DNA from: Oscillospiraceae bacterium
Lineage (GTDB): Bacteria; Bacillota; Clostridia; Oscillospirales; Oscillospiraceae
Length of the DNA stretch: 64,000 nt
NCBI GenBank assembly: GCA_017516065.1
Contig: JAFWDQ010000016.1
Coordinates: 1 to 64,000 of the forward strand
Direction of reading: 5' to 3'
Part shown: piece by piece, positions 1 to 64,000 of the stretch
How the letters are laid out: each line of letters begins with the position of its first letter
Numbering within the stretch: the stretch's first letter is position 1
Notes under the pieces: model-generated
Database searches by the model: none
Seen by the model: the letters and a program-made list of their open reading frames with translations, nothing else
What the model was told of the DNA's origin: nothing
Translations under genes and position numbers: made by a program

Positions 1-24
1 CCCTTTTTAAGGGACAATTCAATA

Positions 25-139
<115 letters not shown>

Positions 140-141
140 AC

Positions 142-175
142 AAAAAGACCGCAACATTCGTTGCGGTCTTTTTTG
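142..175 (+). terminator. Intrinsic terminator of the rRNA operon
   Basis: AAAGACCGCAAC and GTTGCGGTCTTT form a long perfect stem around a short ATTC loop and are followed by a run of T, three bases after the 5S rRNA end. Confidence 0.93.
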
Positions 176-225
176 TCACGTGAACAAATCGGAGCGCCTG
201 CCGCCAGGCGCCCCGATTTGTTTCG

Positions 226-951
226 TCAGGCGTTTTTCTTTTCCAAGGGGACGATGTCGTCCGGACCCTTGTAGATATGGTACGGCGGGACGATGCCCCG
301 CACGCTGCAGACGGGATAGACGACGCTGTGGGGCCCCACCACGGTGCCGGGATTGAGGACGCTGTTGCAGCCGATCTCCACAAAATCCCCCAGGATCGCG
401 CCGAATTTCTTTCGACCCGTGGGCTGTGTCTCAGCGCCGTCCTTCACCACCACCAGAGTTCGGTCAGCCTTGACATTGGAGGTGATGGACCCGGCGCCCA
501 TGTGGCTCTTGTAGCCCAGGATCGAGTCGCCTACATAGTTGTAATGGGGGGTCTGCACGCCGTCGAAGAGTATAACGTTCTTCAGCTCCGCGGAGTTGCC
601 CACCACGCAGCCGGCGCCCACCAGGGCGGAGCCGCGGATGAAGGCACAGTGACGCACCTCTGTCTCCGGCCCGATGATGCAGGATGCGCCCAGAAAGGCT
701 GTGGGTGCAACTTTGGCGGTCCTGTGGACCCAGACATGGGGCTCACGTTCCTCATAGTCTGATTCCGGCAAAGTAGGGCCAAGCTTCAGGATAAAGGTTT
801 CGATCCATTCCAGCGCCTCCCAGGGCCACTGGCACCGGGCGAGATAATCCCCGGCCAGACTGTGCGACAGGTCAAAAAGCTCCGCAGTTTTCAACATCAT
901 TGACTCCCTCGCTTCCAAAACATTCAAATCGTACGCCGGCCGTTCATTCAC
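226..951 (-). CDS. Hexapeptide-repeat (left-handed beta-helix) transferase-like protein
   Basis: 241 aa. From about residue 70 to 215 the sequence shows imperfect hexapeptide repeats (for example APTAFLGASCIIGPETEV and the NPGTVVGPHSVVYPV stretch), as in the C-terminal beta-helix of GlmU and other nucleotide-sugar acyl or nucleotidyl transferases. No N-terminal nucleotidyltransferase domain is present, because the first 70 residues are a short alpha-helical region. The start ATG overlaps the end of ybaK by 8 bp, so the two are probably translationally coupled. The substrate cannot be told from sequence. It could be an acyltransferase or a stand-alone GlmU C-terminal-like protein. Confidence 0.75.
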   Translation of the reverse strand: MNERPAYDLNVLEARESMMLKTAELFDLSHSLAGDYLARCQWPWEALEWIETFILKLGPTLPESDYEEREPHVWVHRTAKVAPTAFLGASCIIGPETEVRHCAFIRGSALVGAGCVVGNSAELKNVILFDGVQTPHYNYVGDSILGYKSHMGAGSITSNVKADRTLVVVKDGAETQPTGRKKFGAILGDFVEIGCNSVLNPGTVVGPHSVVYPVCSVRGIVPPYHIYKGPDDIVPLEKKNA

Positions 952-1423
952 TCACGTCGGCAAACCGGCAGGGAACCGCCTTCTGCAGATCCTCCGGCCG
1001 CAGTTCCACCTGATAGCCGATCTTTCCGGCGCTGACCATCATGGTGGACAGCGCCTGTGCGCTGCTGTCCACCGTTGTGGGAAAAAGTTTCTTCATGCCC
1101 ACCGGGGAGCACCCTCCGTGGATATAGCCGGTGAGGGGCAGCAGCGCTTTTGCGGGGATCATCTCGATGCTCTTTTCCCCTACGGCGGCGGCTGCCTTCT
1201 TCAGAGCCAGCTCCCTGCAGACCGGGACCACAAAGACGTAGTGCTGGCCGGAATGTCCCACCGTGACCAGGGTCTTGAACACCTGGGCGGGGTCCTTCTG
1301 CAGCACCTCGGCCACCTCCGGACCGGAAACGGCGTCCGTGTCCGCGTAGCAATGGCTCTCATAGGGGATCTTCTTCTGGTCGAGGATCCGCATGACATTC
1401 GTCTTGTTCTCTTTCTTCTTCAT
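944..1423 (-). CDS. ybaK: Cys-tRNA(Pro)/Cys-tRNA(Cys) deacylase YbaK
   Basis: 159 aa, the usual length of the YbaK/EbsC family, cytoplasmic enzymes that hydrolyse mischarged aminoacyl-tRNA (Cys-tRNA-Pro in the characterised members). The invariant lysine sits in VFKTLV (K50) and the family motif GGCSPVG lies near residues 103-109. It is the first gene of a two-gene leftward unit with the hexapeptide-repeat protein, behind a consensus promoter. Substrate preference within the family is inferred, not seen. Confidence 0.9.
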   Translation of the reverse strand: MKKKENKTNVMRILDQKKIPYESHCYADTDAVSGPEVAEVLQKDPAQVFKTLVTVGHSGQHYVFVVPVCRELALKKAAAAVGEKSIEMIPAKALLPLTGYIHGGCSPVGMKKLFPTTVDSSAQALSTMMVSAGKIGYQVELRPEDLQKAVPCRFADVSE

Positions 1424-1455
1424 CCCGGTGCTCCCGACTGTGTTGATCTTTTTCT

Positions 1456-1484
1456 ATTTTACGCCGGATCCGTCGACATGTCAA
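1456..1484 (-). promoter_or_regulatory. Sigma-A promoter of ybaK
   Basis: Read on the minus strand: TTGACA (1479-1484), a 17-nt spacer, then TAAAAT (1456-1461), about 33 bp upstream of the ybaK ATG. Confidence 0.8.
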
Positions 1485-1559
1485 ACGGACGCACCGTACG
1501 GCGGCTTTATCCCGGGGCAGGGGGCGTTTTGCCGCGAAAAAATTTTTTTCAAACAGGGG

Positions 1560-1588
1560 TTGACAGCCATCAGGCGGTGTGCTATTAT
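1560..1588 (+). promoter_or_regulatory. Sigma-A promoter of the T-box/trpB2 unit
   Basis: TTGACA (1560-1565), 17-nt spacer, TATTAT (1583-1588). Transcription would start near 1595, at the beginning of the T-box leader. Confidence 0.85.
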
Positions 1589-1596
1589 ACTGTCCA

Positions 1597-1897
1597 TAAA
1601 AATTGAATCAACTAAACCGTTGAAGAAGAGTGAGTAGAGCGTATCCATCTCCTCACAGCGAGCCGTGGATGGTGGGAGCACGGCAGGGGACATACGGTCG
1701 AATGGACTTCTGAGGGCGAACAGAAAGAAAAGCTCGTCTTTTTGAGTATGTGAGACGGAGTGTGACCCTCCGTGAACAAAGGTCGGCATATTATGATGTA
1801 TGCGCAGAGAGGGCGTACCGAATGTACGTCAAGCCGGGTGGCACCGCAGGATCGATGTGGATCCTGTCCCAGCAGAAATGCAGGGACAGGATTTTTT
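1597..1897 (+). promoter_or_regulatory. T-box riboswitch, tRNA-Trp specific
   Basis: The T-box sequence GGGTGGCACCGCAGG lies at 1836-1850. In the 3' side of Stem I the specifier loop reads GAA-TGG-AC with TGG (Trp) at 1703-1705. The tRNA-end binding bulge TGGC is complementary to GCCA, which fits the G73 discriminator usual for bacterial tRNA-Trp, so two independent positions agree on Trp. An antiterminator stem 1847-1852/1861-1866 competes with the terminator 1861-1870/1882-1891. Uncharged tRNA-Trp should stabilise the antiterminator and switch on the downstream trpB2. Stem I boundaries are approximate. Confidence 0.93.
1861..1897 (+). terminator. T-box regulated terminator
   Basis: ATCCTGTCCC (1861-1870) pairs with GGGACAGGAT (1882-1891), followed by TTTTTT. 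It shares its 5' arm with the T-box antiterminator. Confidence 0.92.
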
Positions 1898-1919
1898 GTA
1901 TTCAAGGAGGTTTTTACGT

Positions 1920-1982
1920 ATGTTTGTCTCATTCAGACGATGGCGCCCCGGCGCCGGTTTGCAGGATTTCATGAGGAAATAG
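1920..1982 (+). CDS. Short ORF between T-box and trpB2 (20 aa)
   Basis: ATG at 1920 is preceded 9 nt upstream by a perfect ribosome binding site AAGGAGG (1904-1910), stronger than the AAAGGAAGG site of trpB2 itself. It encodes 20 residues beginning MFVSFRRWRPG, with one Trp and several Arg, and ends at TAG 1980-1982, 40 nt before trpB2. It is only transcribed when the T-box reads through. It could be a translated spacer, a regulatory leader, or a chance ORF that captured the original ribosome binding site. No known family is recognised. Confidence 0.45.
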   Translation: MFVSFRRWRPGAGLQDFMRK

Positions 1983-2022
1983 CAAGAGATAGAAAACCAT
2001 AATTGAAAGGAAGGCAGAAATC

Positions 2023-3390
2023 ATGGAAAAGATCCCTTATAAGATTTATCTGAATGAGACGGAGATGCCTAAGGCATGGTATAACGTCCGGGCCGACATG
2101 AAGAAGAAGCCCGCTCCGCTGATCCATCCCGGCACCCACCAGCCCATGACGGCGGCGGACCTGGCTCCCGTTTTCTGCGAGGAGCTGATCGCCCAGGAGC
2201 TGGACAACACGACCCCCTACATTGAGATCCCCGAGGAGATCCGGGAGTTCTACAAGATGTACCGCCCTTCGCCCCTGGTCAGAGCTTACTGTCTGGAGGA
2301 AAAGCTGCAGACTCCGGCGAAGATCTACTACAAGTTCGAGGGCAACAACACCAGCGGCTCCCACAAGCTCAACTCCTCCATCGCCCAGGCCTATTACGCC
2401 AAGAAGCAGGGCCTGAAGGGCGTCACCACGGTGACCGGCGCCGGCCAGTGGGGCACCGCGCTGTCCATGGCCTGCTCCTATTTCGGCCTGGACTGCAAGG
2501 TCTACATGGTCAAGGTCTCCTACGAGCAGAAGCCCTTCCGCCGCGAGGTCATGCGCACCTACGGCGCGTCCGTAACGCCCTCTCCTTCCATGGAGACGGA
2601 GATCGGCCGGAAGATCCTGGCCGCGCATCCCGGCACCACCGGCAGCCTGGGCTGCGCCATCTCGGAGGCGGTGGAAGTCGCCACCACCAACGAGGGCTAC
2701 CGCTACGTGCTGGGCAGCGTTCTCAATCAGGTGCTGCTGCACCAGTCCGTGATAGGTCTGGAGGCAAAGGCGGCCCTGGACAAGTACGGCGTCAAGCCCG
2801 ATATGATCATCGGCTGCGCCGGCGGCGGCTCCAATCTGGGCGGCCTCATCGCCCCCTTCATGGGCGAGAAGCTCCGGGGCGAGGCGGATTACCGGATCAT
2901 CGCCGTGGAGCCGGCCTCCTGCCCCAGCTTCACCCGGGGCAAGTACGCCTATGACTTCTGCGATACCGGCATGGTCTGCCCCCTGGCCAAGATGTATACC
3001 CTGGGCTGTGACTTCATCCCCGCGCCGAACCACGCCGGCGGCCTGCGCTATCATGGCATGAGCCCGGTGCTCTCGGAGCTGTACGACGGCGGCTTCATGG
3101 AGGCCGTGTCCGTGCCCCAGACGAAGGTCTTTGAGGCCGCGGAGCAGTTCGCCAGAGTGGAGGGCATCCTGCCCGCGCCGGAGAGCGCCCATGCCATCCG
3201 GGTGGCCATCGACGAGGCCCTCAAGTGCAAGGAGACCGGCGAGGAGAAGACCATCCTGTTCGGTCTCACCGGCACCGGCTACTTCGATCTGGTGGCCTAT
3301 GAGCAGTTCCACAACGGCACCATGGAGGATTACATTCCCACCGACGAGGATTTGAAGGCCAGCCTGGCCAAGCTGCCCCCGGTGGATTGA
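2023..3390 (+). CDS. trpB2: Tryptophan synthase beta-like enzyme TrpB2
   Basis: 455 aa, longer than the roughly 400 aa TrpB1 and matching the TrpB2 (TIGR01415-type) subfamily, which makes Trp from indole and serine. The PLP-binding lysine is K115 in SGSHKLNSS, and the phosphate-binding loop appears as GCAGGGSN. No trpA or other trp gene is in the window. TrpB2 lacks the TrpA-contact features of TrpB1, so it probably salvages free indole. It stands alone behind a Trp T-box, which fits induction when charged tRNA-Trp is low. Start ATG 2023 follows AAAGGAAGG. Confidence 0.93.
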   Translation: MEKIPYKIYLNETEMPKAWYNVRADMKKKPAPLIHPGTHQPMTAADLAPVFCEELIAQELDNTTPYIEIPEEIREFYKMYRPSPLVRAYCLEEKLQTPAKIYYKFEGNNTSGSHKLNSSIAQAYYAKKQGLKGVTTVTGAGQWGTALSMACSYFGLDCKVYMVKVSYEQKPFRREVMRTYGASVTPSPSMETEIGRKILAAHPGTTGSLGCAISEAVEVATTNEGYRYVLGSVLNQVLLHQSVIGLEAKAALDKYGVKPDMIIGCAGGGSNLGGLIAPFMGEKLRGEADYRIIAVEPASCPSFTRGKYAYDFCDTGMVCPLAKMYTLGCDFIPAPNHAGGLRYHGMSPVLSELYDGGFMEAVSVPQTKVFEAAEQFARVEGILPAPESAHAIRVAIDEALKCKETGEEKTILFGLTGTGYFDLVAYEQFHNGTMEDYIPTDEDLKASLAKLPPVD

Positions 3391-3409
3391 TCGGGAAGAG
3401 AGAATGACC

Positions 3410-3471
3410 GCCGGCAGAGAGCGAACGCTCTCTGCCGGCCCGCAGGAACGGTATGGGTTCGGTTGTTTTTT
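3410..3471 (+). terminator. Hairpin downstream of trpB2, probable terminator
   Basis: CCGGCAGAGAGCG (3411-3423) and CGCTCTCTGCCGG (3426-3438) form a 13-bp perfect stem. The T-run (about 3466-3471) begins some 27 nt after the stem rather than at its foot, so its efficiency as an intrinsic terminator is uncertain. Confidence 0.5.
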
Positions 3472-3492
3472 CACCACCAGCGATTTTGGGGA

Positions 3493-3521
3493 TTGACAGA
3501 GCCGCAGAGGAATGATATCAT
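3493..3521 (+). promoter_or_regulatory. Sigma-A promoter of the aro/phe/tyr operon
   Basis: TTGACA (3493-3498), exactly 17 nt, TATCAT (3516-3521). It lies about 40 bp upstream of the leader-peptide start codon, giving a leader transcript of about 250 nt before pheA. Confidence 0.88.
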
Positions 3522-3563
3522 AATAAAAATCGCAGGTCGAAACCCGACAGAAAGGAGTCCGCT

Positions 3564-3683
3564 ATGAGAGAGCATGCACCCGTTTCCGTGGCTTTTGAGC
3601 AGGATTCCTATTATTACGCCTACGTTCGCTTTTTTGCGGGCTTTGATTTTTATGCCCTCAATACCGAATATTCCCGAACGTAA
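3564..3683 (+). CDS. Phe/Tyr-rich leader peptide of the aro operon (39 aa)
   Basis: ATG 3564 follows a good ribosome binding site (AAAGGAG, 3551-3557). The 39-residue product holds 6 Tyr and 5 Phe. The core YYYAYVRFFAGFDFY (residues 16-30) has 9 aromatic residues in 15, closely resembling in concept the enterobacterial PheL/PheM leaders. It has no recognisable domain. It lies between the operon promoter and a terminator-like hairpin upstream of pheA. The inferred role is to report Tyr-tRNA and Phe-tRNA charging: slow translation at codons 16-30 would alter folding of the downstream RNA. It stops at TAA 3681-3683, inside segment 2 of the attenuator. Confidence 0.85.
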   Translation: MREHAPVSVAFEQDSYYYAYVRFFAGFDFYALNTEYSRT

Positions 3684-3746
3684 GCAGCGATCTTTCATAA
3701 GTACTGAAAGCGGTCCTGTTTCGTACGGGGCCGCTTCTTTTCTTTC
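3621..3746 (+). promoter_or_regulatory. Transcription attenuator (segments 1-4) before pheA
   Basis: Three mutually exclusive pairings are visible. 1:2 is TACGTTCG (3621-3628, Tyr20 codon and after) with CGAACGTA (3675-3682), 8 bp perfect. 2:3 is 3673-3683 with 3719-3729, 9 pairs with two mismatches. 3:4 is AAGCGGTCC (3708-3716) with GGGCCGCTT (3728-3736), followed by the T-rich tract TCTTTTCTTT (3736-3745). A further hairpin, 3701-3709/3719-3726, also excludes the 3:4 stem. A ribosome stalled at the Tyr/Phe codons would break 1:2 and favour 2:3 (read-through), whereas one reaching the stop codon covers segment 2 and frees 3:4 (termination). Confidence 0.8.
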
Positions 3747-3777
3747 CGGTAAAAACTGACTGCATGGGGTGAGGACG

Positions 3778-4887
3778 ATGGACAAGCTGAAGCAAGCGCG
3801 GGAGATCATCGACGAGGCGGACCGCGGCATAGCGGCGATGTTCTGCAAGCGCATGGAGGCCGCCCGGATGATTGCCGAATATAAAAAGGAGCGGGGCCTG
3901 CCGATCTACGACGGGGACCGGGAGCGGGCGGTGATCGAAAAAAACGCCGCCTGTGTGCCGGACCCGGAGATCCGGGGCTACTATATCAGCCTGCTGCAGA
4001 GTATGATGGGTCTCTCCAGGCAGTACCAGAGCCGCCTGATGGAGGGACTCCATGTGGCCTACAGCGGCGTGGAAGGCGCCTTCGCGGACATCGCGGCCCG
4101 CCGGATCTTTCCCACCGCCCGGCACACCGGCTTTGAGGACTTCCAGGCGGCCTACCGGGCTGTGGAGGACGGGGTCTGCGACTGCGCGGTGCTCCCCATC
4201 GAGAACAGCTACGCAGGCGTCGTGGGCCAGGTCATGGACCTGATGTTCCACGGGCCGCTCCACGTCAACGGGATCTACACCCTGCCGGTGACCCAGAATC
4301 TGCTGGGCCTTGAGGGCGCCTCGATCCGTGAGATCCGCCGGGTGATCAGCCATCCCCAGGCCCTGGGCCAGTGCGCGGCCTATCTGAAGAAGCACGGCTT
4401 TGAGACGGCCAGCGCCGTCAACACCGCTGTGGCCGCCCGCCAGGTGGCGGAGGCCGGGGACCCCGCCGTGGCCGCCATAGCCAGCGCGGAGACGGCGGAG
4501 CTCTACGGGCTGGAGATTCTGGACCACGACATCAACGAGAGCGCCACCAACTCCACCCGGTTTGCGGTGTTCTCCCGGGTCGAGAGTCCTGCGGGGGAGA
4601 AGAAGGACGACAAATTCCTTCTGCTGTTCACCGTCAACGACGTGGCCGGCGCTCTGGCTAAGGCCATCAACGTCATCAGCGACTGGGGCTTCAATATGAA
4701 GGTCCTCCTCAGCCGCCCGGTGCAGGACAAGGCCTGGCAGTACTACTTCTACGTGGAGACGGAGGGCGACGCGACCTCTCCCGAGGGCAGGAGGATGCTG
4801 GCCCTGCTCTCGGAGCAGTGCGAGACGCTGAAGATCGCCGGCCACTATGCCCGGGAGATCACGCTGAAAGGCGGGGATGACGCATGA
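3778..4887 (+). CDS. pheA: Bifunctional chorismate mutase/prephenate dehydratase (P-protein)
   Basis: 369 aa. Residues 1-85 are an AroQ-type all-helical chorismate mutase (R25, K37, D45, R48-E49 region). Residues about 92-275 are prephenate dehydratase, with PIENS (140-144) and NSTRFAVFSR near its end. The C-terminus is an ACT domain with the GALA motif and an LLSRP motif (family consensus ESRP), normally the Phe-binding allosteric site. The protein converts chorismate to phenylpyruvate. First structural gene of the operon, directly after the attenuator. ATG 3778 is preferred over the in-frame GTG at 3769, which lies in the Shine-Dalgarno-like GGGGTGAGG. Ends with an ATGA overlap with aroB. 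Confidence 0.95.
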   Translation: MDKLKQAREIIDEADRGIAAMFCKRMEAARMIAEYKKERGLPIYDGDRERAVIEKNAACVPDPEIRGYYISLLQSMMGLSRQYQSRLMEGLHVAYSGVEGAFADIAARRIFPTARHTGFEDFQAAYRAVEDGVCDCAVLPIENSYAGVVGQVMDLMFHGPLHVNGIYTLPVTQNLLGLEGASIREIRRVISHPQALGQCAAYLKKHGFETASAVNTAVAARQVAEAGDPAVAAIASAETAELYGLEILDHDINESATNSTRFAVFSRVESPAGEKKDDKFLLLFTVNDVAGALAKAINVISDWGFNMKVLLSRPVQDKAWQYYFYVETEGDATSPEGRRMLALLSEQCETLKIAGHYAREITLKGGDDA

Positions 4888-5903
4888 TCCTGCCAGTGGA
4901 CCTGAAGACCAACGCCTATCAGATCATTCTGGAGCGGGGCTGTCTGCACAGAGCGGCGGATCACCTCGATCTTGACCGCCGGGTGCTGATCGTCACCGAC
5001 GACGGCGTGCCGGAGCAGTACGCCGCAGCCGCGGCGGAGCAGTGTGCGCAGCCGGACATCCTCCGCATCCCCCAGGGTGAGGCAAGCAAGAATTTTGAGC
5101 AGCTTCAAGGCATCCTCGCCCGGATGCTGGAGCTGGGCTTTACCAGAGGGGACTGCGTCGTCGCCGTGGGCGGCGGCGTGGTGGGCGATCTTGCGGGCTT
5201 TGCCGCCTCCGTCTATATGCGGGGCGTCGATTTTTACAACATTCCCACCACGGTGCTGTCCATGGTGGATTCCTCCGTGGGCGGCAAGACCGCCATCGAC
5301 CTGAACGGCATCAAGAACGTGGTGGGCTCCTTCTACCAGCCGAAAAAGGTGCTCGTCGATGCGGACACTCTTGCCACCCTGCCGTCCCGGCAGATCTCCA
5401 ACGGTCTGGCGGAGGCGGTAAAGATGGCCCTGACCTCAGATCGGACGCTGTTCGAGCTGTTTGAGACCGGAGATCCTCTGGCGGAGATCGATACCGTCAT
5501 CGAGCGGTCTCTGCGCATCAAGAGCGACGTGGTGGTGCAGGACGAAAGGGAGCGGAATCTGCGGAAGATCCTGAATTTCGGCCACACCATCGGCCACGGT
5601 ATTGAGAGCCTCGCCGACGGACTGTACCACGGCGAGTGCGTGGCCCTGGGTATGATCCCCATGTGCGCCCCCGCCGTCCGGCAGCGGCTGATCCCCGTGC
5701 TGGAGAAGCTGGCTCTGCCCACGTCGTATCCTCTGGACGAGGAGGCGGTCTATCAGGCCCTTCTCCACGACAAAAAGACCCAGGGGACAAAGATCACCGT
5801 CATACGGGTGGAGCAGGTGGGCAGCTTCCGTATGGAATCCGCGGCGCCGGAAAGCCTGAAGCGGGCTCTGACGCTGATCTCGAAAGGAGCGGAGAGAGCA
5901 TGA
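4884..5903 (+). CDS. aroB: 3-dehydroquinate synthase
   Basis: 339 aa, normal length. NAD-binding GGGVVGDLAGFAASVYMRG, the conserved GGKTAIDLNGIKN segment, the metal-ligand glutamate in GLAEAVKMAL and the histidines of NFGHTIGHGIE are all present. It converts DAHP to 3-dehydroquinate, step 2 of the shikimate pathway. It overlaps pheA by 4 bp (ATGA) and aroC by 4 bp. Confidence 0.96.
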   Translation: MILPVDLKTNAYQIILERGCLHRAADHLDLDRRVLIVTDDGVPEQYAAAAAEQCAQPDILRIPQGEASKNFEQLQGILARMLELGFTRGDCVVAVGGGVVGDLAGFAASVYMRGVDFYNIPTTVLSMVDSSVGGKTAIDLNGIKNVVGSFYQPKKVLVDADTLATLPSRQISNGLAEAVKMALTSDRTLFELFETGDPLAEIDTVIERSLRIKSDVVVQDERERNLRKILNFGHTIGHGIESLADGLYHGECVALGMIPMCAPAVRQRLIPVLEKLALPTSYPLDEEAVYQALLHDKKTQGTKITVIRVEQVGSFRMESAAPESLKRALTLISKGAERA

Positions 5904-7000
5904 AAAACACCTTCGGACAGAACGTATCCGTAACCCTGTTCGGCGAGAGCCACGGCGCCGGGATCGGCGCTGTGCTGGACGGTCTGGCCCCGGGGATCCC
6001 CGTGGATGAGGCCTTCATCGCCGATCAGCTCTCCCTGCGCCGCCCCTCCGGCAAGACGGGGACCGCCCGCCGGGAGCAGGACCGGTTTGAGATCCTCAGC
6101 GGCGTATTTGAGGGCAGGACCACCGGCACGCCCCTGTGCATTACGATCCCCAACGAGAACGTCAGCAGCAAGGACTACGCCGCCACCCGGCGCCTTGCCC
6201 GTCCGGGCCATGCCGACTATACCGCCAACTGCAAGTACCACGGCTTTGAGGACTATCGCGGCGGCGGCCATTTCAGCGGCCGGATCACCGCCGCTCTTGT
6301 GGCTGCCGGGGCCGTTGCCATTACGGCGCTGCGGAACAAGGGCATCGTCATCGGCACCCACGTCCGGCGCTGTGCAGGGGTCCCGGACCGGGACTTTGAA
6401 GACCTGGCGGCGGATATCGAAAAACTCAACGCCATGACCTTCGCCGTGCTGGACGACGCCGCGGCGGCTGAGATGAAGGCAAAGATCGAGGCGGCGGGCC
6501 AGGCGGGGGACAGCGTCGGCGGCGTGCTGGAGACGGCTGTCATCGGGGTGCCGGCAGGGGTCGGCGAGCCCTGGTTCGACACCGTAGAGGGCGTGCTGGC
6601 CCACGGGCTGTTCAGCATCCCCGCCGTCAAGGGCGTCCAGTTCGGCGCGGCCTTCGATATGGCGGACGCTCTGGGCAGTCAGTACAACGACCCCTTTGCC
6701 GTGGAGGCGGGGCGGATCGTCACAAAAACGAATCACAACGGCGGCGTCAACGGCGGCATCACGAACGGTATGCCCATCGTGTTCCGCTGCATGGTGAAGC
6801 CGACGCCCTCCATCTTCAAGGAGCAGGAGACGGTGGACTTCTTCAGCAGGGAGGACGCCCGGCTGCAGATCCGGGGCCGTCACGATCCCGCCATCATCCA
6901 CAGAGCCCGGGTGGTGGTGGACAGCGTTACCGCTCTGACCCTCTGCGACCTGCTGGCGGGCCGCTACGGCACGGACTATCTGGGAGGGGCCGCCACATGA
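5900..7000 (+). CDS. aroC: Chorismate synthase
   Basis: 366 aa starting MKNTFGQNVSVTLFGESHG. The FMN/EPSP-binding signatures GESHGAGIG, RPGHADYT, GGGHFSGR and the C-terminal RGRHDPAI are intact. It catalyses the last common step, EPSP to chorismate, using reduced FMN. The open frame continues far upstream through aroB in another frame, but ATG 5900 with ribosome binding site AAAGGAGCGGAGAG and the conserved N-terminus fix the start. Overlaps its neighbours by 4 bp on each side. Confidence 0.96.
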   Translation: MKNTFGQNVSVTLFGESHGAGIGAVLDGLAPGIPVDEAFIADQLSLRRPSGKTGTARREQDRFEILSGVFEGRTTGTPLCITIPNENVSSKDYAATRRLARPGHADYTANCKYHGFEDYRGGGHFSGRITAALVAAGAVAITALRNKGIVIGTHVRRCAGVPDRDFEDLAADIEKLNAMTFAVLDDAAAAEMKAKIEAAGQAGDSVGGVLETAVIGVPAGVGEPWFDTVEGVLAHGLFSIPAVKGVQFGAAFDMADALGSQYNDPFAVEAGRIVTKTNHNGGVNGGITNGMPIVFRCMVKPTPSIFKEQETVDFFSREDARLQIRGRHDPAIIHRARVVVDSVTALTLCDLLAGRYGTDYLGGAAT

Positions 7001-8247
7001 CCTACGGATGTATCGCCCGGCGCCTGGGCCACAGCTTTTCCAGGGTCATACACGAGAAGATCGGCGACTATGACTACGTCCTGCGGGAGGTCCCCGAGGC
7101 GGAGCTGGACTCCTTTCTCACAGCCCGGGACTTTCGGGGCATCAACGTGACCATTCCCTATAAGCAGGCGGTGATCCCCTGGCTCGACGGCATTGACGAC
7201 ACCGCCCGGGCCATCGGCGCGGTGAACACCGTGGTCAACCGGGAGGGGAAGCTCTACGGCTATAACACGGATTTCGGCGGCATGACAGCGCAGATTAAAA
7301 AGATGCGGCTCCCCATCCCGGGGAAAAAGGTCGCCATTCTGGGCACCGGCGGCACCAGCCGGACAGCCCGGGCGGTGGTGCAGGCCCTGGGCGCCGGGGA
7401 GATCGTCACCGTCAGCCGCAGCGGGAGAGAGGGAGCGCTGACCTATTCAGACCTCTGTGCCCTCCACGCCGACACGGAGATCCTCGTCAACACCACTCCC
7501 TGCGGGATGTTCCCGGACACCGACGAGATGCCGGTGGACCCGGCGCGGTTCCCGCAGCTTCTGGGCGTCTTTGACGCCGTCTTCAATCCTCTGGCCCCGA
7601 AGCTGGTGACGGCTGCCCGGGAGCTGGGTATCCCAGCCGCCGGCGGGCTGTATATGCTGGTGGCTCAGGCGGTGCTGGCGGCGGAGCACTTCACCGGGAA
7701 GACGTATCCCGACGGCCTCATCGACAGCATCTACCGGGAAGTGCGCCGGGAGAAGGAGAATATCGTTCTCATCGGCATGCCCGGCAGCGGCAAGACCACC
7801 GTGGGAAATGTGCTCGCGGAAAAACTGGGCCGTGAGATCGTGGATCTGGATGCCTGGATCGTGCAGCAGACGGGCCGTGAGATCACGGACATCTTCGCCC
7901 GGGAGGGCGAGAGCGGGTTCCGCCGTCTGGAGCGGGAGGCCGTCCGGACCTTTGCCGACCGTACGGGCCTCGTGCTGACCCCCGGCGGCGGCTGTATCCT
8001 TGACCCGGACAACGTCCGGGTCCTGAAGCGGAACGGCAGACTGTTCTGGCTGGACCGGGCCCCCGAGCGGCTCATTCCCACAGACGACCGGCCTCTGGCC
8101 GACTCCGTGGAGAAGATGCGCCGCCTGTACGAGACGCGGCTGCCCCTCTATGAGGCCGCGGCGGACGTCCGCGTTCCCGGCGATGGCACCGTCGACGAGA
8201 CGGCGCGGCTGGTGACAGAGATACTGGAAGGAGAGGTGCAGCTGTGA
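6997..8247 (+). CDS. Fused shikimate dehydrogenase-shikimate kinase (AroE-AroK)
   Basis: 416 aa. Residues 1-250 are AroE: substrate-binding serines in LGHSFSRVIH, catalytic Lys in NVTIPYK (51-56), Asp in YNTD (89-92) and NADP-binding GTGGTSR (116-122). Residues about 254-416 are AroK: Walker A GMPGSGKTT (260-268), the shikimate-binding aspartate in IVDLDAW, ESGFRRLE, and GGGCIL. One polypeptide thus catalyses steps 4 and 5 of the pathway. No second copy of either gene is in the window. Such fusions are known in some Clostridia. Both active sites look complete. Confidence 0.95.
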   Translation: MTYGCIARRLGHSFSRVIHEKIGDYDYVLREVPEAELDSFLTARDFRGINVTIPYKQAVIPWLDGIDDTARAIGAVNTVVNREGKLYGYNTDFGGMTAQIKKMRLPIPGKKVAILGTGGTSRTARAVVQALGAGEIVTVSRSGREGALTYSDLCALHADTEILVNTTPCGMFPDTDEMPVDPARFPQLLGVFDAVFNPLAPKLVTAARELGIPAAGGLYMLVAQAVLAAEHFTGKTYPDGLIDSIYREVRREKENIVLIGMPGSGKTTVGNVLAEKLGREIVDLDAWIVQQTGREITDIFAREGESGFRRLEREAVRTFADRTGLVLTPGGGCILDPDNVRVLKRNGRLFWLDRAPERLIPTDDRPLADSVEKMRRLYETRLPLYEAAADVRVPGDGTVDETARLVTEILEGEVQL

Positions 8248-8687
8248 AACTCCTCATCATCAACGGACCCAATCTCAATATGCTCGGCATACGGGAGCCG
8301 GAGCACTACGGCAAGACGACCTATCCGGCCCTCTGCCGCCGCCTGATGGACTATGCCTCGGAGCGGGGCGTGGAGATCGAGCTGTACCAGTCCAACCACG
8401 AGGGGGATCTGGTGGACAGGATCCAGGCGGCCTACGGCACCGCCGACGGCATCGTCATCAACCCCGGCGCCTACACCCACACCAGCGTGGCCCTGCTGGA
8501 CGCCGTGAAGGCCGTGTCCATCCCCACGGTGGAGGTGCATATCTCCAAGCTGGAGGAGCGGGAGGCGTTCCGGCAGATCAGCTATATCCGCGCCGCCTGC
8601 GTGGCCACCATCACCGGCCACGGCGTCGACGGCTATCTGGAGGCCATGGACATCCTCATTGACGGAGGGACGCGGCATGCAGATTGA
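8244..8687 (+). CDS. aroQ: Type II 3-dehydroquinate dehydratase
   Basis: 147 aa, typical of the dodecameric type II enzyme. Motifs NGPNLNMLG, REPEHYG (catalytic Tyr), QSNHEG, INPGAYTHTS and EVHIS (catalytic His) are all in place. It dehydrates 3-dehydroquinate to 3-dehydroshikimate (step 3). The ATGA overlap with aroE/K and overlap with aroA indicate translational coupling. Confidence 0.96.
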   Translation: MKLLIINGPNLNMLGIREPEHYGKTTYPALCRRLMDYASERGVEIELYQSNHEGDLVDRIQAAYGTADGIVINPGAYTHTSVALLDAVKAVSIPTVEVHISKLEEREAFRQISYIRAACVATITGHGVDGYLEAMDILIDGGTRHAD

Positions 8688-9894
8688 GATCCGGCCCTCC
8701 AAAGCCCGGGGCGTCATGGCGGCGCCGCCGTCGAAGAGCGCCGCCCACCGGCTGCTGCTCTGTGCCGGACTGGCGCCGGGGGAGAGCGTCGTCCGCCGTG
8801 TGGCGGACTCCCAGGATATGCTGGCCACCATGGACTGCCTGAAGGCTTTGGGGGCGGGCGTTACCCGGGCAGGGGATGACGTGCACATCACCGGCGTCGA
8901 CCCGGCCCGTACAGCCCCGGCGGTGCTGCCCTGCCGGGAGTGCGGCACGACCCTGCGCTTTTTCGTCCCCATCGCTCTGCTCTCCGGACAGGAGATCACC
9001 CTTACCGGCAGCGAAAAGCTCATGAGCCGCCCCATGTCGGTGTACGAGAAGCTCTGTGCGGACCGCGGCTTTCGCTACGAGCCGTCCCGGGACTCCCTCA
9101 CCGTCTGCGGCAGGCTCACCCCCGGGGAATATACGGTCCCCGGCAACATCAGCAGTCAGTTCATCAGCGGTCTGGCCTTTGCACTGACCCAGCTGGAGGG
9201 GGACAGCGTCATCCGCATCCTCCCGCCGGTGGAGAGCAGGCCGTATATCGATATGACCCTGGACGCCTTCTCCGCTTTCGGCGTCACCGCCGCCTTTTCC
9301 GACGGCGATACCATCCGCATCCCCGGCCTGCAGCGGTTCCGGCCCTCGGACGTGACGGTGGAGGGCGATTACTCCAACGCGGCGTTCTTCGACGCCCTGA
9401 CCCTTCTGGGCGGCGACGTGACCGTCACCGGCCTGAAGGAGGACAGCCTTCAGGGGGACCGGGTGTACCGCAGATACTTTGAGAGCATGAAAAACGGGAC
9501 GCCCACGGTGGATCTCTCCGACTGTCCGGATCTGGGCCCCGTCTGCATGGCGTCGGCGGCGGCTCTCCACGGGGCGGTCTTTACCGGTACCCGCCGTCTG
9601 CGGATCAAGGAGAGCGACCGCTGCGCCGCCATGGCCGAGGAGCTGGCCAAATTCGGCATAGAGACGGAGGTCACGGAGGATACCATGACCGTGAAGGCCT
9701 CCGGCCTCCGGGCGCCGGACATGGTGATCTCGGGACACAACGACCACCGCATCGTCATGGCCATGGCCGTTCTTGCCACCCTCACCGGCGGCAGGATAAA
9801 CGGCGCCCAGGCGGTGAGTAAAAGTCTGCCGGACTTCTTTGACCGGCTGAAAACACTTGGAATTGAGGTGACAGAGTATGGCATGGGTCTGTGA
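8677..9894 (+). CDS. aroA: 3-phosphoshikimate 1-carboxyvinyltransferase (EPSP synthase)
   Basis: 405 aa from ATG 8677, which has ribosome binding site GGAGGG at 8663-8668. An in-frame TTG at 8659 is less likely. The start lies 11 bp inside aroQ. Motifs: PPSKSAAHR (phosphoenolpyruvate/shikimate-phosphate site), CGTTLRF in the position of the enterobacterial NAGTAMRP loop, SSQFISGL, RIKESDR and the C-terminal NDHRIVMA. Joins shikimate-3-phosphate and PEP (step 6). The active-site loop differs from the classical glyphosate-sensitive type, but no resistance class is assigned here. Confidence 0.95.
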   Translation: MQIEIRPSKARGVMAAPPSKSAAHRLLLCAGLAPGESVVRRVADSQDMLATMDCLKALGAGVTRAGDDVHITGVDPARTAPAVLPCRECGTTLRFFVPIALLSGQEITLTGSEKLMSRPMSVYEKLCADRGFRYEPSRDSLTVCGRLTPGEYTVPGNISSQFISGLAFALTQLEGDSVIRILPPVESRPYIDMTLDAFSAFGVTAAFSDGDTIRIPGLQRFRPSDVTVEGDYSNAAFFDALTLLGGDVTVTGLKEDSLQGDRVYRRYFESMKNGTPTVDLSDCPDLGPVCMASAAALHGAVFTGTRRLRIKESDRCAAMAEELAKFGIETEVTEDTMTVKASGLRAPDMVISGHNDHRIVMAMAVLATLTGGRINGAQAVSKSLPDFFDRLKTLGIEVTEYGMGL

Positions 9895-10738
9895 AAACAA
9901 CATCCTGATCGTGGGTCTGGGTCTCATGGGCGGCAGCTACGCCAGAGCCCTGAAGCGGCTGGGCTACCACGTCAGCGCCATCGACAGCAGGGAGAGCGCC
10001 ATCGAGTACGCGCTGGAGCAGGGGATCATCCATCAGGGCTCCACGCAGGTGGACGAGGCCATGGTGAGCGCGGCGGACACGGTGATCTTCGCCCTGTATC
10101 CCGGGGTGTTCCGGGAGTGGATTGAGACCTGGCAGCACCTGTTCAAGCCCGGCGCCATGCTCACGGACGTGACGGGCGTGAAGGCCTGCATCGTGTACGA
10201 TATCCAGGCGATGCTCCGAAGCGACGTGGAGTATATCGCCGCCCATCCCATGGCGGGCCGTGAGGTCTGCGGCGTGGAGAACAGCGACGACCGTATGTTC
10301 CGGGATGCCAACTACATCGTGGTAGCCACGGAGAAGAACACCCCGGAGGCCATCGACTGGTGCAAGAGCCTGGGACAGGTACTGGGCTTTTCCCGGATCT
10401 CGGTGCTGTCGCCGGAGGAGCACGACCGGATGATCGGCTTCGTCTCCCAGCTGACCCACTGCATCGCCATCGCGCTGATGACCTGCAGCGACAACCGGCA
10501 TCTGGTGGACTACACCGGCGACTCCTTCCGGGACCTGACCCGGATCGCCCGGATCAACGACGTCATGTGGAGCGAGCTGTTCCTGCTCAACCGTGAGCCT
10601 CTGGTGGAGGAGATCGACGTCTTTATGGGCGAGCTGGAGGAGATCAGAGAACTGCTGGTCCGGGGCGACCGGGAGGGCCTGCAGGAGAAGATGCGTCTGT
10701 CCACCACGCGGCGGGCGTACTTCGACAAGCCGGTTTAA
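9878..10738 (+). CDS. tyrA: Prephenate dehydrogenase
   Basis: 286 aa. N-terminal Rossmann motif GLGLMGGS (residues 13-20), then the prephenate dehydrogenase signature HPMAGRE, followed by the helical dimerisation domain. No C-terminal ACT domain, so it is probably not Tyr-inhibited through ACT. It makes 4-hydroxyphenylpyruvate, the Tyr precursor, opposite pheA at the branch point. Overlaps aroA by 17 bp. Confidence 0.93.
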   Translation: MAWVCENNILIVGLGLMGGSYARALKRLGYHVSAIDSRESAIEYALEQGIIHQGSTQVDEAMVSAADTVIFALYPGVFREWIETWQHLFKPGAMLTDVTGVKACIVYDIQAMLRSDVEYIAAHPMAGREVCGVENSDDRMFRDANYIVVATEKNTPEAIDWCKSLGQVLGFSRISVLSPEEHDRMIGFVSQLTHCIAIALMTCSDNRHLVDYTGDSFRDLTRIARINDVMWSELFLLNREPLVEEIDVFMGELEEIRELLVRGDREGLQEKMRLSTTRRAYFDKPV

Positions 10739-10762
10739 AACGGAAAGAGAGGATGTCGTATC

Positions 10763-11791
10763 ATGAATATGATCTTTGAGAAAAAACTGGCGATCCCCAT
10801 GGAGGTCAAGGAGATGTATCCCATCTCCAGCCATCTGTCGGAGATCGTGGAGAAGCGGGCGGTGGAGCTCAAGGAGATCTTTGACGGCCGCTCGGACAAA
10901 TTCCTGCTGATCATCGGCCCGTGCTCTGCGGACAATGAGGAGAGCGTCATCGACTACATCACCCGCCTGCGGGGCGTGCAGGAGAAGGTCAGCGACAAGA
11001 TCTTCATCGTGCCCCGGGTCTATACGAACAAGCCCAGGACCACCGGCGCCGGCTACAAGGGGATGCTCCACCAGCCGGACCCCACGGAAAAGCCGGACCT
11101 GTTCAAGGGGATCGTGGCCATCCGCAAGCTGCTGATGCGCGTTCTGGAGGAGACGGAGTTCTCCTGTGCCGACGAGATGCTGTATCCGGAAAACTATAAG
11201 TATCTGGACGACCTTCTGGCCTATTCCGCCGTAGGCGCCCGGTCGGTGGAGGACCAGCAGCACCGGCTCACCGCCAGCGGGATCGAGACTCCGGTGGGGA
11301 TGAAGAACCCCACCAGCGGCGATATCGACGTGATGATGAACTCCATCATGGCTGCCCAGAACAAGCACACCTTCATCTACCGGGGCTGGCAGGCCCATTC
11401 CCAGGGCAATCCCTACGCCCACGCCATCCTCCGGGGCTATGTGAACAAGCACGGCCAGTCTCTTCCCAATTACCACTATGAGGACCTGATCCATCTGTAT
11501 GAGACGTATCAGGAGCGGGCGCTGGCGAATCCGGCGGCCATCGTGGACACGAACCACGCCAACTCCGGCAAGCAGTATCTCGAGCAGATCCGCATCGCCA
11601 AGGAGGTCCTCCACAGCCGCCGGCACAGTCCGGAGATCGCCGGTCTGGTCAAGGGCCTGATGATCGAGAGCTATATCGAGGACGGCGCCCAGAAAATCGG
11701 CGAGGGGATCTACGGCAAGTCCATCACGGATCCCTGCCTGGGCTGGGAGAAGAGTGAACGGCTGATCTACGATATCGCGGACAGTCTGTAA
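10763..11791 (+). CDS. aroF: 3-deoxy-7-phosphoheptulonate (DAHP) synthase, class I
   Basis: 342 aa, class I AroF/G/H type: IIGPCSADNEE, the PEP-binding RVYTNKPRTTGAGYKG, HQPDP and the metal-site NHANS region. It condenses PEP and erythrose-4-phosphate, the pathway entry step. It is the last gene of the operon, 24 bp after tyrA, with its own ribosome binding site, and is followed by a strong terminator. Which amino acid inhibits it cannot be read from sequence. Confidence 0.95.
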   Translation: MNMIFEKKLAIPMEVKEMYPISSHLSEIVEKRAVELKEIFDGRSDKFLLIIGPCSADNEESVIDYITRLRGVQEKVSDKIFIVPRVYTNKPRTTGAGYKGMLHQPDPTEKPDLFKGIVAIRKLLMRVLEETEFSCADEMLYPENYKYLDDLLAYSAVGARSVEDQQHRLTASGIETPVGMKNPTSGDIDVMMNSIMAAQNKHTFIYRGWQAHSQGNPYAHAILRGYVNKHGQSLPNYHYEDLIHLYETYQERALANPAAIVDTNHANSGKQYLEQIRIAKEVLHSRRHSPEIAGLVKGLMIESYIEDGAQKIGEGIYGKSITDPCLGWEKSERLIYDIADSL

Positions 11792-11811
11792 CACATCGGA
11801 GCAAACGACAG

Positions 11812-11845
11812 CAGCGCCCGGGAGGCTCTCTCCCGGGCGCTGTTT
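11812..11845 (+). terminator. Terminator of the aro operon
   Basis: CAGCGCCCGGGAG and CTCCCGGGCGCTG form a perfect 13-bp G+C stem with a short loop, followed by TTT, 20 bp after the aroF stop. Confidence 0.88.
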
Positions 11846-11849
11846 GGCT

Positions 11850-12212
11850 ATAAGTTATTCTCCCGTTACCGTTACCCACTGCAGAAGCGCGGAGCGCGGG
11901 CGGGTTGCTGAGACAATTCAGGGCTCTGCCGGCCGGGGTCGTTCTGTGGCGGTGCGCTTCCTGTCTTAGTGGAGGGGATTCCACAAGGGGGACCCCATGG
12001 TAAGGGGTCCCCCTTTGGTGCGTTCTTTGGTGACTTTCTGTCGCACACAGAAAGTCACCCGCCGGAGGCACGTTCCCCAAAAACTTTTTGTCTTCTTTCG
12101 CAGTCAAATAGGAGAAATCGCCCCGGAGTAAGCCGGTTTTGTCATGTCCGCAGACATGACGGCGATTTAGGTTCATCCGCAGTCAAACAGACCGGAATAT
12201 CCTCCGTTCCCT
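11850..12212. repeat. Hairpin-rich intergenic block, candidate dispersed repeat
   Basis: No ORF with a credible ribosome binding site is seen here. The stretch contains a chain of perfect inverted repeats: GTGGA/TCCAC (11969-11984), a 12-bp stem (11985-11996/12004-12015), a 13-bp stem GGTGACTTTCTGT/ACAGAAAGTCACC (12029-12041/12047-12059), and a three-way-junction-like unit whose outer stem AAATCGCC/GGCGATTT (12115-12122/12161-12168) encloses CCGG/CCGG and GTCATGTC/GACATGAC (12141-12160). The 10-mer CGCAGTCAAA occurs as a direct repeat at 12099-12108 and 12178-12187, flanking the last unit. It looks like a mobile non-coding repeat or structured RNA, but identity is not established. Confidence 0.6.
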
Positions 12213-12641
12213 TCACCGCCGCTGTATATTGGTGGAGATCTCACACAGTGCGGCGGCGGCCTCGGTGCGGCAGTCCATCTGCCGGGCCAGGTCCGCCAGA
12301 GCCACCAATCCTACCAGCCGTCCGTTGTCCGTGACCGGGAGGCGCCGGATCTGCCGCTTTGCCATCACTGCCGCGGCGTCCTCCGCCCTGTCCGTGGGGG
12401 CGAGGGTGAGAGGCCGCCGGGTCATGATCTCCGCTACCGGCGTATGGTCCGGGTCCTCTCCCGGCGCGATGCAGCGCAGTACGATGTCCCGGTCGGTGAG
12501 GATGCCCCGGAGTTTTCCCTCCGGCGAACACACGGGCAGCGCCCCCACGTTGTGACGCAGGAGCAGCCGCGCCGCCAGAGCCACGCTCTCTCCCGGCCCG
12601 ATGGTGATGACGGCAGGGTGCATCAGATGCCTGACAAGCAT
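12213..12641 (-). CDS. Tandem CBS-domain protein
   Basis: 142 aa consisting of two CBS domains (about 7-60 and 70-125), each with a conserved G-x-(I/V)-T/A-x-x-D segment such as LRGILTDRD and LVGLVALADL. Stand-alone CBS pairs typically bind adenine nucleotides and regulate partner proteins. No partner domain is fused, and none can be named from context. It is divergent from the spoIVFA-like gene. Confidence 0.88.
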   Translation of the reverse strand: MLVRHLMHPAVITIGPGESVALAARLLLRHNVGALPVCSPEGKLRGILTDRDIVLRCIAPGEDPDHTPVAEIMTRRPLTLAPTDRAEDAAAVMAKRQIRRLPVTDNGRLVGLVALADLARQMDCRTEAAAALCEISTNIQRR

Positions 12642-12737
12642 GAAACCAACCCCCTTTCCGAAAGCTGTCTTCCTTATTCTGGTATGTCCGATTTCCTCCC
12701 GGAATATACATACGGACAGGAAGGGGGCGCGTGGAAG

Positions 12738-13655
12738 ATGGAATTCTACGACGAAAGAAGAAGGCGGTACCGCAGATCCGTACCGGAATACCGACGGCCC
12801 GCGCCCCGGTACGGCAGACCGGAGGAGCCCCCTGCCCGTCGGCCGGAGGGCCAGAGAGTCCGGCGGATGGTGATCCGGCTGGTGTGCAGTCTGGTGCTTC
12901 TGGGTCTGGTGCTGGGCGGCGTCCGGCTGATGCCGGAGCGCTCCCTGCCGCTTCAGGCCCGGCTGACAGTCATGCTGACCGGAGACACGGATTTTCAGGC
13001 GGCCTTCTCCGCGGCGGGACAGTCTCTGGATCAGGGGGACACGCTGGGCTCGGCTTTGGGGCGCTTCTGCGCCGTGGCTTTGCGGGTGGACGATACAACT
13101 GCGGAGCCGGAGGAACTGTCAGAGCAGGGGGAGGATGCCGCTCCGGCTTTGCAGCCCGAAGAGGCACCGGCGGAGGACGCCGCTCTGTTCACACCGCCGG
13201 AAGAGGAGCCGACGGCGGAGGACGTTCCGGCGGACGCCACCACGGCCGTTACGGCGCTGGCGCTGGACTATGCCCCGCCGCTGGCAGAATACACCGTCAC
13301 TTCGCCCTTCGGCTGGCGGGAGGACCCGGTCACCGGGACGCGGGCCTTTCATTACGGCTTGGACCTGGCGGCGGCGGAGGGCACGGCGGTCTGCGCCTTC
13401 GCCGCCGGGACGGTAGAGTACGTGGGACAGAGCGCCCTTTACGGCAACTATGTGTCCCTGCGGCACCCGGACGGCACCCGGACCCTCTATGCCCACTGCA
13501 GCACCGTCTGCGCCGTCCCCGGCGGCGAGGTTGCCCTGGGGGAGAAGATCGCGGAGGTGGGGGCCACAGGCCGCGCCACCGGGCCCCATCTGCATCTGGA
13601 GGTGATAAGGGAGAGCGTACGGCTGGACCCGGCGCAGTATCTCACCGGGACATGA
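12738..13655 (+). CDS. spoIVFA: M23/LytM-domain membrane protein, SpoIVFA-like
   Basis: 305 aa. A 45-residue Arg-rich cytoplasmic N-terminus precedes one membrane segment (about 46-65), then an acidic, Pro/Ala/Glu-rich linker (to about 175), then a LytM/M23 domain. The zinc-ligand residues are intact (H and D in HYGLDLA, and HLHLEV). The next gene overlaps it by 4 bp and encodes an M50 protease with the SpoIVFB look, the order of the B. subtilis spoIVFA-spoIVFB operon in which SpoIVFA controls SpoIVFB in the outer forespore membrane during sporulation. The assignment rests mainly on this pairing, and an ordinary M23 endopeptidase is the alternative. Confidence 0.7.
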   Translation: MEFYDERRRRYRRSVPEYRRPAPRYGRPEEPPARRPEGQRVRRMVIRLVCSLVLLGLVLGGVRLMPERSLPLQARLTVMLTGDTDFQAAFSAAGQSLDQGDTLGSALGRFCAVALRVDDTTAEPEELSEQGEDAAPALQPEEAPAEDAALFTPPEEEPTAEDVPADATTAVTALALDYAPPLAEYTVTSPFGWREDPVTGTRAFHYGLDLAAAEGTAVCAFAAGTVEYVGQSALYGNYVSLRHPDGTRTLYAHCSTVCAVPGGEVALGEKIAEVGATGRATGPHLHLEVIRESVRLDPAQYLTGT

Positions 13656-14221
13656 GGCGGCCCCGGATCGAGATCGGCGGCGGATTTCTGCTGCTGTTGG
13701 CCCTGCTGCTGCTGACGGAAGAGCAGCTGACGGGGCCTTTTCTCATGGCCTGCGCCGTCCACGAGGCGGGGCATTTGCTCATGCTGTACGCTCTGGGGGG
13801 CAGGGCGGAGCGGATCCGATGCACCGCAGGCGGCGCGGAGATCTCCGTGGCGCCGGTCCCCTGTATCTCCTATCCGGCAGAGGCGCTGTCGGTCCTGTCG
13901 GGACCTCTGGCGGGCCTGATCCTGGCGCTGGCCGCGGCAAGGCTCGGCTTTTACGTGACAGCCGGGGTCAGTCTGGTACTGACGGTGTTCAATCTCCTGC
14001 CCCTGCGGCGGCAGGATGGTGGGCGGCTCCTGTATCTGCTGCTGGCCTGGCGGTACGCGCCGGAGACGGCCCTGCGGGCCGCCGGGGCGGTCTCATGGTC
14101 TCTGTGCCTGCTGCTCCTGCTGCTGGGGATCTGGGTGCTGCTTCGGGGGAGCGGGATCGTCCTTCTGGCTGCGGCGCTGTGGATTTTGGCTTGCCAATTT
14201 CCGGCGCGGGGTATAAAATGA
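13652..14221 (+). CDS. spoIVFB: M50 site-2 protease, SpoIVFB-like (pro-sigma-K processing)
   Basis: 189 aa, shorter than the B. subtilis protein (about 290 aa) because no C-terminal CBS domain follows. Several membrane helices are present. The zinc motif HEAGH lies in the second segment (CAVHEAGHLLMLYALGG), and the second metal-binding motif appears as NLLPLRRQDGGRLL, matching the N-P-x-x-x-x-D-G type except that P is followed by LR. In Bacillus this enzyme releases sigma-K from its pro-form. ATG 13652 overlaps the spoIVFA stop. Confidence 0.75.
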   Translation: MRRPRIEIGGGFLLLLALLLLTEEQLTGPFLMACAVHEAGHLLMLYALGGRAERIRCTAGGAEISVAPVPCISYPAEALSVLSGPLAGLILALAAARLGFYVTAGVSLVLTVFNLLPLRRQDGGRLLYLLLAWRYAPETALRAAGAVSWSLCLLLLLLGIWVLLRGSGIVLLAAALWILACQFPARGIK

Positions 14222-14290
14222 TAGTATGGAAAGCGCAGTTTTCTCAAACAAAAACCGGCGAAGCGTTTTTGTTTGATTTTTGGAGGACCT

Positions 14291-16126
14291 ATGGATCAGA
14301 AACTGGAACGGATCCTGCCCCGGGTGCAGAAACCGGCCCGCTATACCGGCGGCGAATACCATGCGGTGAAAAAGGACAGAGCGCAGGTGGAACTGCGCTT
14401 TGCCCTCTGTTTTCCCGACACCTATGAGATCGGCATGTCGAATCTGGGCGTGCGGATCCTCTACGGCGTGCTCAATGAGCAGCCCTGGCTCTGGTGCGAG
14501 CGGGTATTTGCCCCCTGGACGGATATGGAACAGGAGATGCGGCAGGCGGGCCTGCCGCTGTTCGCGCTGGAGAGCGGGGACCCGGTCCGGGATTTTGACA
14601 TTTTCGCTTTCTCTCTGGGCTATGAGATGTGCTACACCACCGTGCTCAATCAGCTGGATCTGGCGGGCCTGCCGGTCCGGGCCGCCGACCGGACGGAGGA
14701 CATGCCCCTTGTCGTGGCCGGGGGCGTGTGCACCTACAACGCGGAGCCCCTGGCCCCCTTCATCGACCTGTTTTTCCTGGGAGAGGGAGAGGAGTTGGAC
14801 GTGGAGCTTGCCGAACTGGTGCGGCAGGGGAAGCGGCAGGGCTGGAGCCGGAAGGAGCTGCTGCGGCGGGCCGCGGATATCCCCGGCTGCTACGTGCCGT
14901 CCCTCTACGACGTGACCTACAACGGCGACGGCACCGTCCGAGCCGTCACGCCGCTGGACGGCGCGCCGGCTCTCGTGACCAAGCGCATCATCGAGGATTT
15001 CGACAGCGCCTATTATCCCACGGACACCGTGATCCCCTCCACGGAGATCGTCCACGACAGAGTGTTTTTAGAGGTGTTCCGGGGCTGTATCCGGGGCTGC
15101 CGCTTCTGTCAGGCGGGCTACGCCTGCCGCCCGGTCCGGGCCAAGCGAGCGGAAACTCTGGTCCGGCAGGGGATCGCCGCCGCCGCGGCCTCCGGCTATT
15201 CGGAGATGACCCTGTCCTCTCTGAGCACCAGCGACTACCGCTGCCTGGAGCCTTTGTGCGACGGTCTGTTGGACTGGTGCGAGCCCCGTGGCGTCAGTCT
15301 GTCCCTGCCGTCCCTTCGGGCGGACAACTTCTCCGTGGAGCTCATGGAGCGGCTGCAGCATGTGCGCAAGAGCGGCCTGACCTTCGCGCCGGAGGCAGGG
15401 ACCCAGCGGCTCCGGGACGTCATCAATAAGAACGTCAAAGAGGAGGATGTGCTGGAGTCCTGCCGCATCGCCTTCTCCGGCGGCTGGAACGGCGTAAAGC
15501 TGTACTTCATGCTGGGGCTTCCCACGGAGACGGACGAGGACGTGCTGGCCATCGGCGACCTGGCCCACCGGGTGCTGCTGTGCTGGAAGCGCCACGCCGC
15601 CAATAAGGCCCGGGGCGTCCGGATCACCGTGTCCACCTCCTGCTTCGTTCCCAAGCCCCACACGGCTTTCCAGTGGGAGGGCCAGGTATCCATGGAGGAG
15701 TACCAGCGCCGGGTGAATCTGCTTCGGGATCACATCAGGGACCGGGCCATCGTCTATAACTGGCACGATCCGGAGACCAGCAGGGTGGAGGCCGTGCTGG
15801 CCCGGGGCGACCGGCGGCTGGCTGATGCCGTCGAGCTGGTCTGGCGCCGGGGCGGACGGCTGGACAGCTGGCAGGAGGGCTTCTCCTTTGCCCGCTGGGA
15901 GCAGGCCCTGCGGGACTGCGGGCTGGACATGGCATTCTACGCCGACCGGGAGCGGAGCACCGACGAGGTGCTGCCCTGGTCCCATCTGTCCGTAGGCGTG
16001 CGTACGGAGTTCCTGCTGCGGGAGCGGCAGCTGGCCTATGAGGGTATCTGCACGCCGGACTGCCGGACGAAGTGCTCCGGCTGCGGGGCGAACCTTCTGC
16101 TGGAGGGAGGCGTCTGCGATGCTTAA
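14291..16126 (+). CDS. TIGR03960-family radical SAM protein
   Basis: 611 aa from ATG 14291, chosen because TGGAGG sits 5 nt upstream. The N-terminal third resembles a cobalamin-binding-type Rossmann region (DTYEIGMSNLGVRILY). The radical SAM cluster motif is C-x3-C-x2-C in FRGCIRGCRFCQAG. A Cys-rich tail (CTPDCRTKCSGCG) ends the protein and may hold another cluster or zinc. The family is widespread in Clostridia, always with a DUF2344 partner as here (8-bp overlap), and has no settled function. It belongs near tRNA or ribosome genes in many genomes and here precedes rplS. Confidence 0.9.
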   Translation: MDQKLERILPRVQKPARYTGGEYHAVKKDRAQVELRFALCFPDTYEIGMSNLGVRILYGVLNEQPWLWCERVFAPWTDMEQEMRQAGLPLFALESGDPVRDFDIFAFSLGYEMCYTTVLNQLDLAGLPVRAADRTEDMPLVVAGGVCTYNAEPLAPFIDLFFLGEGEELDVELAELVRQGKRQGWSRKELLRRAADIPGCYVPSLYDVTYNGDGTVRAVTPLDGAPALVTKRIIEDFDSAYYPTDTVIPSTEIVHDRVFLEVFRGCIRGCRFCQAGYACRPVRAKRAETLVRQGIAAAAASGYSEMTLSSLSTSDYRCLEPLCDGLLDWCEPRGVSLSLPSLRADNFSVELMERLQHVRKSGLTFAPEAGTQRLRDVINKNVKEEDVLESCRIAFSGGWNGVKLYFMLGLPTETDEDVLAIGDLAHRVLLCWKRHAANKARGVRITVSTSCFVPKPHTAFQWEGQVSMEEYQRRVNLLRDHIRDRAIVYNWHDPETSRVEAVLARGDRRLADAVELVWRRGGRLDSWQEGFSFARWEQALRDCGLDMAFYADRERSTDEVLPWSHLSVGVRTEFLLRERQLAYEGICTPDCRTKCSGCGANLLLEGGVCDA

Positions 16127-16790
16127 CAGCCATCGACTCCGGTTCGAGAAGGCGGGCCCCGCCCGCTATCTGTCGCATCTGGACCTGATCCGGACCCTGC
16201 CCCGGGCGTTTCGCCGGGCGGAGATCCCCATCAAGTACACGGAGGGCTTCAATCCCCATGCGGCCATGTCGATCCTGCTGCCCCTGTCTGTGGGCTTTTC
16301 CAGCGCCTGTGAGCTGCTGGACTTCACCCTGCTCTCGCCCATGGAGAAGGAGGAGTTGCTGACAAGGCTCAACGCCGCCCTCCCCGAGGGCCTGCGGGCC
16401 CTGGATCTCCTGCCGCCGGCGCCGAAGGCAGGGGCGCTGCTCCATGCCGGTTACACCGCCCGGCTGTACTATGACGACGGGGTCCCGGAGGGCTGTACCG
16501 AAGCCCTGACGGAGCTGTTTCGGCGGGAGAGCATCGTCACGGAGAAGAAGGGGAAGAAGTCCCGGAAAAACCCCTCGGGCCTCACGGAGTTTGATCTGAA
16601 GCCCGCCATCCGGACCGTGACCTTCTCAGAGGAGCCGGGGGAGGTGCGGATGCGCCTGCTGGGGGCCGCGTCTCTCAATCCCACGCTGCTGGTGAAGGCC
16701 GTCGGGGAGCAGCTGCCGGACCTGACGCCGGATTTCGCGTCCTTCCACCGGGAAATGGTCTATGACGGGGATTTAAACCCGTTTTTTTGA
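16119..16790 (+). CDS. DUF2344/TIGR03936 partner protein
   Basis: 223 aa, starting MLNSHRLRFEKAGPARYLSHLDLIRTLPRAFRRA, the conserved N-terminus of the TIGR03936 family. No catalytic motif is recognised. It overlaps the upstream radical SAM gene by 8 bp, so the two are made together and probably act together, possibly as substrate-recruiting subunit. It is followed within 10 bp by the rplS promoter. Confidence 0.88.
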   Translation: MLNSHRLRFEKAGPARYLSHLDLIRTLPRAFRRAEIPIKYTEGFNPHAAMSILLPLSVGFSSACELLDFTLLSPMEKEELLTRLNAALPEGLRALDLLPPAPKAGALLHAGYTARLYYDDGVPEGCTEALTELFRRESIVTEKKGKKSRKNPSGLTEFDLKPAIRTVTFSEEPGEVRMRLLGAASLNPTLLVKAVGEQLPDLTPDFASFHREMVYDGDLNPFF

Positions 16791-16798
16791 AAAAAAGC

Positions 16799-16827
16799 TT
16801 GCAAAACACATCGGAATATGATACACT
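16799..16827 (+). promoter_or_regulatory. Promoter of rplS
   Basis: TTGCAA (16799-16804), 17-nt spacer, TACACT (16822-16827). Confidence 0.65.
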
Positions 16828-16848
16828 ACTTGAGCATGATTTTGGGAT

Positions 16849-16891
16849 GGTCCTCTGCTGCTGCCGCTCCAAAGGATGAGCGGTCCTCTGC
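16849..16891 (+). promoter_or_regulatory. Candidate L19 leader RNA with repeated motif
   Basis: The rplS 5' leader (about 95 nt) holds a direct repeat GGTCCTCTGC (16849-16858 and 16882-16891) that brackets a hairpin CCGCTC/GAGCGG (loop CAAAGGAT). Ribosomal-protein L19 leaders are known in Firmicutes. Whether this matches that RNA family needs a covariance search. Confidence 0.45.
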
Positions 16892-16926
16892 GCGGCATGA
16901 ACGTCCGTCAGTAATAGGAGGAAAAA

Positions 16927-17268
16927 ATGGATCTGATTAAAGTGCTGGCAGAGCAGCAGATGAAGCCTGAGCTTCCTGTCGTCAACGTGGGCGACACCGT
17001 TCGTGTCCACGTGCGCATCAAGGAAGGCGCCCGTGAGCGTATTCAGGTCTTCGAGGGTGTCGTCATCGCCAAGAAGCACGGCGGCATCGAGGAGACGTTC
17101 ACCGTCCGCCGTATCTCCTACGGCGTCGGTGTGGAGAAGGTTTTCCCCATCCACTCTCCCATCATCGAGAAGGTCGAGACCGTCCGTCGGGGCAAGGTCC
17201 GCCGGGCCAAGCTGTATTATCTGCGCGGCCGCGTGGGTAAGAAGGCCAAGGTCAAGGAGAGAATCTGA
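16927..17268 (+). CDS. rplS: 50S ribosomal protein L19
   Basis: 113 aa, normal length, beginning [34 protein letters not shown] and containing the conserved [12 protein letters not shown] and [20 protein letters not shown] stretches. L19 sits at the 30S-50S interface. Strong ribosome binding site TAGGAGG. Codon use is more uniform than in the neighbours, as expected for a highly expressed gene. Monocistronic, with its own promoter and terminator. Confidence 0.98.
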
Positions 17269-17285
17269 ACCATTCTGCGAGAACA

Positions 17286-17321
17286 AAAGAGCGGCTGTGC
17301 ACGTCACAGCCGCTCTTTCTT
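17286..17321 (+). terminator. Terminator of rplS
   Basis: AAAGAGCGGCTGTG (17286-17299) and CACAGCCGCTCTTT (17305-17318) form a 14-bp perfect stem with a CTTT tail. Confidence 0.93.
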
Positions 17322-17341
17322 TCCCATCGGGCAGATTTGCT

Positions 17342-17370
17342 TTGCCTCCCGCTCCGATCTGTGCTACAAT
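17342..17370 (+). promoter_or_regulatory. Promoter of the PNPOx-like gene
   Basis: TTGCCT (17342-17347), 17-nt spacer, TACAAT (17365-17370). Confidence 0.7.
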
Positions 17371-17421
17371 GGGACTGCCGGAAGGAATATCAATTATTCA
17401 CTTAGGAAAGGACGGTCGTTT

Positions 17422-17817
17422 ATGGAAAAAGTGCTGGAATTCCTGAAAGAGAGCGGCTATTTTATGATCGCCACCGTGGAGGGCGACCAGCCCCGGGTGC
17501 GGCCCTTCGGCATCCTGCTGGACTATCAGGGCAAGCTGTATTTCCACACGGGCCGGAAGAAGAGGATCTATCAGCAGCTGATGGCCGATCCCAAGGTGGA
17601 GCTGTGCGCCATGACCCCGGACAAGCGCTGGATGCGGCTGTGGGGCACTGCCGTGGAGGACCCCAGCTATGAGGCGTCGGACAACGTGCTCAACCACTAT
17701 CCCCACCTGCGGAAGATGTACGCCCCCGACGACGGCAACTGCACCACCTTCTATCTGAAGGACGTCACGGTCTCCTTCTCCACCCTCGGCCAGCCGGACG
17801 AGATCATTACACTCTGA
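17422..17817 (+). CDS. Pyridoxamine 5'-phosphate oxidase-family flavoprotein
   Basis: 131 aa single split-barrel domain. GYFMIATVEGDQPRVRPFG at the N-terminus and LYFHTGRKKRIYQQL match the FMN-binding fold of PNPOx-like proteins. This short version is common in Clostridia and binds FMN or F420-like cofactors. The substrate is unknown, and it is unlikely to be a true PdxH, which is longer. Strong ribosome binding site AGGAAAGG, monocistronic. Confidence 0.85.
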   Translation: MEKVLEFLKESGYFMIATVEGDQPRVRPFGILLDYQGKLYFHTGRKKRIYQQLMADPKVELCAMTPDKRWMRLWGTAVEDPSYEASDNVLNHYPHLRKMYAPDDGNCTTFYLKDVTVSFSTLGQPDEIITL

Positions 17818-17830
17818 AAAAAAGCAAAAG

Positions 17831-17869
17831 CAGCCCCGCGCATCTGCATGGATGCGCGGGGCTGTTTTC
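17831..17869. terminator. Bidirectional terminator
   Basis: CAGCCCCGCGCATC (17831-17844) pairs with GATGCGCGGGGCTG (17851-17864), followed by TTTT. The A-rich 5' flank gives a T-run on the minus strand, where the opposing LRR gene ends. A second hairpin, AAGCGGCGGGA/TCCCGCCGCTT, lies nearer that gene at 17904-17929. Confidence 0.9.
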
Positions 17870-17960
17870 TGTTGCGCAGATATACGCTTGCCGACATATA
17901 GGAAAGCGGCGGGATTGCTCCCGCCGCTTATCATTCTCAATATTACTGTGAAACCGGCTG

Positions 17961-19520
17961 TCAGCCGAAGTACCGATACAGGAATGTCACAATCTGTCCG
18001 CGGGAGCAGATGGTGTCGGGCGAAAACGTCGTTGCCGAGGTGCCCGTGGTGATGTTGTTTTTGTAGGCCCACAGAACAGCAGTATAATAATCACTGCCGT
18101 TGGTCACATCTGCAAACGGGTTGTTTCCGCCGCTTACGGACGGCTTGCCCTCATTGCGCCAGAGGTAGGTGACAAAGCTGGAGCGGGTCGCAGGACCGTC
18201 GGGGGCAAAATTCACGTCCGTGATGATCCCCTTCTGATAGGCCCAGACACAGGCGTTGTAGTAATACACGTCGGGGTTCTGCACATTGGTCAGCGCGCTG
18301 GCACCGCTCACCGCCGGGGAGCCCGCCGCCCGATACAGGAAGGTGATGACCTGGGCGTTGGTGCAGGTCATGGTGGGGGCGAACGCGTTGTTGCCGACGC
18401 CGTTGGTGATGTTCTGCCCGACAGCCCAGAAGACTGCGGGGCCATACCAGGCGGCCGTCTGTACGTCGTTGAAGGAGTCGATGTAGTGGACATCCGCCAG
18501 AAGCAGCGCGTCATTGCCCGTTTCCAGCTTAACGGAGGTCCACTGGGACGACGTTCCGCAGTAATAGAGATCGCTGAGGGCGGGGCAGGAGTTGAAGGCG
18601 TCTCTCCCGATTTCCGTAAGACCGGAATTCAAGTATACCGTCCGCAGACTGGTGCATCCATTGAAGCATTCTGCGCCCAGTGTTCCAAGGCCCTTGCCGA
18701 TCATCACCGTCTCCAGCGACGTACAGCCTTCGCAAATAATGGACGAATTGGGATTGGTGGTTACAGAGTCGGGGATCGCAATGGACTTCAGTGAAGTACA
18801 GTTGGCAAAGGCGTGGTCCTTGATCGTGGTCAGCCCCTCGTTGAGCGTGATCGACTGCAGATTGGCGCAGCTATTGAACGCCGAGGGTTCGATCGTCGTC
18901 ACGGAAGAGGGAATGGTAATGCTCGTCAATCCGCTTCCTTGAAAAGAAATTAGGCCGATCGTTTTCACCCCGGAAGGTATGGTGATGGTCTGCAGACTGG
19001 TGCAGTCTTCGAACATTCCGGAGGGAACCGAACTCATGCCGGCTGACAGTTTCACCTGGGAAAGACTGGTGCAATTTTTGAACAGGGAATGGATGACATT
19101 GTTGTCTGTCATTGTGTCCGGCAGACTGATCGATTTCAAAGAGGAGCAATTGGCAAAGGCCTCGCGCCAGATCACCGTAACGCCGTAGGGGATATTGATC
19201 TCCTCCAGGGATGCGCAGTTGTAAAAAGCATGGGTATAGATCTCATTGATCGTGGACGGCAGCGTGATCTTGGTGATATGCTCGCAGTTTCTGAACGCAT
19301 TTTCTCCGATCTTGGTCACCGCTCTCCCGCCGATGGTTTCCGGGATGACAAGTACGCCCTCGGCCTCCTCGTCGCAGTCGGTGATGGTAATCGTTCCGTC
19401 TTGGTTGGTCGCATAGCTCAGCTGATTGAGGTCCACGGCGCCCGCGCTGATGGCCAGGCACACAAACAGGGCGGCAACGACAGTGGTTATAATGAATATT
19501 TTCGGCAGCTTTGATTTCAT
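17961..19520 (-). CDS. Secreted BspA-like leucine-rich-repeat protein with SLH repeats
   Basis: 519 aa. Signal peptide at residues 1-28 (ends ISAGAVD). Residues about 55-335 contain roughly ten LRR_5/BspA-type repeats of about 23 residues with the pattern I-x-x-x-A-F-x-x-C-x-x-L-x-x-I-x-L-P. Residues about 350-519 hold three S-layer-homology repeats (for example FNDVQTAAWYGPAVFWA), which bind secondary cell-wall polymers, so the protein should be displayed on the cell surface. Such proteins often mediate adhesion. The DNA is visibly less G+C-rich than neighbouring genes. The gene is monocistronic, with convergent terminators to the left. Confidence 0.9.
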   Translation of the reverse strand: MKSKLPKIFIITTVVAALFVCLAISAGAVDLNQLSYATNQDGTITITDCDEEAEGVLVIPETIGGRAVTKIGENAFRNCEHITKITLPSTINEIYTHAFYNCASLEEINIPYGVTVIWREAFANCSSLKSISLPDTMTDNNVIHSLFKNCTSLSQVKLSAGMSSVPSGMFEDCTSLQTITIPSGVKTIGLISFQGSGLTSITIPSSVTTIEPSAFNSCANLQSITLNEGLTTIKDHAFANCTSLKSIAIPDSVTTNPNSSIICEGCTSLETVMIGKGLGTLGAECFNGCTSLRTVYLNSGLTEIGRDAFNSCPALSDLYYCGTSSQWTSVKLETGNDALLLADVHYIDSFNDVQTAAWYGPAVFWAVGQNITNGVGNNAFAPTMTCTNAQVITFLYRAAGSPAVSGASALTNVQNPDVYYYNACVWAYQKGIITDVNFAPDGPATRSSFVTYLWRNEGKPSVSGGNNPFADVTNGSDYYTAVLWAYKNNITTGTSATTFSPDTICSRGQIVTFLYRYFG

Positions 19521-19635
19521 ATCCTGTGATCTCCTTCAAATCGTTTGCTTTCGCGCCCGTGCGCCCAAAGGGCGTGGGGGAAGCGAAGCGCAGAGTTTCA
19601 ACGGGAAACCCGGCGATGCGGTTTCTCGTTGAATA

Positions 19636-20370
19636 TCAGTCCTCGTCCCAGTTGTGCCAGACGTTCTGGACGTCGTCGTTTTCCTCCAGGCAGTCGATGA
19701 GCTTCTGCATATTCTTGATGTCCTCTTCCTTTTCCAGCTTGACGTAGTTCTGGGGGACCATCTCCACCTGGGCGGAGTCCAGGGTATAGCCCTTGGCGGT
19801 GAGGGCCTCCGCCACGGCGCCCACGGAGTCCGGATCGGTGTAGACCTCGAACACGACGCCCTCGTTGGAGAAATCCTCGGCGCCGGCGTCCAGGGCGTCC
19901 ATCATGACGGTGTCCTCGTCCAGCTCCTCGTCCTCGTTGTCGATGATGATCACGCCCTTGCGGTCGAAGGACCAGGACACGCAGCCGGTGGCGCCCAGAT
20001 TGCCGCCGAACTTGTCGAAATAGTGCCGGACATCCGGGGCGGTACGGTTGCGGTTATCGGTGAGGGCGTCCACGATCACGGCCACGCCGCAGGGGCCGTA
20101 GCCCTCATAGACGACGCTCTCGAAATTGTCCTGATTGCCGGCGCCCAGGGCCTTTTCAATGGTCCTCTTGATGTTGTCGTTGGGCATATTGACCGCCTTG
20201 GCCTTGGCGATGACGGTGGCCAGACGGGAGTTGTTGGCGGGGTCGCCGCTGCCGCCCTGCTTGACCGCCACGATGATCTCCTTGGCGATCTTGGTAAAGG
20301 CCTGGGAGCGCTTGGCGTCCGCCGCGCCCTTGGTCTTCTGGATATTGTGCCACTTGGAATGTCCGGACAT
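19636..20370 (-). CDS. yebC: YebC/PmpR-family protein
   Basis: 244 aa, beginning MSGHSKWHNIQKTKGAADAKR, the hallmark N-terminus, followed by RTIEKALG, YEGYGPCGVA and DNRNRTAPDVRH. The family was named as a transcriptional regulator, and recent work on homologues points to a role in translation of difficult sequences such as polyproline. Cytoplasmic. The gene precedes cysS transcriptionally downstream by 99 bp and seems to have its own AT-rich upstream region (20371-20440). Confidence 0.96.
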   Translation of the reverse strand: MSGHSKWHNIQKTKGAADAKRSQAFTKIAKEIIVAVKQGGSGDPANNSRLATVIAKAKAVNMPNDNIKRTIEKALGAGNQDNFESVVYEGYGPCGVAVIVDALTDNRNRTAPDVRHYFDKFGGNLGATGCVSWSFDRKGVIIIDNEDEELDEDTVMMDALDAGAEDFSNEGVVFEVYTDPDSVGAVAEALTAKGYTLDSAQVEMVPQNYVKLEKEEDIKNMQKLIDCLEENDDVQNVWHNWDED

Positions 20371-20469
20371 ATCGAATCGACTCCTTTTCGGATGGGTTAT
20401 TTATAGTTTTATAATTGTGTGTATTTTATCACAAAAGTGCCTCTGTTTCAAGCCGCGGGGACGGATTTG

Positions 20470-21867
20470 TCATGCTCTGCGCCACTTGACGCCCTGGGGG
20501 GTATCCTCCAGCACGATGCCCCGGGCCTTCAGTTCGTCCCGGATCCGGTCCGCCTCGGCAAAGTTCTTCGCCTTCCGGGCGGCCTGCCGGGCAGCGATCA
20601 TCTCCTCGATCTCCGCGTCCAGGTCCTTTTCCTGCTGCTTGTTGTACAGCAGCCCCAGCACGTCGGTGAACTCATGGAGCATGGCCAGCCCCTCCTTCGC
20701 CACAGTGCGGCAGGGGTCCGCCACGGCGGCGTTGACGGCCCGGACCAGCTCGAAGAGCACACCGATGGCCTCGCCGGTGTTCAGGTCGTCGTCCATGGCC
20801 TCCCGGAACCGCTGGCGGTAGTCGGGCAGGCTTGCCAGCAGGGCGGCCTCCGCCTCGCTGGGATCCCGCTCCGGGGCGTTCTCCGCCAGGAAGGAGAGAT
20901 TCTCCTCCGCCGTATACAGGCGGCTCAGGGCGGCCTGGGACTGTTCCAGAGACGCCTTGGAGTAGTTCAGAGGGCTGCGGTAGTGAGCGGAGAGCATGAA
21001 GAACCGGATGGCCTCGTAGCCGTAGACGGCGGCGGCGTCCCGAACGGTGAAGAAGTTGCCCTCGGACTTGGACATCTTCTTGTTGTCGATGTTCAGGAAA
21101 CCGTTGTGCATCCAGTAGTTGACGAATTTGCAGCCGTTGGCGGCCTCGCTCTGGGCGATCTCGTTCTCATGGTGGGGGAAGGTCAGGTCCTGACCGCCGC
21201 AGTGGATGTCGATGGTCTGGCCCAGATAGCGCCGGGACATGGCGGAGCACTCGATGTGCCAGCCGGGACGGCCGGGGCCCCAGGGGGAGTCCCAGGCGGG
21301 CTCGCCGGGCTTGGCGGCCTTCCAGAGGGCGAAGTCCAGGGGATCCTCCTTCACGTCGTTGACCTCCACCCGGGCGCCGGACTCCAGATCGTCGATATTC
21401 TTGCCGGAGAGCTTGCCGTAGTCGGCAAATTTCCGGGTGCGGTAATAGACGTCGCCGTTTGCCTCATAGGCGTAGCCCTTGTCCACCAGGGTCTTGACCA
21501 TGTCGATGATGTCGTCCATGGTCTCCGTGGCCTTGGGGTGGATGGTGGCCGGCCGGACGCCCAGCCCCTGGGCGTCGGTAAAGTACTCGGCGATATATTT
21601 CTCCGCCACCTCCTGAGAGGAGATGCCCTCCTCATGGGAGCGGTTGATGATCTTGTCGTCCACGTCGGTGAAATTCTGCACGAAGGTCACCTGATAGCCG
21701 ACATACTCCAGATAGCGGCGCAGCACGTCAAAGAGGATGATGGGCCGCGCGTTGCCCACGTGGATGAAGTTGTACACGGTAGGGCCGCAGCAGTACATCC
21801 TGATCTCGCCCTCCCGGAGGGGGACCAGCTCCTCCTTCTGACGTGTCATGGAGTTGAATACCTTCAT
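20470..21867 (-). CDS. cysS: Cysteinyl-tRNA synthetase
   Basis: 465 aa class I synthetase. [17 protein letters not shown] contains a zinc-ligand Cys and the HIGH-type motif (HVGN). [10 protein letters not shown] and [11 protein letters not shown] supply further zinc and active-site residues, and KKMSKSEGN is the KMSKS loop. The C-terminal DALR-type helical domain is present. It charges tRNA-Cys. It is part of a leftward series 48 bp after pgsA. Confidence 0.97.
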
Positions 21868-21915
21868 GGGAAACCGCTTCCTTTCTGATGATTTGGAACA
21901 GATACGGGCCTGCCG

Positions 21916-22449
21916 TCACATGGAAAAATGGAGCAGGTCCCGGTTTTTATAGAAGTAGACGACGCCGGACCAGACGGTGGTCAGCAGGACAATGGCCACG
22001 AGGATCGTGTTCAGCACCGGATGCAGCCAGGTGATACCCGTAAGCATCACAATGATGCAGAGGATGGTCGCGGCGGTCTTGACCTTGCCGGAGAGACCGG
22101 CGGCGATGACCCGGCCTTTGTCCACCGCCACCAGCCGCAGAGCGGTGACGGCGAATTCCCGGGCAATGACGATCAGCAGCACCCAGGCGGGCATTTGCCG
22201 CTGTTCTACGAACCACAGCAGGGCGGCCGTGGTCAGCAGCTTGTCGGCCAGGGGATCCATGAATTTGCCGAAGTCCGTGATCTGGTTCCGCTTCCGGGCC
22301 AGATAGCCGTCTGCAAAGTCGGTGCCGGCGGCGATGAGGAAAACCAGCAGGGCGATCAGAGTATGACCCGGAAAGGAGAGATAGAGCAGTACGAGGAAAA
22401 CGGGGATCATGATGATACGCGCCAGAGTCAGTCGATTCGGTACGTTCAT
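21916..22449 (-). CDS. pgsA: CDP-diacylglycerol-glycerol-3-phosphate 3-phosphatidyltransferase
   Basis: 177 aa from ATG 22449, chosen over the in-frame ATG at 22476 because AAAGGAGG lies 6 nt upstream and MNVPNRLTLARI is the conserved start. Integral membrane protein with about five helices. The CDP-alcohol phosphotransferase motif D-x2-D-G-x2-A-R-x8-G-x3-D-x3-D is seen in DFADGYLARKRNQITDFGKF and MDPLADK. It makes phosphatidylglycerol-phosphate, the first step of PG synthesis. Located 3' of rimO, a common pairing. Confidence 0.95.
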   Translation of the reverse strand: MNVPNRLTLARIIMIPVFLVLLYLSFPGHTLIALLVFLIAAGTDFADGYLARKRNQITDFGKFMDPLADKLLTTAALLWFVEQRQMPAWVLLIVIAREFAVTALRLVAVDKGRVIAAGLSGKVKTAATILCIIVMLTGITWLHPVLNTILVAIVLLTTVWSGVVYFYKNRDLLHFSM

Positions 22450-22489
22450 ATGGCCTCCTTTCCGGAATAATTCCAAAAGAGAATCGGGG

Positions 22490-23812
22490 TCAGACCGCCT
22501 CGCCCACAGGCTCCCCGTCCAGGGTGCCCCGAATCACCACAGTCACGAAGTCGCCCGGCTGCGGCTCCTCCGCGGCGAAAAGGATCCGACCGTCCACCTC
22601 CGGCGACTCGCCGTAAGAGCGGCCGTACCAGAGGCACAGCGCCTCGTCGTAGCCCTCGCAGAGGACCTCCAGAGACGTACCGGTGAGGGACTCGCCGTAG
22701 TCCTCCATGATCTCCGCCTGGAGCTCGCCCAGCAGCTCCGCCCGGTGCTGCGCCGTCTCCTCTGGCACCTGATCCGGCATCTCTGCCGCCGGGGTGCCCT
22801 CCTGAGGGGAGAAGGGGAAGACGCCGGCCCGCTGGATGCGCGTCTCTCTGAGAAACGCGCACAAGGCCTCGAAATCCTCCTCCGTCTCACCGGGAAAGCC
22901 CACCAGAAGGCTGGTGCGCAGGACCAGACCGGGGATCCGGGCCCGGAGCGTCCCGATCAGCAGCCGGATCTCCGCCCCGGTGCCCCGGCGGTTCATCCGG
23001 GCCAGGACAGAGTCACTGATATGCTGGATGGGGATGTCCAGATACGGCAGGATCTTCTCCTCCCCGGCAATGACGTCGATCAGAGCGTCGTCCACCGCCT
23101 CGGGATAGAGATAGTGGAGCCGGATCCAGTGGAAATCAAGTTTACATAATTCTGCAAGCAGTTCCCCCAGCCGGGGTCTGCCGTAGCGGTCGATGCCGTA
23201 GCGTGTGATGTCCTGAGCGATGACGATAAGCTCCCGGACGCCGCTCTCTGCCAGCCCCTCCGCCTCGGAGAGGATGTCCTCAAAGGCGCGGCTGCGGTAC
23301 CGGCCCCGGAGGGAAGGGATGACGCAGAAGGCGCAGCGGTTGCTGCAACCCTCGGCGATCTTCAGAAAGGCTGTCCAGGGTGGCGTGGAGAGCAGACGGG
23401 GCAGCTCCGGCTCCGGGACGTCGATATCGCCCATCTGAACGGGGACTTCGTCCCGGCCCAGGGCCTGCAGGGCTTCCACGATATCGGGGAAGCTGCCGCA
23501 GCCCAGCAGACCGTCCACCTCCGGCAGTTCGGTAAGGATTTCCTCCCGATACCGCTGAACGAGACAGCCTGCCACCAGGATCTTTTTCAGCCTGCCGGCG
23601 GCCTTCAGCTCCGCCAGTGCCAGGATCTCCTCGATGGCCTCTGCCTTGGCGCTGTCGATGAAGCCGCAGGTGTTCACCACGGCGATGTCGGCGCCGTCGG
23701 GGTCATCGGCCAGGGTGAAGCCGGCGTCGGCGGTCAGAGCGGCCATCTGCTCGGTGTTGACCAGATTTTTCGCGCACCCCAGGGAGAGGAACGCCACACG
23801 ATCCATACCCAT
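22490..23812 (-). CDS. rimO: Ribosomal protein S12 methylthiotransferase
   Basis: 440 aa. The UPF0004 domain carries the three auxiliary-cluster cysteines (LGCAKN, NTCGFID, AGCLVQ). The radical SAM motif is CSNRCAFC, and a TRAM domain ends the protein. It methylthiolates an Asp of ribosomal protein S12. Start ATG 23812 lies 2 nt after the nitroreductase stop. ATG 23806 (MDRVAFLSLGC) is equally possible because neither has a clear ribosome binding site, so coupling is likely. The segment encoding ELCKLDFHW (about 23130-23155) is unusually A+T-rich for this gene and includes the 11-mer TTATGTAAACT. Confidence 0.93.
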   Translation of the reverse strand: MGMDRVAFLSLGCAKNLVNTEQMAALTADAGFTLADDPDGADIAVVNTCGFIDSAKAEAIEEILALAELKAAGRLKKILVAGCLVQRYREEILTELPEVDGLLGCGSFPDIVEALQALGRDEVPVQMGDIDVPEPELPRLLSTPPWTAFLKIAEGCSNRCAFCVIPSLRGRYRSRAFEDILSEAEGLAESGVRELIVIAQDITRYGIDRYGRPRLGELLAELCKLDFHWIRLHYLYPEAVDDALIDVIAGEEKILPYLDIPIQHISDSVLARMNRRGTGAEIRLLIGTLRARIPGLVLRTSLLVGFPGETEEDFEALCAFLRETRIQRAGVFPFSPQEGTPAAEMPDQVPEETAQHRAELLGELQAEIMEDYGESLTGTSLEVLCEGYDEALCLWYGRSYGESPEVDGRILFAAEEPQPGDFVTVVIRGTLDGEPVGEAV

Positions 23813-23814
23813 GG

Positions 23815-24393
23815 TCACACGAACTCGAAACGGCCGTCCCGGCGGGGCGGGGCCTTTGGCACGTCGGCGGGATAGCCCAGGGTCACGGCGGCCACGAACT
23901 CTCCCTTGCCGGGGGCGAAGCGGCGGCACAGCTCCGGCCCGAAGCCCATGCGCTGGGGGGCGCTGAGCCAGCAGGAGCCGATGCCCTTGTCCCATGCGGC
24001 CAGCAGGAGATTTTCCAGGGCCGCGGAGACGCTCTGCATGGCGCCGTCCCGGTCGGGGAAGTTATCCTTCAGGAAGAAAGCCAGGATGCACACCGGCGCG
24101 CCGCCCAGGCCGGAGAAGAACTGCTTTGTCTCCTCGACGGCCTCCGGATTCTTTTTGAAGCGGTCCTCCAGCACGGGCCGGAATTTGCCGAACACCTGCC
24201 CCATGATCTCCACCAGCTCCGCCCGGCGTTCCGGACTGCGCACCACGACAAAATACCAGTGCTGGAGATTCACGGCGGAGGGGGCGTAGAGCCCCGCCTC
24301 CACGATTTCATGCAGGTCCTCGTCGGAGATGGGACGGGTGGGGTCATAACGGCGGATGCTCCTGCGGCCCAGGAGCGCGTCTCTGGTTTCCAT
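23815..24393 (-). CDS. Nitroreductase-family FMN oxidoreductase
   Basis: 192 aa from ATG 24393. The N-terminal RRSIRRYDP loop and APSAVNLQHWYFVVV motif bind FMN phosphate in the NfsB/NfnB-type fold, and IGSCWLSAPQ lies at the dimer-site region. NAD(P)H-dependent, cytoplasmic, substrate unknown. The stop is 2 nt from the rimO start and recX ends 28 bp upstream, so it sits inside the leftward recA-rimO series. Confidence 0.88.
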   Translation of the reverse strand: METRDALLGRRSIRRYDPTRPISDEDLHEIVEAGLYAPSAVNLQHWYFVVVRSPERRAELVEIMGQVFGKFRPVLEDRFKKNPEAVEETKQFFSGLGGAPVCILAFFLKDNFPDRDGAMQSVSAALENLLLAAWDKGIGSCWLSAPQRMGFGPELCRRFAPGKGEFVAAVTLGYPADVPKAPPRRDGRFEFV

Positions 24394-24421
24394 TCGGTAA
24401 AAGCCTTCTTTCTGGTGTATG

Positions 24422-25039
24422 TCAGTCTTGTTTCTGCTCCTCTTCCGCTCTGTGCAGGACTTCACGGATACAGTCCCAGTCGAAGCCCCGGCGGGCCAGA
24501 GCGTCGGAGAGCTTTTTCCGCGCCGCCGGATCGGAGAGGTCCCCGCGGCGGCGGGATACGAAGTCCGCGGCCACGGCGGTCCAGTCCTCCACGATGTCCA
24601 GAGCGTCGGACCACAGCTCCCGGGAGATGCCCCGGCGGTAGAGCTCGGACTCCACCCGTCTGGGCCCCCAGTCACGGCTCACGCCCCGGCGAACCCAGGC
24701 CGCGGCATAGGCGGCGTCATTGAGAACGCCCAGCTCCTCCATCCGGTCGGCGGCAAGTTCGGCATTTTCCTCCGACACGCCTTTCCGGACCAGCTGATCC
24801 GTCAGCTCCCGGCGGGACCGGTCCCGCACTGCCAGCAGAGCGGCAGCCTGCCGCAGGGCCAGACTGCGGTCGGCAGCCTGACGCAGGGCGGTCATCTGTT
24901 CCTCCTCCAGCTCCATGCCGGGGCGGAGATCGAAGGACAGCAGCTCCTGTTCCGTGATCAGGAAGGGCGCGCCCGCCTCCGGCGTGACCTGGAGGCAGTC
25001 GCGGTGCCGGCGTGCGGGGGAGAGGGCCTCAATCCGCAT
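24422..25039 (-). CDS. recX: Regulatory protein RecX
   Basis: 205 aa built of three-helix repeats, with [14 protein letters not shown] and the [15 protein letters not shown] segment typical of RecX. RecX binds inside the RecA filament groove and modulates its ATPase and strand exchange. The start overlaps the 3' end of recA by 11 bp, the classic recA-recX arrangement. Confidence 0.92.
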
Positions 25040-26138
25040 CGGCGAAATCGTCGGCGGACACGTCTACCGCCCGTCCGGCGGCCCGGGCGGCGGCCCGGGA
25101 CTGATTGCCCATGAGCTTGTAGGCGTTCTTGCGGATCTCCGCTTCCAGAGAGGCGGCGATCTCGGGATTATCCTTGAAATACTGCTTCACGGCGTCCCGG
25201 CCCTGGCCGATGCGGTTCTCGCCCATGGAGAACCAGGAGCCGGACTTCTGGATCAGATCCAGCTTGACGCCCATGTCCACCAGCTCGCCGACCTTGGAGA
25301 TGCCCTCGCCGTACATGATGTCGAATTCCGCCTCACGGAAGGGAGGCGCGACCTTGTTTTTCACCACCTTGGCCCGGGTGCGGTTGCCGATGGGCTCCGA
25401 GCCGCTCTTCAGGGTCTCGATCCGCCGCACGTCGATGCGGACGCTGGAGTAGAACTTCAGTGCCCGGCCGCCGGTGGTGACCTCGGGATTGCCGTACACG
25501 ATGCCGACCTTTTCCCGGAGCTGATTGATGAAGATGACGATGCACTTCGTCCGGTTGATGGAGCCGGCCAGCTTCCGCAGGGCCTGGCTCATCAGGCGGG
25601 CCTGGAGCCCCACCACGCTGTCGCCCATCTCGCCCTCGATCTCCGTTCTGGGCACCAGAGCCGCCACGGAATCCACCACGATGACGTCGATGGCGCCGGA
25701 GCGGACCAGAGTCTCGGTGATCTCCAAGGCCTGTTCGCCGGTGTCCGGCTGGGCGATGAGCATGCTGTCGATGTCCACGCCGAGAGCACGGGCATAGGCG
25801 GGATCCAGGGCGTGCTCCGCGTCCACGAAAGCCACCTCACCGCCCAGCTTCTGGGCCTCGGCCACGATATGGAGAGCAAGGGTGGTCTTGCCGGAGGATT
25901 CCGGACCGTAGATCTCCACGATGCGGCCCTTGGGGACGCCGCCGATGCCCAGAGCCAGGTCCAGACCCAGAGATCCGGTAGGGATGGACTCCACCTGGAT
26001 ATCCAGATTTTCGCCCAGACGCATGATGGCGCCCTTGCCGTAGGCCCGCTCGATCTGGGCGATGGCCGTATCCAGGGCTGTCTTCTTATTGGCGGCAGGC
26101 GCCGCCGGCTCCACTGTGGTACGTTTCTTGTCCGCCAT
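25029..26138 (-). CDS. recA: Recombinase RecA
   Basis: 369 aa. Walker [10 protein letters not shown], Walker [16 protein letters not shown]-binding loops around [18 protein letters not shown] and [16 protein letters not shown], and the C-terminal acidic tail are complete. An N-terminal extension rich in Ala/Pro (residues 3-16) is slightly longer than in model proteins. Catalyses strand exchange and LexA cleavage. No obvious SOS operator was found in the 14-bp gap to prmC, so it is probably transcribed from upstream. Confidence 0.98.
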
Positions 26139-26152
26139 ATCCGGTCTCCTCC

Positions 26153-27016
26153 TTATGGTTTCACTTTGGCCAGGACGACCCGGTCGATGTCCCGGGCGTC
26201 CGGCAGGATGGTGATGTCTTCGTATTCGGGACTCCGCAGCAGGTCTGCCACGTCCTGTGCCTGGCCCATGCCCACCTCAAAGAGCAGGGCGCCGCCGGGC
26301 TTCAGGGCGCGCCGCCATTTGGCGGTGATGTCCCGGTAAAAATCCAGCCCGTCGTCCCCGCCGTCCAGCGCCATGAGGGGTTCGTAGTCCCGGACGGAGG
26401 CGTCCAGCTCCGGGATCTCCCCGCTGGGGATGTAAGGCGGGTTGCAGGCGATGAGGTCGAAGTTGCCGAGAAACGCCGAGGGCGCCTGCCGGGCGTCCGC
26501 GGCGAGGAACGTCACCCGGGAAGCGAGCTGACACCGGCGGATATTCCGGCGGCAGATCTGCAGCGCCGGCTCGGACAGGTCTGCCAGCACCACCCGGCAC
26601 TGGGGCGCGTGAGCGGCGACGGCCAGACCGATACAGCCGCTGCCGGCGCAGAGGTCCAGCACCCGGGCGCCGGGTCCGGCCTCCCGGGCCAGACGGATGG
26701 CAGCCTCGGCCAGGGTCTCCGTGTCGGGGCGGGGGATCAGCACGTCCGGAGTGATCTCCAGGGTCAGACCGTAGAACTCCCACTCGCCGATAACGTAGGG
26801 CAGGGGCTCTCCGGTCAGACGGCGGCCGATCATCTCCGCCAGCCGCCGCTCCACCTGAGAGCCCGCATACAGCTGCAGGTCACGCTGGAGCTGGCTGCGC
26901 CTGACGCCTGCCGCGCCGGCCACCAGCTCCATGGCCTCCAGAGAGGCGGCCTCCACGCCGTTGGCCTTGAGAGCCCTTCGGGTGTCCAGATAGAGGTTGT
27001 TGTAGGTCTCAGCCAT
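26153..27016 (-). CDS. prmC: Release factor glutamine methyltransferase
   Basis: 287 aa. The N-terminal helical release-factor-binding domain is followed by a SAM-dependent methyltransferase domain with [12 protein letters not shown] and the catalytic NPPY motif ([10 protein letters not shown]). It methylates Gln of the GGQ motif in RF1/RF2. It follows DUF1385 by 12 bp, the usual clostridial order. prfA itself is not in the window. Confidence 0.95.
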
Positions 27017-27028
27017 ACAGAGAGCTCC

Positions 27029-27982
27029 TTACCATTTGTCCGCGCCCTCCTCCTCGGGGATCACCAGTTCCAGGGCCCGGATGGCCACGGCGATCATGGA
27101 GTCGTCCGGCTCATTGGTGGTAAAATTCTGGAGCCACAGGCCGGGAGAGCGGATGACGCGGGAAAAGCCGTTGTCGTGGCGGCCGATCCAGCGGTTGATC
27201 TCGTAGCTGACGCCCACGATGATGGGCAGGCAGACGATCCGGGTCACCAGCCGGAACCAGACGGTGGTCCAGGGGACCAGAGAGAGGATCAAAATGGCGA
27301 TGATGAGCACCACGAACAGGAAGCTGGTGCCGCAGCGGGGGTGGAACCGGGATTGCTCCCGGACGTTTTCCACCGTCAGCGGCTGCCCTTTCTCGTAGCA
27401 GAAGATGGTCTTGTGCTCCGCGCCGTGGTAGGCAAAGACCCGCTTGATATCCTTGGTCCGGGATACGCCGATGAGGTAGATCAGGAAGATCACGATGCGG
27501 ATGGCGCCCTCGATGAGATTGCGCAGGATGTGACTGGGCACCACCGTGGTCAGGGGACTGACCAGCACCGTGGGCAGGATGAAAAACAACCCCACGGCCA
27601 GTACGATACCGAAGAGCACTGCCACGGCCACGAGGAATTTCGCCGCCGTCTCGCTGCCGAAGTGCTTTTCGACCCACTGTTCGAATTTGGAAGGCTCCTG
27701 CGGCGTCTCCTCATCGGCGGCCAGCTCGGCGGAGTAGGACAGGGCCTTGACGCCGTTGACCAGGGATCCGACAAAGATCACGATGCCCCGGATGATGGGC
27801 CAGTTGATCACGGGATTGCGGTCCTTGTTAAGGCGCAGCTCCTCCTCCTTGACTACCATGCCGTCGGGGGTGTTGACGGCAATGGCCTGCTTGGTGGGGC
27901 CCCGCATCAGGATGCCCTCGATGAGGGCCTGTCCGCCGATGCTGGTGCGGAATTTAGTCTGTTCGTTCTGATGTTTCGACAT
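27029..27982 (-). CDS. DUF1385 membrane protein
   Basis: 317 aa. The conserved N-terminal IGGQALIEGILMRGP and YHGAEHKTIFCYE motifs define DUF1385. About six membrane helices are predicted by eye. The function is unknown. It is linked to prmC in many Clostridia, which is the case here, and follows the two-component system by 41 bp. Confidence 0.93.
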   Translation of the reverse strand: MSKHQNEQTKFRTSIGGQALIEGILMRGPTKQAIAVNTPDGMVVKEEELRLNKDRNPVINWPIIRGIVIFVGSLVNGVKALSYSAELAADEETPQEPSKFEQWVEKHFGSETAAKFLVAVAVLFGIVLAVGLFFILPTVLVSPLTTVVPSHILRNLIEGAIRIVIFLIYLIGVSRTKDIKRVFAYHGAEHKTIFCYEKGQPLTVENVREQSRFHPRCGTSFLFVVLIIAILILSLVPWTTVWFRLVTRIVCLPIIVGVSYEINRWIGRHDNGFSRVIRSPGLWLQNFTTNEPDDSMIAVAIRALELVIPEEEGADKW

Positions 27983-28023
27983 AAGGTGGCTTCTTTCTGA
28001 AAAATATGAGTCAACTGCGCAGT

Positions 28024-29472
28024 TCAGCTGCGCAGAGGGATGGCGATGGTGACGATGGTGCCGCCGCCCAGGGCGTTGCCGATGGTCAGGGTGCCGTTGT
28101 GTCGGGTGACAATCTCCTCACACACGGCAAGTCCGATGCCGCTGCCCCGGGCCTTGGAGCTGCCCTTGTAGAACATGGACTTCACGTGCTCCAGCTCCTC
28201 CGGCGGGATGCCCGGTCCGTAGTCCCGGACATTGACATAGGCAAATTCCTCGGACTTGGCCAGAGACACGTCCACCCGTCCGTTGGCGCCGCCGTGCTTG
28301 GCGGCGTTGTCCAGCACGTTGGCAAAGACCTGCTGCAGCCGCTCCGGGTCGCCGGAGATGGGCAGATTGTCCACGCCGCCGTCCTCATAGTACAGCTGGA
28401 TATTCTGCTTGCGGAAAAATTCCCGATAGGTATAGACGGCGTCGTCCGCCGCCTCCCGCAGATCCATATCCTCCACATGCAGGGTGAAGCGGCCGCCCTC
28501 GATGCGGGAGAACTCCAGCAGCTCCTCCACCATCTTGGTCAGACGGCTGGTCTCGCTCTGGATGATGCTCAGACCCTTCTGGATATCCTCCGGCTCCTTC
28601 AGCTCGCCGGACCCCAGGATCTCGCTCCAGCCGGTGATGGCGGTCAGGGGTGTGCGCAGCTCGTGGGACACGGAGGAAAGAAACTCCGACTTCATCTTCT
28701 CCGTCTGGGAGATCTTCAGGGACATGTTGTTGATCGCGTCGGTGAGCTGTCCGATCTCATCCTTGTTTCTGCGCTTGATCTGGACGCCGTAGCTGCCGCT
28801 GGCGATCCGCTCCGCCACCTCGGTGAGCTCCGCCACCGGACGGATGATGGAGCGGATGAAGTAGAGGTTCGACAGATACACCACCGCCAGCAGGGCGATG
28901 CCGATAATGCCGGCCATCACCATGGAAAGGGTGATCTGCCGGTCCACCAGCTTCAGACTGGTGACGTAGCGGATCACGCCGATGACGTTGCCGTTGATCA
29001 CGGCGGGCCCGGACACGGCCATGATGCGCTCCCCGGTGTCGGGGTCCGGCCCGACCCACACGCTGGTATTGCTGTGGTTGATGGCGTTGGTGATATCCGC
29101 CGTACCCGGCACGGTGCCGGTGGTAAGGCCGTAGGAGGAGTATTGGATGCGGCCGGTGGCGCTGAGGAACTGCAGCTCCAGCCGATCCTTTTCCGCAAAG
29201 TTGTAGGTGTACGAGGCGGCGTTGGCCAGGTACTCCTCCCGGGTGTCATAGCGGCTGAAGAAATCGGTAGCGGTCTGGACCTTTGCCTCCAGACCGGCCC
29301 GCATGCTGTTGTAGTAATACTGGTAGAGGGAGACGGAAAAGATACCCACGGCGACGGCGATGATCAGCAGCGTGACCAGCAGACTGTTGAACATCCAGCG
29401 CCGCTGGATACCGGTGATGGTCCATTTTTTCCGCCAGGAGGCGCTGCCCCGGTCAGCTTTTACAGTCCCCAT
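28024..29472 (-). CDS. Sensor histidine kinase
   Basis: 482 aa. TM1 (about 30-50), an extracytoplasmic sensor region of about 125 residues, TM2 (about 178-200), a HAMP domain, H-box SSVSHELRTPLTAI, N-box FANVLDNAAKH, G1 DYGPGIPPEE and G2 GSGIGLAVCEEIV. All catalytic motifs are intact. It overlaps the response-regulator gene by 13 bp. The partner lipoprotein upstream may share the signal. Resembles the ResE/WalK-type envelope-sensing architecture, but the ligand is unknown. Confidence 0.95.
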   Translation of the reverse strand: MGTVKADRGSASWRKKWTITGIQRRWMFNSLLVTLLIIAVAVGIFSVSLYQYYYNSMRAGLEAKVQTATDFFSRYDTREEYLANAASYTYNFAEKDRLELQFLSATGRIQYSSYGLTTGTVPGTADITNAINHSNTSVWVGPDPDTGERIMAVSGPAVINGNVIGVIRYVTSLKLVDRQITLSMVMAGIIGIALLAVVYLSNLYFIRSIIRPVAELTEVAERIASGSYGVQIKRRNKDEIGQLTDAINNMSLKISQTEKMKSEFLSSVSHELRTPLTAITGWSEILGSGELKEPEDIQKGLSIIQSETSRLTKMVEELLEFSRIEGGRFTLHVEDMDLREAADDAVYTYREFFRKQNIQLYYEDGGVDNLPISGDPERLQQVFANVLDNAAKHGGANGRVDVSLAKSEEFAYVNVRDYGPGIPPEELEHVKSMFYKGSSKARGSGIGLAVCEEIVTRHNGTLTIGNALGGGTIVTIAIPLRS

Positions 29473-30149
29473 TTGTAGCCGAAGCCCCAGAGCGTGGTGA
29501 TGCAGGTGGGATTGGTGGGATCGTCTTCGATCTTCAGCCGGAGCCGGCGGATATTCACGTCCACGATCTTCAGCTCACCGAAGTAGTCCCGGCCCCACAC
29601 GGCGTCCAGGATGACCTCCCGGGAGAGGGCCTCGCCGGGATTTTCCATGAACAGCTTCATCAGGGCGTATTCCACCTGGGTCAGCTTGATGCGCTTCCCG
29701 TTCTTTTCCAGGGTGCGGTTGCGGGTGTTGAGGACGAAGGGGGGCTGCCGCAGCTCGCCGGGATGGGCGGGGGCCTCGTCCTTGCCCACGCGGCGGCAGA
29801 GGGCGTCGATCCGGGCGGTGAGCTCGGCGGCGGAGAAGGGCTTGGTCACGTAGTCGTCCGCGCCGGTCATCAGGCCGGTCACCTTGTCCATCTCCTGGGT
29901 GCGGGCGGTGAGCATAATGATGCCCATGTGGGTGTCGCCGGCACGGATCCGGCGGCAAACTTCAAAGCCGTCCATACCCGGGAGCATGATGTCCAGCAGG
30001 GCCACGCTGATGTCAGGATGCTCCTTGATCAGCTGCAGGGCGTCCTCGCCGCTGGCGGCCTCGATGGCCTCGTAGCCGGCACGCTTGAGGTTGATGACGA
30101 TAAAGCTGCGGATATTGGGCTCGTCTTCCAGGACCAGAACTTTTTTCAT
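29460..30149 (-). CDS. OmpR-family response regulator
   Basis: 229 aa. Receiver domain (1-120) with phosphoacceptor Asp in VALLDIMLPG, conserved T in MLTAR and K in VTKPFSAAEL. A winged-helix DNA-binding domain ends with ITTLWGFGYKWGL. Cognate of the overlapping histidine kinase. Ribosome binding site AAAGGAGAGG. Targets are not known, and the adjacent lipoprotein is a candidate. Confidence 0.96.
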   Translation of the reverse strand: MKKVLVLEDEPNIRSFIVINLKRAGYEAIEAASGEDALQLIKEHPDISVALLDIMLPGMDGFEVCRRIRAGDTHMGIIMLTARTQEMDKVTGLMTGADDYVTKPFSAAELTARIDALCRRVGKDEAPAHPGELRQPPFVLNTRNRTLEKNGKRIKLTQVEYALMKLFMENPGEALSREVILDAVWGRDYFGELKIVDVNIRRLRLKIEDDPTNPTCITTLWGFGYKWGL

Positions 30150-30216
30150 GGCGTATTCCTCTCCTTTGATCCACGCTCAGGAAGAATGATTGTAGGTGTC
30201 ATATGGATTTGATCGA

Positions 30217-31569
30217 TCAGGAGTCTGTGTGACTCCAGTCGGTGATGATGCGGCGGAAGCTCTCCGAGACAAGCTCGGGGGTCAGCTGATAGCTGGCGGG
30301 CAGGGACGTTTCCGGCAGATAGGCCGCGTAAATGACCTCAGGCTGGGAGGACAGCACGAAGCGGCCCTCCAGCTGGGAGCGGTCCACCCGGTTGGCGCCG
30401 GTGAGACGGTAGAGGAACAGGAAATCCGTCAGGGCCTCGTCGGCGCCTCCCCGGACGCCGAAGATATAGGCCGTCTCGCCGGAGATGGTGTCGCTGCGGG
30501 TAACGGAGACCCGATTGACCCAGCTGCTGGGTACAATCAGGTACCAGCCGTCCTGATAGTTGTGGAAGGTGGTGGTGACGGGCACGAAGGAGCCGTCCAG
30601 ACGGCAGCGCCGCCAGTTGATCAGCCAGTAGGTCTCCGTATCCGCCCCGTCATAGTAGTCCGGCATCACCACCGGCTGTGGGATCTCCGGCCGCCCGTCG
30701 GCGTCGATATCCGTGACGGTTGCGGAGTGGTAGCGCAGGGTCTCGGAGGAGACCGCCAGCTCCTCATCCAGAGTGATGTTTGTCAGCACATTCCGGCGCA
30801 GGGCCAGAACGTCGGTGATCTGACCGTTGTCGCCGAAGCTGCTGGTGGCATAGAGAGCGGGTCGGCCCTCATCCAGAAGCCCTGTGGAGATGGAGCTGAT
30901 GTCGCCGGCGCCTGCGGACAGGAGGGCGGCGGAGTGGAGGGCCAGGCCGCCGGAATCCGTACGGCGGTAGAGCCGGGCGGAGGTGGGCTGATCCCCGGGC
31001 TCCGTATAGAAGACCACCAGCTCGCTGATGCCGTCGGAGTCCATGTCATACAGGGTATATCGGGCGTAGGAGGTGCTCAGCAGCTCTGCGGGCTCCTCGC
31101 CCGTCAGGTCGTAGACGGACAGCAGATAGACGTTGGGGCTCATCTGATAGCCCACCACCAGTTCGCTGGTGCCGTCGCCGGTGAGATCGGCACAGGCCAG
31201 ACTGCGGAAGGAACTGGCGTTGCCGGTGATCACCGCCTTGGTCTCATAGCCGGTCTCCGTCTGCCGGAAGACGTACAGCTGCAGCGCCGACTCACCGCCG
31301 CTGGTGGTGCGGAAGAAGGCCAGGGCCTCCTCCGCGCCGTCGCCGTCCAGATCGAACATCTGCACCGGCTGCGTGCTGTTGCCGGCCAGGGGCGCGGCAT
31401 ATTCGGCGCCGCTGTCCAGCACGGCCTCGATCTGATCCTGCAGCAGGAGATAGTCTGCCGGCGGCTGGGGCAGGGAGTAGAGCTCCTCTCCCGCAGAGAA
31501 GAAACAGCCGCTGAGGAAAAGCAGCACCAGACACAGCGGCAGCAGAAGCCATCGGTTTTGTCTTGCCAT
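30217..31569 (-). CDS. Lipoprotein with VCBS/FG-GAP-like repeats
   Basis: 450 aa. Signal peptide with lipobox LSGC (Cys22). Repeats of the type DLDGDGAEEALAFF, DLTGDGTSELVVGY, DMDSDGISELVVFY and DIDADGRPEIPQP match the calcium-loop pattern of VCBS/FG-GAP beta-propellers. It is probably an extracytoplasmic propeller anchored to the membrane. First gene of a unit with the response regulator and kinase (67 bp to the regulator), so a sensory or envelope role is plausible. On the minus strand a TATAAT is visible 45 bp upstream of the start. Confidence 0.82.
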   Translation of the reverse strand: MARQNRWLLLPLCLVLLFLSGCFFSAGEELYSLPQPPADYLLLQDQIEAVLDSGAEYAAPLAGNSTQPVQMFDLDGDGAEEALAFFRTTSGGESALQLYVFRQTETGYETKAVITGNASSFRSLACADLTGDGTSELVVGYQMSPNVYLLSVYDLTGEEPAELLSTSYARYTLYDMDSDGISELVVFYTEPGDQPTSARLYRRTDSGGLALHSAALLSAGAGDISSISTGLLDEGRPALYATSSFGDNGQITDVLALRRNVLTNITLDEELAVSSETLRYHSATVTDIDADGRPEIPQPVVMPDYYDGADTETYWLINWRRCRLDGSFVPVTTTFHNYQDGWYLIVPSSWVNRVSVTRSDTISGETAYIFGVRGGADEALTDFLFLYRLTGANRVDRSQLEGRFVLSSQPEVIYAAYLPETSLPASYQLTPELVSESFRRIITDWSHTDS

Positions 31570-31822
31570 CCCGAACGTCTCCTCACCGTGAAAGCATAAA
31601 GTTATTCATATTATTATACCATACTTTTTAAAGCTTGGATAGTCTATTTTTCAATTCCCGCGCACTTTTGTTCTTTATTATCCGGCGCCGGGAAAAACAG
31701 GGCCGGTTTTGCCGGGCCGGCGAGAAAAAGAAAAATATTTTTTCAGGAAAAAGAGGGTTTTCGCTTTTTTTGCGGTATTTAACCATGCACGGGAAAAAAG
31801 CACCGAAAAAAGGAGGTCCGGT

Positions 31823-32821
31823 ATGATGACGCGGCTCGATCAGGAACAGCGGGAGCGGGAGATCCTCTCGCCCTACGCCTGCCTCTCCGCCGACTCCCGG
31901 GGCAGGGAACGGCCGGAGGAGGAATGCCTTGTGCGCACCTGCTTCCAGCGGGATGTGGACCGGATCGTCCACTCCAAATCCTTCCGGCGTCTGATGCACA
32001 AAACCCAGGTATTTCTGCGCCCGGAGGGGGATCACTACCGCACCCGCATGACCCACACCCTTGAGGTCGCCCGCATTGCCCGGACCATCGCCTGCGGGCT
32101 GAATCTCAACGAGCCCCTCACGGAGGCCATCGCCCTGGGCCACGACCTGGGCCATACTCCCTTCGGCCACGCCGGAGAGCGGCTGCTGTCCTCCCTGATG
32201 CCCGACGGTTTCCGGCACTATGAACAGAGCCTCCGGATCGTGGACGTGCTGGAGAAGGACGGGGAAGGGCTCAATCTGACCTATGAGGTGCGAAACGGCA
32301 TCCTCTGCCACACCAGGGGCGAACAGGCCGTCACGCTGGAGGGCCGCATCGTCCGGCTGGCGGACCGGATCGCCTATATCAATCATGACATCGACGACGC
32401 CCTGCGGGCCGGGATCCTCACCGATGAAGATTTGCCGAAGGACGCCGCTGCCGTTCTGGGGACCCGGTACAGCGCCCGGATCAACACACTGATCTGCGAC
32501 ATTATCGAGCACAGCGCCGACGACATCTGCCAGGGCGAGGAGGTAAAAGCCGCCATGGACCGGATGCATGCGTTCCTGTTCCAGAGCGTCTACACCAACC
32601 CCGTGGCCAAGGGCGAGGAGGTCAAGGCCCAGGCGCTGCTGAAGCGTCTGTTCGAGTACTATGTGGAGCACACCGGCGAACTGCCGGACGAATTTCAGAA
32701 GATCGCCGCCCGGGAGGGCGAGAAACGGGCCGTGTGCGACTACATCGCCGGTATGACGGACAAGTTCTCCATGGACCTGTACGAGGCGCTGTTTATTCCC
32801 CTGCGCTGGGCCCAGAAGTGA
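31823..32821 (+). CDS. dgt: Deoxyguanosinetriphosphate triphosphohydrolase-like protein
   Basis: 332 aa from ATG 31823 (ribosome binding site AAAGGAGG; ATG 31826 also possible). The HD-domain metal residues are in RMTHTLEVARIAR and LGHDLGHTPFGHAGE, with the later D in RIVRLADRIAYINHD. The family hydrolyses dNTPs to nucleoside and triphosphate. This short clostridial type sits upstream of dnaG and rpoD, as in many relatives. No clear -35/-10 was picked in the 250-bp A+T-rich gap before it (31570-31822). Confidence 0.92.
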   Translation: MMTRLDQEQREREILSPYACLSADSRGRERPEEECLVRTCFQRDVDRIVHSKSFRRLMHKTQVFLRPEGDHYRTRMTHTLEVARIARTIACGLNLNEPLTEAIALGHDLGHTPFGHAGERLLSSLMPDGFRHYEQSLRIVDVLEKDGEGLNLTYEVRNGILCHTRGEQAVTLEGRIVRLADRIAYINHDIDDALRAGILTDEDLPKDAAAVLGTRYSARINTLICDIIEHSADDICQGEEVKAAMDRMHAFLFQSVYTNPVAKGEEVKAQALLKRLFEYYVEHTGELPDEFQKIAAREGEKRAVCDYIAGMTDKFSMDLYEALFIPLRWAQK

Positions 32822-32936
32822 GAAGCGGGCCCCGGCTTCGCAGACTTCGCGGCGTGCACGCCGCAAAGTAAACCATCTCAATCAAGATCCAATGAAATGG
32901 CTTTGATTTGAACTGAATTTAAGGGGGTGACGGTCC

Positions 32937-34693
32937 ATGCCATTGTTTCCCGACAGCTTTATACAGGAACTCACGGAGCGGACGGATCTGGTGGAGCTGG
33001 TATCCGGCTACGTGCCCCTGACCCTGAAATCCGGCAGCTATTGGGGCTGCTGCCCCTTCCACAGCGAGAAGACCGCCTCCTTCCACGTGCTGCCGGACCG
33101 GCAGATCTACCACTGCTTCGGCTGCAAGAAGGGCGGCGGCGCCATCAACTTCATCATGGAGATCGAGAACCTCGGCTTCCAGGACGCGGTGCGCTTCCTG
33201 GCCCAGCGGGCGGGCCTGACGGTGCCGGAGACCGGCGACGCCACGATGCAGCAGAGCCGTCAGCGGCTGCTGGAGCTCAACCGGGACGCCGCCCGCTTTT
33301 TCCACGAGACCCTGCGCGCCCCGGAGGGCGCCGCGGGAGCGGAGTATTTCCGGCGCCGGGGCCTGACCGCGGCGACCATCCGTCACTTCGGTCTCGGCGT
33401 GGCGCCGGACGCCTGGGACAGTCTGCTGAAGGCCATGACCGCAAAGGGCTACACGAAGCAGGAACTGCTGGACGCGGGCCTGGCGGTGCGCAGCAAAAAC
33501 GGCGGTCTTTACGACCGCTTCCGGAACCGGGTGATCTTTCCCATCATCGATCTGCGGGGCGGCGTCATCGCCTTCGGCGGCCGGGTGCTGGACAGCTCCC
33601 TGCCGAAGTACATCAACACCCCGGACACGCTGCTGTTCAACAAGAAGCGGAATCTGTTCGCCCTGAATTTTGCCCGGAAATCGAAGCAGGGGCGGCTGAT
33701 CCTGACGGAGGGTTACATGGATACGGTGAGCCTGCACCAGGCGGGCTTTGACTGTGCCGTGGCCATGCTGGGCACCGGCTGCACGGAGTATCACGCCCAA
33801 CTGATGGCCCGGTATACCAAGGAGGTCGTGATCTCCGGCGATACCGACGGGCCGGGGCTTGCCGCCGTGCAGCGGGCCATCGGGGTGCTGGAGAAGACAG
33901 GCCTCTCCGTCCGCGTCCTGCGGCTCCCCGAGGGCAAGGATCCGGATGAGTTCATCCGCAGCAACGGCCCCGCCGCCTTCCAGCGCCTGCTGGACCGGGC
34001 GGAGAACCACATCGAGTACCGGCTGCTGCAGATCCGGGGACGCCACGACCTGACTCTGGACGAGGACCGGGTGGCGTTCCTGCAGGAGGCGGCGGAGCTG
34101 ATCGCCTCTCTGCCCAGTCCCGTGGAGCGGGAGATCTACAGCGCCCGGGCGGCGGAGGCAGCCTCCGTCTCACCGGCGGCGGTGGAGAACGAGGTGGCCC
34201 GGACCCGAAAGCGCATGGCAAAGGCCGAGCAGCAGCGCCGGCAGCGCCGTGACCTGAATCCCGCCTCCGTTCTCCAGCCGAAGGACCGGAGCCTGCGGTA
34301 CGACAATCTCCGCTCCGCCCGGGCCGAGGAAGGAGTCCTGCGGCTGCTGGCCATGGACCCGCACCTGCTGGAGGAGGCGGCGGGACTGCGGGGCGACCAG
34401 TTCTCCTCCCCGCTGCTGGGCCGCATCTACGAGCGGATGGCGGCGGATATTCGGGCAGGTCGGCCCTTTCTGCCGGACCTGCTGGCGGAGGAGCTCTCCT
34501 CAGAGGAGATGGACCATCTGACCACGCTGCTCCAGCAGCCGGAACAGCCGGAGAACCGGTCCCAGGCGCTGGAGGACTGCATAGAGATCATCACCACGGA
34601 GGCCTGCAAGCGGGCCGCCCCGGAGGATCCGGACCTGCTGCTGCGGATGCAGCAGCGCTATAGAGAGAAAAAATCATACGGAGGGGAACGGAA

Positions 34694-34697
<4 letters not shown>
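32937..34697 (+). CDS. dnaG: DNA primase
   Basis: 586 aa. The N-terminal CHC2 zinc ribbon ([14 protein letters not shown] and YHCFGC), the polymerase core with TOPRIM motifs (LTEGYMD and ISGDTDGPG), and a C-terminal helicase-binding region with Arg/Gln-rich linker are present. Synthesises RNA primers for replication. Overlaps rpoD by 4 bp (ATGA), the macromolecular-synthesis operon arrangement. Confidence 0.97.
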
Positions 34698-36016
<1,319 letters not shown>

Positions 36017-36030
36017 TAACGCATACGAAA

Positions 36031-36066
36031 AGCGTGCCGCGAAAAAACTCCGCGGCACGCTTTTTC
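36031..36066 (+). terminator. Terminator of dgt-dnaG-rpoD
   Basis: AGCGTGCCGCG (36031-36041) and CGCGGCACGCT (36051-36061) form a perfect stem followed by TTTTT. Confidence 0.94.
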
Positions 36067-36090
36067 TATAGGGGGACACGATCTGATGCG

Positions 36091-36108
36091 AATTTTATGT
36101 AAACTAAA
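36091..36108 (+). repeat. 18-bp direct repeat with dif XerD-arm-like core (copy 1)
   Basis: AATTTTATGTAAACTAAA, identical to 36663-36680. The core TTATGTAAACT equals the XerD-binding arm of the B. subtilis dif site. No matching XerC arm is seen 6 bp upstream. It lies 9 bp beyond the stop of the ion-channel gene. Confidence 0.7.
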
Positions 36109-36116
36109 AGCGGGGC

Positions 36117-36530
36117 TTAGTGGAGCATGCGGATCCGCCGGGAGATCTCCCGCAGCTCCTCCTGGGGCAGCTCCTCCAGATGCTCCAGCTTATCCAGGAT
36201 CTCCGCCTTGGCGGCCTTGTACTGCATGGAGACCAGGTCGTTGTAGAAGGCCACGATCACGCCGGTGACCAGCGCGATGATCAGGATCGCCAGAATGGTC
36301 AGCGCCAGAGACAGGATCCGCCCGATGAGGGTCACGGCGATGATGTCGCCGAAGCCGACGGTGGAGAACACGGAATAGCAGTACCACAGCGCGTCGCGGT
36401 AGGAGCAGAAGGCCGGCTCCGCCAGCATGATAAAGAAGGCGTCCAGCAGGAAAAACACGATAAAAATAAGAATCAGCTTGTCTGCATACGTTTTCTTCAA
36501 TACGGTCCTGAACAGTCGAATTTTTTTCAT
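36117..36530 (-). CDS. Two-helix potassium-type ion channel protein
   Basis: 137 aa from ATG 36530. The frame is open to 36626, but the promoter at 36557-36586 and the KKIRLFR start favour the shorter form. TM1 (about 18-40), a pore loop with the selectivity-filter-like TVGFGDI, TM2 (about 77-103), and a C-terminal coiled segment rich in Glu/Leu. Pfam Ion_trans_2-type architecture, probably a tetrameric K+ channel. Monocistronic and flanked by the two identical 18-bp repeats. Confidence 0.88.
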   Translation of the reverse strand: MKKIRLFRTVLKKTYADKLILIFIVFFLLDAFFIMLAEPAFCSYRDALWYCYSVFSTVGFGDIIAVTLIGRILSLALTILAILIIALVTGVIVAFYNDLVSMQYKAAKAEILDKLEHLEELPQEELREISRRIRMLH

Positions 36531-36556
36531 TTTCCTCACCCGAGCACCATAGTACC

Positions 36557-36586
36557 ATAAAAATCGCGGTGCGGGTAGTGGGTCAA
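36557..36586 (-). promoter_or_regulatory. Promoter of the ion-channel gene
   Basis: Minus strand: TTGACC (36581-36586), 18-nt spacer, TTTTAT (36557-36562), about 27 bp before ATG 36530. Confidence 0.55.
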
Positions 36587-36662
36587 AAATTTTTCTTTCC
36601 CCCACAATGATCCGAGCGGTTCCCACAGGGGAGGGAGAGGCTGCAGAACGGTCCCCGCTTTA

Positions 36663-36680
36663 AATTTTATGTAAACTAAA
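36663..36680 (+). repeat. 18-bp direct repeat with dif XerD-arm-like core (copy 2)
   Basis: Identical to 36091-36108 and in the same orientation. It lies between the ion-channel promoter and the end of the P-type ATPase gene (36 bp beyond its stop). Confidence 0.7.
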
Positions 36681-36716
36681 GAGGGCGTTTTTTGCCTTTT
36701 TCCGCTCCGCATGGAC

Positions 36717-38591
36717 TCAGCCCGTTTTCCCGCGCCAGCCCAGGAGCAGCGCGGAGTTTACGATCACAAAGACGGACCCGGCGTTGTGGACCAGCGCGCC
36801 GGCCACAGGATTCAGGATCCCGACGATGGCGAGGACGATGGCGATAAAGTTCAGCGCCAGAGAGAAGACCAGATTGCACTTGATGGTTGTCATCATGCGT
36901 CTGGAGAGCCGGAGCAGGTGAGGGATCTCGCAGATGTCGTCGCCGGCCAGGACCAGATCCGCCGCCTCCACGGCGATATCGCTGCCCACGCCGCCCATGG
37001 CGATCCCCACCAGGGCCTTTTTCAGAGCCGGCGCGTCGTTGATGCCGTCGCCGATCATACAGACAGATTCCCCGGCGTCCTGACAGCCGCCGATATAGGT
37101 CAGCTTATCCTCCGGCAGACAGTCGGCGTGGACCTCCGGAATGGCCAGCTGTCCGGCCACGTAACGGGCCGCGCTGTCATGGTCGCCTGTCAGCAGCACC
37201 GGCGCGATGCCGATTTCCCCGAGTTGCCGGACCGTCCTCTCCGCCGACGGACGCAGGGTGTCGGAGAGGACCAGAAAACCCGCAGCCGTTCCGTCCACCG
37301 CCGTAAAAATGACGGTGCCGCCCCGGGCGCGGTATATCTCCGCCTCCCGTGAGATCTCCTCCGGCAGAGCGATCCCGTATGCGGAGAGCAGCTTGCCGTT
37401 CCCGGCCAGGACCTGTTTTCCCTCCACGACGGCGGCAACGCCGCGGCCTGTCAGCATCTGAAAATCCCGGGAGCAGGCCGGCGCTTCGCCGTTCCCGGCC
37501 CGGTAGCACCTGACGACGGCCCTGCCCAGAGGGTGCTCCGACCACTGCTCGGCGGCGGCGGCCAGACGATAGAGCTGTGTCTCTGAGAGGCTCCCGGAGA
37601 AGCTCCTGACGGCCGTGACCTCCGGGGTCCCGTATGTCAGCGTCCCGGTCTTGTCAAAGGTGATCTTCCGCACCTTTGAAAGCCGTTCCAGGGCGTCGCC
37701 CTCCCGGGTGAGGACCCCGTGCCGCGTGGCGTTGCCCACGGCGGCCATGATGGCGGTGGGGGTTGCCAGCACCAGCGCGCAGGGGCAGAACACAACGAGG
37801 ACGGTGACGGCCCGGATGGCCTCGTGGGAGACCAGCCAGGTCAGGCCCGCCGAGATAAGCGCGATGACGACGATCCATCTGGCCCATTTATCGGCCAGCC
37901 CCACGATTTTCGCCTTGCCTGCGTCGGCGGACTGCACCAGCCGGATCATACGCTGGATGGCGCTGTCCTTGTCCACCCTTGTTGCCTCCATATCGAAGGG
38001 GCCGAACTGATTGACCGTGCCGCTGAAGACCTCGTCGCCGGGCTCCCTGTCAACAGGCAGCGGCTCTCCCGTCACCACCGCCTGATCGATGGAGGTGACG
38101 CCGGTGCGTATCACGCCGTCCACAGGCACCGTCTCCCCGGGGAGGACCCGGATCAGGTCGCCCACCTTCACCTGTTCGGCGAACAGGACGGTCTCGCCGC
38201 CGTCGGTCACGACTCTGGCCGTCCGGGGCGTCAGACGCACCAGTCTCTCGATCCCGGCCCGGGCCCGGGCGACGGTCAGCTCCTCCAGGAGACTGCCCAG
38301 CTGCATGATGACGGCCACCTCGCCGGCGGCGAAGGTCTCGCCGATGATCACAGCGGCGATCAGCGCCAGAGACACCAGCACGTCGGCGCAGATGTCGAAT
38401 TCCGTGACCAGCCCGATAACCGCCTCCAGCAGAATGGGCACACCGCAGAGGATCACCGCTATCCACGCCGGGTCAAAGGGGAGCCGGTGGTCGCCGACCA
38501 AGCTCATCACAAGAGCGGCGGCGGAGATCACCAGCAGGACGATCGACCGCTTCGTGCCGCCCCATTCCAAAAACTGTTCCAATCGTTCCAT
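36717..38591 (-). CDS. Heavy-metal-transporting P1B-type ATPase
   Basis: 624 aa from ATG 38591 (ribosome binding site AAGGAGG; the longer open frame to 38822 runs through the csoR promoter and is not coding). No N-terminal HMA domain. Actuator loop VTGEPLPVD, metal-binding CPC in FCPCALVLATP, phosphorylation DKTGTLT, HP motif SEHPLG, and GDGINDAPAL. The last helix reads HNAGSVFVIVNS, which fits neither the Cu+ (MSxSS) nor the Zn2+ (DxG) consensus, so the metal is uncertain. Divergent from a CsoR-type repressor with two operators in the shared promoter region, so induction by Cu(I) or a related metal is likely. Confidence 0.93.
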   Translation of the reverse strand: MERLEQFLEWGGTKRSIVLLVISAAALVMSLVGDHRLPFDPAWIAVILCGVPILLEAVIGLVTEFDICADVLVSLALIAAVIIGETFAAGEVAVIMQLGSLLEELTVARARAGIERLVRLTPRTARVVTDGGETVLFAEQVKVGDLIRVLPGETVPVDGVIRTGVTSIDQAVVTGEPLPVDREPGDEVFSGTVNQFGPFDMEATRVDKDSAIQRMIRLVQSADAGKAKIVGLADKWARWIVVIALISAGLTWLVSHEAIRAVTVLVVFCPCALVLATPTAIMAAVGNATRHGVLTREGDALERLSKVRKITFDKTGTLTYGTPEVTAVRSFSGSLSETQLYRLAAAAEQWSEHPLGRAVVRCYRAGNGEAPACSRDFQMLTGRGVAAVVEGKQVLAGNGKLLSAYGIALPEEISREAEIYRARGGTVIFTAVDGTAAGFLVLSDTLRPSAERTVRQLGEIGIAPVLLTGDHDSAARYVAGQLAIPEVHADCLPEDKLTYIGGCQDAGESVCMIGDGINDAPALKKALVGIAMGGVGSDIAVEAADLVLAGDDICEIPHLLRLSRRMMTTIKCNLVFSLALNFIAIVLAIVGILNPVAGALVHNAGSVFVIVNSALLLGWRGKTG

Positions 38592-38602
38592 ATGAGCCTC
38601 CT

Positions 38603-38619
38603 TATACCGTAGGGGGTAT
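38603..38619. promoter_or_regulatory. CsoR-type operator 1
   Basis: TATACC-GTAG-GGGGTAT, a pseudo-palindrome with the central G-tract of known CsoR sites (compare the B. subtilis copZA operator, ATACCCTACGGGGGTAT). It lies near the expected transcription start of the ATPase gene. Confidence 0.8.
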
Positions 38620-38625
38620 GGGTAT

Positions 38626-38654
38626 ATTATACCTATAGGGGTATAGGTTGTCAA
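38626..38654 (-). promoter_or_regulatory. Consensus promoter of the P-type ATPase gene
   Basis: Minus strand: TTGACA (38649-38654), 17-nt spacer, TATAAT (38626-38631). This is a perfect consensus with operator 2 between its elements, suited to tight repression. Confidence 0.88.
38628..38644. promoter_or_regulatory. CsoR-type operator 2
   Basis: TATACC-TATA-GGGGTAT, same pattern and orientation as operator 1, 25 bp away (start to start). It occupies the -10/spacer region of the ATPase promoter. Confidence 0.8.
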
Positions 38655-38659
38655 GGCCC

Positions 38660-38688
38660 TTGACAAAATTTCGCTCCTGGGAGATAAT
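38660..38688 (+). promoter_or_regulatory. Promoter of csoR
   Basis: TTGACA (38660-38665), 17-nt spacer, GATAAT (38683-38688). Its -35 and that of the divergent ATPase promoter form one inverted repeat, TTGTCAAGGCCCTTGACAA (38648-38666). Confidence 0.85.
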
Positions 38689-38722
38689 ACAAACACTGTA
38701 AAAGAAACGGGAGGCGTGATCG

Positions 38723-38998
38723 ATGAGACAGTGCATGGATTCCGAAAATCTCCATCGGCGTCTGAAGAAGATCCTGGGGCAGATCCAGGCAATCGACCGT
38801 ATGCTTGACGAGGACGTCCCATGCGAGGATGTTCTCGCGCAGATCAACGCGGCAAAGTCCGCGCTTCACAGCTGCGGAAGGGTCATTCTGGAGGGTCACA
38901 TTAAGCACTGCGTCCGTGACGGCATCGAGCACGGAGACGCGGAGCAGACCATCGCCAGCTTTACGAAAGCCGTGGAGCGCTTTGCAAATTTAAACTGA
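38723..38998 (+). CDS. csoR: CsoR/RcnR-family metal-sensing repressor
   Basis: 91 aa, all-helical DUF156 fold. The metal ligands follow the Cu(I)-CsoR pattern: Cys in DVPCEDV and the H-x3-C pair in GHIKHC. The ligands would lie between subunits of the dimer, and metal binding releases DNA. It controls the divergent P1B ATPase, as shown by two TATACC-N4-GGGGTAT sites in the shared 130-bp region. Metal identity as copper is inferred from the ligand pattern only. Confidence 0.9.
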   Translation: MRQCMDSENLHRRLKKILGQIQAIDRMLDEDVPCEDVLAQINAAKSALHSCGRVILEGHIKHCVRDGIEHGDAEQTIASFTKAVERFANLN

Positions 38999-39021
38999 GC
39001 CTGTTTCTGAAATGATAAAAG

Positions 39022-39056
39022 AGGGAAGCGCCGGAGCAGTCCGGCGCTTCCCTGCG
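39022..39056 (+). terminator. Terminator of csoR
   Basis: AGGGAAGCGCCGGA and TCCGGCGCTTCCCT form a perfect 14-bp stem with loop GCAG, followed by GCGTTT. Confidence 0.85.
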
Positions 39057-39144
39057 TTTGAGCGGATCGTTTTGGGGTCGTATCTCTGCTCCGAAACGGC
39101 GGCGGGTCTTACCTGACAGGGAGTGAAACAGGACCCGCCGCATG

Positions 39145-39156
39145 TTTTATGTAAAC
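39145..39156 (+). repeat. Partial XerD-arm-like repeat (copy 3)
   Basis: TTTTATGTAAAC, the same core and orientation as copies 1 and 2 but diverging after AAAC. It lies 13 bp beyond the stop of the Cys-rich Feo-associated gene, so copies 2 and 3 flank the ATPase-csoR pair. Confidence 0.5.
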
Positions 39157-39168
39157 CCGGGCGAGGGT

Positions 39169-39354
39169 TTATTTTTCGCCTTTTTCTGCCTCACGGCAGT
39201 TCTGGCAGTGGGGGCATGCGCCGCTGCAGCTGCTGCAGCCGCTGCAGCCGACGCAGGTGCCCCGCTTGTGGCTGCGCCAGACGTACCGGACGGCCAGGAA
39301 CACCACAGCCGCCAGAACGACGATCACGAGGACGGAGCCCAGAAGAGTATTCAT
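39169..39354 (-). CDS. FeoB-associated Cys-rich membrane protein
   Basis: 61 aa: one membrane helix (about 5-24), then RSHKRGTCVGCSGCSSCSGACPHCQNC with seven cysteines. Small proteins of this type (PF12669-like) follow feoB in many Firmicutes. It may deliver or chaperone iron or assist FeoB. It is the last gene of the feo operon, 16 bp after feoB. Confidence 0.9.
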   Translation of the reverse strand: MNTLLGSVLVIVVLAAVVFLAVRYVWRSHKRGTCVGCSGCSSCSGACPHCQNCREAEKGEK

Positions 39355-39370
39355 CGTGAGGACTCCTCTC

Positions 39371-41665
39371 TCATCGTCCCGCGGCCGCCGCGGCCTGTAC
39401 GCTGGTCAGACGGCGCACGCCTGCCTCCGGACGGTAGCCCTTTCGCAGCAGCAGCCAGAGGATGCACACCACAAGGAGCCCCGCGATGACGGTCCATATG
39501 CCGAAGCCGATCTGTCCGGCCGCAAGGCTGCCCAGCTGGTACACGATCAGCGCCAGCACGTAGGCCCACAGGCACATGTAGCCGATGGCGGACCAGGTCC
39601 ACTTCGGGTTGTTCATCTCCCGCTTGATGGCGCCCATGGCCGCGAAGCAGGGGGCGCAGAGCAGGTTGAAGATCATGAAGGCGAAGGCGCCCAGAGGCGT
39701 GTAGTCCGCCGCGACCTTGTCCCAGATCTGGTCGCCGGTCTCCGCCAGCTCTTCCGCACCGTCGTCGTAGTTGTACAGGACGCCGAAGGTGCTCACGACC
39801 TCCTCCTTGGCCACAAGGCCGGTGATCGTCGCCACGGCGGGCCGCCACTTGCCGAAGCCCAGAGGCCGGAAGATGACGCTCACGCCGTTGCCGATGTCGG
39901 CGAGGATGGAGTCGTCCATGGCGGTGACTTCGCTCTCGGGGATGTTCATCCGATCGGCCACCTGGGCTATGTAGGCATCCTGCACGAGAGACTCATCCTC
40001 CCAGAGATTGTCCACCATGCCGAAGCTGCCGTTGACCACGCCGAAGCCGGACAGGAACCAGATGATGATTGCAGACAGGAGGATGACGCTGCCGGCCCGC
40101 TTGATGAAGGACCAGCCCCGCTCCCAGGTGGCCCGCAGGACGTTGCCGGCGAAGGGCACGTGATAGGCGGGTAGTTCCATGACGAAGGGGGCGGGCTCAC
40201 CGGCGAAGACCTTGAACTTCTTGAGCATGATGCCGGAGACCACGATGGAGGCGATGCCGATGAAATAGGCGGACACGGCCACCCAGGCGGACCCGCCGAA
40301 GATGGCGCCGGCGATCAGACCGATGATGGGGATCTTCGCGCCGCAGGGCATGAAGGTGGTGGTCATGAGTGTGAGCTTCCGGTCCCGGTCCTGCTCGATG
40401 GTCCGGGAGGCCATCAGACCGGGGATGCCGCAGCCGGTGGCCACCAGCATGGGGATGAAGCTCTTACCGGACAGGCCGAAGTGCCGGAAGATCCGGTCCA
40501 TGACGAAGGCCACCCGGGACATATAGCCGATATCCTCCAGGATGGACAGCAGAAGGAAGAGGACCAGCATCTGCGGCACGAAGCCCAGCACCGCGCCGAC
40601 GCCGCCCACGATGCCATCCAGGATCAGACCGTAGAGCCAGCCGCCCTCTGCCAGACCCAGGGAGCCCAGCAGGGCGCCGATCCCGTTGGGGACCCACTCG
40701 CCGAAGATCACGTCGTTGGTGAAATCCGTGGCGATGGTACCGATGGAGACGTGCCAGCCGCCCATGGCGATTGCGTAGATCACGAACATGACGACGATGA
40801 AGATGGGGAGACCCAGGATCCGGCTGGTGACGATTTTATCGATCCGGTCGGAGGCGGACAGGGCGTGCTTTTCGCCCTGCTTGCTGACGGCCCGCTCCAC
40901 CACCGCGGAGATGTACTGATAGCGCTGGTTGGTGATGATGGACTCCGCGTCGTCTTCCATCTCCGCCTCACAGTCCGCGATATGCTGTTCCAGATGGGCA
41001 GAGAGATCCGCGTCGAGAGCCAGCTCGGAGAGGACCTTCTCGTCCCGCTCAAAGATCTTCACGGCGTACCAGCGCAGATATTTTTTATCCACCCGGTCCT
41101 CGATGGACTCCTCGATGTGGGCCAGAGCGTGCTCCACGCTGCCGCTGAAGACGTGGGGATGCTCTTCGGTCCGTTTGCGGCCGGCCGCCTCGACGGCCTT
41201 TTCCGCGGCCTCCGTACAGCCCTCCCGCTTCAGGGCGCTCATCTCCACGGCTTCGCAGCCCAGGGCGCGGCCCAGAGCCGCCAGATCGATCCGGTCGCCG
41301 TTTTTACGCACCAGGTCCATCATATTGACGGCCATCACAACGGGAATGCCCAGCTCGATGAGCTGGGTGGTCAGATAGAGATTTCGCTCGATATTGGTGC
41401 CGTCCACGATATTGAGGATGACGTCGGGCTGCTCCTTCACGAGATAGTTCCGGGCCACCACTTCCTCCAGCGTATAAGGGGAGAGGGAGTAGATGCCCGG
41501 CAGATCCTCGATTCTCACGTCATCGCGGCCCCGGAGACGGCCCTCTTTCTTTTCCACGGTGACGCCGGGCCAGTTGCCCACGTACTGCCGGGAGCCGGTC
41601 AGGGCATTGAACAGCGTCGTCTTGCCGCAGTTCGGATTGCCCGCCAGCGCGATTTTGATATCCAT
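39371..41665 (-). CDS. feoB: Ferrous iron transporter FeoB
   Basis: 764 aa from ATG 41665 (the upstream in-frame TTG is too close to the ribosome binding site AAAGGGGAA). Cytoplasmic GTPase domain: G1 GNPNCGKTT, G3 DLPGIYS, G4 NMMD. Then a helical guanine-nucleotide-dissociation-inhibitor-like domain and two Gate regions with Cys in the membrane core (MASRTIEQDRDRKL, FMPCGAKIPI). Main Fe2+ importer under anaerobic conditions. Transcribed after two feoA genes, behind putative iron-responsive operators. Confidence 0.97.
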   Translation of the reverse strand: MDIKIALAGNPNCGKTTLFNALTGSRQYVGNWPGVTVEKKEGRLRGRDDVRIEDLPGIYSLSPYTLEEVVARNYLVKEQPDVILNIVDGTNIERNLYLTTQLIELGIPVVMAVNMMDLVRKNGDRIDLAALGRALGCEAVEMSALKREGCTEAAEKAVEAAGRKRTEEHPHVFSGSVEHALAHIEESIEDRVDKKYLRWYAVKIFERDEKVLSELALDADLSAHLEQHIADCEAEMEDDAESIITNQRYQYISAVVERAVSKQGEKHALSASDRIDKIVTSRILGLPIFIVVMFVIYAIAMGGWHVSIGTIATDFTNDVIFGEWVPNGIGALLGSLGLAEGGWLYGLILDGIVGGVGAVLGFVPQMLVLFLLLSILEDIGYMSRVAFVMDRIFRHFGLSGKSFIPMLVATGCGIPGLMASRTIEQDRDRKLTLMTTTFMPCGAKIPIIGLIAGAIFGGSAWVAVSAYFIGIASIVVSGIMLKKFKVFAGEPAPFVMELPAYHVPFAGNVLRATWERGWSFIKRAGSVILLSAIIIWFLSGFGVVNGSFGMVDNLWEDESLVQDAYIAQVADRMNIPESEVTAMDDSILADIGNGVSVIFRPLGFGKWRPAVATITGLVAKEEVVSTFGVLYNYDDGAEELAETGDQIWDKVAADYTPLGAFAFMIFNLLCAPCFAAMGAIKREMNNPKWTWSAIGYMCLWAYVLALIVYQLGSLAAGQIGFGIWTVIAGLLVVCILWLLLRKGYRPEAGVRRLTSVQAAAAAGR

Positions 41666-41690
41666 AAAAAACAATTCCCCTTTCTGCGGC

Positions 41691-41912
41691 TCAGTCGACC
41701 TCGATCATTTCTGCGTCGCTCTTGCGCAGGGAGAGCTCATAGCCGCGGATATTCAGTTCCATGGGATCCCCCAGAGGGGCCACCTTGCGAACCAGGATCT
41801 CGACGCCTTTGGTGATGCCCATGTCCATGATCCGCCGCTTCACCGGCCCCTCGCCGTGGAGCCGTTTCACCACAGCCGTTTCGCCGACCTTTACGTCCTT
41901 GAGCGTTTTCAT
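41691..41912 (-). CDS. feoA: FeoA-domain protein
   Basis: 73 aa SH3-like FeoA domain: GETAVVKRLHGEGPVKRRIMDMGITKGVEILVRKVAPLGDPMELNIRGYELSLRKSDA in the order typical of FeoA, with the MDMGITKG turn. Cytosolic partner of FeoB, 25 bp upstream of feoB. Second of two consecutive feoA genes. Confidence 0.95.
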   Translation of the reverse strand: MKTLKDVKVGETAVVKRLHGEGPVKRRIMDMGITKGVEILVRKVAPLGDPMELNIRGYELSLRKSDAEMIEVD

Positions 41913-41924
41913 CGTCCTTCCTCC

Positions 41925-42137
41925 TCAAAACATGATCCGGCTGGCCATCGTCCGGTCCAGAGCCACGCGGCTGTCCTTCACCTGGACGATCAGGTTCCCG
42001 GCCGCCCGGGTGATCACCGTCACAGCCGCACCCGTCACAAAGCCCATCTCCGCGAGACGGGCCCGAGTATCGTCCAGCCCCGTGATCTTCCGGATGGTGA
42101 CGGTCTCGCCCTCCTTAGACATTGTCAACGGCATCAT
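41925..42137 (-). CDS. Second FeoA-domain protein
   Basis: 70 aa. Divergent FeoA domain with RLAEMGFVTGAAVTVITRAAGNLIVQVKDSRVALDRTMASRI. First gene of the operon, 12 bp before the other feoA. Tandem feoA genes upstream of feoB are seen in several Clostridia, and the two may have split roles. Confidence 0.92.
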   Translation of the reverse strand: MMPLTMSKEGETVTIRKITGLDDTRARLAEMGFVTGAAVTVITRAAGNLIVQVKDSRVALDRTMASRIMF

Positions 42138-42159
42138 TCCCGCCGCCTCCCTGTTCTGA

Positions 42160-42243
42160 TGTTAGCAAAAGTTAACACACAGCCTCAAAAAATGAATTAG
42201 CGAAAGCTAACATTCGCGCATTAAAATAATTAGCCCTAGCTAA
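42160..42243. promoter_or_regulatory. Three dyad operators upstream of feo genes
   Basis: TTAGC-CCTA-GCTAA (42230-42243) and TTAGC-GAAA-GCTAA (42197-42210) are perfect 5-bp dyads, and TGTTAGCAAAAGTTAACA (42160-42177) is an imperfect one. They lie at intervals of about 33-37 bp, downstream of the promoter start point. The TTAG..CTAA form recalls DtxR/IdeR-type iron boxes. The regulator is not in the window, so it remains an inference. Confidence 0.75.
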
Positions 42244-42256
42244 CTCCTGTAAGCAG

Positions 42257-42285
42257 AGTATAACACCCGCTTTTTTCTCTGTCAA
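42257..42285 (-). promoter_or_regulatory. Promoter of the feo operon
   Basis: Minus strand: TTGACA (42280-42285), 17-nt spacer, TATACT (42257-42262). The start near 42250 places all three dyads in the first 90 nt of the transcribed region. Confidence 0.85.
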
Positions 42286-42392
42286 GAATTTTTTTGCGCG
42301 TGAGCGAAGAGGGGATACCGGCGGTCTCTTTTTCACCGCGAATGCCCCTGAACGGGGAAACAGCCCGCAGGCCCGGCGGCATGTGTTTTTTC

Positions 42393-42421
42393 TTGAAGAG
42401 TTGCAGAGTAATTGTTATAAT
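42393..42421 (+). promoter_or_regulatory. Promoter of the CotH-family gene
   Basis: TTGAAG (42393-42398), 17-nt spacer, TATAAT (42416-42421), in an A+T-rich stretch that contains further TATAAT copies. Confidence 0.7.
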
Positions 42422-42478
42422 TAGTTATAATTATAATATGTCCGGTCCGGCTTATCGGGCTTTGAGGAGGTTTGCCGT

Positions 42479-43933
42479 ATGAAAAGATATCGGGCGATAT
42501 TGTTTTTGATGCTGGCGGTTTTCTCTTTGTGCATCGTCCTCTGCGGCTGTGCTGACGACCCGGTTCCGGAAGATGCCGCCGGAGGATCTTCAAATGAATC
42601 AACAGGCGCGGACTATGAAACCACGCTGTTTGACACGGGGTTCGTGCACCGGATCGATATACGGATATCGGAGGAGGACTGGCAGGATCTGCTGGCGGAT
42701 CCCGTTGAAAAAACAAAATACAAAGTCGATATTGAAATAGACGGGGAGGAGATCAAAGACGTTTCGTTTTCGACAAAGGGGAACTCCAGCCTTGTCTTTG
42801 TAGCGGCTGATCCCGAAAGCTCCAGGTACAGTTTCAAAGTGAGCTTTGGTAAGTATGTGGACGGTCAGACGTATCACGGCCTGAATAAACTGAACCTGAA
42901 CAACAGCTTCCGGGATGCCACTTACCTGAAGGAGTACTTCAGTTACGAGATGTTCAGACAGGTCGGCGTGCCGGCCCCGCTTGTAAGTTATGTGTGGCTC
43001 ACCGTCAACGGCAGCGACTATGGCCTGTATCTTGCCGTGGAGGATGAGAGCGAAAGCTTTCTGGACAGGGCATATGACGGTAACGGGGTGATCTACAAGC
43101 CGGAAAGCAAAGACCTGGGACTGTCGGTGGACATGATAGACGAAATCAGAGAAAACGGCCTGTCCATGACGTCAGATCCTCACGGATCAGACCTGGTCTA
43201 TCGGGATGACGATCCGGAAAGCTATCCGGATATCTTTGAAAACGCAGTAACCGACGCAGGGGAACAGGATGACCGGGCTGTGATAGCCGCCATCAAGTGC
43301 CTGTCGGAAGGAACGGACCCGGGCGCTTATCTTGATACAGATGAGATTGTCCGTTATTATGCCGCGCACAATTTTGTCCTGAATTATGACAGTTATACCG
43401 GGGCCATGCTTCACAACCTGGTGCTCGTGGAAAGTGACGGCAGGCTGGCGCTTGTTCCCTGGGACTACAATCTCTCCTTTGGCGCGTTTGTTCCCGGGAT
43501 AGGGGATGACGTTCTGGAGGATGCGACGGCCCTTCTGAACCGGGGAATCGACTCTCCTCTGATCGGTGCCTCGGAGGACAGCCGCCCGATGTGGAGGTGG
43601 ATCGTAAACGACGACGCGTATCGCAGGGCATATCATGCTGCGCTCAACGATCTGGCCGCGGGTTATTTTGAATCGGGAGAATTTGACCGTGAATTCAATG
43701 ACATGTATGAAATGCTGCTTCCCTACGTTGAAAAAGATCCGACCGCCTTCTATTCTGCTGAGGAATACGAGACCGGCTGCGAAGTGCTGAGACAGTTCTG
43801 CGAGCGTCGGGCGGAAAGCGTCAGGCTGCAGCTTGACGGGGCGCTGGCCCCGTGCAGCGAGGATCAGCTTGAGCAGGACAGGGTGGACGCCTCTGATCTC
43901 AATATCGTTGACATGGGCGCGGCTGTTTTCTGA
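42479..43933 (+). CDS. CotH kinase-family lipoprotein
   Basis: 484 aa. Signal peptide with lipobox LCGC (Cys24). The CotH domain spans about 50-420, with the family signatures FSTKGNSS, YHGLNKLNLNNSFRDATYLKEYFSYEMFRQVGVPAP in pieces, LTVNGSDYGLYLAVE and the metal/catalytic PWDYNLSFG. CotH proteins phosphorylate spore-coat proteins. Secreted, membrane-anchored members such as this one have unknown substrates and are common in Clostridia, often with polyphosphate or VTC genes (none here). The coding region is clearly less G+C-rich than its neighbours, suggesting different origin. Monocistronic. Confidence 0.9.
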   Translation: MKRYRAILFLMLAVFSLCIVLCGCADDPVPEDAAGGSSNESTGADYETTLFDTGFVHRIDIRISEEDWQDLLADPVEKTKYKVDIEIDGEEIKDVSFSTKGNSSLVFVAADPESSRYSFKVSFGKYVDGQTYHGLNKLNLNNSFRDATYLKEYFSYEMFRQVGVPAPLVSYVWLTVNGSDYGLYLAVEDESESFLDRAYDGNGVIYKPESKDLGLSVDMIDEIRENGLSMTSDPHGSDLVYRDDDPESYPDIFENAVTDAGEQDDRAVIAAIKCLSEGTDPGAYLDTDEIVRYYAAHNFVLNYDSYTGAMLHNLVLVESDGRLALVPWDYNLSFGAFVPGIGDDVLEDATALLNRGIDSPLIGASEDSRPMWRWIVNDDAYRRAYHAALNDLAAGYFESGEFDREFNDMYEMLLPYVEKDPTAFYSAEEYETGCEVLRQFCERRAESVRLQLDGALAPCSEDQLEQDRVDASDLNIVDMGAAVF

Positions 43934-43994
43934 TCCTTTCGCTTCCCGGGCTAACCGAATCATAATCTCCCATTGCGGGAAACAGGCCGAAAAA

Positions 43995-44035
43995 GCGGGA
44001 CACCCCTGCATGCCGCAGGGATGTCCCGCATCTTT
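43995..44035. terminator. Terminator between cotH-like gene and amrS (convergent)
   Basis: GCGGGACA-C-CCCTGC and GCAGGG-A-TGTCCCGC form a long stem with one mismatch. T-rich tails exist on both sides (ATCTTTTCTT right, AAAAA left), so it can serve both convergent genes. Confidence 0.88.
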
Positions 44036-44074
44036 TCTTCTGCCCGGATCTCGTTCCCGCTCCGTCCTTCCCGA

Positions 44075-44935
44075 TCAGCAGTTCCCGGTGTAGACACAGT
44101 CCAGCTGCTCCCGGGCAATATCCGCCAGATGATAGACTGTCCCGATCTTCGTTGCCGGGCGGTCCGTCATGCGGAAGCGAGGGAAGAAGCGGGAGATGTG
44201 CAGCGGGATACGGCGGCCGACGGTACGCCCCTCCGCGTCCTTCAGCCCCGCCGCCCATTCGGTGAGCGCGCGCATTTCCCCGTCTGAATCGTTCTCGCCC
44301 GGCACGATCAGTGTGGTCAGTTCCACGTGGCATGCCTGCACGGCCCTTGCGATAAAAGCCTTCACCGTGTCCAGATCGCCGCCGAGCACGTCGGAATAGT
44401 AGCGCGCCGTAAAGCCCTTCAGGTCGATGTTCATGGCGTCGATGTGCGGGAGGAGTTCCTCCAGTATCTGCAGCTCGGCTGTCCCGTTGGTGACCATCAC
44501 ATTGACAAGTCCGGCCTCATGTGCCATGGACGCCGCATCGCGGACGAACTCCCACCCGATCAGCGGCTCATTGTAGGTAAACGCCAGTCCGATATTCCCG
44601 CGGGACTTTGTTCGGACTGCCGCCGCGACCAGTTCCTCCGGCGTGACGGTTTCCGCTCTTTCCGACAGCTTCATCGCCTCCGCCGACCAGGAGATCTCGT
44701 GGTTCTGACAAAACGGGCAGCGCAGATTACAGCCGTAGCTGCCCACGGAGAGGATCATGCTGCTGGGATGGAACCGCCGCAGCGGTTTTTTCTCGATGGG
44801 ATCAAGGGCAAGGGCGGTGACCCGCCCGTAGTTTTCGGGAATCACCGTCCCGTTCACGCACTTCCGCGCGCCGCAGAGGCCTTTTCCGCCCTCCGGGATA
44901 TTGCAGTGATGAAAGCATACTTCACAACGTGCCAT
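44075..44935 (-). CDS. amrS: AmmeMemoRadiSam system radical SAM enzyme
   Basis: 286 aa. The radical SAM motif is GCNLRCPFCQNHEISW, followed by AFTYNEPLIGWEF and MNIDLKGFTARYY, which are typical of AmrS and PFL-activase-like enzymes. N-terminal cysteines (MARCEVCFHHCNIPEG, LCGARKC) may bind zinc or a second cluster. Its partner gene lies 15 bp upstream. The reaction of the system is not established from sequence. Confidence 0.92.
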   Translation of the reverse strand: MARCEVCFHHCNIPEGGKGLCGARKCVNGTVIPENYGRVTALALDPIEKKPLRRFHPSSMILSVGSYGCNLRCPFCQNHEISWSAEAMKLSERAETVTPEELVAAAVRTKSRGNIGLAFTYNEPLIGWEFVRDAASMAHEAGLVNVMVTNGTAELQILEELLPHIDAMNIDLKGFTARYYSDVLGGDLDTVKAFIARAVQACHVELTTLIVPGENDSDGEMRALTEWAAGLKDAEGRTVGRRIPLHISRFFPRFRMTDRPATKIGTVYHLADIAREQLDCVYTGNC

Positions 44936-44950
44936 GTGATCCTCCCGGCG

Positions 44951-46336
44951 TCAGGTGTGACGCACGACTTCAAAGCGCTGCAGCGTCACCGTTTCATTCG
45001 GCCCGATCCCCGCCTTCTGCCGGGCGATGGCCACCTGCTGTTCCACGGTATCCACGCCGTCGAGGTCCGGCAAAAGGAGCCCGCGCCGGCCGCCCTTCGT
45101 CACGATCACACCGTAGCGCTTTACGTCCAGCTCGGCCTCAGACGCGATATCCTCCGGCTCTCCTAGCACATCCACGTTGATCTCCAGCCACGGAAGCTCG
45201 TCCGGGCGGATCGGATGAAAACGCGGGTCGCGGCTCGACGCGCTGACGGCGTTGCGGATGATCTCCTCCGCCAGACTGCCCTGTGTCGGGGCGATGGTGC
45301 CGATGCAGCCGCGCAGTCTGCCCTGTTTGTGGATCGACACGAATGCGCCGGCCCGCGTATCGGTCAGCTCTGCTGGCAGTCCGTCCGGAACGTCGATCAT
45401 CTTCCGATGCCGCACATAGCTCTCCACCGATTCCCGGGCAAGCTGCACCCACGGATCGCACGCGCCGCGCTCTTCTGTCAGCCGCTCCGCTTCTGCCCGC
45501 TGCCGTTTCTCCAGGAATTTGCGGCTGTCGTCCGTCTCCGTCGGACGGAACGTGCAGACGCCGTATCCCACGCCGGTCACGTCCTCATGGGAAAGCTGTT
45601 TTGCCTCCACGCCCATTCCGTCCAGCGCGCCGGCCATGATGACAAAGGAACGGTGTCCGCACTCCGCTGCGCGGTCACAGAAGCTCTCGTCAAAATCGAA
45701 CAGCTCGCCGAAGGCCGCCCGCGCGCACACGTCCATGATGCGCGCATCGTACTGCGGGCCTTCCGGCGCAAAGCCATAGGGGCCGCAGCTCTGCAGCTTG
45801 TGGGAGAGGTCGCCGCTGGCGATATAGACCGCTCTGCGGTCAAGCTCCGAAACGGCCTGCTGAACGATCTGCCCCAGCCGGTAATGATCCTCCAGCGGCA
45901 GTCCGGAAAGGCCGATGCGTACGAGCCTGAAATCCGAATAAAACTGCCGGATGAAATACAGCGGTACCATCGTGCCGTGGTCCAGCTCCGGCGCTCTCTG
46001 ACCAAGTGTCCCGGCGGGAAAATCCTCCGCGGCCGCAATGCGTTCAATAGCCTTTACCAGTTCTTCGTCGTATTGCTCTTTGAACCGCACCTGCGGTGCA
46101 CTGAACTGCGCAAAGCTGCCCCGCGCGCCCTTGCCGGGTGAGATATGGAAGTAGTCCGAGTACAGCGTGGTATGGGGACTGGAGACGATGACGGTCTCCG
46201 GCTTCAGCGCCGCGATCTCCTGCGCGACACGGGTATATGCCGCCGTTGTCGTTTCGATCTGCCGCTCTCCTCCGCGTCCGACCTCAGGCACGATCAGCGG
46301 CGGATGCGGGACCATATATGCTCCGATAACAGCCAT
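44951..46336 (-). CDS. AmmeMemoRadiSam fusion protein AmrB-AmrA (Memo + AMMECR1)
   Basis: 461 aa. Residues 1-265 are a Memo-like, class III extradiol dioxygenase-type domain (YMVPHPPLIVPEVG, SPHTTLYSDYF, ELDHGTMVPLYF, ASGDLSHKL). These give the His-rich putative metal site. Residues 285-461 are an AMMECR1 domain with GAFVSIHKQGRLRGCIGTI. In many organisms these are separate genes. Here the fusion and amrS form a two-gene operon, so the three parts probably act as one unit. Function remains open; a protein or metabolite modification role is inferred by others. Confidence 0.92.
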   Translation of the reverse strand: MAVIGAYMVPHPPLIVPEVGRGGERQIETTTAAYTRVAQEIAALKPETVIVSSPHTTLYSDYFHISPGKGARGSFAQFSAPQVRFKEQYDEELVKAIERIAAAEDFPAGTLGQRAPELDHGTMVPLYFIRQFYSDFRLVRIGLSGLPLEDHYRLGQIVQQAVSELDRRAVYIASGDLSHKLQSCGPYGFAPEGPQYDARIMDVCARAAFGELFDFDESFCDRAAECGHRSFVIMAGALDGMGVEAKQLSHEDVTGVGYGVCTFRPTETDDSRKFLEKRQRAEAERLTEERGACDPWVQLARESVESYVRHRKMIDVPDGLPAELTDTRAGAFVSIHKQGRLRGCIGTIAPTQGSLAEEIIRNAVSASSRDPRFHPIRPDELPWLEINVDVLGEPEDIASEAELDVKRYGVIVTKGGRRGLLLPDLDGVDTVEQQVAIARQKAGIGPNETVTLQRFEVVRHT

Positions 46337-46566
46337 GTTTTTCTCTCCTTTCGGGTCGGTACGGTACGGTTTTTCACCGATGCTCCTGTCGATATGATTA
46401 TACCAAATGCGGCTCCCGATTCATAGTAGAAAAAACGATCTCATTCCTTTCTAATGAATGAACCGGAATGAGCGCCCCGTTCCGTCATTGCCGCAGTCCC
46501 TTCCCGATCCGGGTGACGGAAATAAGACCGCACCCGTGCGCCGGACGACGTTTTCTGCAAAGCGGA

Positions 46567-46602
46567 AAAAATCGCCGCAGGCGAAAAGCAGCCTGCGGCG
46601 AT
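46567..46602 (-). terminator. Terminator of tRNA-Ala
   Basis: Minus strand: ATCGCCGCAGGC and GCCTGCGGCGAT form a 12-bp stem followed by TTTTTT, immediately after the tRNA 3' end. Confidence 0.93.
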
Positions 46603-46603
46603 G

Positions 46604-46679
46604 TGGTGGACCTAAAGGGATTCGAACCCTCGACCTCTCGGATGCGAACCGAACGCTCTCCCAACTGAGCTATAGGCCC
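46604..46679 (-). tRNA. tRNA-Ala, anticodon CGC
   Basis: 76 nt with encoded CCA. Acceptor stem GGGCCTA/TAGGTCC has the G3-U70 pair that defines alanine identity, and the discriminator is A. The anticodon loop is TTCGCAT (anticodon CGC, codon GCG). D arm GCTC..GAGC and T arm GAGGG-TTCGAAT-CCCTT are normal. Confidence 0.97.
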
Positions 46680-46723
46680 AAATATGAAATTGTCCCGCCG
46701 GCGCGGAAATCATAAGCTTTATT

Positions 46724-46751
46724 ATTATAGCATAGAAATTGAATTTGTAAA
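46724..46751 (-). promoter_or_regulatory. Promoter of tRNA-Ala
   Basis: Minus strand: TTTACA (46746-46751), 16-nt spacer, TATAAT (46724-46729). Confidence 0.75.
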
Positions 46752-46806
46752 GGGCCTGCCCGGAAAATTTTTGCCGTCCAAAGACTGGGAGGTATGGAAA
46801 ATTATC

Positions 46807-46835
46807 TTGTGATTTTGGGGCTCCTGTGCTATAAT
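46807..46835 (+). promoter_or_regulatory. Promoter of ddl-murF
   Basis: TTGTGA (46807-46812), 17-nt spacer, TATAAT (46830-46835), about 57 bp before the ddl start. Confidence 0.78.
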
Positions 46836-46891
46836 AATTTATCTTTGTGCGGCCCGGTATCATCCGTGGGCCGGGAAAGGTGGAGGCATCT

Positions 46892-47941
46892 GTGAACATC
46901 GTTGTACTGGCCGGAGGAATCAGCCCGGAGCGAAACGTCTCCCTCTCGTCGGGGACTCTGATCTGCCGCGCTCTGCGGGAACTGGGGCATCGCAGCGTGA
47001 TGCTGGACCCGTTTTTCGGAACTTCGGAGCCCGTTTCGGAGGCCCTGTTTGACCGGGAGAGCCTCTGCGACACTACAGATCGGGTAGACGAGACCGCCCC
47101 GGACCTGGACGCGGTCCGCGCTTCACGGCCCGGCGACGGCAGGAGCGACTTCGGTCCCGGCGTGCTGGAGCTCTGCGCTCTGGCGGACATCGTGTTTCTG
47201 GGCCTCCACGGTCAGTGCGGAGAGGACGGCCGGATGCAGGCCGCCTTTGACCTGCTGGGCATCCGCTATACCGGCTCCGGCTATCTGGGCAGCGCCGTGG
47301 CCATGGACAAGGACCTGACCAAGCGCGTGGTCCTCTCCGCCGGCATCCGGACCCCGGCATGGCGCTTCGTCACCGTTACGGAGGAGACGATCCCCGGGCT
47401 GACGGAGACGACGGAGCTGCCCTGCGTGGTCAAGCCCAGCGACAGCGGCTCCAGCATCGGCGTATCCATCGCCCGGACCCGGGAGGAGCTGACGGACGCA
47501 CTCCGGGAGGCGCTTCGCCACGGGAGCCACGCGCTTCTGGAGCAGTACGTGTCCGGCCGGGAGGTGCAGGTGGCGGTGCTGGAGGACCGGGCCCTGCCGT
47601 CCATCGAGATCATCCCCAAGACGGGGTTTTACGACTATAAAAACAAGTATCAGCCCGGCGCGGCGGAGGAGATCTGCCCGGCGGATGTGCCGGAGGAGAT
47701 CGAGATGCAGCTGCGGGAAGCGGCGCTGACGGTTCATCGCCTGCTGGGGCTGGCGGTCTACTCCCGGACGGATTTCATTCTGACAGAGACCGGTGAGTTC
47801 TATTTTCTGGAGATCAACACGCTGCCGGGCATGACGCCCACCAGCCTGGTGCCCCAGGAAGCGGCGGCGGTAGGCATCTCCTACACGGAGCTGTGCCAGA
47901 GGATCATCGATGCGTCGCTGCAGTGCCGGCGGCGGAACTGA
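46892..47941 (+). CDS. ddl: D-alanine-D-alanine ligase
   Basis: 349 aa from GTG 46892, preceded by GTGGAGG. The longer frame from 46847 adds non-conserved residues. ATP-grasp fold with VVLAGGISPERNVSLSSG, LGLHGQCGEDGRMQ, CVVKPSDSGSSIGVS, omega-loop FYDYKNKY (the Tyr here is usual for D-Ala rather than D-Lac ligases), and C-terminal FLEINTLPGMTPTSL. Joins two D-Ala for peptidoglycan. murF follows 13 bp later, so the dipeptide and its user are made together. Confidence 0.96.
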   Translation: MNIVVLAGGISPERNVSLSSGTLICRALRELGHRSVMLDPFFGTSEPVSEALFDRESLCDTTDRVDETAPDLDAVRASRPGDGRSDFGPGVLELCALADIVFLGLHGQCGEDGRMQAAFDLLGIRYTGSGYLGSAVAMDKDLTKRVVLSAGIRTPAWRFVTVTEETIPGLTETTELPCVVKPSDSGSSIGVSIARTREELTDALREALRHGSHALLEQYVSGREVQVAVLEDRALPSIEIIPKTGFYDYKNKYQPGAAEEICPADVPEEIEMQLREAALTVHRLLGLAVYSRTDFILTETGEFYFLEINTLPGMTPTSLVPQEAAAVGISYTELCQRIIDASLQCRRRN

Positions 47942-47954
47942 GGGGGACACGGCA

Positions 47955-49340
47955 ATGAAACCGATCACCATACGCGACGTCCTGACAGCCACCGGCGGGC
48001 GGCTGCTGGAGGGCTGTCCCGACCTGGACCGGGAGATCACAGGCGTATCCACCGACAGCCGGACCGTCCGGCCCGGGGACCTGTTCATCCCGCTCTCCGG
48101 CGCGCGGTTCGACGGCCATGCCTTTATTGCCGACGCCCTGGAGAAGGGCGCGGCGGCCTGCCTGACCGTCAGGAGCCGGGAGCGGTACAGCGGGGAAAAA
48201 TCCTACGTCATGGTCAAGAACGCCCAGACCGCCCTCCGGGATCTGGCGGCCTGGCACCGGCGTCGGTTCCCCATCCCCTGTATCGCCGTTACCGGCAGCG
48301 TGGGCAAGACCACCTGCAAGGACATGGTGGCCGCGACCCTGGGCACCCGTTACCGGGTGCTGAAGACAGAGGGGAATTTCAACAATGAGATCGGCCTGCC
48401 CCTGACCCTGCTGCGCCTGGACGACGACCACGAGATGATCGTGCTGGAGATGGGCATGAGCGACTTCGGCGAGATCGCCTATCTGGCCGCTATTGCGGAG
48501 CCGGACGCGGCCATCGTGACCAATATCGGCGACGCCCACATCGAGAGCCTGGGCAGCCGGGAGAATATCCTCAAGGCCAAGAGCGAGATCTTCAACTACC
48601 TTCGGCCCGACGGCACGGTGCTCCTCAACGGGGACGATCCGCTGCTCAGACCGCTGAAAGATACGCTGCCCTTTACCGTGCTCACCTGCGGCACGGACCC
48701 GGAGTCGGACTACTATGCCACGGACCTGGAAAGCGACGGCGTCCAGACCCTCCGCTGTACCGTCCATATGCCGGACGCGCTTCTGAACGTGCAGGTGGGA
48801 GCCCTGGGCAGCCATATGGTCTATCCCATCCTCTTTGCCGCCGCCGTGGGCAGGAAATTCGGCCTGAGCCGGTCGGAACTGGCCAAGGGCATTGCGGATT
48901 TTTCACCCACGAAGATGCGCATGAACATCCTGCACCGGCAGAAAAAGATCACCATTCTGGACGACGGCTACAACGCCAATCCCCAGTCCATGCGGGCGGC
49001 GCTGGAGGTGCTGGCCGGAGCCCGGGGGAAGAAGAAGATTGCTGTGCTGGGCGACATGCTGGAGCTGGGCGCGCTGGCGCCGGCCCTCCACGAGGGCGTG
49101 GGCCGGTATGTGGCCACGGCGGACATCGACGTGCTGGTGACCGTGGGCGAGCAGGCACGGCACATCGCCGCAGGCGCCGGAGGCGGCAGGACGGAGATCC
49201 ACGCCTGCCAGACCAGGGACGAGGCCAAAAAGCTTCTGGAGCCGATGGTGGAGCCGGAGACGACAGTGCTGGTCAAGGCGTCCCGGGGCATGACGTTTGA
49301 GGACATCACATCGTTTTTGCTGGATATCACGGAAGAATGA
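47955..49340 (+). CDS. murF: UDP-MurNAc-tripeptide:D-Ala-D-Ala ligase
   Basis: 461 aa. N-terminal domain with STDSRTVRPGDLFIPLSG, ATP-binding GSVGKTTCKDMV, NFNNEIGLPLTLL, NIGDAHIESLG and C-terminal DDGYNANPQSMRAAL. Adds D-Ala-D-Ala to UDP-MurNAc-tripeptide in the cytoplasm. Transcribed with ddl and followed by a terminator. Confidence 0.97.
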   Translation: MKPITIRDVLTATGGRLLEGCPDLDREITGVSTDSRTVRPGDLFIPLSGARFDGHAFIADALEKGAAACLTVRSRERYSGEKSYVMVKNAQTALRDLAAWHRRRFPIPCIAVTGSVGKTTCKDMVAATLGTRYRVLKTEGNFNNEIGLPLTLLRLDDDHEMIVLEMGMSDFGEIAYLAAIAEPDAAIVTNIGDAHIESLGSRENILKAKSEIFNYLRPDGTVLLNGDDPLLRPLKDTLPFTVLTCGTDPESDYYATDLESDGVQTLRCTVHMPDALLNVQVGALGSHMVYPILFAAAVGRKFGLSRSELAKGIADFSPTKMRMNILHRQKKITILDDGYNANPQSMRAALEVLAGARGKKKIAVLGDMLELGALAPALHEGVGRYVATADIDVLVTVGEQARHIAAGAGGGRTEIHACQTRDEAKKLLEPMVEPETTVLVKASRGMTFEDITSFLLDITEE

Positions 49341-49345
49341 AACAC

Positions 49346-49389
49346 GCCCCGATGTCCGCAGCACACGGACATCGGGGCTGATTTTTTTG
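49346..49389 (+). terminator. Terminator of ddl-murF
   Basis: GCCCCGATGTCCG (49346-49358) pairs with CGGACATCGGGGC (49366-49378), followed by a TTTTTTT run. Confidence 0.94.
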
Positions 49390-49415
49390 TGGGAGAAACA
49401 GGGAGGCACGCCGGA

Positions 49416-51332
49416 ATGATCGACATCATGGCAGCGCATCTGCGCAAATCCTTTGAGACGGACCGTCTGCTTCTGAAGGACGTCAGCTTTCAGATCGAAA
49501 GCGGCGAGCGGGTGGGACTGCTGGGGCCCAACGGCGCCGGGAAGACCACCCTCCTGCGCATCCTCACCGGCGAGGTGCGGCCGGACGAGGGCTCCGTCAC
49601 CATCGCGGCGGGCCGGCGCGTGGGCGTGGTGTCCCAGATCCCCGTTTTTCCCGCGGACTGCACGGTATACGACGTGCTGCGGTCCGCCTTTGAACCCGTG
49701 CTGGCGGCGGGCCGTGAGCTGGACGAGCTCCGGGAGACGATGGAGGAGGACCCCTCCCGCGCCGTCCTGCAGCGGTACGACCGGCTGCAGGCGATCTTCG
49801 AGGCCGGCGGCGGCTATGAGTGGGAAGTCCGTCTGCACAAGGTAGCCAACGGTCTGGGCATCGGCCCGGCGATGCTGGAGAGCCTCTTCTCCGACCTCTC
49901 CGGCGGCGAGCAGACCCGGGTGAACCTGGGACGCATGATCCTGGAGGACACGGATATCCTGTTCCTGGACGAGCCCACGAACCATCTGGACCTGGACGCC
50001 ATCACCTGGCTGGAGAGCTATCTCGCCGGCTTCAAGGGCACGGTGCTCACCGTGTCCCACGACCGCTATTTCCTGGACAGGGCCATCACCCGGGCCATCG
50101 AGCTGGACAACGGAGAGGTATCCTTCTACAGCGGGAACTACAGCTTCTATGTCCGGGAGAAAGAGGCCCGCTATCAGGAGCAGCTGAAGCGGTATGAGAA
50201 GGAGCAGGCCAAGATCGCCCAGCTCACGGCGGCGGCGGATAAGATGCACCTGTGGGCCTTCATGGGAAACGACGCCCTGCACAAGCGGGCCTTCTCCATG
50301 GAAAAGCGCATCGAGCGGATCCGGCAGACGGACCGGCCGAAAAAAGAAAAGCGGATGACCGGCCGCTTTGAGGAGGAGGCGTTCTGCGGCGACCGGGTGC
50401 TGGAGATCCAGGGCCTGGAAAAGAGCTACGGCGAGCGGATCCTCTTCCGGGATCTGGAACTGCAGGTGGAGGCCGGGGAGCGCATCGCCATCTTGGGCCC
50501 CAACGGCGCCGGAAAGACCACGCTGCTGCGGCTGCTGCTGGACCGGGAGCCGGCGGACCGGGGCTGGGTCCGCATGGGCCCCTCGGTGAAGGCGGGCTAT
50601 CTGGAGCAGCACATCGTCTTCGACGAGCCGGACCGGACGCTGGTGGACACCCTGCTGTACGCCGGGAACTGTTCCACCCAGGAGGCCCGGGACAGGCTGG
50701 CGGCGTTCCACTTCCGGGGGGAGGACGTGTTCAAGACGGTGCGGCAGCTCTCCGGCGGCGAGCGGGCCCGCCTGCGGCTGTGCATGCTCATGGACGCGAA
50801 GCTGAACCTGCTGGTGCTGGACGAGCCCACGAACCATCTGGACCTGCCCTCCCGGGAGTGGATGGAGGATGCGGTGGAGGCCTTCGACGGCACGCTGCTG
50901 TTCGTGTCCCATGACCGGTATTTCATTGAGCGCTTTGCCACCCGGATCTGGGAACTCCGGGACGGACAGCTTCGGGACTGGCGCTGCGGCTACGCCCGCT
51001 ATCAGGAGCAGCGGGAGCGGGAGCGCCAGCAGCCTGCGGCGGTCCCGTCTGCGCCGAAGGCGCCGAAGAAGGAGAAGCCGGAGACCCAGCGCAAGCGGGA
51101 CCAGAAGGCGGAGCGGAAGCTGGCCGTGCTGGAGCGGGACATCGGGAAGAAGGAGGAGGAGCTTCAGGCTCTGGAAACGGAGATGGAGGCCGCCGCCTGC
51201 GACTATGTGCGCCTGAACGAGTTGCTGGCGGAGCAGGCGGAAAAGCAGGCGGAGCTGGAGGCTCTGTACGAGGCGTGGGAGGCCGACGCGGAGCGTCTGG
51301 CCGCCCCGGAGAGCGGCTCCTCCGGCGCGTGA
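49416..51332 (+). CDS. ABC-F family ATPase
   Basis: 638 aa from ATG 49416 (ribosome binding site GGGAGG). Two ABC domains, each with Walker A GPNGAGKTTLLR, LSGGEQ/LSGGER signatures and LDEPTNHLDL. They are joined by a charged linker (about 235-320), and a C-terminal coiled-coil domain of about 85 residues follows, as in Uup-type proteins. No membrane domain. Such proteins act on the ribosome or, for Uup-like members, DNA or ribosome quality control. The linker lacks features that would identify an antibiotic-resistance type with certainty. Confidence 0.93.
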   Translation: MIDIMAAHLRKSFETDRLLLKDVSFQIESGERVGLLGPNGAGKTTLLRILTGEVRPDEGSVTIAAGRRVGVVSQIPVFPADCTVYDVLRSAFEPVLAAGRELDELRETMEEDPSRAVLQRYDRLQAIFEAGGGYEWEVRLHKVANGLGIGPAMLESLFSDLSGGEQTRVNLGRMILEDTDILFLDEPTNHLDLDAITWLESYLAGFKGTVLTVSHDRYFLDRAITRAIELDNGEVSFYSGNYSFYVREKEARYQEQLKRYEKEQAKIAQLTAAADKMHLWAFMGNDALHKRAFSMEKRIERIRQTDRPKKEKRMTGRFEEEAFCGDRVLEIQGLEKSYGERILFRDLELQVEAGERIAILGPNGAGKTTLLRLLLDREPADRGWVRMGPSVKAGYLEQHIVFDEPDRTLVDTLLYAGNCSTQEARDRLAAFHFRGEDVFKTVRQLSGGERARLRLCMLMDAKLNLLVLDEPTNHLDLPSREWMEDAVEAFDGTLLFVSHDRYFIERFATRIWELRDGQLRDWRCGYARYQEQRERERQQPAAVPSAPKAPKKEKPETQRKRDQKAERKLAVLERDIGKKEEELQALETEMEAAACDYVRLNELLAEQAEKQAELEALYEAWEADAERLAAPESGSSGA

Positions 51333-51442
51333 TGTGCCCTGCGGGGAATAAAAAAACAAAAGCAGAGGATCGAAAAGAGAAGAAAAATCATAGATTTTCC
51401 GGAAAAATTGCCGTTTCTGCGTAATATCCGTAAAGATAAATA

Positions 51443-51471
51443 TTGCATTTTTGTTCACGATGCGCTAAAAT
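51443..51471 (+). promoter_or_regulatory. Promoter of the amino-acid ABC importer
   Basis: TTGCAT (51443-51448), 17-nt spacer, TAAAAT (51466-51471). Confidence 0.65.
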
Positions 51472-51548
51472 AAGTGCGGTTTAAATCATACCCGAGAGAC
51501 CGATATAATGAAAACACATGAAAAACACATGAAAAGGAGAAACAAACC

Positions 51549-52412
51549 ATGAAGAAAATTGCAAAACTTCTCTCCCTGGCACTGGCCCTGTGCCTGTGTC
51601 TGGCTCTGTTTGCCGGCTGCGGCTCCGCTCCTGCCGGCGAGGGCGACGCTGCGCCTCCCGATGACGCCGCTGTGACCGACACCGCCGCTGACGCCGAGGG
51701 CGAGGGCGACGCCGCTCCCACCGAGCCGGGCGGCACCCTGATCATGGCTACCAACGCGGAATTCCCTCCCTATGAGTTCTATGAGAACGGCGAGGTCGTG
51801 GGCATCGACGCTGAGATCGCCGCCGCCATCGCCGAGAAGCTGGGCATGACGCTGGAGATCTCCGATATGGACTTCTCCGCCATCATCGCGGCCGTCCAGT
51901 CCGGCAAGGCCGATATGGGCATGGCCGGCATGACCGTGACGGAGGACCGTCTGCAGAGCGTTGACTTCTCCACCTCCTATGCCACCGGCATCCAGTCCAT
52001 CATCGTGCCCGAGGGCAGCCCCATCACCAGCGTTGACGACCTGTTCGCTGAGGGCGCCAACTACACCGTCGGCGTGCAGCAGGATACCACCGGCGACATC
52101 TACGCCACCGGTGACATCGCCGACGCCGGCCTGGGCACCGTGGAGCGCTACAACAAGGGCGCCGACGCCGTGCAGGCTCTGAAGACCGGCAAGGTCGACT
52201 GCGTCATCATCGACAACCAGCCCGCCAAGGCCTATGTGGCCGCCAACGAGGGCCTGACGATCCTTGATACCGCCTATGCGGAAGAGGATTACGCCATCTG
52301 CTTTGCCAAGGAGAACACCGAGCTGTCCGCCGCCGTGGACGCCGCTCTGCAGGAGCTCATCGCCGACGGCACCGTTCAGTCCATCCTCGACAAGTACATC
52401 GTTGCAGACTGA
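51549..52412 (+). CDS. Polar amino-acid ABC transporter, substrate-binding lipoprotein
   Basis: 287 aa. Signal peptide with lipobox LFAGC (Cys24), an Ala/Asp/Glu-rich linker, then a type II SBP_bac_3 domain (TLIMATNAEFPPYEFYENGEVVGIDAEIAAAIAEKLG in pieces; GMAGMTVTEDR; SVDFSTSYATG). It binds an amino acid outside the membrane and feeds the downstream permease-ATPase pair. The specific amino acid is not deducible. Codon use is strongly biased, suggesting high expression. Confidence 0.94.
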   Translation: MKKIAKLLSLALALCLCLALFAGCGSAPAGEGDAAPPDDAAVTDTAADAEGEGDAAPTEPGGTLIMATNAEFPPYEFYENGEVVGIDAEIAAAIAEKLGMTLEISDMDFSAIIAAVQSGKADMGMAGMTVTEDRLQSVDFSTSYATGIQSIIVPEGSPITSVDDLFAEGANYTVGVQQDTTGDIYATGDIADAGLGTVERYNKGADAVQALKTGKVDCVIIDNQPAKAYVAANEGLTILDTAYAEEDYAICFAKENTELSAAVDAALQELIADGTVQSILDKYIVAD

Positions 52413-52449
52413 GCGCACCCGCATATAGAGTAAAGAGAAACACATCTGA

Positions 52450-52478
52450 CAGGGGCGGCCTGTTGCCGCCCCTGTTTT
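52450..52478 (+). terminator. Internal hairpin between binding-protein and permease genes
   Basis: CAGGGGCGGC and GCCGCCCCTG form a 10-bp stem with loop CTGTT and a short TTTT tail. It probably terminates part of the transcripts so that more binding protein than permease is made. Confidence 0.8.
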
Positions 52479-52506
52479 GACTTGCAACGGATAAGGAGGC
52501 GACGGC

Positions 52507-53247
52507 GTGGTTCTTCTGGCGACGTGGCTTGCGAATATTCAGTCCCAGTTCATCCTCTGCTTCATCCAGGATGACCGATGGAAGCGGTACATATTAAAAG
52601 GTCTGGGCAACACCATCAAGATGGCGGTCTTCGCCGTCATCATCGGCATCATCATCGGCATCATCGTGGCCATCGTCCGCTCCACCCACGACAAGACGGC
52701 GGATACGGCCCACAAGGGCTTCGGGCGGGCGATCCTCAACATCGTCAACGGCATCTGCCACGTCTATCTGACGATCGTCCGCGGTACGCCCGTCATCGTG
52801 CAGATCATGATCTACTACTACCTCATCTTTGCCTCGTCCAACAACGGCGTGCTGGTGGGCATCATCGCCTTCGGCATCAACTCCGGCGCGTACGTGGCGG
52901 AGATCTTCCGGGCGGGCATCATGTCCATCGATCAGGGACAGTTTGAGGCGGGCCGATCACTGGGCTTCAACTATGTTCAGACCATGCGCCACATCATCGT
53001 TCCCCAGGCCTTCAAGAACGTGCTTCCCGCTCTGGGCAACGAGTTCATCGTCCTGCTCAAGGAGACCTCCGTGGCCGGCTACGTGGCGGTCATGGATCTG
53101 ACCAAGGGCGCATATATCATCGTCGGGCGGACCTATACGGCCTTCATGCCGCTGATCGGCGCGGCGCTGATCTATCTGGTCATCGTCATGTTCCTGGAAT
53201 GGCTGTTCCACAAGCTGGAGAGGAGGCTGCGCAATGACGAACGGTGA
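52507..53247 (+). CDS. Polar amino-acid ABC transporter permease
   Basis: 246 aa from GTG 52507 with ribosome binding site AAGGAGG 8 nt upstream. The HisM/GlnP-type family motif is seen in [13 protein letters not shown], and the EAA loop in [35 protein letters not shown] (in part). About five membrane helices. It overlaps the ATPase gene by 14 bp. Confidence 0.95.
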
Positions 53248-53980
53248 AGTCCTCATCCGCGTGGAAGGGCTGGAAAAGCACTTCAAGGGCGGCGCCATCA
53301 AGGCCCTCAACGGCGTAGACGCCGAGGTCCATAAGGGCGAGGTGGTGGTGGTCATCGGGCCCTCCGGTTCCGGCAAGTCCACCTTCCTGCGCTGCCTGAA
53401 CCTGCTGGAGGTCCCCACCGGCGGCCACATCTTCTTCGAGGGGACGGATATCACGAACCCGAAGATCAACATCAACATCCACCGGCAGAAGATGGGCATG
53501 GTGTTCCAGCACTTCAACCTGTTTCCCCACATGACGGTGCTGGGCAATATGACCATCGCGCCGATCAAGCTGCTCAAGCAGTCCAAGGCGGACGCGGAGG
53601 CCAAGGCAATGAAGCTGCTGGAGCGCGTCAATCTGGCGGACCGCGCCCAGGCGTATCCCAACCAGCTCTCCGGCGGTCAGAAGCAGCGCATCGCCATCGT
53701 CCGGGCCCTGTGCATGGAGCCGGACGTGATGCTCTTCGACGAGCCCACCTCGGCCCTGGACCCGGAGATGGTAGGCGAGGTCCTGGAGGTCATGAAACAG
53801 CTGGCCGCCACCGGCATGACCATGGTGGTGGTCACCCACGAGATGGGCTTTGCCCGTGAAGTCGGCGACCGCGTGCTGTTTATGGACGGCGGCCTGCTGG
53901 TGGAACAGGGCGGCCCGGAGGAGATCTTCGGCAGTCCCAAGAGCGAGCGCCTCCAGGCGTTCCTGTCCAAGATGCTGTAA
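53234..53980 (+). CDS. Polar amino-acid ABC transporter ATPase
   Basis: 248 aa with Walker [11 protein letters not shown]-loop [14 protein letters not shown], signature LSGGQKQR, Walker [15 protein letters not shown] and H-switch VVTHEMGF: a complete GlnQ/HisP-type ATPase. It powers the importer with the two upstream genes. Followed by a terminator. Confidence 0.97.
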
Positions 53981-53998
53981 ACGAAAAAGAAAACAAGA

Positions 53999-54030
53999 AG
54001 GACGCGCTGCTATGTGCAGCGCGTCCTTTT
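53999..54030 (+). terminator. Terminator of the ABC importer operon
   Basis: AGGACGCGCTGC and GCAGCGCGTCCT form a 12-bp stem with loop TATGT, followed by TTT. Confidence 0.92.
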
Positions 54031-54069
54031 CGATTGAAAACCCGCGAAGCGGCTTCGATTTGACTTTTT

Positions 54070-56262
54070 TTACATGATCTTCGTGCTCTCCAGCTGCCGG
54101 ATGAACATCTCGTTGAGCCGGATCACCGGTTTACGGAGGACAAGACCCAGCAGCAGGGCGAGGACCAGATAGATCAGGAGCTTGCTGATCTGGTTTATGT
54201 AGGTGTCCCCGTAGAAACCGGCGATGCACTCCCGCATGGCGTTCATGGCATAGGGGAACGGCAGCAGCGGATAGGCTTTCTGGAAGGGCTCGGGCAGCAT
54301 CTGGATCGGGAAGGTGCCGCCGGAGCCGGCCACCTGGATCACCAGCAGCACCACGCAGATGGCCTTTCCGATATCGCCGAAGGAGACGGCCAGCGCGTAG
54401 ATGACGCTGCAGAAAATGACGCTGATGATCCAGCACGTGACAAGGAAGAGCATGGGATGCGCGCATTGGATGCCTAAATAGAACAGATCGCCCAGACAGA
54501 TGAGGGTGCTCTGCGCCAGTCCGATGATGAGGAACAGTATCCAGCGGCCCAGGTAGCACTGCCAGTGCCGCAGACGGTTCATCTCCTCCCTGCGCTCCTC
54601 CGATACCTCCGTTTTCAGGACGGCCACCAGTACGACGCAGCCCACCCAGATCGCCAGAGTGGTGTAGAAGGGCGTCATGGCCGTTCCGTAGTTATCGATC
54701 GGATAGAACCGGATCGTGTTCAGGGAGACCGGCGAGGCCAAAAAGCTGCTGAGCTCTTCCGCCGGGGTGTCCAGGATCTCGGCCAGCAGGGACGCGTCGT
54801 CGCCCTGGGTCGCCGAATCCAGCCGGGCGATGATCGTCCGTAGCTCCCTGTCGGCGTCCTCCAGCAGGCGGGCCGATTCATTGAGCTGCCGGCTCAGCTC
54901 GGTCAGCGAGTCGGCGCCGGCACCACCGGCGGCAGCGGCAGCGTCGGCGGCGTCATTCAGCTGGTAGAGCAGACTGCCGGTCGTCCCGTTGAGCCGATGG
55001 AGCGATGAAAGCAGCGTGTCCAGCTTGGGCCGCAGGTCCGTCTCATAGTCCTGCCGCAGCTGCTCAAGCGCGTCCGCGCTCTGCTGGGCCAGCTCCTGCA
55101 GCTCCTCCTGATAGAAATCGGCACTGGCGCCCGCGCCGTTCAGGGCCTCGCAGGTGGTCAGCAGGGCCGAATCCAGATTGTCCATCATCTCCAGGGTGCT
55201 GTCCAGCCGCCAGATCAGAACGTTCAGCGCCCGGTGATCGGACGGACCGATGTCCGGCAGGAGACTCTCCAGCAGCACCAGAGAATCCCGGACGTCTGAC
55301 AGCCGGTTCCAGAGGATCTCCACCTCGCCGGCCGCGGCATACAGGCCGTCGGTGGCGCCCTCCGTCTGGCCGGAGATGGCGTCGAGGCTGCCGTCGATCT
55401 CGTCGGCGATGACCTGACAGCAGGCCGCCGTTTCCGCAAGCATGGCGTCGATGGCGGCTACAGTGGTATCCGTGGACGCGGCAAGGGAGTCCAGCCCGTT
55501 GTCCGCGTTTTGGAGCATGGTCTGCACGCTCTCCGTCGCTTCGCCGGTGCCGGCCAGATAGTCGCTGCTGACGGCCAGCATCTGACCCAGGGCGTCCACC
55601 ACATCGGCCCAGGCCCGCAGGGTGACGGCGGCGGTGGAGAGCTCCCGGTGCGTCTGCTTCAGCTGATCCGTCAGCTGGCTCACCGCATTCTCCATGCCGG
55701 TTTCGTCCAGGGTGGTACTGAGCCCTTGCAGCAGGCTCAGCGCGACCTCCGTCACCGTCTGGGTGAAGGCCTGGTCGATCTCCTGTTGGAGGGCGGAGGC
55801 ACCCTTGTCCGTGATCTTGGGCGCGATGGCGTTTTCCTTTTCGTTGAGGTAGTATAGGATCTCCGAGTGCTGCGCATCGCCGACGAACAGGCTCATCATA
55901 TCCCGGCTGAAGGAGGCCGGCAGCACGATGGCGGCATAGTAGGAGCCGTCCTCCACGCCTCGGATGGCGTCCGCCTCGTCGGTGAAGACCCAGTCCAGCT
56001 TGTCGTTCTCCCGCAGCTTGGACAGAACGATATCCCCGATGTTCAGCGTCATGGGGAAGAGACTGCCGGTGTAGCCTTCGTCCACGCTGGCCACGGCTAC
56101 CTTCAGACCGCCGGTGTTGCTGTAGGGATCCCAGCAGGCCGCGATGTTGAACCAGGCATACAGCGGCGGGACCACGATCAGGCCCAGGATGACGACCCAG
56201 GCGACGAGATTGTTCCGGAGCTTTGCCAGATCGCCCCGGAAAACGGCGAGGATGTTTTTCAT
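54070..56262 (-). CDS. YhgE/Pip-family membrane protein (second of pair)
   Basis: 730 aa. One N-terminal membrane helix (about 17-38, VAWVVILGLIVVPPLYAWFNI), the conserved WDPYSNTGGLKVAVASVDEGY, then a large extracytoplasmic coiled-coil-rich region (about 60-520) and a C-terminal ABC-2-type block of about six helices ending near 715. The family includes B. subtilis YhgE and Lactococcus Pip (a phage receptor) and relates to EsaA of type VII secretion. It overlaps the upstream paralogue by 4 bp. Ribosome binding site GGGGTGA. Confidence 0.9.
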   Translation of the reverse strand: MKNILAVFRGDLAKLRNNLVAWVVILGLIVVPPLYAWFNIAACWDPYSNTGGLKVAVASVDEGYTGSLFPMTLNIGDIVLSKLRENDKLDWVFTDEADAIRGVEDGSYYAAIVLPASFSRDMMSLFVGDAQHSEILYYLNEKENAIAPKITDKGASALQQEIDQAFTQTVTEVALSLLQGLSTTLDETGMENAVSQLTDQLKQTHRELSTAAVTLRAWADVVDALGQMLAVSSDYLAGTGEATESVQTMLQNADNGLDSLAASTDTTVAAIDAMLAETAACCQVIADEIDGSLDAISGQTEGATDGLYAAAGEVEILWNRLSDVRDSLVLLESLLPDIGPSDHRALNVLIWRLDSTLEMMDNLDSALLTTCEALNGAGASADFYQEELQELAQQSADALEQLRQDYETDLRPKLDTLLSSLHRLNGTTGSLLYQLNDAADAAAAAGGAGADSLTELSRQLNESARLLEDADRELRTIIARLDSATQGDDASLLAEILDTPAEELSSFLASPVSLNTIRFYPIDNYGTAMTPFYTTLAIWVGCVVLVAVLKTEVSEERREEMNRLRHWQCYLGRWILFLIIGLAQSTLICLGDLFYLGIQCAHPMLFLVTCWIISVIFCSVIYALAVSFGDIGKAICVVLLVIQVAGSGGTFPIQMLPEPFQKAYPLLPFPYAMNAMRECIAGFYGDTYINQISKLLIYLVLALLLGLVLRKPVIRLNEMFIRQLESTKIM

Positions 56263-58781
56263 CGGTCGTCACCCCTCTCTCCATCGTCCGTTTGCACGGT
56301 CTCGAGCAGCTCCTCCCGGGACAGGCCCAGCAGCCGCTCCTTTTCCTCCAGATTATCGCGGATATAGGCGATGCAGAGCAGATAGACCACCACGGCGATG
56401 ATGGCGACGATCCACAGGACGAGAAGGACCAGCTTGGCGTTGATGCTGAACATCAGGACACACAGGACCACCGGCACCAGGATGAGGAGCAGGAAACCCG
56501 TCCGCACCCGGCGGTGGTAGAGCGCGCGGAAGCGCTCCGCCCTGCGGAGCATGGCCTCCCGGGATTGCGGCTCCCGCGCCAAGACCCGCAGCACCCGGTC
56601 CAGCCGGGTGAAGGAGCGCACGGTCCCGTTCTCCTCGCAGAGCATCAGGCCCGTCTCCTCCAGCCGCCGGTCAAACATCCGGTTCAGATTCACCAGTAGC
56701 GGCCGGATACACAGACCGATAAACAGCCCCACCAACAGGAAGATCAGCAGCTTGCAGAGGTCTTCCACATAGAGATTCCCGTACATCCCGGCGATGGACT
56801 CCCGCATGGCGCCCACGCTGTAGGAGAACGGAAGGAAGGGATGGATCCGCTGGAAGAACTGGGGGGTCATCTCGATGGGGAACGTACCGGAGGAGCCGGG
56901 GATCTGCAAAATGACCAGAACGACGCACAGGGCCTTACCCACGTGCTTGAACGTCAGGGCCAGGGTGTAGATCAGATTGACATAGACAAGGGAGGTCACC
57001 AGTCCCGCCCCGATCAGCGCGCCGGGATGGACACACTGCACCTTCAGCAGGAAGATATCTCCCAGGCAGATGATCAGCGCCTGGATCAGCCCCACGGAGA
57101 TGAACAGCAGCCAGCGGCCGAGGTAGGACTGCGTGGTGGTGAAGGACCGGATCTTTTCGTCCCGGTCCACCTCCAACTTGAATACGGCGATGAGCACGAT
57201 GCCGCTGACCCAGATGGCCAGATTGGAGAAGAAGGGCGTCATGCCGGAGCCATAGTTTTCCACGGGGAAAAGCGCCTGCGTATCCAGCTCGATGGGAGAG
57301 GACATGAAATCCGCCGCCTGTTCGGCGTCCATATGGGTCAGCGCCAGAACATCCTGATAGGCCTGGGAGCTGAGGATGGCGTCCAGATCCGTCTGCACGT
57401 CCCGCAGATGATCGGTCAGCTCCTCCTTCAGGACCGTGATATCGTTCACGGCGGTGCGCGTCTGCTCCAGGCAGTCGCGCAGATTGCCGGTGAGGCTCTG
57501 CAGCTCCTCCGCGGCCCGGTCCGCCTCCGTCAGGCACAGTTCCAGCGTATCGAAGGCCTGATCCAGGTCGTCCATCCGCTGCTCCAGCTCCGGCGTGAGA
57601 TCGGTGCGCTGATCGTGGATCGCCTGACTCGTATCGCGGATGGTTTTGCTGAGCATGTCGGAGAGATCGTCCAGATCGTCGACGGCGTTCTGGAGCGCCG
57701 TACTGGTCCCCTCCAGCTCCGACAGGACCCACCGCTGCCGCTCGTTTTCCACCTGCAGCGTCTCGATGGCATCCGACAGCAGCTTATGGAAGGGCAGCAG
57801 CTGCGCCAACGCCTGGCACCGCGCCAGAACGTCCTCCGTGCGCTTGGCCAGGTCCTCCGTCGCGTAAATCGCGCTGTCCAGATAGTCGGTCGTCCGCCGG
57901 ACCTGCCGGTCCAGCTCGTCGATATCGGCCAACGCCTGCACATCCAGCGCGGAAAGCGTTTCCTCTGCCTGAGCCAGGGTGTCGTCCGCGTTGTCGGAGA
58001 AGGCGGCCAGCTCCGTCCGGCAGCTTGCCAGGAGGACCCGCCCGTCCGCCAGGGACTGCTGCCCGTCCGCCGCCGCCGAGCGGGTGGCGGCCAGCAGCGT
58101 GTCCGTCCGGTCCAGCAGGACAAAGCAGCTTTCATAGGGGTCCGTCGCCTGCCCGTTGTCCGACAGCAGCCAGATGATCTCCGAGAGCTGTCTGTGGAGG
58201 TCCTGCTCCATGTCGGACACGTCGTCCGCGGTCTGACCGGCGGCATCCTCTATGACCCCCACCACCGCCTCGGTGGCCACGGACAGGAAGGTGCTGTTGA
58301 TCTCCTCCTGGATGGCGGAGGCGCCGGCGTCCGTGACCTTGGGTGCGATGGCGTTCGCTTTTTCGTTGAGGTAATAGTCGATGGTGGGGTCGCCGACCTT
58401 ACCGTCCAGGATACTGATGAGCTCCGCGCTGAAATTCTCCGGAATGATCAGCGCGGCGTAGTATTCGCCGGCCTTGACGCCGGTGATGGCCTCCTCCTCC
58501 GTACAGAAGACCCACCCTAACTTGTCGTCGTCCCGGAGCCCGTCCACGATGCTGTCGCCCACGTTGACGGAGCCGGTGAGTTCATTGTACGCGCCCTGAT
58601 CGTTGCTGACCACGGCGATGGGGATGCCGCTGGTGTTGCTGTAGGGATCCATGTTGGCAAGGATATTGCACCAGGCGTACAGGGAGGGGATCAGGCACAC
58701 GCCGATCACCGTCACCAGCGCGAAGAAATTCCGGCAGATTCGCCCAACGTCCCGTGTATAGATCCGGAAGATGGTTTTCAT
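56259..58781 (-). CDS. YhgE/Pip-family membrane protein (first of pair)
   Basis: 840 aa. Same architecture as its neighbour (DPYSNTSGIPIAVVSNDQGAY, long extracytoplasmic helical region rich in L-D/E heptads, C-terminal multi-helix domain), but with an extra tail of about 135 residues. This tail has a cytoplasmic basic segment and two further membrane helices (about 770-815). The two proteins probably form a heteromeric complex, since they are paralogous, adjacent and coupled. Divergent from a three-gene signalling operon. Ribosome binding site AAAGGAGG. Confidence 0.9.
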   Translation of the reverse strand: MKTIFRIYTRDVGRICRNFFALVTVIGVCLIPSLYAWCNILANMDPYSNTSGIPIAVVSNDQGAYNELTGSVNVGDSIVDGLRDDDKLGWVFCTEEEAITGVKAGEYYAALIIPENFSAELISILDGKVGDPTIDYYLNEKANAIAPKVTDAGASAIQEEINSTFLSVATEAVVGVIEDAAGQTADDVSDMEQDLHRQLSEIIWLLSDNGQATDPYESCFVLLDRTDTLLAATRSAAADGQQSLADGRVLLASCRTELAAFSDNADDTLAQAEETLSALDVQALADIDELDRQVRRTTDYLDSAIYATEDLAKRTEDVLARCQALAQLLPFHKLLSDAIETLQVENERQRWVLSELEGTSTALQNAVDDLDDLSDMLSKTIRDTSQAIHDQRTDLTPELEQRMDDLDQAFDTLELCLTEADRAAEELQSLTGNLRDCLEQTRTAVNDITVLKEELTDHLRDVQTDLDAILSSQAYQDVLALTHMDAEQAADFMSSPIELDTQALFPVENYGSGMTPFFSNLAIWVSGIVLIAVFKLEVDRDEKIRSFTTTQSYLGRWLLFISVGLIQALIICLGDIFLLKVQCVHPGALIGAGLVTSLVYVNLIYTLALTFKHVGKALCVVLVILQIPGSSGTFPIEMTPQFFQRIHPFLPFSYSVGAMRESIAGMYGNLYVEDLCKLLIFLLVGLFIGLCIRPLLVNLNRMFDRRLEETGLMLCEENGTVRSFTRLDRVLRVLAREPQSREAMLRRAERFRALYHRRVRTGFLLLILVPVVLCVLMFSINAKLVLLVLWIVAIIAVVVYLLCIAYIRDNLEEKERLLGLSREELLETVQTDDGERGDDR

Positions 58782-58834
58782 CGGTGCCCTCCTTTCCCCG
58801 CCGCCGCAGTTTTAATAAGATGGATATTTTATTT

Positions 58835-58840
58835 ATTATA
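58835..58840 (-). promoter_or_regulatory. -10 element of the YhgE/Pip operon
   Basis: Minus strand TATAAT in an A+T-rich stretch, with a poor -35 (TGGAAA) at 17 nt. The weak -35 suggests activator dependence. Confidence 0.5.
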
Positions 58841-58972
58841 TCAGGTTCTTTTTTCAGTTTCCATAATAAAAATCAAAATACGCAAAAAAATCGGCAGACA
58901 GCCCGTTTTTCCCGTGGGGACGAGCAGCCCGACCCGAAAAATTTTGTGGTAGAAACGGCGGGACAACTTTGC

Positions 58973-58978
58973 TATAAT
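58973..58978 (+). promoter_or_regulatory. -10 element of the signalling operon
   Basis: TATAAT at 58973-58978. No recognisable -35 lies at 16-18 nt. Because it overlaps the ATG at 58977 and precedes the ATG at 58986 by 8 bp, the true start of the first gene must be downstream (GTG 59016). Confidence 0.6.
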
Positions 58979-59015
58979 GATTGCGATGAAAAAAAGACGC
59001 GGGGAGGGAGCAACG

Positions 59016-60686
59016 GTGGCGAAGCGACGGGTCCTCTGGCATGTGCTGCTGGCGGTGGCCCTGCTGCTTCTCGCCTCCTGGCTCCGGGCCATGCGGGACG
59101 TAGAACTGCCGCTGCTGGAGGCCGCCCGGCTCACCGCTATCTTCGGCATCTACTGCGGCGCGATCCTGGCCTGGGGCGTATCTCTGCGGCGGCGCATCAT
59201 GCACCGTCAGCTGCAGCGGTATCTGCAGATCTCCATCGCCGCCATGCTCTTCTGGCTCTTTGTCCTGACGCTGAAAAACAACGTGTTCGTCCCCGGCCTC
59301 CCCGTGAGCCGGTTCTGCTGGTACCTGTTCTACATCGGATTGATCCTGCTGCCTCTGCTGAACCTGTTCTCGGCGCTGTGGATCGGCAGGGAGGAGGACC
59401 GGCCGCCGGACAGACGGTACCGGCTTCTCTGGCTCCCATCTCTGGCCCTCATCGCCGGGACCCTGACCAATGACCTCCACCAGCTGGCCTTCCGCTTCCC
59501 CGGCGGCGTCGAGAACTGGCGGGACGCCTATATCCACGGGCCGCTGTACTATATTGACGTGGCATGGATCACGTTCCTGATCCTGGCCATGCTCTTCACG
59601 CTGTTCCGCCGCAGCCGGATCCCGGAGGTGCGCCGGCGGATCTGGCAGCCGGTGGTCTTCCTGCTCATCGGCGTGGTCTACATGGTGTTCTGTATCGCTT
59701 TTCCCTCCAGCGGCGTGGGCTTTATCGAGACGACTGCCATGTTCTGCGCCCTGGACGTGGGGGTCTGGGAGAGCTGTATCCAGACGGGACTGATCCCCTC
59801 AAACGCCGCCTATCGAGAGCTGTTTGCCGCCTCCACCATCGGCGCGCAGATCGCGGACCGGGACTATGTGGTCCGCTACAGCTCAGATCGGGCCCGGCCT
59901 CTGTCCGCAGCCACCCTGCGGCAGACGGAGAGCGCCCCGGTGCTGCTGGAGGGCAGCACCTACCTGCGCAGCATGGACATCTCCGGCGGCCATGCCCTGT
60001 GGCTGGACGACAAGTCAACCATGGACCGGCTGCTGACCCGTCTCCGGGAGACCCAGGACCGGCTGGCGGAGAACAACGACCTGCTCCAGGCGGAACTGGC
60101 GCTGAAAAAATCCCGGGCCCAGGTGGACGCTCAGAACCGTCTCTACGATCAGGTGGAGAGAGAGATTCGGCCCCAGCTCCAGACGCTGGAAGAGAAACTG
60201 CAGACCCTCTCGCCGGAGGATGAGGACCTGCGGCAGAGTCTGGGCGAGGTCTGCGTCATCGGCGCGTATGCCAAGCGGCGGGCCAACCTGACTCTGCTGG
60301 GAGAGAACACCGCCGACCTGTCCGCCTCGGAGCTGGAACTCTGCATCCGGGAGTCGGTGGACTATCTGTCGGTCAGCGGCGTGGCCTGCAGCTTCAGCAG
60401 AAGCGCGGAGGACCGCCTGGACACGGAGGACGCCAAGCTGGCCTATGACCTCTTTGAGGCGGCGGTGGAGGCGGCCCTGCCCACGCTTTCGTCTCTGCTG
60501 GCGGATCTGCAGACGAAGGACGGAACTCTGATCCTGAAGCTGGCCTATGAGGATCCGGCGGCGTCCCTGCCGGAGGACTGGGCAAGGGAGCAGATCGCAC
60601 GGAGAGGAGGCGCCCTGACCGTGACGGAAGAGGAGAGGACGCGGTACGTCTCCCTGCGTCTGCCGGGAGGAGGGACGCCGTCATGA
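59016..60686 (+). CDS. 7TM sensor protein with degenerate kinase-like C-terminus
   Basis: 556 aa from GTG 59016 (ribosome binding site GGGAGGGAG). Residues about 5-225 contain around seven membrane helices like the histidine-kinase 7TM input domain. A PAS-like region follows (about 245-320), then a long coiled coil (about 330-400), then a domain (about 400-556) that aligns in outline with a DHp-ATPase module. It lacks a convincing phospho-accepting His, N-box and GxGxG. It overlaps the downstream kinase gene by 4 bp, so it is probably the signal-receiving partner of that kinase. Confidence 0.75.
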   Translation: MAKRRVLWHVLLAVALLLLASWLRAMRDVELPLLEAARLTAIFGIYCGAILAWGVSLRRRIMHRQLQRYLQISIAAMLFWLFVLTLKNNVFVPGLPVSRFCWYLFYIGLILLPLLNLFSALWIGREEDRPPDRRYRLLWLPSLALIAGTLTNDLHQLAFRFPGGVENWRDAYIHGPLYYIDVAWITFLILAMLFTLFRRSRIPEVRRRIWQPVVFLLIGVVYMVFCIAFPSSGVGFIETTAMFCALDVGVWESCIQTGLIPSNAAYRELFAASTIGAQIADRDYVVRYSSDRARPLSAATLRQTESAPVLLEGSTYLRSMDISGGHALWLDDKSTMDRLLTRLRETQDRLAENNDLLQAELALKKSRAQVDAQNRLYDQVEREIRPQLQTLEEKLQTLSPEDEDLRQSLGEVCVIGAYAKRRANLTLLGENTADLSASELELCIRESVDYLSVSGVACSFSRSAEDRLDTEDAKLAYDLFEAAVEAALPTLSSLLADLQTKDGTLILKLAYEDPAASLPEDWAREQIARRGGALTVTEEERTRYVSLRLPGGGTPS

Positions 60687-61984
60687 CAGGTTTCCCGGCC
60701 CTTCCCCTCGCAGCGCGGGCGGTGATTTTGTCCCTGCTTCTTGTGGTGTTTCTCATCCAGTTTTTCTGCCTTGCCATGATGCGGCGGCCCACGCTCCTCC
60801 AGGGCATGCTGGCGCTGCTGCTGGCGGCGGCGGATCTGCTGTTCCTGCTGCCCCTGCTGGGGGGCAGCGCCCCCGGGGCCACGGAGATGCGGCCGCCCCG
60901 GGCCCCTGTCTTCCATGAGATCTACAGTATGCCCTGGGTGCTGCTGATCGTCCTACTGGCGCTCCTCACGGCCCTGAGCGTGTGGAATGTCGTGTCCCTG
61001 CGCAGCCGTATGCGGCATGCCATCACTCCTGCGGCCATCCAGGAGACCCTGAACAATATGCCCATGGGCCTGTGCTTCTGTCTGCCCAGCGGACAACTGC
61101 TGCTGGTCAACCGCAAGATGGAATCCCTTTGCCAGAGCATAACGGGAGAAGGGCTCCTCAGCGCCCGGCGGTTCTGGTCCCTTCTCAGTGAGCGGGGCAG
61201 CGGCGCGCTGACGGATGAGAGAGAGTGGATCCGCTCGGCCCGGCTGCCCGACGGCAGCGTCTGGACCTTCACCCGGGAGCAGCTGACGGTGAGGGGCACC
61301 ACGGTGATCCAGATGGTGGCCACGGACACCACCCAGCTGCACCAGGCGGGTCTGGAGCTGCAGGAGCGCAACCGCCAGCTCATCGAGATGAACCGGCGCC
61401 TGCGCAGCCACAGCGAAAATGTGACGGCCCTGACCCGAGCCGAGGAGATCCTGGCCGCCAAGGTCAGGATCCACGACGAACTGGGCCAGACCCTGCTGAT
61501 ATCCCGGGCGTACCTCACCGGCGCCGCGGCGGCTGAGCCGGCGCAGCTGCTGGATATGTGGCGGCAGAACGTGGCGCTGTTCTACCAGAAGGCCCGGCCC
61601 CAGACCACCCTCGATCCCGTCAGGCAGATCGAGGACGCGGCCAGGGCGGTGGGGATCCGCATCGTCATGGAGGGGACCCTGCCCCGGGACGAGCCGTCGG
61701 TACTGCGGCTCTTCTTCGCCGCAGCCCGGGAGTGTCTGACCAACGCGGTGCGTCACGCCAACGCCAGCGAGATAACGATCCGGTTCCAGACCCGTCCGCT
61801 GGACTATCTGGCGGTGTTCACCAACAACGGCGTCCTGCCGGAGACCGACGCCATCGTCGAGGGCGGCGGCCTGTCCGGCCTGCGGCGTCAGGTGGAGAAG
61901 GCCGGAGGCTCCATGGCCGTCAGCGCACGGCCGGTCTTTGCCCTGAAAGTCAGTATTCCGAAGGAAAGAGGTGCCGAGCCGTGA
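60683..61984 (+). CDS. Sensor histidine kinase, NarX/DesK type
   Basis: 433 aa. Two to three N-terminal membrane helices (about 14-34, 38-58, 84-105), a PAS-like segment (about 130-235), then HisKA_3-type H-box VRIHDELGQTLL and ATPase with N-box ECLTNAVRHA and GGGLSGLRRQVEKAGG. Autokinase motifs look intact. Forms an operon with the 7TM protein (4-bp overlap) and a LuxR-type regulator (4-bp overlap). Confidence 0.9.
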   Translation: MTGFPALPLAARAVILSLLLVVFLIQFFCLAMMRRPTLLQGMLALLLAAADLLFLLPLLGGSAPGATEMRPPRAPVFHEIYSMPWVLLIVLLALLTALSVWNVVSLRSRMRHAITPAAIQETLNNMPMGLCFCLPSGQLLLVNRKMESLCQSITGEGLLSARRFWSLLSERGSGALTDEREWIRSARLPDGSVWTFTREQLTVRGTTVIQMVATDTTQLHQAGLELQERNRQLIEMNRRLRSHSENVTALTRAEEILAAKVRIHDELGQTLLISRAYLTGAAAAEPAQLLDMWRQNVALFYQKARPQTTLDPVRQIEDAARAVGIRIVMEGTLPRDEPSVLRLFFAAARECLTNAVRHANASEITIRFQTRPLDYLAVFTNNGVLPETDAIVEGGGLSGLRRQVEKAGGSMAVSARPVFALKVSIPKERGAEP

Positions 61985-62604
61985 TCAACGTAATGGTAGT
62001 GGAGGACCAGGCCATGCCCCGTCAGCTCTTCGAGCTGCTCATCCGGCAGAGCCCGAAGTACAATCTGCTCTTCTCCATCGAGACGGCGGCCATGGCGGAG
62101 GTCTACTGCATGAAGAATCCCGTGGACCTGATCCTCATGGACATCTGCACCGCTATGGGGGAGAGCGGCCTGGAGGCGGCGGAGCGGATCAAGCGGCAGT
62201 TTCCCCATATCAAGATCATCATCGTCACCTCCATGCCGGAGTTCTCCTATATCGAGCGGGCGAAGGCCGCGGGGGTGGAGAGCTTCTGGTACAAGGAGAT
62301 CAGTAAGGAGCCGATTCTGGACCTCATGGACCGGACCATGGCGGGGGAATCCATTTACCCCGACCGGACCCCGGAGCTGAAGCTGGGCAGAGCCAGCAGC
62401 TACGACTTTACCGCCCGGGAGCTCATCGTCCTCCGGGAGCTGACCTCCGGCGACTCGGACACGGAGATCGCCCAACGGCTGAACATGTCCGTCTGGACCG
62501 TCCGCAGCCATATCAGGCACATGCTGGGGAAGACGGGCTTCGAGTCCCGGACCCGGCTGGCGGTGGCAGCCCGGGAGAGCGGACTGGTCATCCTGGGCTA
62601 CTGA
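61981..62604 (+). CDS. LuxR/NarL-family response regulator
   Basis: 207 aa from GTG 61981, within GTGA of the kinase stop. Receiver domain with D-D in VVEDQAMP, phosphoacceptor in DLILMDICTAMG, S/T in VTSMPE and K in WYKEIS. C-terminal HTH LuxR domain FTARELIVLRELTSGDSDTEIAQRLNMSVWTVRSHIRHML (in part). Probable target is the divergent YhgE/Pip operon. Followed by a separate promoter. Confidence 0.94.
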   Translation: MINVMVVEDQAMPRQLFELLIRQSPKYNLLFSIETAAMAEVYCMKNPVDLILMDICTAMGESGLEAAERIKRQFPHIKIIIVTSMPEFSYIERAKAAGVESFWYKEISKEPILDLMDRTMAGESIYPDRTPELKLGRASSYDFTARELIVLRELTSGDSDTEIAQRLNMSVWTVRSHIRHMLGKTGFESRTRLAVAARESGLVILGY

Positions 62605-62659
62605 CCGGCCCGAAGGTCAGAAAATGCGGGAATCGCCGCGGAATATACTAAGATTAGTG

Positions 62660-62688
62660 TTGGAAAGACCGGCGGCATCTGCTATAAT
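62660..62688 (+). promoter_or_regulatory. Promoter of the small lipoprotein gene
   Basis: TTGGAA (62660-62665), 17-nt spacer, TATAAT (62683-62688). Confidence 0.78.
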
Positions 62689-62794
62689 AAACCAAGCGGA
62701 AGCGCAAAAGAAGCGCAGCCGGTCCGGCTGAGATCGCCGGAAGTACGAGACGTATCAGGAATTTGGAATCATGAGAAAGAGAGGACGAAGTTAC

Positions 62795-63229
62795 ATGAAA
62801 AAGCTCTGTGCACTGGCCCTGGTCCTGGCTCTGGCGCTCTGTCTGGCAGCCTGCGGCGGCGGCGGCCAGCCCGACCCCAATCTGGGCAAGTACAACTGCG
62901 TGTCCGTGGAATATGACGGTGAAGATCTGGGCTCTGACGGCGAGTGGCTGGAACTGCGCGAAAACGGAGAGTGCAGCCTGTTCCTCATCGACAGCCCCGA
63001 CGACGGCACCTGGAAGCTGAACGGCAGCGATCTGACTCTGACCTTCTCCTTTGATGACGGCGACGTGACCCTTACGGGGACCCTGGCCGGCGGCATCGCC
63101 ACCCTTGACATCGAGGACCTGATCTGCACCTTCGTGCAGGAGGGCAGCGAGGCCGAGGAGCTGTACAACAGCTTCGATGAGATGATCGACAGCATCGACT
63201 GGGACGAGGAGCTGGAGGCAGCCGGCTGA
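62795..63229 (+). CDS. Small lipoprotein of unknown function
   Basis: 144 aa from ATG 62795, which begins a standard signal peptide with lipobox LAAC (Cys20). The in-frame ATG 62771 adds eight basic residues and lacks a good ribosome binding site. After a Gly spacer comes a beta-rich, acidic domain (YNCVSVEYDGEDLGSDGEWLEL; DGTWKLNGSDLTLTF), reminiscent of short lipocalin-like clostridial lipoproteins. Membrane-anchored outside the cell. Monocistronic. Confidence 0.85.
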   Translation: MKKLCALALVLALALCLAACGGGGQPDPNLGKYNCVSVEYDGEDLGSDGEWLELRENGECSLFLIDSPDDGTWKLNGSDLTLTFSFDDGDVTLTGTLAGGIATLDIEDLICTFVQEGSEAEELYNSFDEMIDSIDWDEELEAAG

Positions 63230-63276
63230 TCGCGCGGTAAAAAAGAAAACACTCTGCGATTTCTGACGCGGAACAG

Positions 63277-63309
63277 ACAGGGAAACGCCGCGGCGTTTCC
63301 CTGTTTTTC
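63277..63309 (+). terminator. Terminator of the small lipoprotein gene
   Basis: ACAGGGAAACGCCG and CGGCGTTTCCCTGT (63277-63304) form a long perfect palindrome followed by TTTT. Confidence 0.9.
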
Positions 63310-63362
63310 GCAGACAAGACGCCGGCGGCGTCGCGCTGCGATACAGACAGGGAGGTGCGCGT

Positions 63363-64000
63363 ATGCCTGCGCAGGTAACCAACTATAAATGTCCGTCCTG
63401 TACCGGACCGCTCCACTTTGTGGGGAAGTCCGGTATGCTGGAATGCGACTACTGCGGAACAAAGTATGACGTAGCCCAGATCGAGGCCCTTTACGCTGAG
63501 AAGGACCGGAAGGCGGCGGAGGCCGCTGCTGCGGCGGAGGCCAAGGCAGAGAAGGCCCGGGCCGCCGGTGACGGCGAGGGCTGGGATTTCTCCGGCGCCG
63601 GCAGTGATTGGGGCGCTGAGGGAGAGAAGATGAAGGCCTACAGCTGTCCCTCCTGCGGCGCGGAGCTGATCTGCGATGAGACCACTGCGGCCACCAGCTG
63701 TCCTTACTGCGGCAATCCCACCATCGTACCGGGACAGTTCAGCGGCACCCTGAAGCCGGATTACGTCATTCCTTTCCGGCTGGAGAAGGAGGCGGCCATC
63801 GAGCGGTTGAAGGCCCACTACAAGGGCAAGCCTCTGCTGCCCAAATCCTTCAAGTCAGCCAACCAGATCCAGAAGATCCGCGGCATCTACGTGCCCTTCT
63901 GGCTCTTTGACGGCGAGGCGGACGTGGATGTCCAGTTCGACGCTACCCGGTCCCATGTTTACCGGACGGGGAAGGAAAGGGTCACCGTGACGGAGCACTA
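63363..64000 (+). CDS. Zinc-ribbon protein (cut by window end)
   Basis: 212 codons visible and open at the edge. Two zinc ribbons: YKCPSCTGPLHFVGKSGMLECDYCGTKY (about 9-36) and YSCPSCGAELICDETTAATSCPYCGN (about 95-120), separated by an Ala/Glu/Lys helix. After that comes the start of a beta-rich region (DYVIPFRLEKEAAIERLKAHY, IRGIYVPFWLFDGE). The TFIIB-type zinc-ribbon family in Firmicutes is large and uncharacterised, with membrane-associated C-termini in many members. Start ATG 63363 has ribosome binding site AGGGAGGTG. Confidence 0.88.
   Translation, partial: MPAQVTNYKCPSCTGPLHFVGKSGMLECDYCGTKYDVAQIEALYAEKDRKAAEAAAAAEAKAEKARAAGDGEGWDFSGAGSDWGAEGEKMKAYSCPSCGAELICDETTAATSCPYCGNPTIVPGQFSGTLKPDYVIPFRLEKEAAIERLKAHYKGKPLLPKSFKSANQIQKIRGIYVPFWLFDGEADVDVQFDATRSHVYRTGKERVTVTEH

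What the first reader, a model, noticed from the sequence alone, without database searches (positions are those of the whole stretch)
3493..3777. Phe/Tyr leader-peptide attenuator before a whole-pathway aro operon in a Firmicute
Seen directly: a TTGACA-17-TATCAT promoter, a 39-aa ORF with its own ribosome binding site and YYYAYVRFFAGFDFY core, an 8-bp perfect 1:2 stem that includes the Tyr20 codon (3621-3628/3675-3682), an imperfect 2:3 stem (3673-3683/3719-3729) and a terminator-like 3:4 stem (3708-3716/3728-3736) before a T-rich tract. The stop codon lies in segment 2, as in enterobacterial pheL/trpL. Known: Firmicutes usually regulate these genes with T-boxes, TRAP or other means, and ribosome-stalling attenuation is mainly described in Proteobacteria and Actinobacteria. 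Inferred: one stall region reads both Tyr-tRNA and Phe-tRNA and controls all seven shikimate steps plus the Phe and Tyr branch enzymes. The T-tract is interrupted by C, so terminator strength is uncertain.
Basis: partly seen in the sequence, partly recalled or inferred. Interest (0 to 1): 0.88.

Follow-up and report, generated by a model that had tools for sequence, protein, structure and literature searches.

The report
Phe/Tyr leader-peptide switch for aro operon
In a bacterium probably belonging to the Clostridia, a tiny gene packed with phenylalanine and tyrosine codons, followed by a predicted transcription-stop hairpin, stands before the genes for making those two amino acids; ribosomes stalling on it are predicted to switch the whole pathway on when either one runs short, and similar leaders stand before the same genes in dozens of related genomes.

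Summary
Window 3493-3746 holds a promoter, RBS, a 39-codon ORF with 11 Phe/Tyr codons and a 12-bp terminator hairpin before pheA-aroB-aroC-aroEK-aroQ-aroA-tyrA-DAHP synthase. Comparative work makes it a conserved family. The curated set has 48 loci (window included): Phe/Tyr-rich leader plus terminator before pheA, 46 with both residues, 16 families among the 43 with a family handle. In 15 further loci the leader precedes a different first gene that runs into pheA. A strict detector hits 40 of 85 loci where pheA looks first; in a 56-locus subset 26, against 0.1 in shuffles. Folding predicts antitermination with ribosomes on Phe/Tyr codons and termination at the stop codon. Best reading: ribosome-mediated attenuation sensing Phe and Tyr. 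That mechanism is known in Firmicutes for branched-chain operons and predicted for his operons, and two candidate Phe/Tyr uORFs on shikimate genes were reported in 2019. So it is a new, widespread member of a known kind; no expression data were available.

The parts
3493..3521 (+). promoter TTGACA-17-TATCAT
   Evidence: 11 of 12 consensus matches; promoter-like pair upstream of the leader in 44 of 48 curated loci, 20 base shuffles mean 10.35, maximum 18
3551..3557 (+). ribosome binding site AAAGGAG of the leader ORF
   Evidence: read in sequence
3564..3683 (+). leader peptide ORF, 39 aa, Phe/Tyr-rich; stop codon 3681-3683
   Evidence: conservation
3609..3653 (+). regulatory Tyr/Phe codons 16-30 (YYYAYVRFFAGFDFY)
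   Evidence: antiterminator predicted for any A site from codon 16 to 35
3624..3641 (+). small hairpin GUUCGC-UUUUUU-GCGGGC whose loop is the Phe-Phe codons; possible RNA polymerase pause hairpin (role inferred)
   Evidence: stronger versions in L016, L018
3621..3682 (+). 1:2 stem 3621-3628/3675-3682
   Evidence: 8 of 8 pairs; at most 9 of 500 shuffles in 5 of 8 class A loci
3672..3730 (+). antiterminator 3672-3697/3705-3730, spanning the stop codon and capturing the terminator 5' arm
   Evidence: MFE in the stalled-ribosome state; pair statistics on 8 loci
3708..3746 (+). intrinsic terminator 3708-3719/3725-3736 plus CTTTTCTTTC tract
   Evidence: 99% of cells paired and 6 pairs with double changes in 8 loci
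3778..4887 (+). pheA, chorismate mutase-prephenate dehydratase (ATG 3778; GTG 3769 also in frame)
4884..5903 (+). aroB
5924..7000 (+). aroC (start not certain; open frame from 5636)
6997..8247 (+). aroE-aroK fusion
8244..8687 (+). aroQ, type II dehydroquinate dehydratase
8659..9894 (+). aroA, EPSP synthase (start not certain)
9878..10738 (+). tyrA, prephenate dehydrogenase
10763..11791 (+). DAHP synthase, AroFGH type

Best explanation
[quoted passage not shown] Predicted steps: when charged Phe- or Tyr-tRNA is scarce, the ribosome stalls at codons 16-30, leaves 3672-3697 free, and this strand pairs with 3705-3730, capturing the terminator's 5' arm, so RNA polymerase reads on into the operon. 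When both are plentiful, the ribosome reaches the stop codon (3681-3683), covers the antiterminator strand, the terminator 3708-3736 forms and transcription ends. The 1:2 stem 3621-3628/3675-3682 would hold the outer antiterminator strand when the leader is not translated. Shown: sequence parts, their recurrence, covariation, and state-dependent folding in silico. Inferred: transcription start, stalling, termination efficiency, dual sensing in the cell.
For: Recurrence: strict detector 40 of 85 first-gene-like loci, 1 of 61 internal-like (L016, whose 'upstream gene' looks like a spurious open frame), 0 of 85 on the reverse strand; Phe+Tyr ranks first of 190 residue pairs, and the best pair without F or Y reaches 5. 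A hairpin plus T-run follows each of the 48 curated leaders, 46 of 48 with both F and Y. In 15 of 33 scanned loci where another frame runs into pheA, leader and terminator lie further upstream, and in 15 of these 15 one gene starts 10-52 nt after the terminator and ends 2-24 nt before pheA. Class A terminator: 99% of cells paired, 6 pairs with double changes, 0 of 500 shuffles reach the covariation score. Class A antiterminator: 65% of cells vs 59.3% shuffled, covariation 0.236 vs 0.163, 0 of 500. Class C antiterminator helix, formed by the codons after the F/Y run: 85.7% of cells, covariation 0.165 vs 0.107, 1 of 500. Window: energy gained by sequestering the terminator arm is -11.4 kcal/mol when stalled at Tyr20, -3.2 at the stop codon, -5.5 in shuffles, and between -10.1 and -11.8 for A sites 16-35. 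Over 38 loci mean z = -1.69, and the gain is -5 or better in 36 of 38 when stalled and 13 of 38 at the stop codon.
Against: No RNA or protein data. The T-tract is interrupted. At equilibrium the window's switch is small (terminator cost 1.4 kcal/mol stalled, 0.4 at stop); 12 of 48 loci reach a 2 kcal/mol difference, none in the opposite direction. In the window ribosomes at codons 6-8 give gains of -9.3 to -10.9, and untranslated RNA -7.2, so the fold is not unique to F/Y stalls. 8 of 38 loci, L006, L009 and L036 of class A among them, have z of 0 or above. On the first five class A rows the antiterminator did not exceed shuffles. In class C the number of pairs with double changes does not exceed shuffles (211 of 500). 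The closest PheA relative, L003 (about 72% identity), has no such leader in 1506 nt upstream. L032 keeps a terminator but no leader was found. Of 85 first-gene-like loci, 38 are outside the curated set. Related sequences inflate shuffle-based scores.
Confidence: 0.88

Rival explanations
1. The leader responds to Tyr (or Phe) alone; the other residue is there only because UUU/UUC and UAU/UAC codons suit the RNA helices.
For: F and Y codons are U-rich and in the class A 1:2 stem some of them pair with the A-rich strand around the stop codon; L006 and L173 have Phe only.
Against: 46 of 48 leaders have both, median 5 Phe and 4 Tyr; by eye F and Y swap at aligned positions while density stays high; the operon makes both.
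Confidence: 0.2
2. A constitutive 5' terminator with an irrelevant small ORF, or an sORF making a functional peptide, without attenuation.
For: Terminator conservation is the strongest signal; a leader peptide can act in trans (PMC7298713, start of abstract in the search listing).
Against: Peptide sequence differs between classes while F/Y density stays; stop-to-terminator distance has a median of 27 nt (range 4-83); antiterminators covary.
Confidence: 0.07
3. A tRNA-binding T-box or a metabolite riboswitch controls the operon.
For: T-box matches occur in this genome, at pheST, trpE and the neighbouring trpB-like gene among others.
Against: At E up to 5 the only Rfam hit in 3400-3900 is a snoRNA model on the other strand, E 0.85. 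In 20 relatives at gathering score the only hit is a group II intron end in L006; in 20 relatives at E 0.1 the only hit is P11 in L053, E 0.093. Half of the leader transcript is the ORF.
Confidence: 0.03

Closest known systems
Enterobacterial pheL/trpL-type ribosome-mediated attenuators (recalled)
   Same: Regulatory-codon leader ORF, stop codon in segment 2, terminator alternative to an antiterminator, biosynthetic operon downstream.
   Different: Carries both Phe and Tyr codons; heads the whole chorismate pathway plus both branches; different phylum; no Rfam match.
S. aureus ilv-leu attenuator and Listeria Rli60 (PMC5794164, PMC5864092; passages)
   Same: Ribosome-mediated attenuation of an amino-acid operon in Firmicutes, several related residues in one leader.
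   Different: Branched-chain residues, Bacilli; in S. aureus the proposed antiterminator leaves the terminator stem intact and sequesters the poly-U.
Predicted His attenuators of B. cereus group, Peptostreptococcaceae and Lutispora, Erysipelotrichales (PMC9413887; passages)
   Same: Leader peptide with a residue run, terminator and antiterminator in Firmicutes including Clostridia.
   Different: Histidine, his operon.
Two candidate uORFs with F and Y linked to shikimate genes (PMC6429828; passages, outline, section 13)
   Same: Same residues and same pathway; the five genomes studied include Clostridium novyi.
   Different: On these uORFs I saw only the legend of Fig. 6; which genome, gene or structure was not seen, and supplements could not be read.
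uORFC-13-1 upstream of aroF in Acholeplasma (PMC8632094; passages)
   Same: Predicted Phe-codon uORF plus terminator before a shikimate gene.
   Different: Upstream of aroF only, at least one Phe codon, Acholeplasma.

Membership tests
ribosome-mediated transcription attenuator | short leader ORF with SD and runs of cognate codons | tested here: met
ribosome-mediated transcription attenuator | intrinsic terminator between leader and first gene | tested here: met
   predicted; covariation; U-tract interrupted in the window
ribosome-mediated transcription attenuator | antiterminator exclusive with terminator, available when the ribosome stalls and masked at the stop codon | tested here: met
   in silico only; weak at equilibrium for the window
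ribosome-mediated transcription attenuator | downstream genes make the sensed amino acids | tested here: met
   gene order begins pheA-aroB-aroC in 25 of 37 curated loci longer than 2.5 kb
ribosome-mediated transcription attenuator | starvation-dependent read-through | not testable with these tools
   needs RNA data
T-box | Rfam RF00230 covariance match | tested here: not met
   no T-box hit in 3400-3900 at E up to 5
RNA families of Rfam 15 | gathering-score match in the region | tested here: not met
   the Actinobacterial pheA motif of PMC2864571 bears no Rfam accession in the passage seen, so it was not tested

The most novel reading that the evidence does not exclude
A two-input (Phe OR Tyr) ribosome-read attenuator is a pervasive control of the entire aromatic pathway across Clostridia, stays at the head of the operon whether the first gene is pheA, DAHP synthase, an aminotransferase or another gene, and coexists with T-boxes at pheST and trpE in the same genome; in one subclass the codons directly after the Phe/Tyr run are themselves the antiterminator strand, giving a minimal two-helix switch without a separate protector stem.
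Probability: 0.5. Interest if true: 0.65.

Novelty: new member of a known kind. Interest (0 to 1): 0.52.

Why it matters
It would put the whole shikimate pathway of many uncultured anaerobes under one predicted two-amino-acid switch. It shows a genome with T-boxes at pheST and trpE that would use a translating ribosome where two end products must be read at once. It also supplies 63 loci (48 curated plus 15 with another first gene, some near-identical) for defining an RNA family and for annotating operon starts in metagenomes.

Tried and rejected
T-box or known riboswitch: rejected. The first classification of relatives read some loci on the wrong strand because genome-search loci are not oriented (partly mended in 21, fully in 27). 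After three more class A leaders were found the full antiterminator exceeded shuffles. The 1:2 stem was then tested with a free register, because MAFFT puts some rows out of step; 3 of 8 rows (L006, L036, L162) are not individually unusual. The 2:3 stem alone was not retested on eight rows. The equilibrium cost of the terminator is only a modest test. Leader peptides at hisG and acetolactate synthase of the same genome: my residue thresholds flagged none of that kind; the candidate before one acetolactate synthase gene was seen by eye in the printed sequence and then checked.

What was left out of counts: loci L019-L031 (PheA at 39% identity or less) from then on; L124 and duplicates; weak small ORFs without SD or with poor support (for example L087, L110, L118, L121, L126, L168, L178) from the curated 48. 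Not all matches were read: upstream DNA was looked at for 30 of 266 matches (the best 30, 17 of them used), 90 of 114, 30 of 32, and all.

Literature searches for prior description: (open-access PMC only, top rows seen). I saw no Phe/Tyr attenuator of a whole aro operon in Clostridia in them, but PMC6429828 mentions two candidate F/Y uORFs on shikimate genes.

Full report
What is there. Window 3493-3746 reads in order: promoter-like pair TTGACA-17-TATCAT, RBS AAAGGAG, leader ORF 3564-3683 with 11 Phe/Tyr codons of 39, stop codon 3681-3683, and a 12-bp hairpin 3708-3736 followed by CTTTTCTTTC. Downstream lie pheA, aroB, aroC, an aroE-aroK fusion, aroQ, aroA, tyrA and an AroFGH-type DAHP synthase, that is, all seven shikimate steps plus the first enzymes of both branches. 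A DNA search of its genome finds the element once. No Rfam family matches it.

Is it more than chance? I searched for relatives of PheA in 300 genomes of the same family (266 with a match at E <= 0.001), 394 of the order (114 at E <= 1e-60), 63 and 21 of two further families (32 and 4), 7 and 3 of two genera (5 and 1) and 391 of the class (29 at E <= 1e-70), plus six named contigs. Upstream DNA was read for the best 30 of the 266, 90 of the 114, 30 of the 32 and all of the rest. After dropping distant PheA loci (L019-L031), duplicates and one stretch without upstream DNA, 146 upstream regions remained. A strict rule was applied: ATG with SD-like sequence, 10-60 aa, at least 5 F/Y in 10 residues, ending at least 50 nt before pheA. 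It hits 40 of 85 regions where pheA looks like the first gene and 1 of 61 where another frame runs into it; 0 of 85 on the reverse strand. Of 190 residue pairs FY is first with 40, the next reach 22 (AF, FR), and the best pair without F or Y reaches 5. On the first 56 first-gene-like regions the count was 26, against a mean of 0.1 and a maximum of 1 in 20 dinucleotide shuffles.

The curated set. With a few leaders that miss the strict rule, 48 loci including the window have a leader followed by a hairpin and T-run. 46 of 48 have both Phe and Tyr, with medians of 5 and 4. The leader stop lies a median 27 nt before the terminator, and the terminator a median 28 nt before pheA. Five are on named contigs. 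The other 43 come from eight families of the window's order and eight families of other orders of the class, by the tool's unnamed family handles. Weak rows: L075 was assigned a poor hairpin (-4.5 kcal/mol), although its printed sequence shows a stronger one further on; L037 and L070 have gaps of 83 and 73 nt. Some rows are near duplicates (L033/L034, L048/L049, L086/L091).

The leader marks the head of the gene cluster. Of 33 loci where another frame runs into pheA and at least 900 nt upstream were held, 15 (not counting L016) have a Phe/Tyr-dense leader followed by a terminator further upstream; the reverse strand gives 1 of 33, without a terminator. In each of the 15 a single ORF starts 10-52 nt after the terminator and ends 2-24 nt before pheA. 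Checked examples are a pyridoxal-phosphate aminotransferase (L012, L057, L060, L061, L062), a DAHP synthase (L064, L185), a GNAT acetyltransferase (L004, L162, L163) and a DUF554 protein (L051). L051 and L052 are near-identical. In L004, L162 and L163 the leader is of the window's own type (ARFLGGFFF, VRYFGGYYF, ARFFGGF).

How it would switch. I folded the RNA left free by a ribosome (from 13 nt past the first base of the A-site codon) and asked what energy is gained by tying up the terminator's 5' arm. For the window the gain is -11.4 kcal/mol with the ribosome at Tyr20 and -3.2 at the stop codon; 60 shuffles average -5.5 (z -2.26). The gain lies between -10.1 and -11.8 for every A site from codon 16 to codon 35 and falls away from codon 36 to the stop. 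So any Tyr or Phe codon of the core would do; but codons 6-8 also give -9.3 to -10.9 and untranslated RNA -7.2. The structure is 3672-3697 paired with 3705-3730, 23 bp. It remains the minimum-energy fold in the stalled state even with the full terminator sequence present. Over 38 loci the mean z is -1.69, 18 of 38 are below -1.64 and 8 of 38 are at or above 0. With the whole terminator transcribed, the equilibrium cost of forming it differs by at least 2 kcal/mol in the expected direction in 12 of 48 loci and in the opposite direction in none; for the window it is 1.4-1.5 against 0.4. The switch in the window therefore leans on the antiterminator forming first, which is inferred.

Covariation. 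On eight window-like (class A) loci the terminator keeps 99% of cells paired with six pairs changed on both sides; 0 of 500 shuffles reach its covariation score. The antiterminator keeps 65% of cells against 59.3% shuffled, covariation 0.236 against 0.163, 0 of 500; with five rows it had not exceeded shuffles. The 1:2 stem has at least 6 of 8 pairs in all eight rows and is individually unusual (at most 9 of 500 shuffles) in five. In class C (14 loci) the codons right after the Phe/Tyr run (such as AAG GAC TGC) pair with the foot of the terminator: 85.7% of cells, covariation 0.165 against 0.107, 1 of 500; the number of pairs with double changes (2) is not unusual. One example is L085, where a G-C pair is A-U. 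Shuffle counts ignore relatedness, so they are not probabilities.

Differences between classes. In class A a 1:2 stem could hold the outer antiterminator strand when the leader is not translated. In three class C loci (L089, L136, L137) the untranslated RNA is predicted to prefer the antiterminator (cost 5.3-6.2 kcal/mol), so loss of translation might open rather than close the operon there. This is a prediction only.

Context. The same genome has eight T-box matches, two over the gathering score. Genes beside them: valS, alaS, thrS, pheS-pheT, trpE, the trpB-like gene at window 2023, a sodium/solute symporter-like gene, and one unidentified. Specifier codons were not read, but Phe and Trp are probably sensed there by T-boxes. 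My inference is that a leader peptide suits this operon because it serves two end products.

Known work. Leader-peptide attenuation in Firmicutes was proposed for hisZ/hisS-type genes (PMC2965389, passages). It is supported by experiments for ilv-leu of S. aureus and Listeria (PMC5794164, PMC5864092, passages; overview PMC6123439, passages). It is predicted for his operons (PMC9413887, passages). A Phe uORF before Acholeplasma aroF (PMC8632094, passages) and two F/Y uORFs on shikimate genes (PMC6429828) are the nearest. In the B. cereus group the tyrosine operon has a T-box (PMC2494555, passage). No RNA structures were found for Phe or Tyr operons in Actinobacteria in a 2005 survey (PMC1262725, passages). 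A 2024 survey of 50 genomes has no occurrence of phenylalanine, tyrosine or pheA in its main text (PMC11109978, term search). Enterobacterial pheL and trpL are recalled.

Verdict. The feature is real, conserved and well explained by ribosome-mediated attenuation reading Phe and Tyr. The mechanism class is known; breadth, dual codon content and the mapped alternative helices are the new part.

Noticed in passing
window 1611-1874 (+): T-box-like RNA (RF00230, 85.6 bits, below the gathering score of 93) just upstream of the trpB-like gene at 2023-3390; probably a Trp T-box.
   Followed up: partly
window 3410-3439: Strong inverted repeat GCCGGCAGAGAGCG/CGCTCTCTGCCGGC after the trpB-like gene with no T-run directly behind it.
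   Followed up: no
L193 minus strand 3464-3336: Candidate branched-chain leader peptide (MRYPATTVKAGNPVVIIVRLDH...) with SD and a -25.7 kcal/mol hairpin plus short T-rich stretch before an acetolactate synthase gene in the same genome, suggesting a second attenuator.
   Followed up: partly
L032 about 5030-5170: Relative that keeps a promoter-like pair and a window-type terminator before pheA but shows no leader ORF.
   Followed up: partly
L016, L018, L015, L189 leaders: Hairpins such as the 12-bp one in L018 whose loop holds Phe/Tyr codons, at the recurrent V-R-[FY] motif; possible polymerase pause signal.
   Followed up: partly
L089, L136, L137: Class C leaders whose untranslated RNA is predicted to prefer the antiterminator, unlike the classic scheme.
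   Followed up: partly
window 16609 (-): Only other Phe-dense small ORF with an SD-like sequence in the window (46 aa); likely chance.
   Followed up: no
window 25-140 and 46607-46679 (-): 5S rRNA and a tRNA gene.
   Followed up: no
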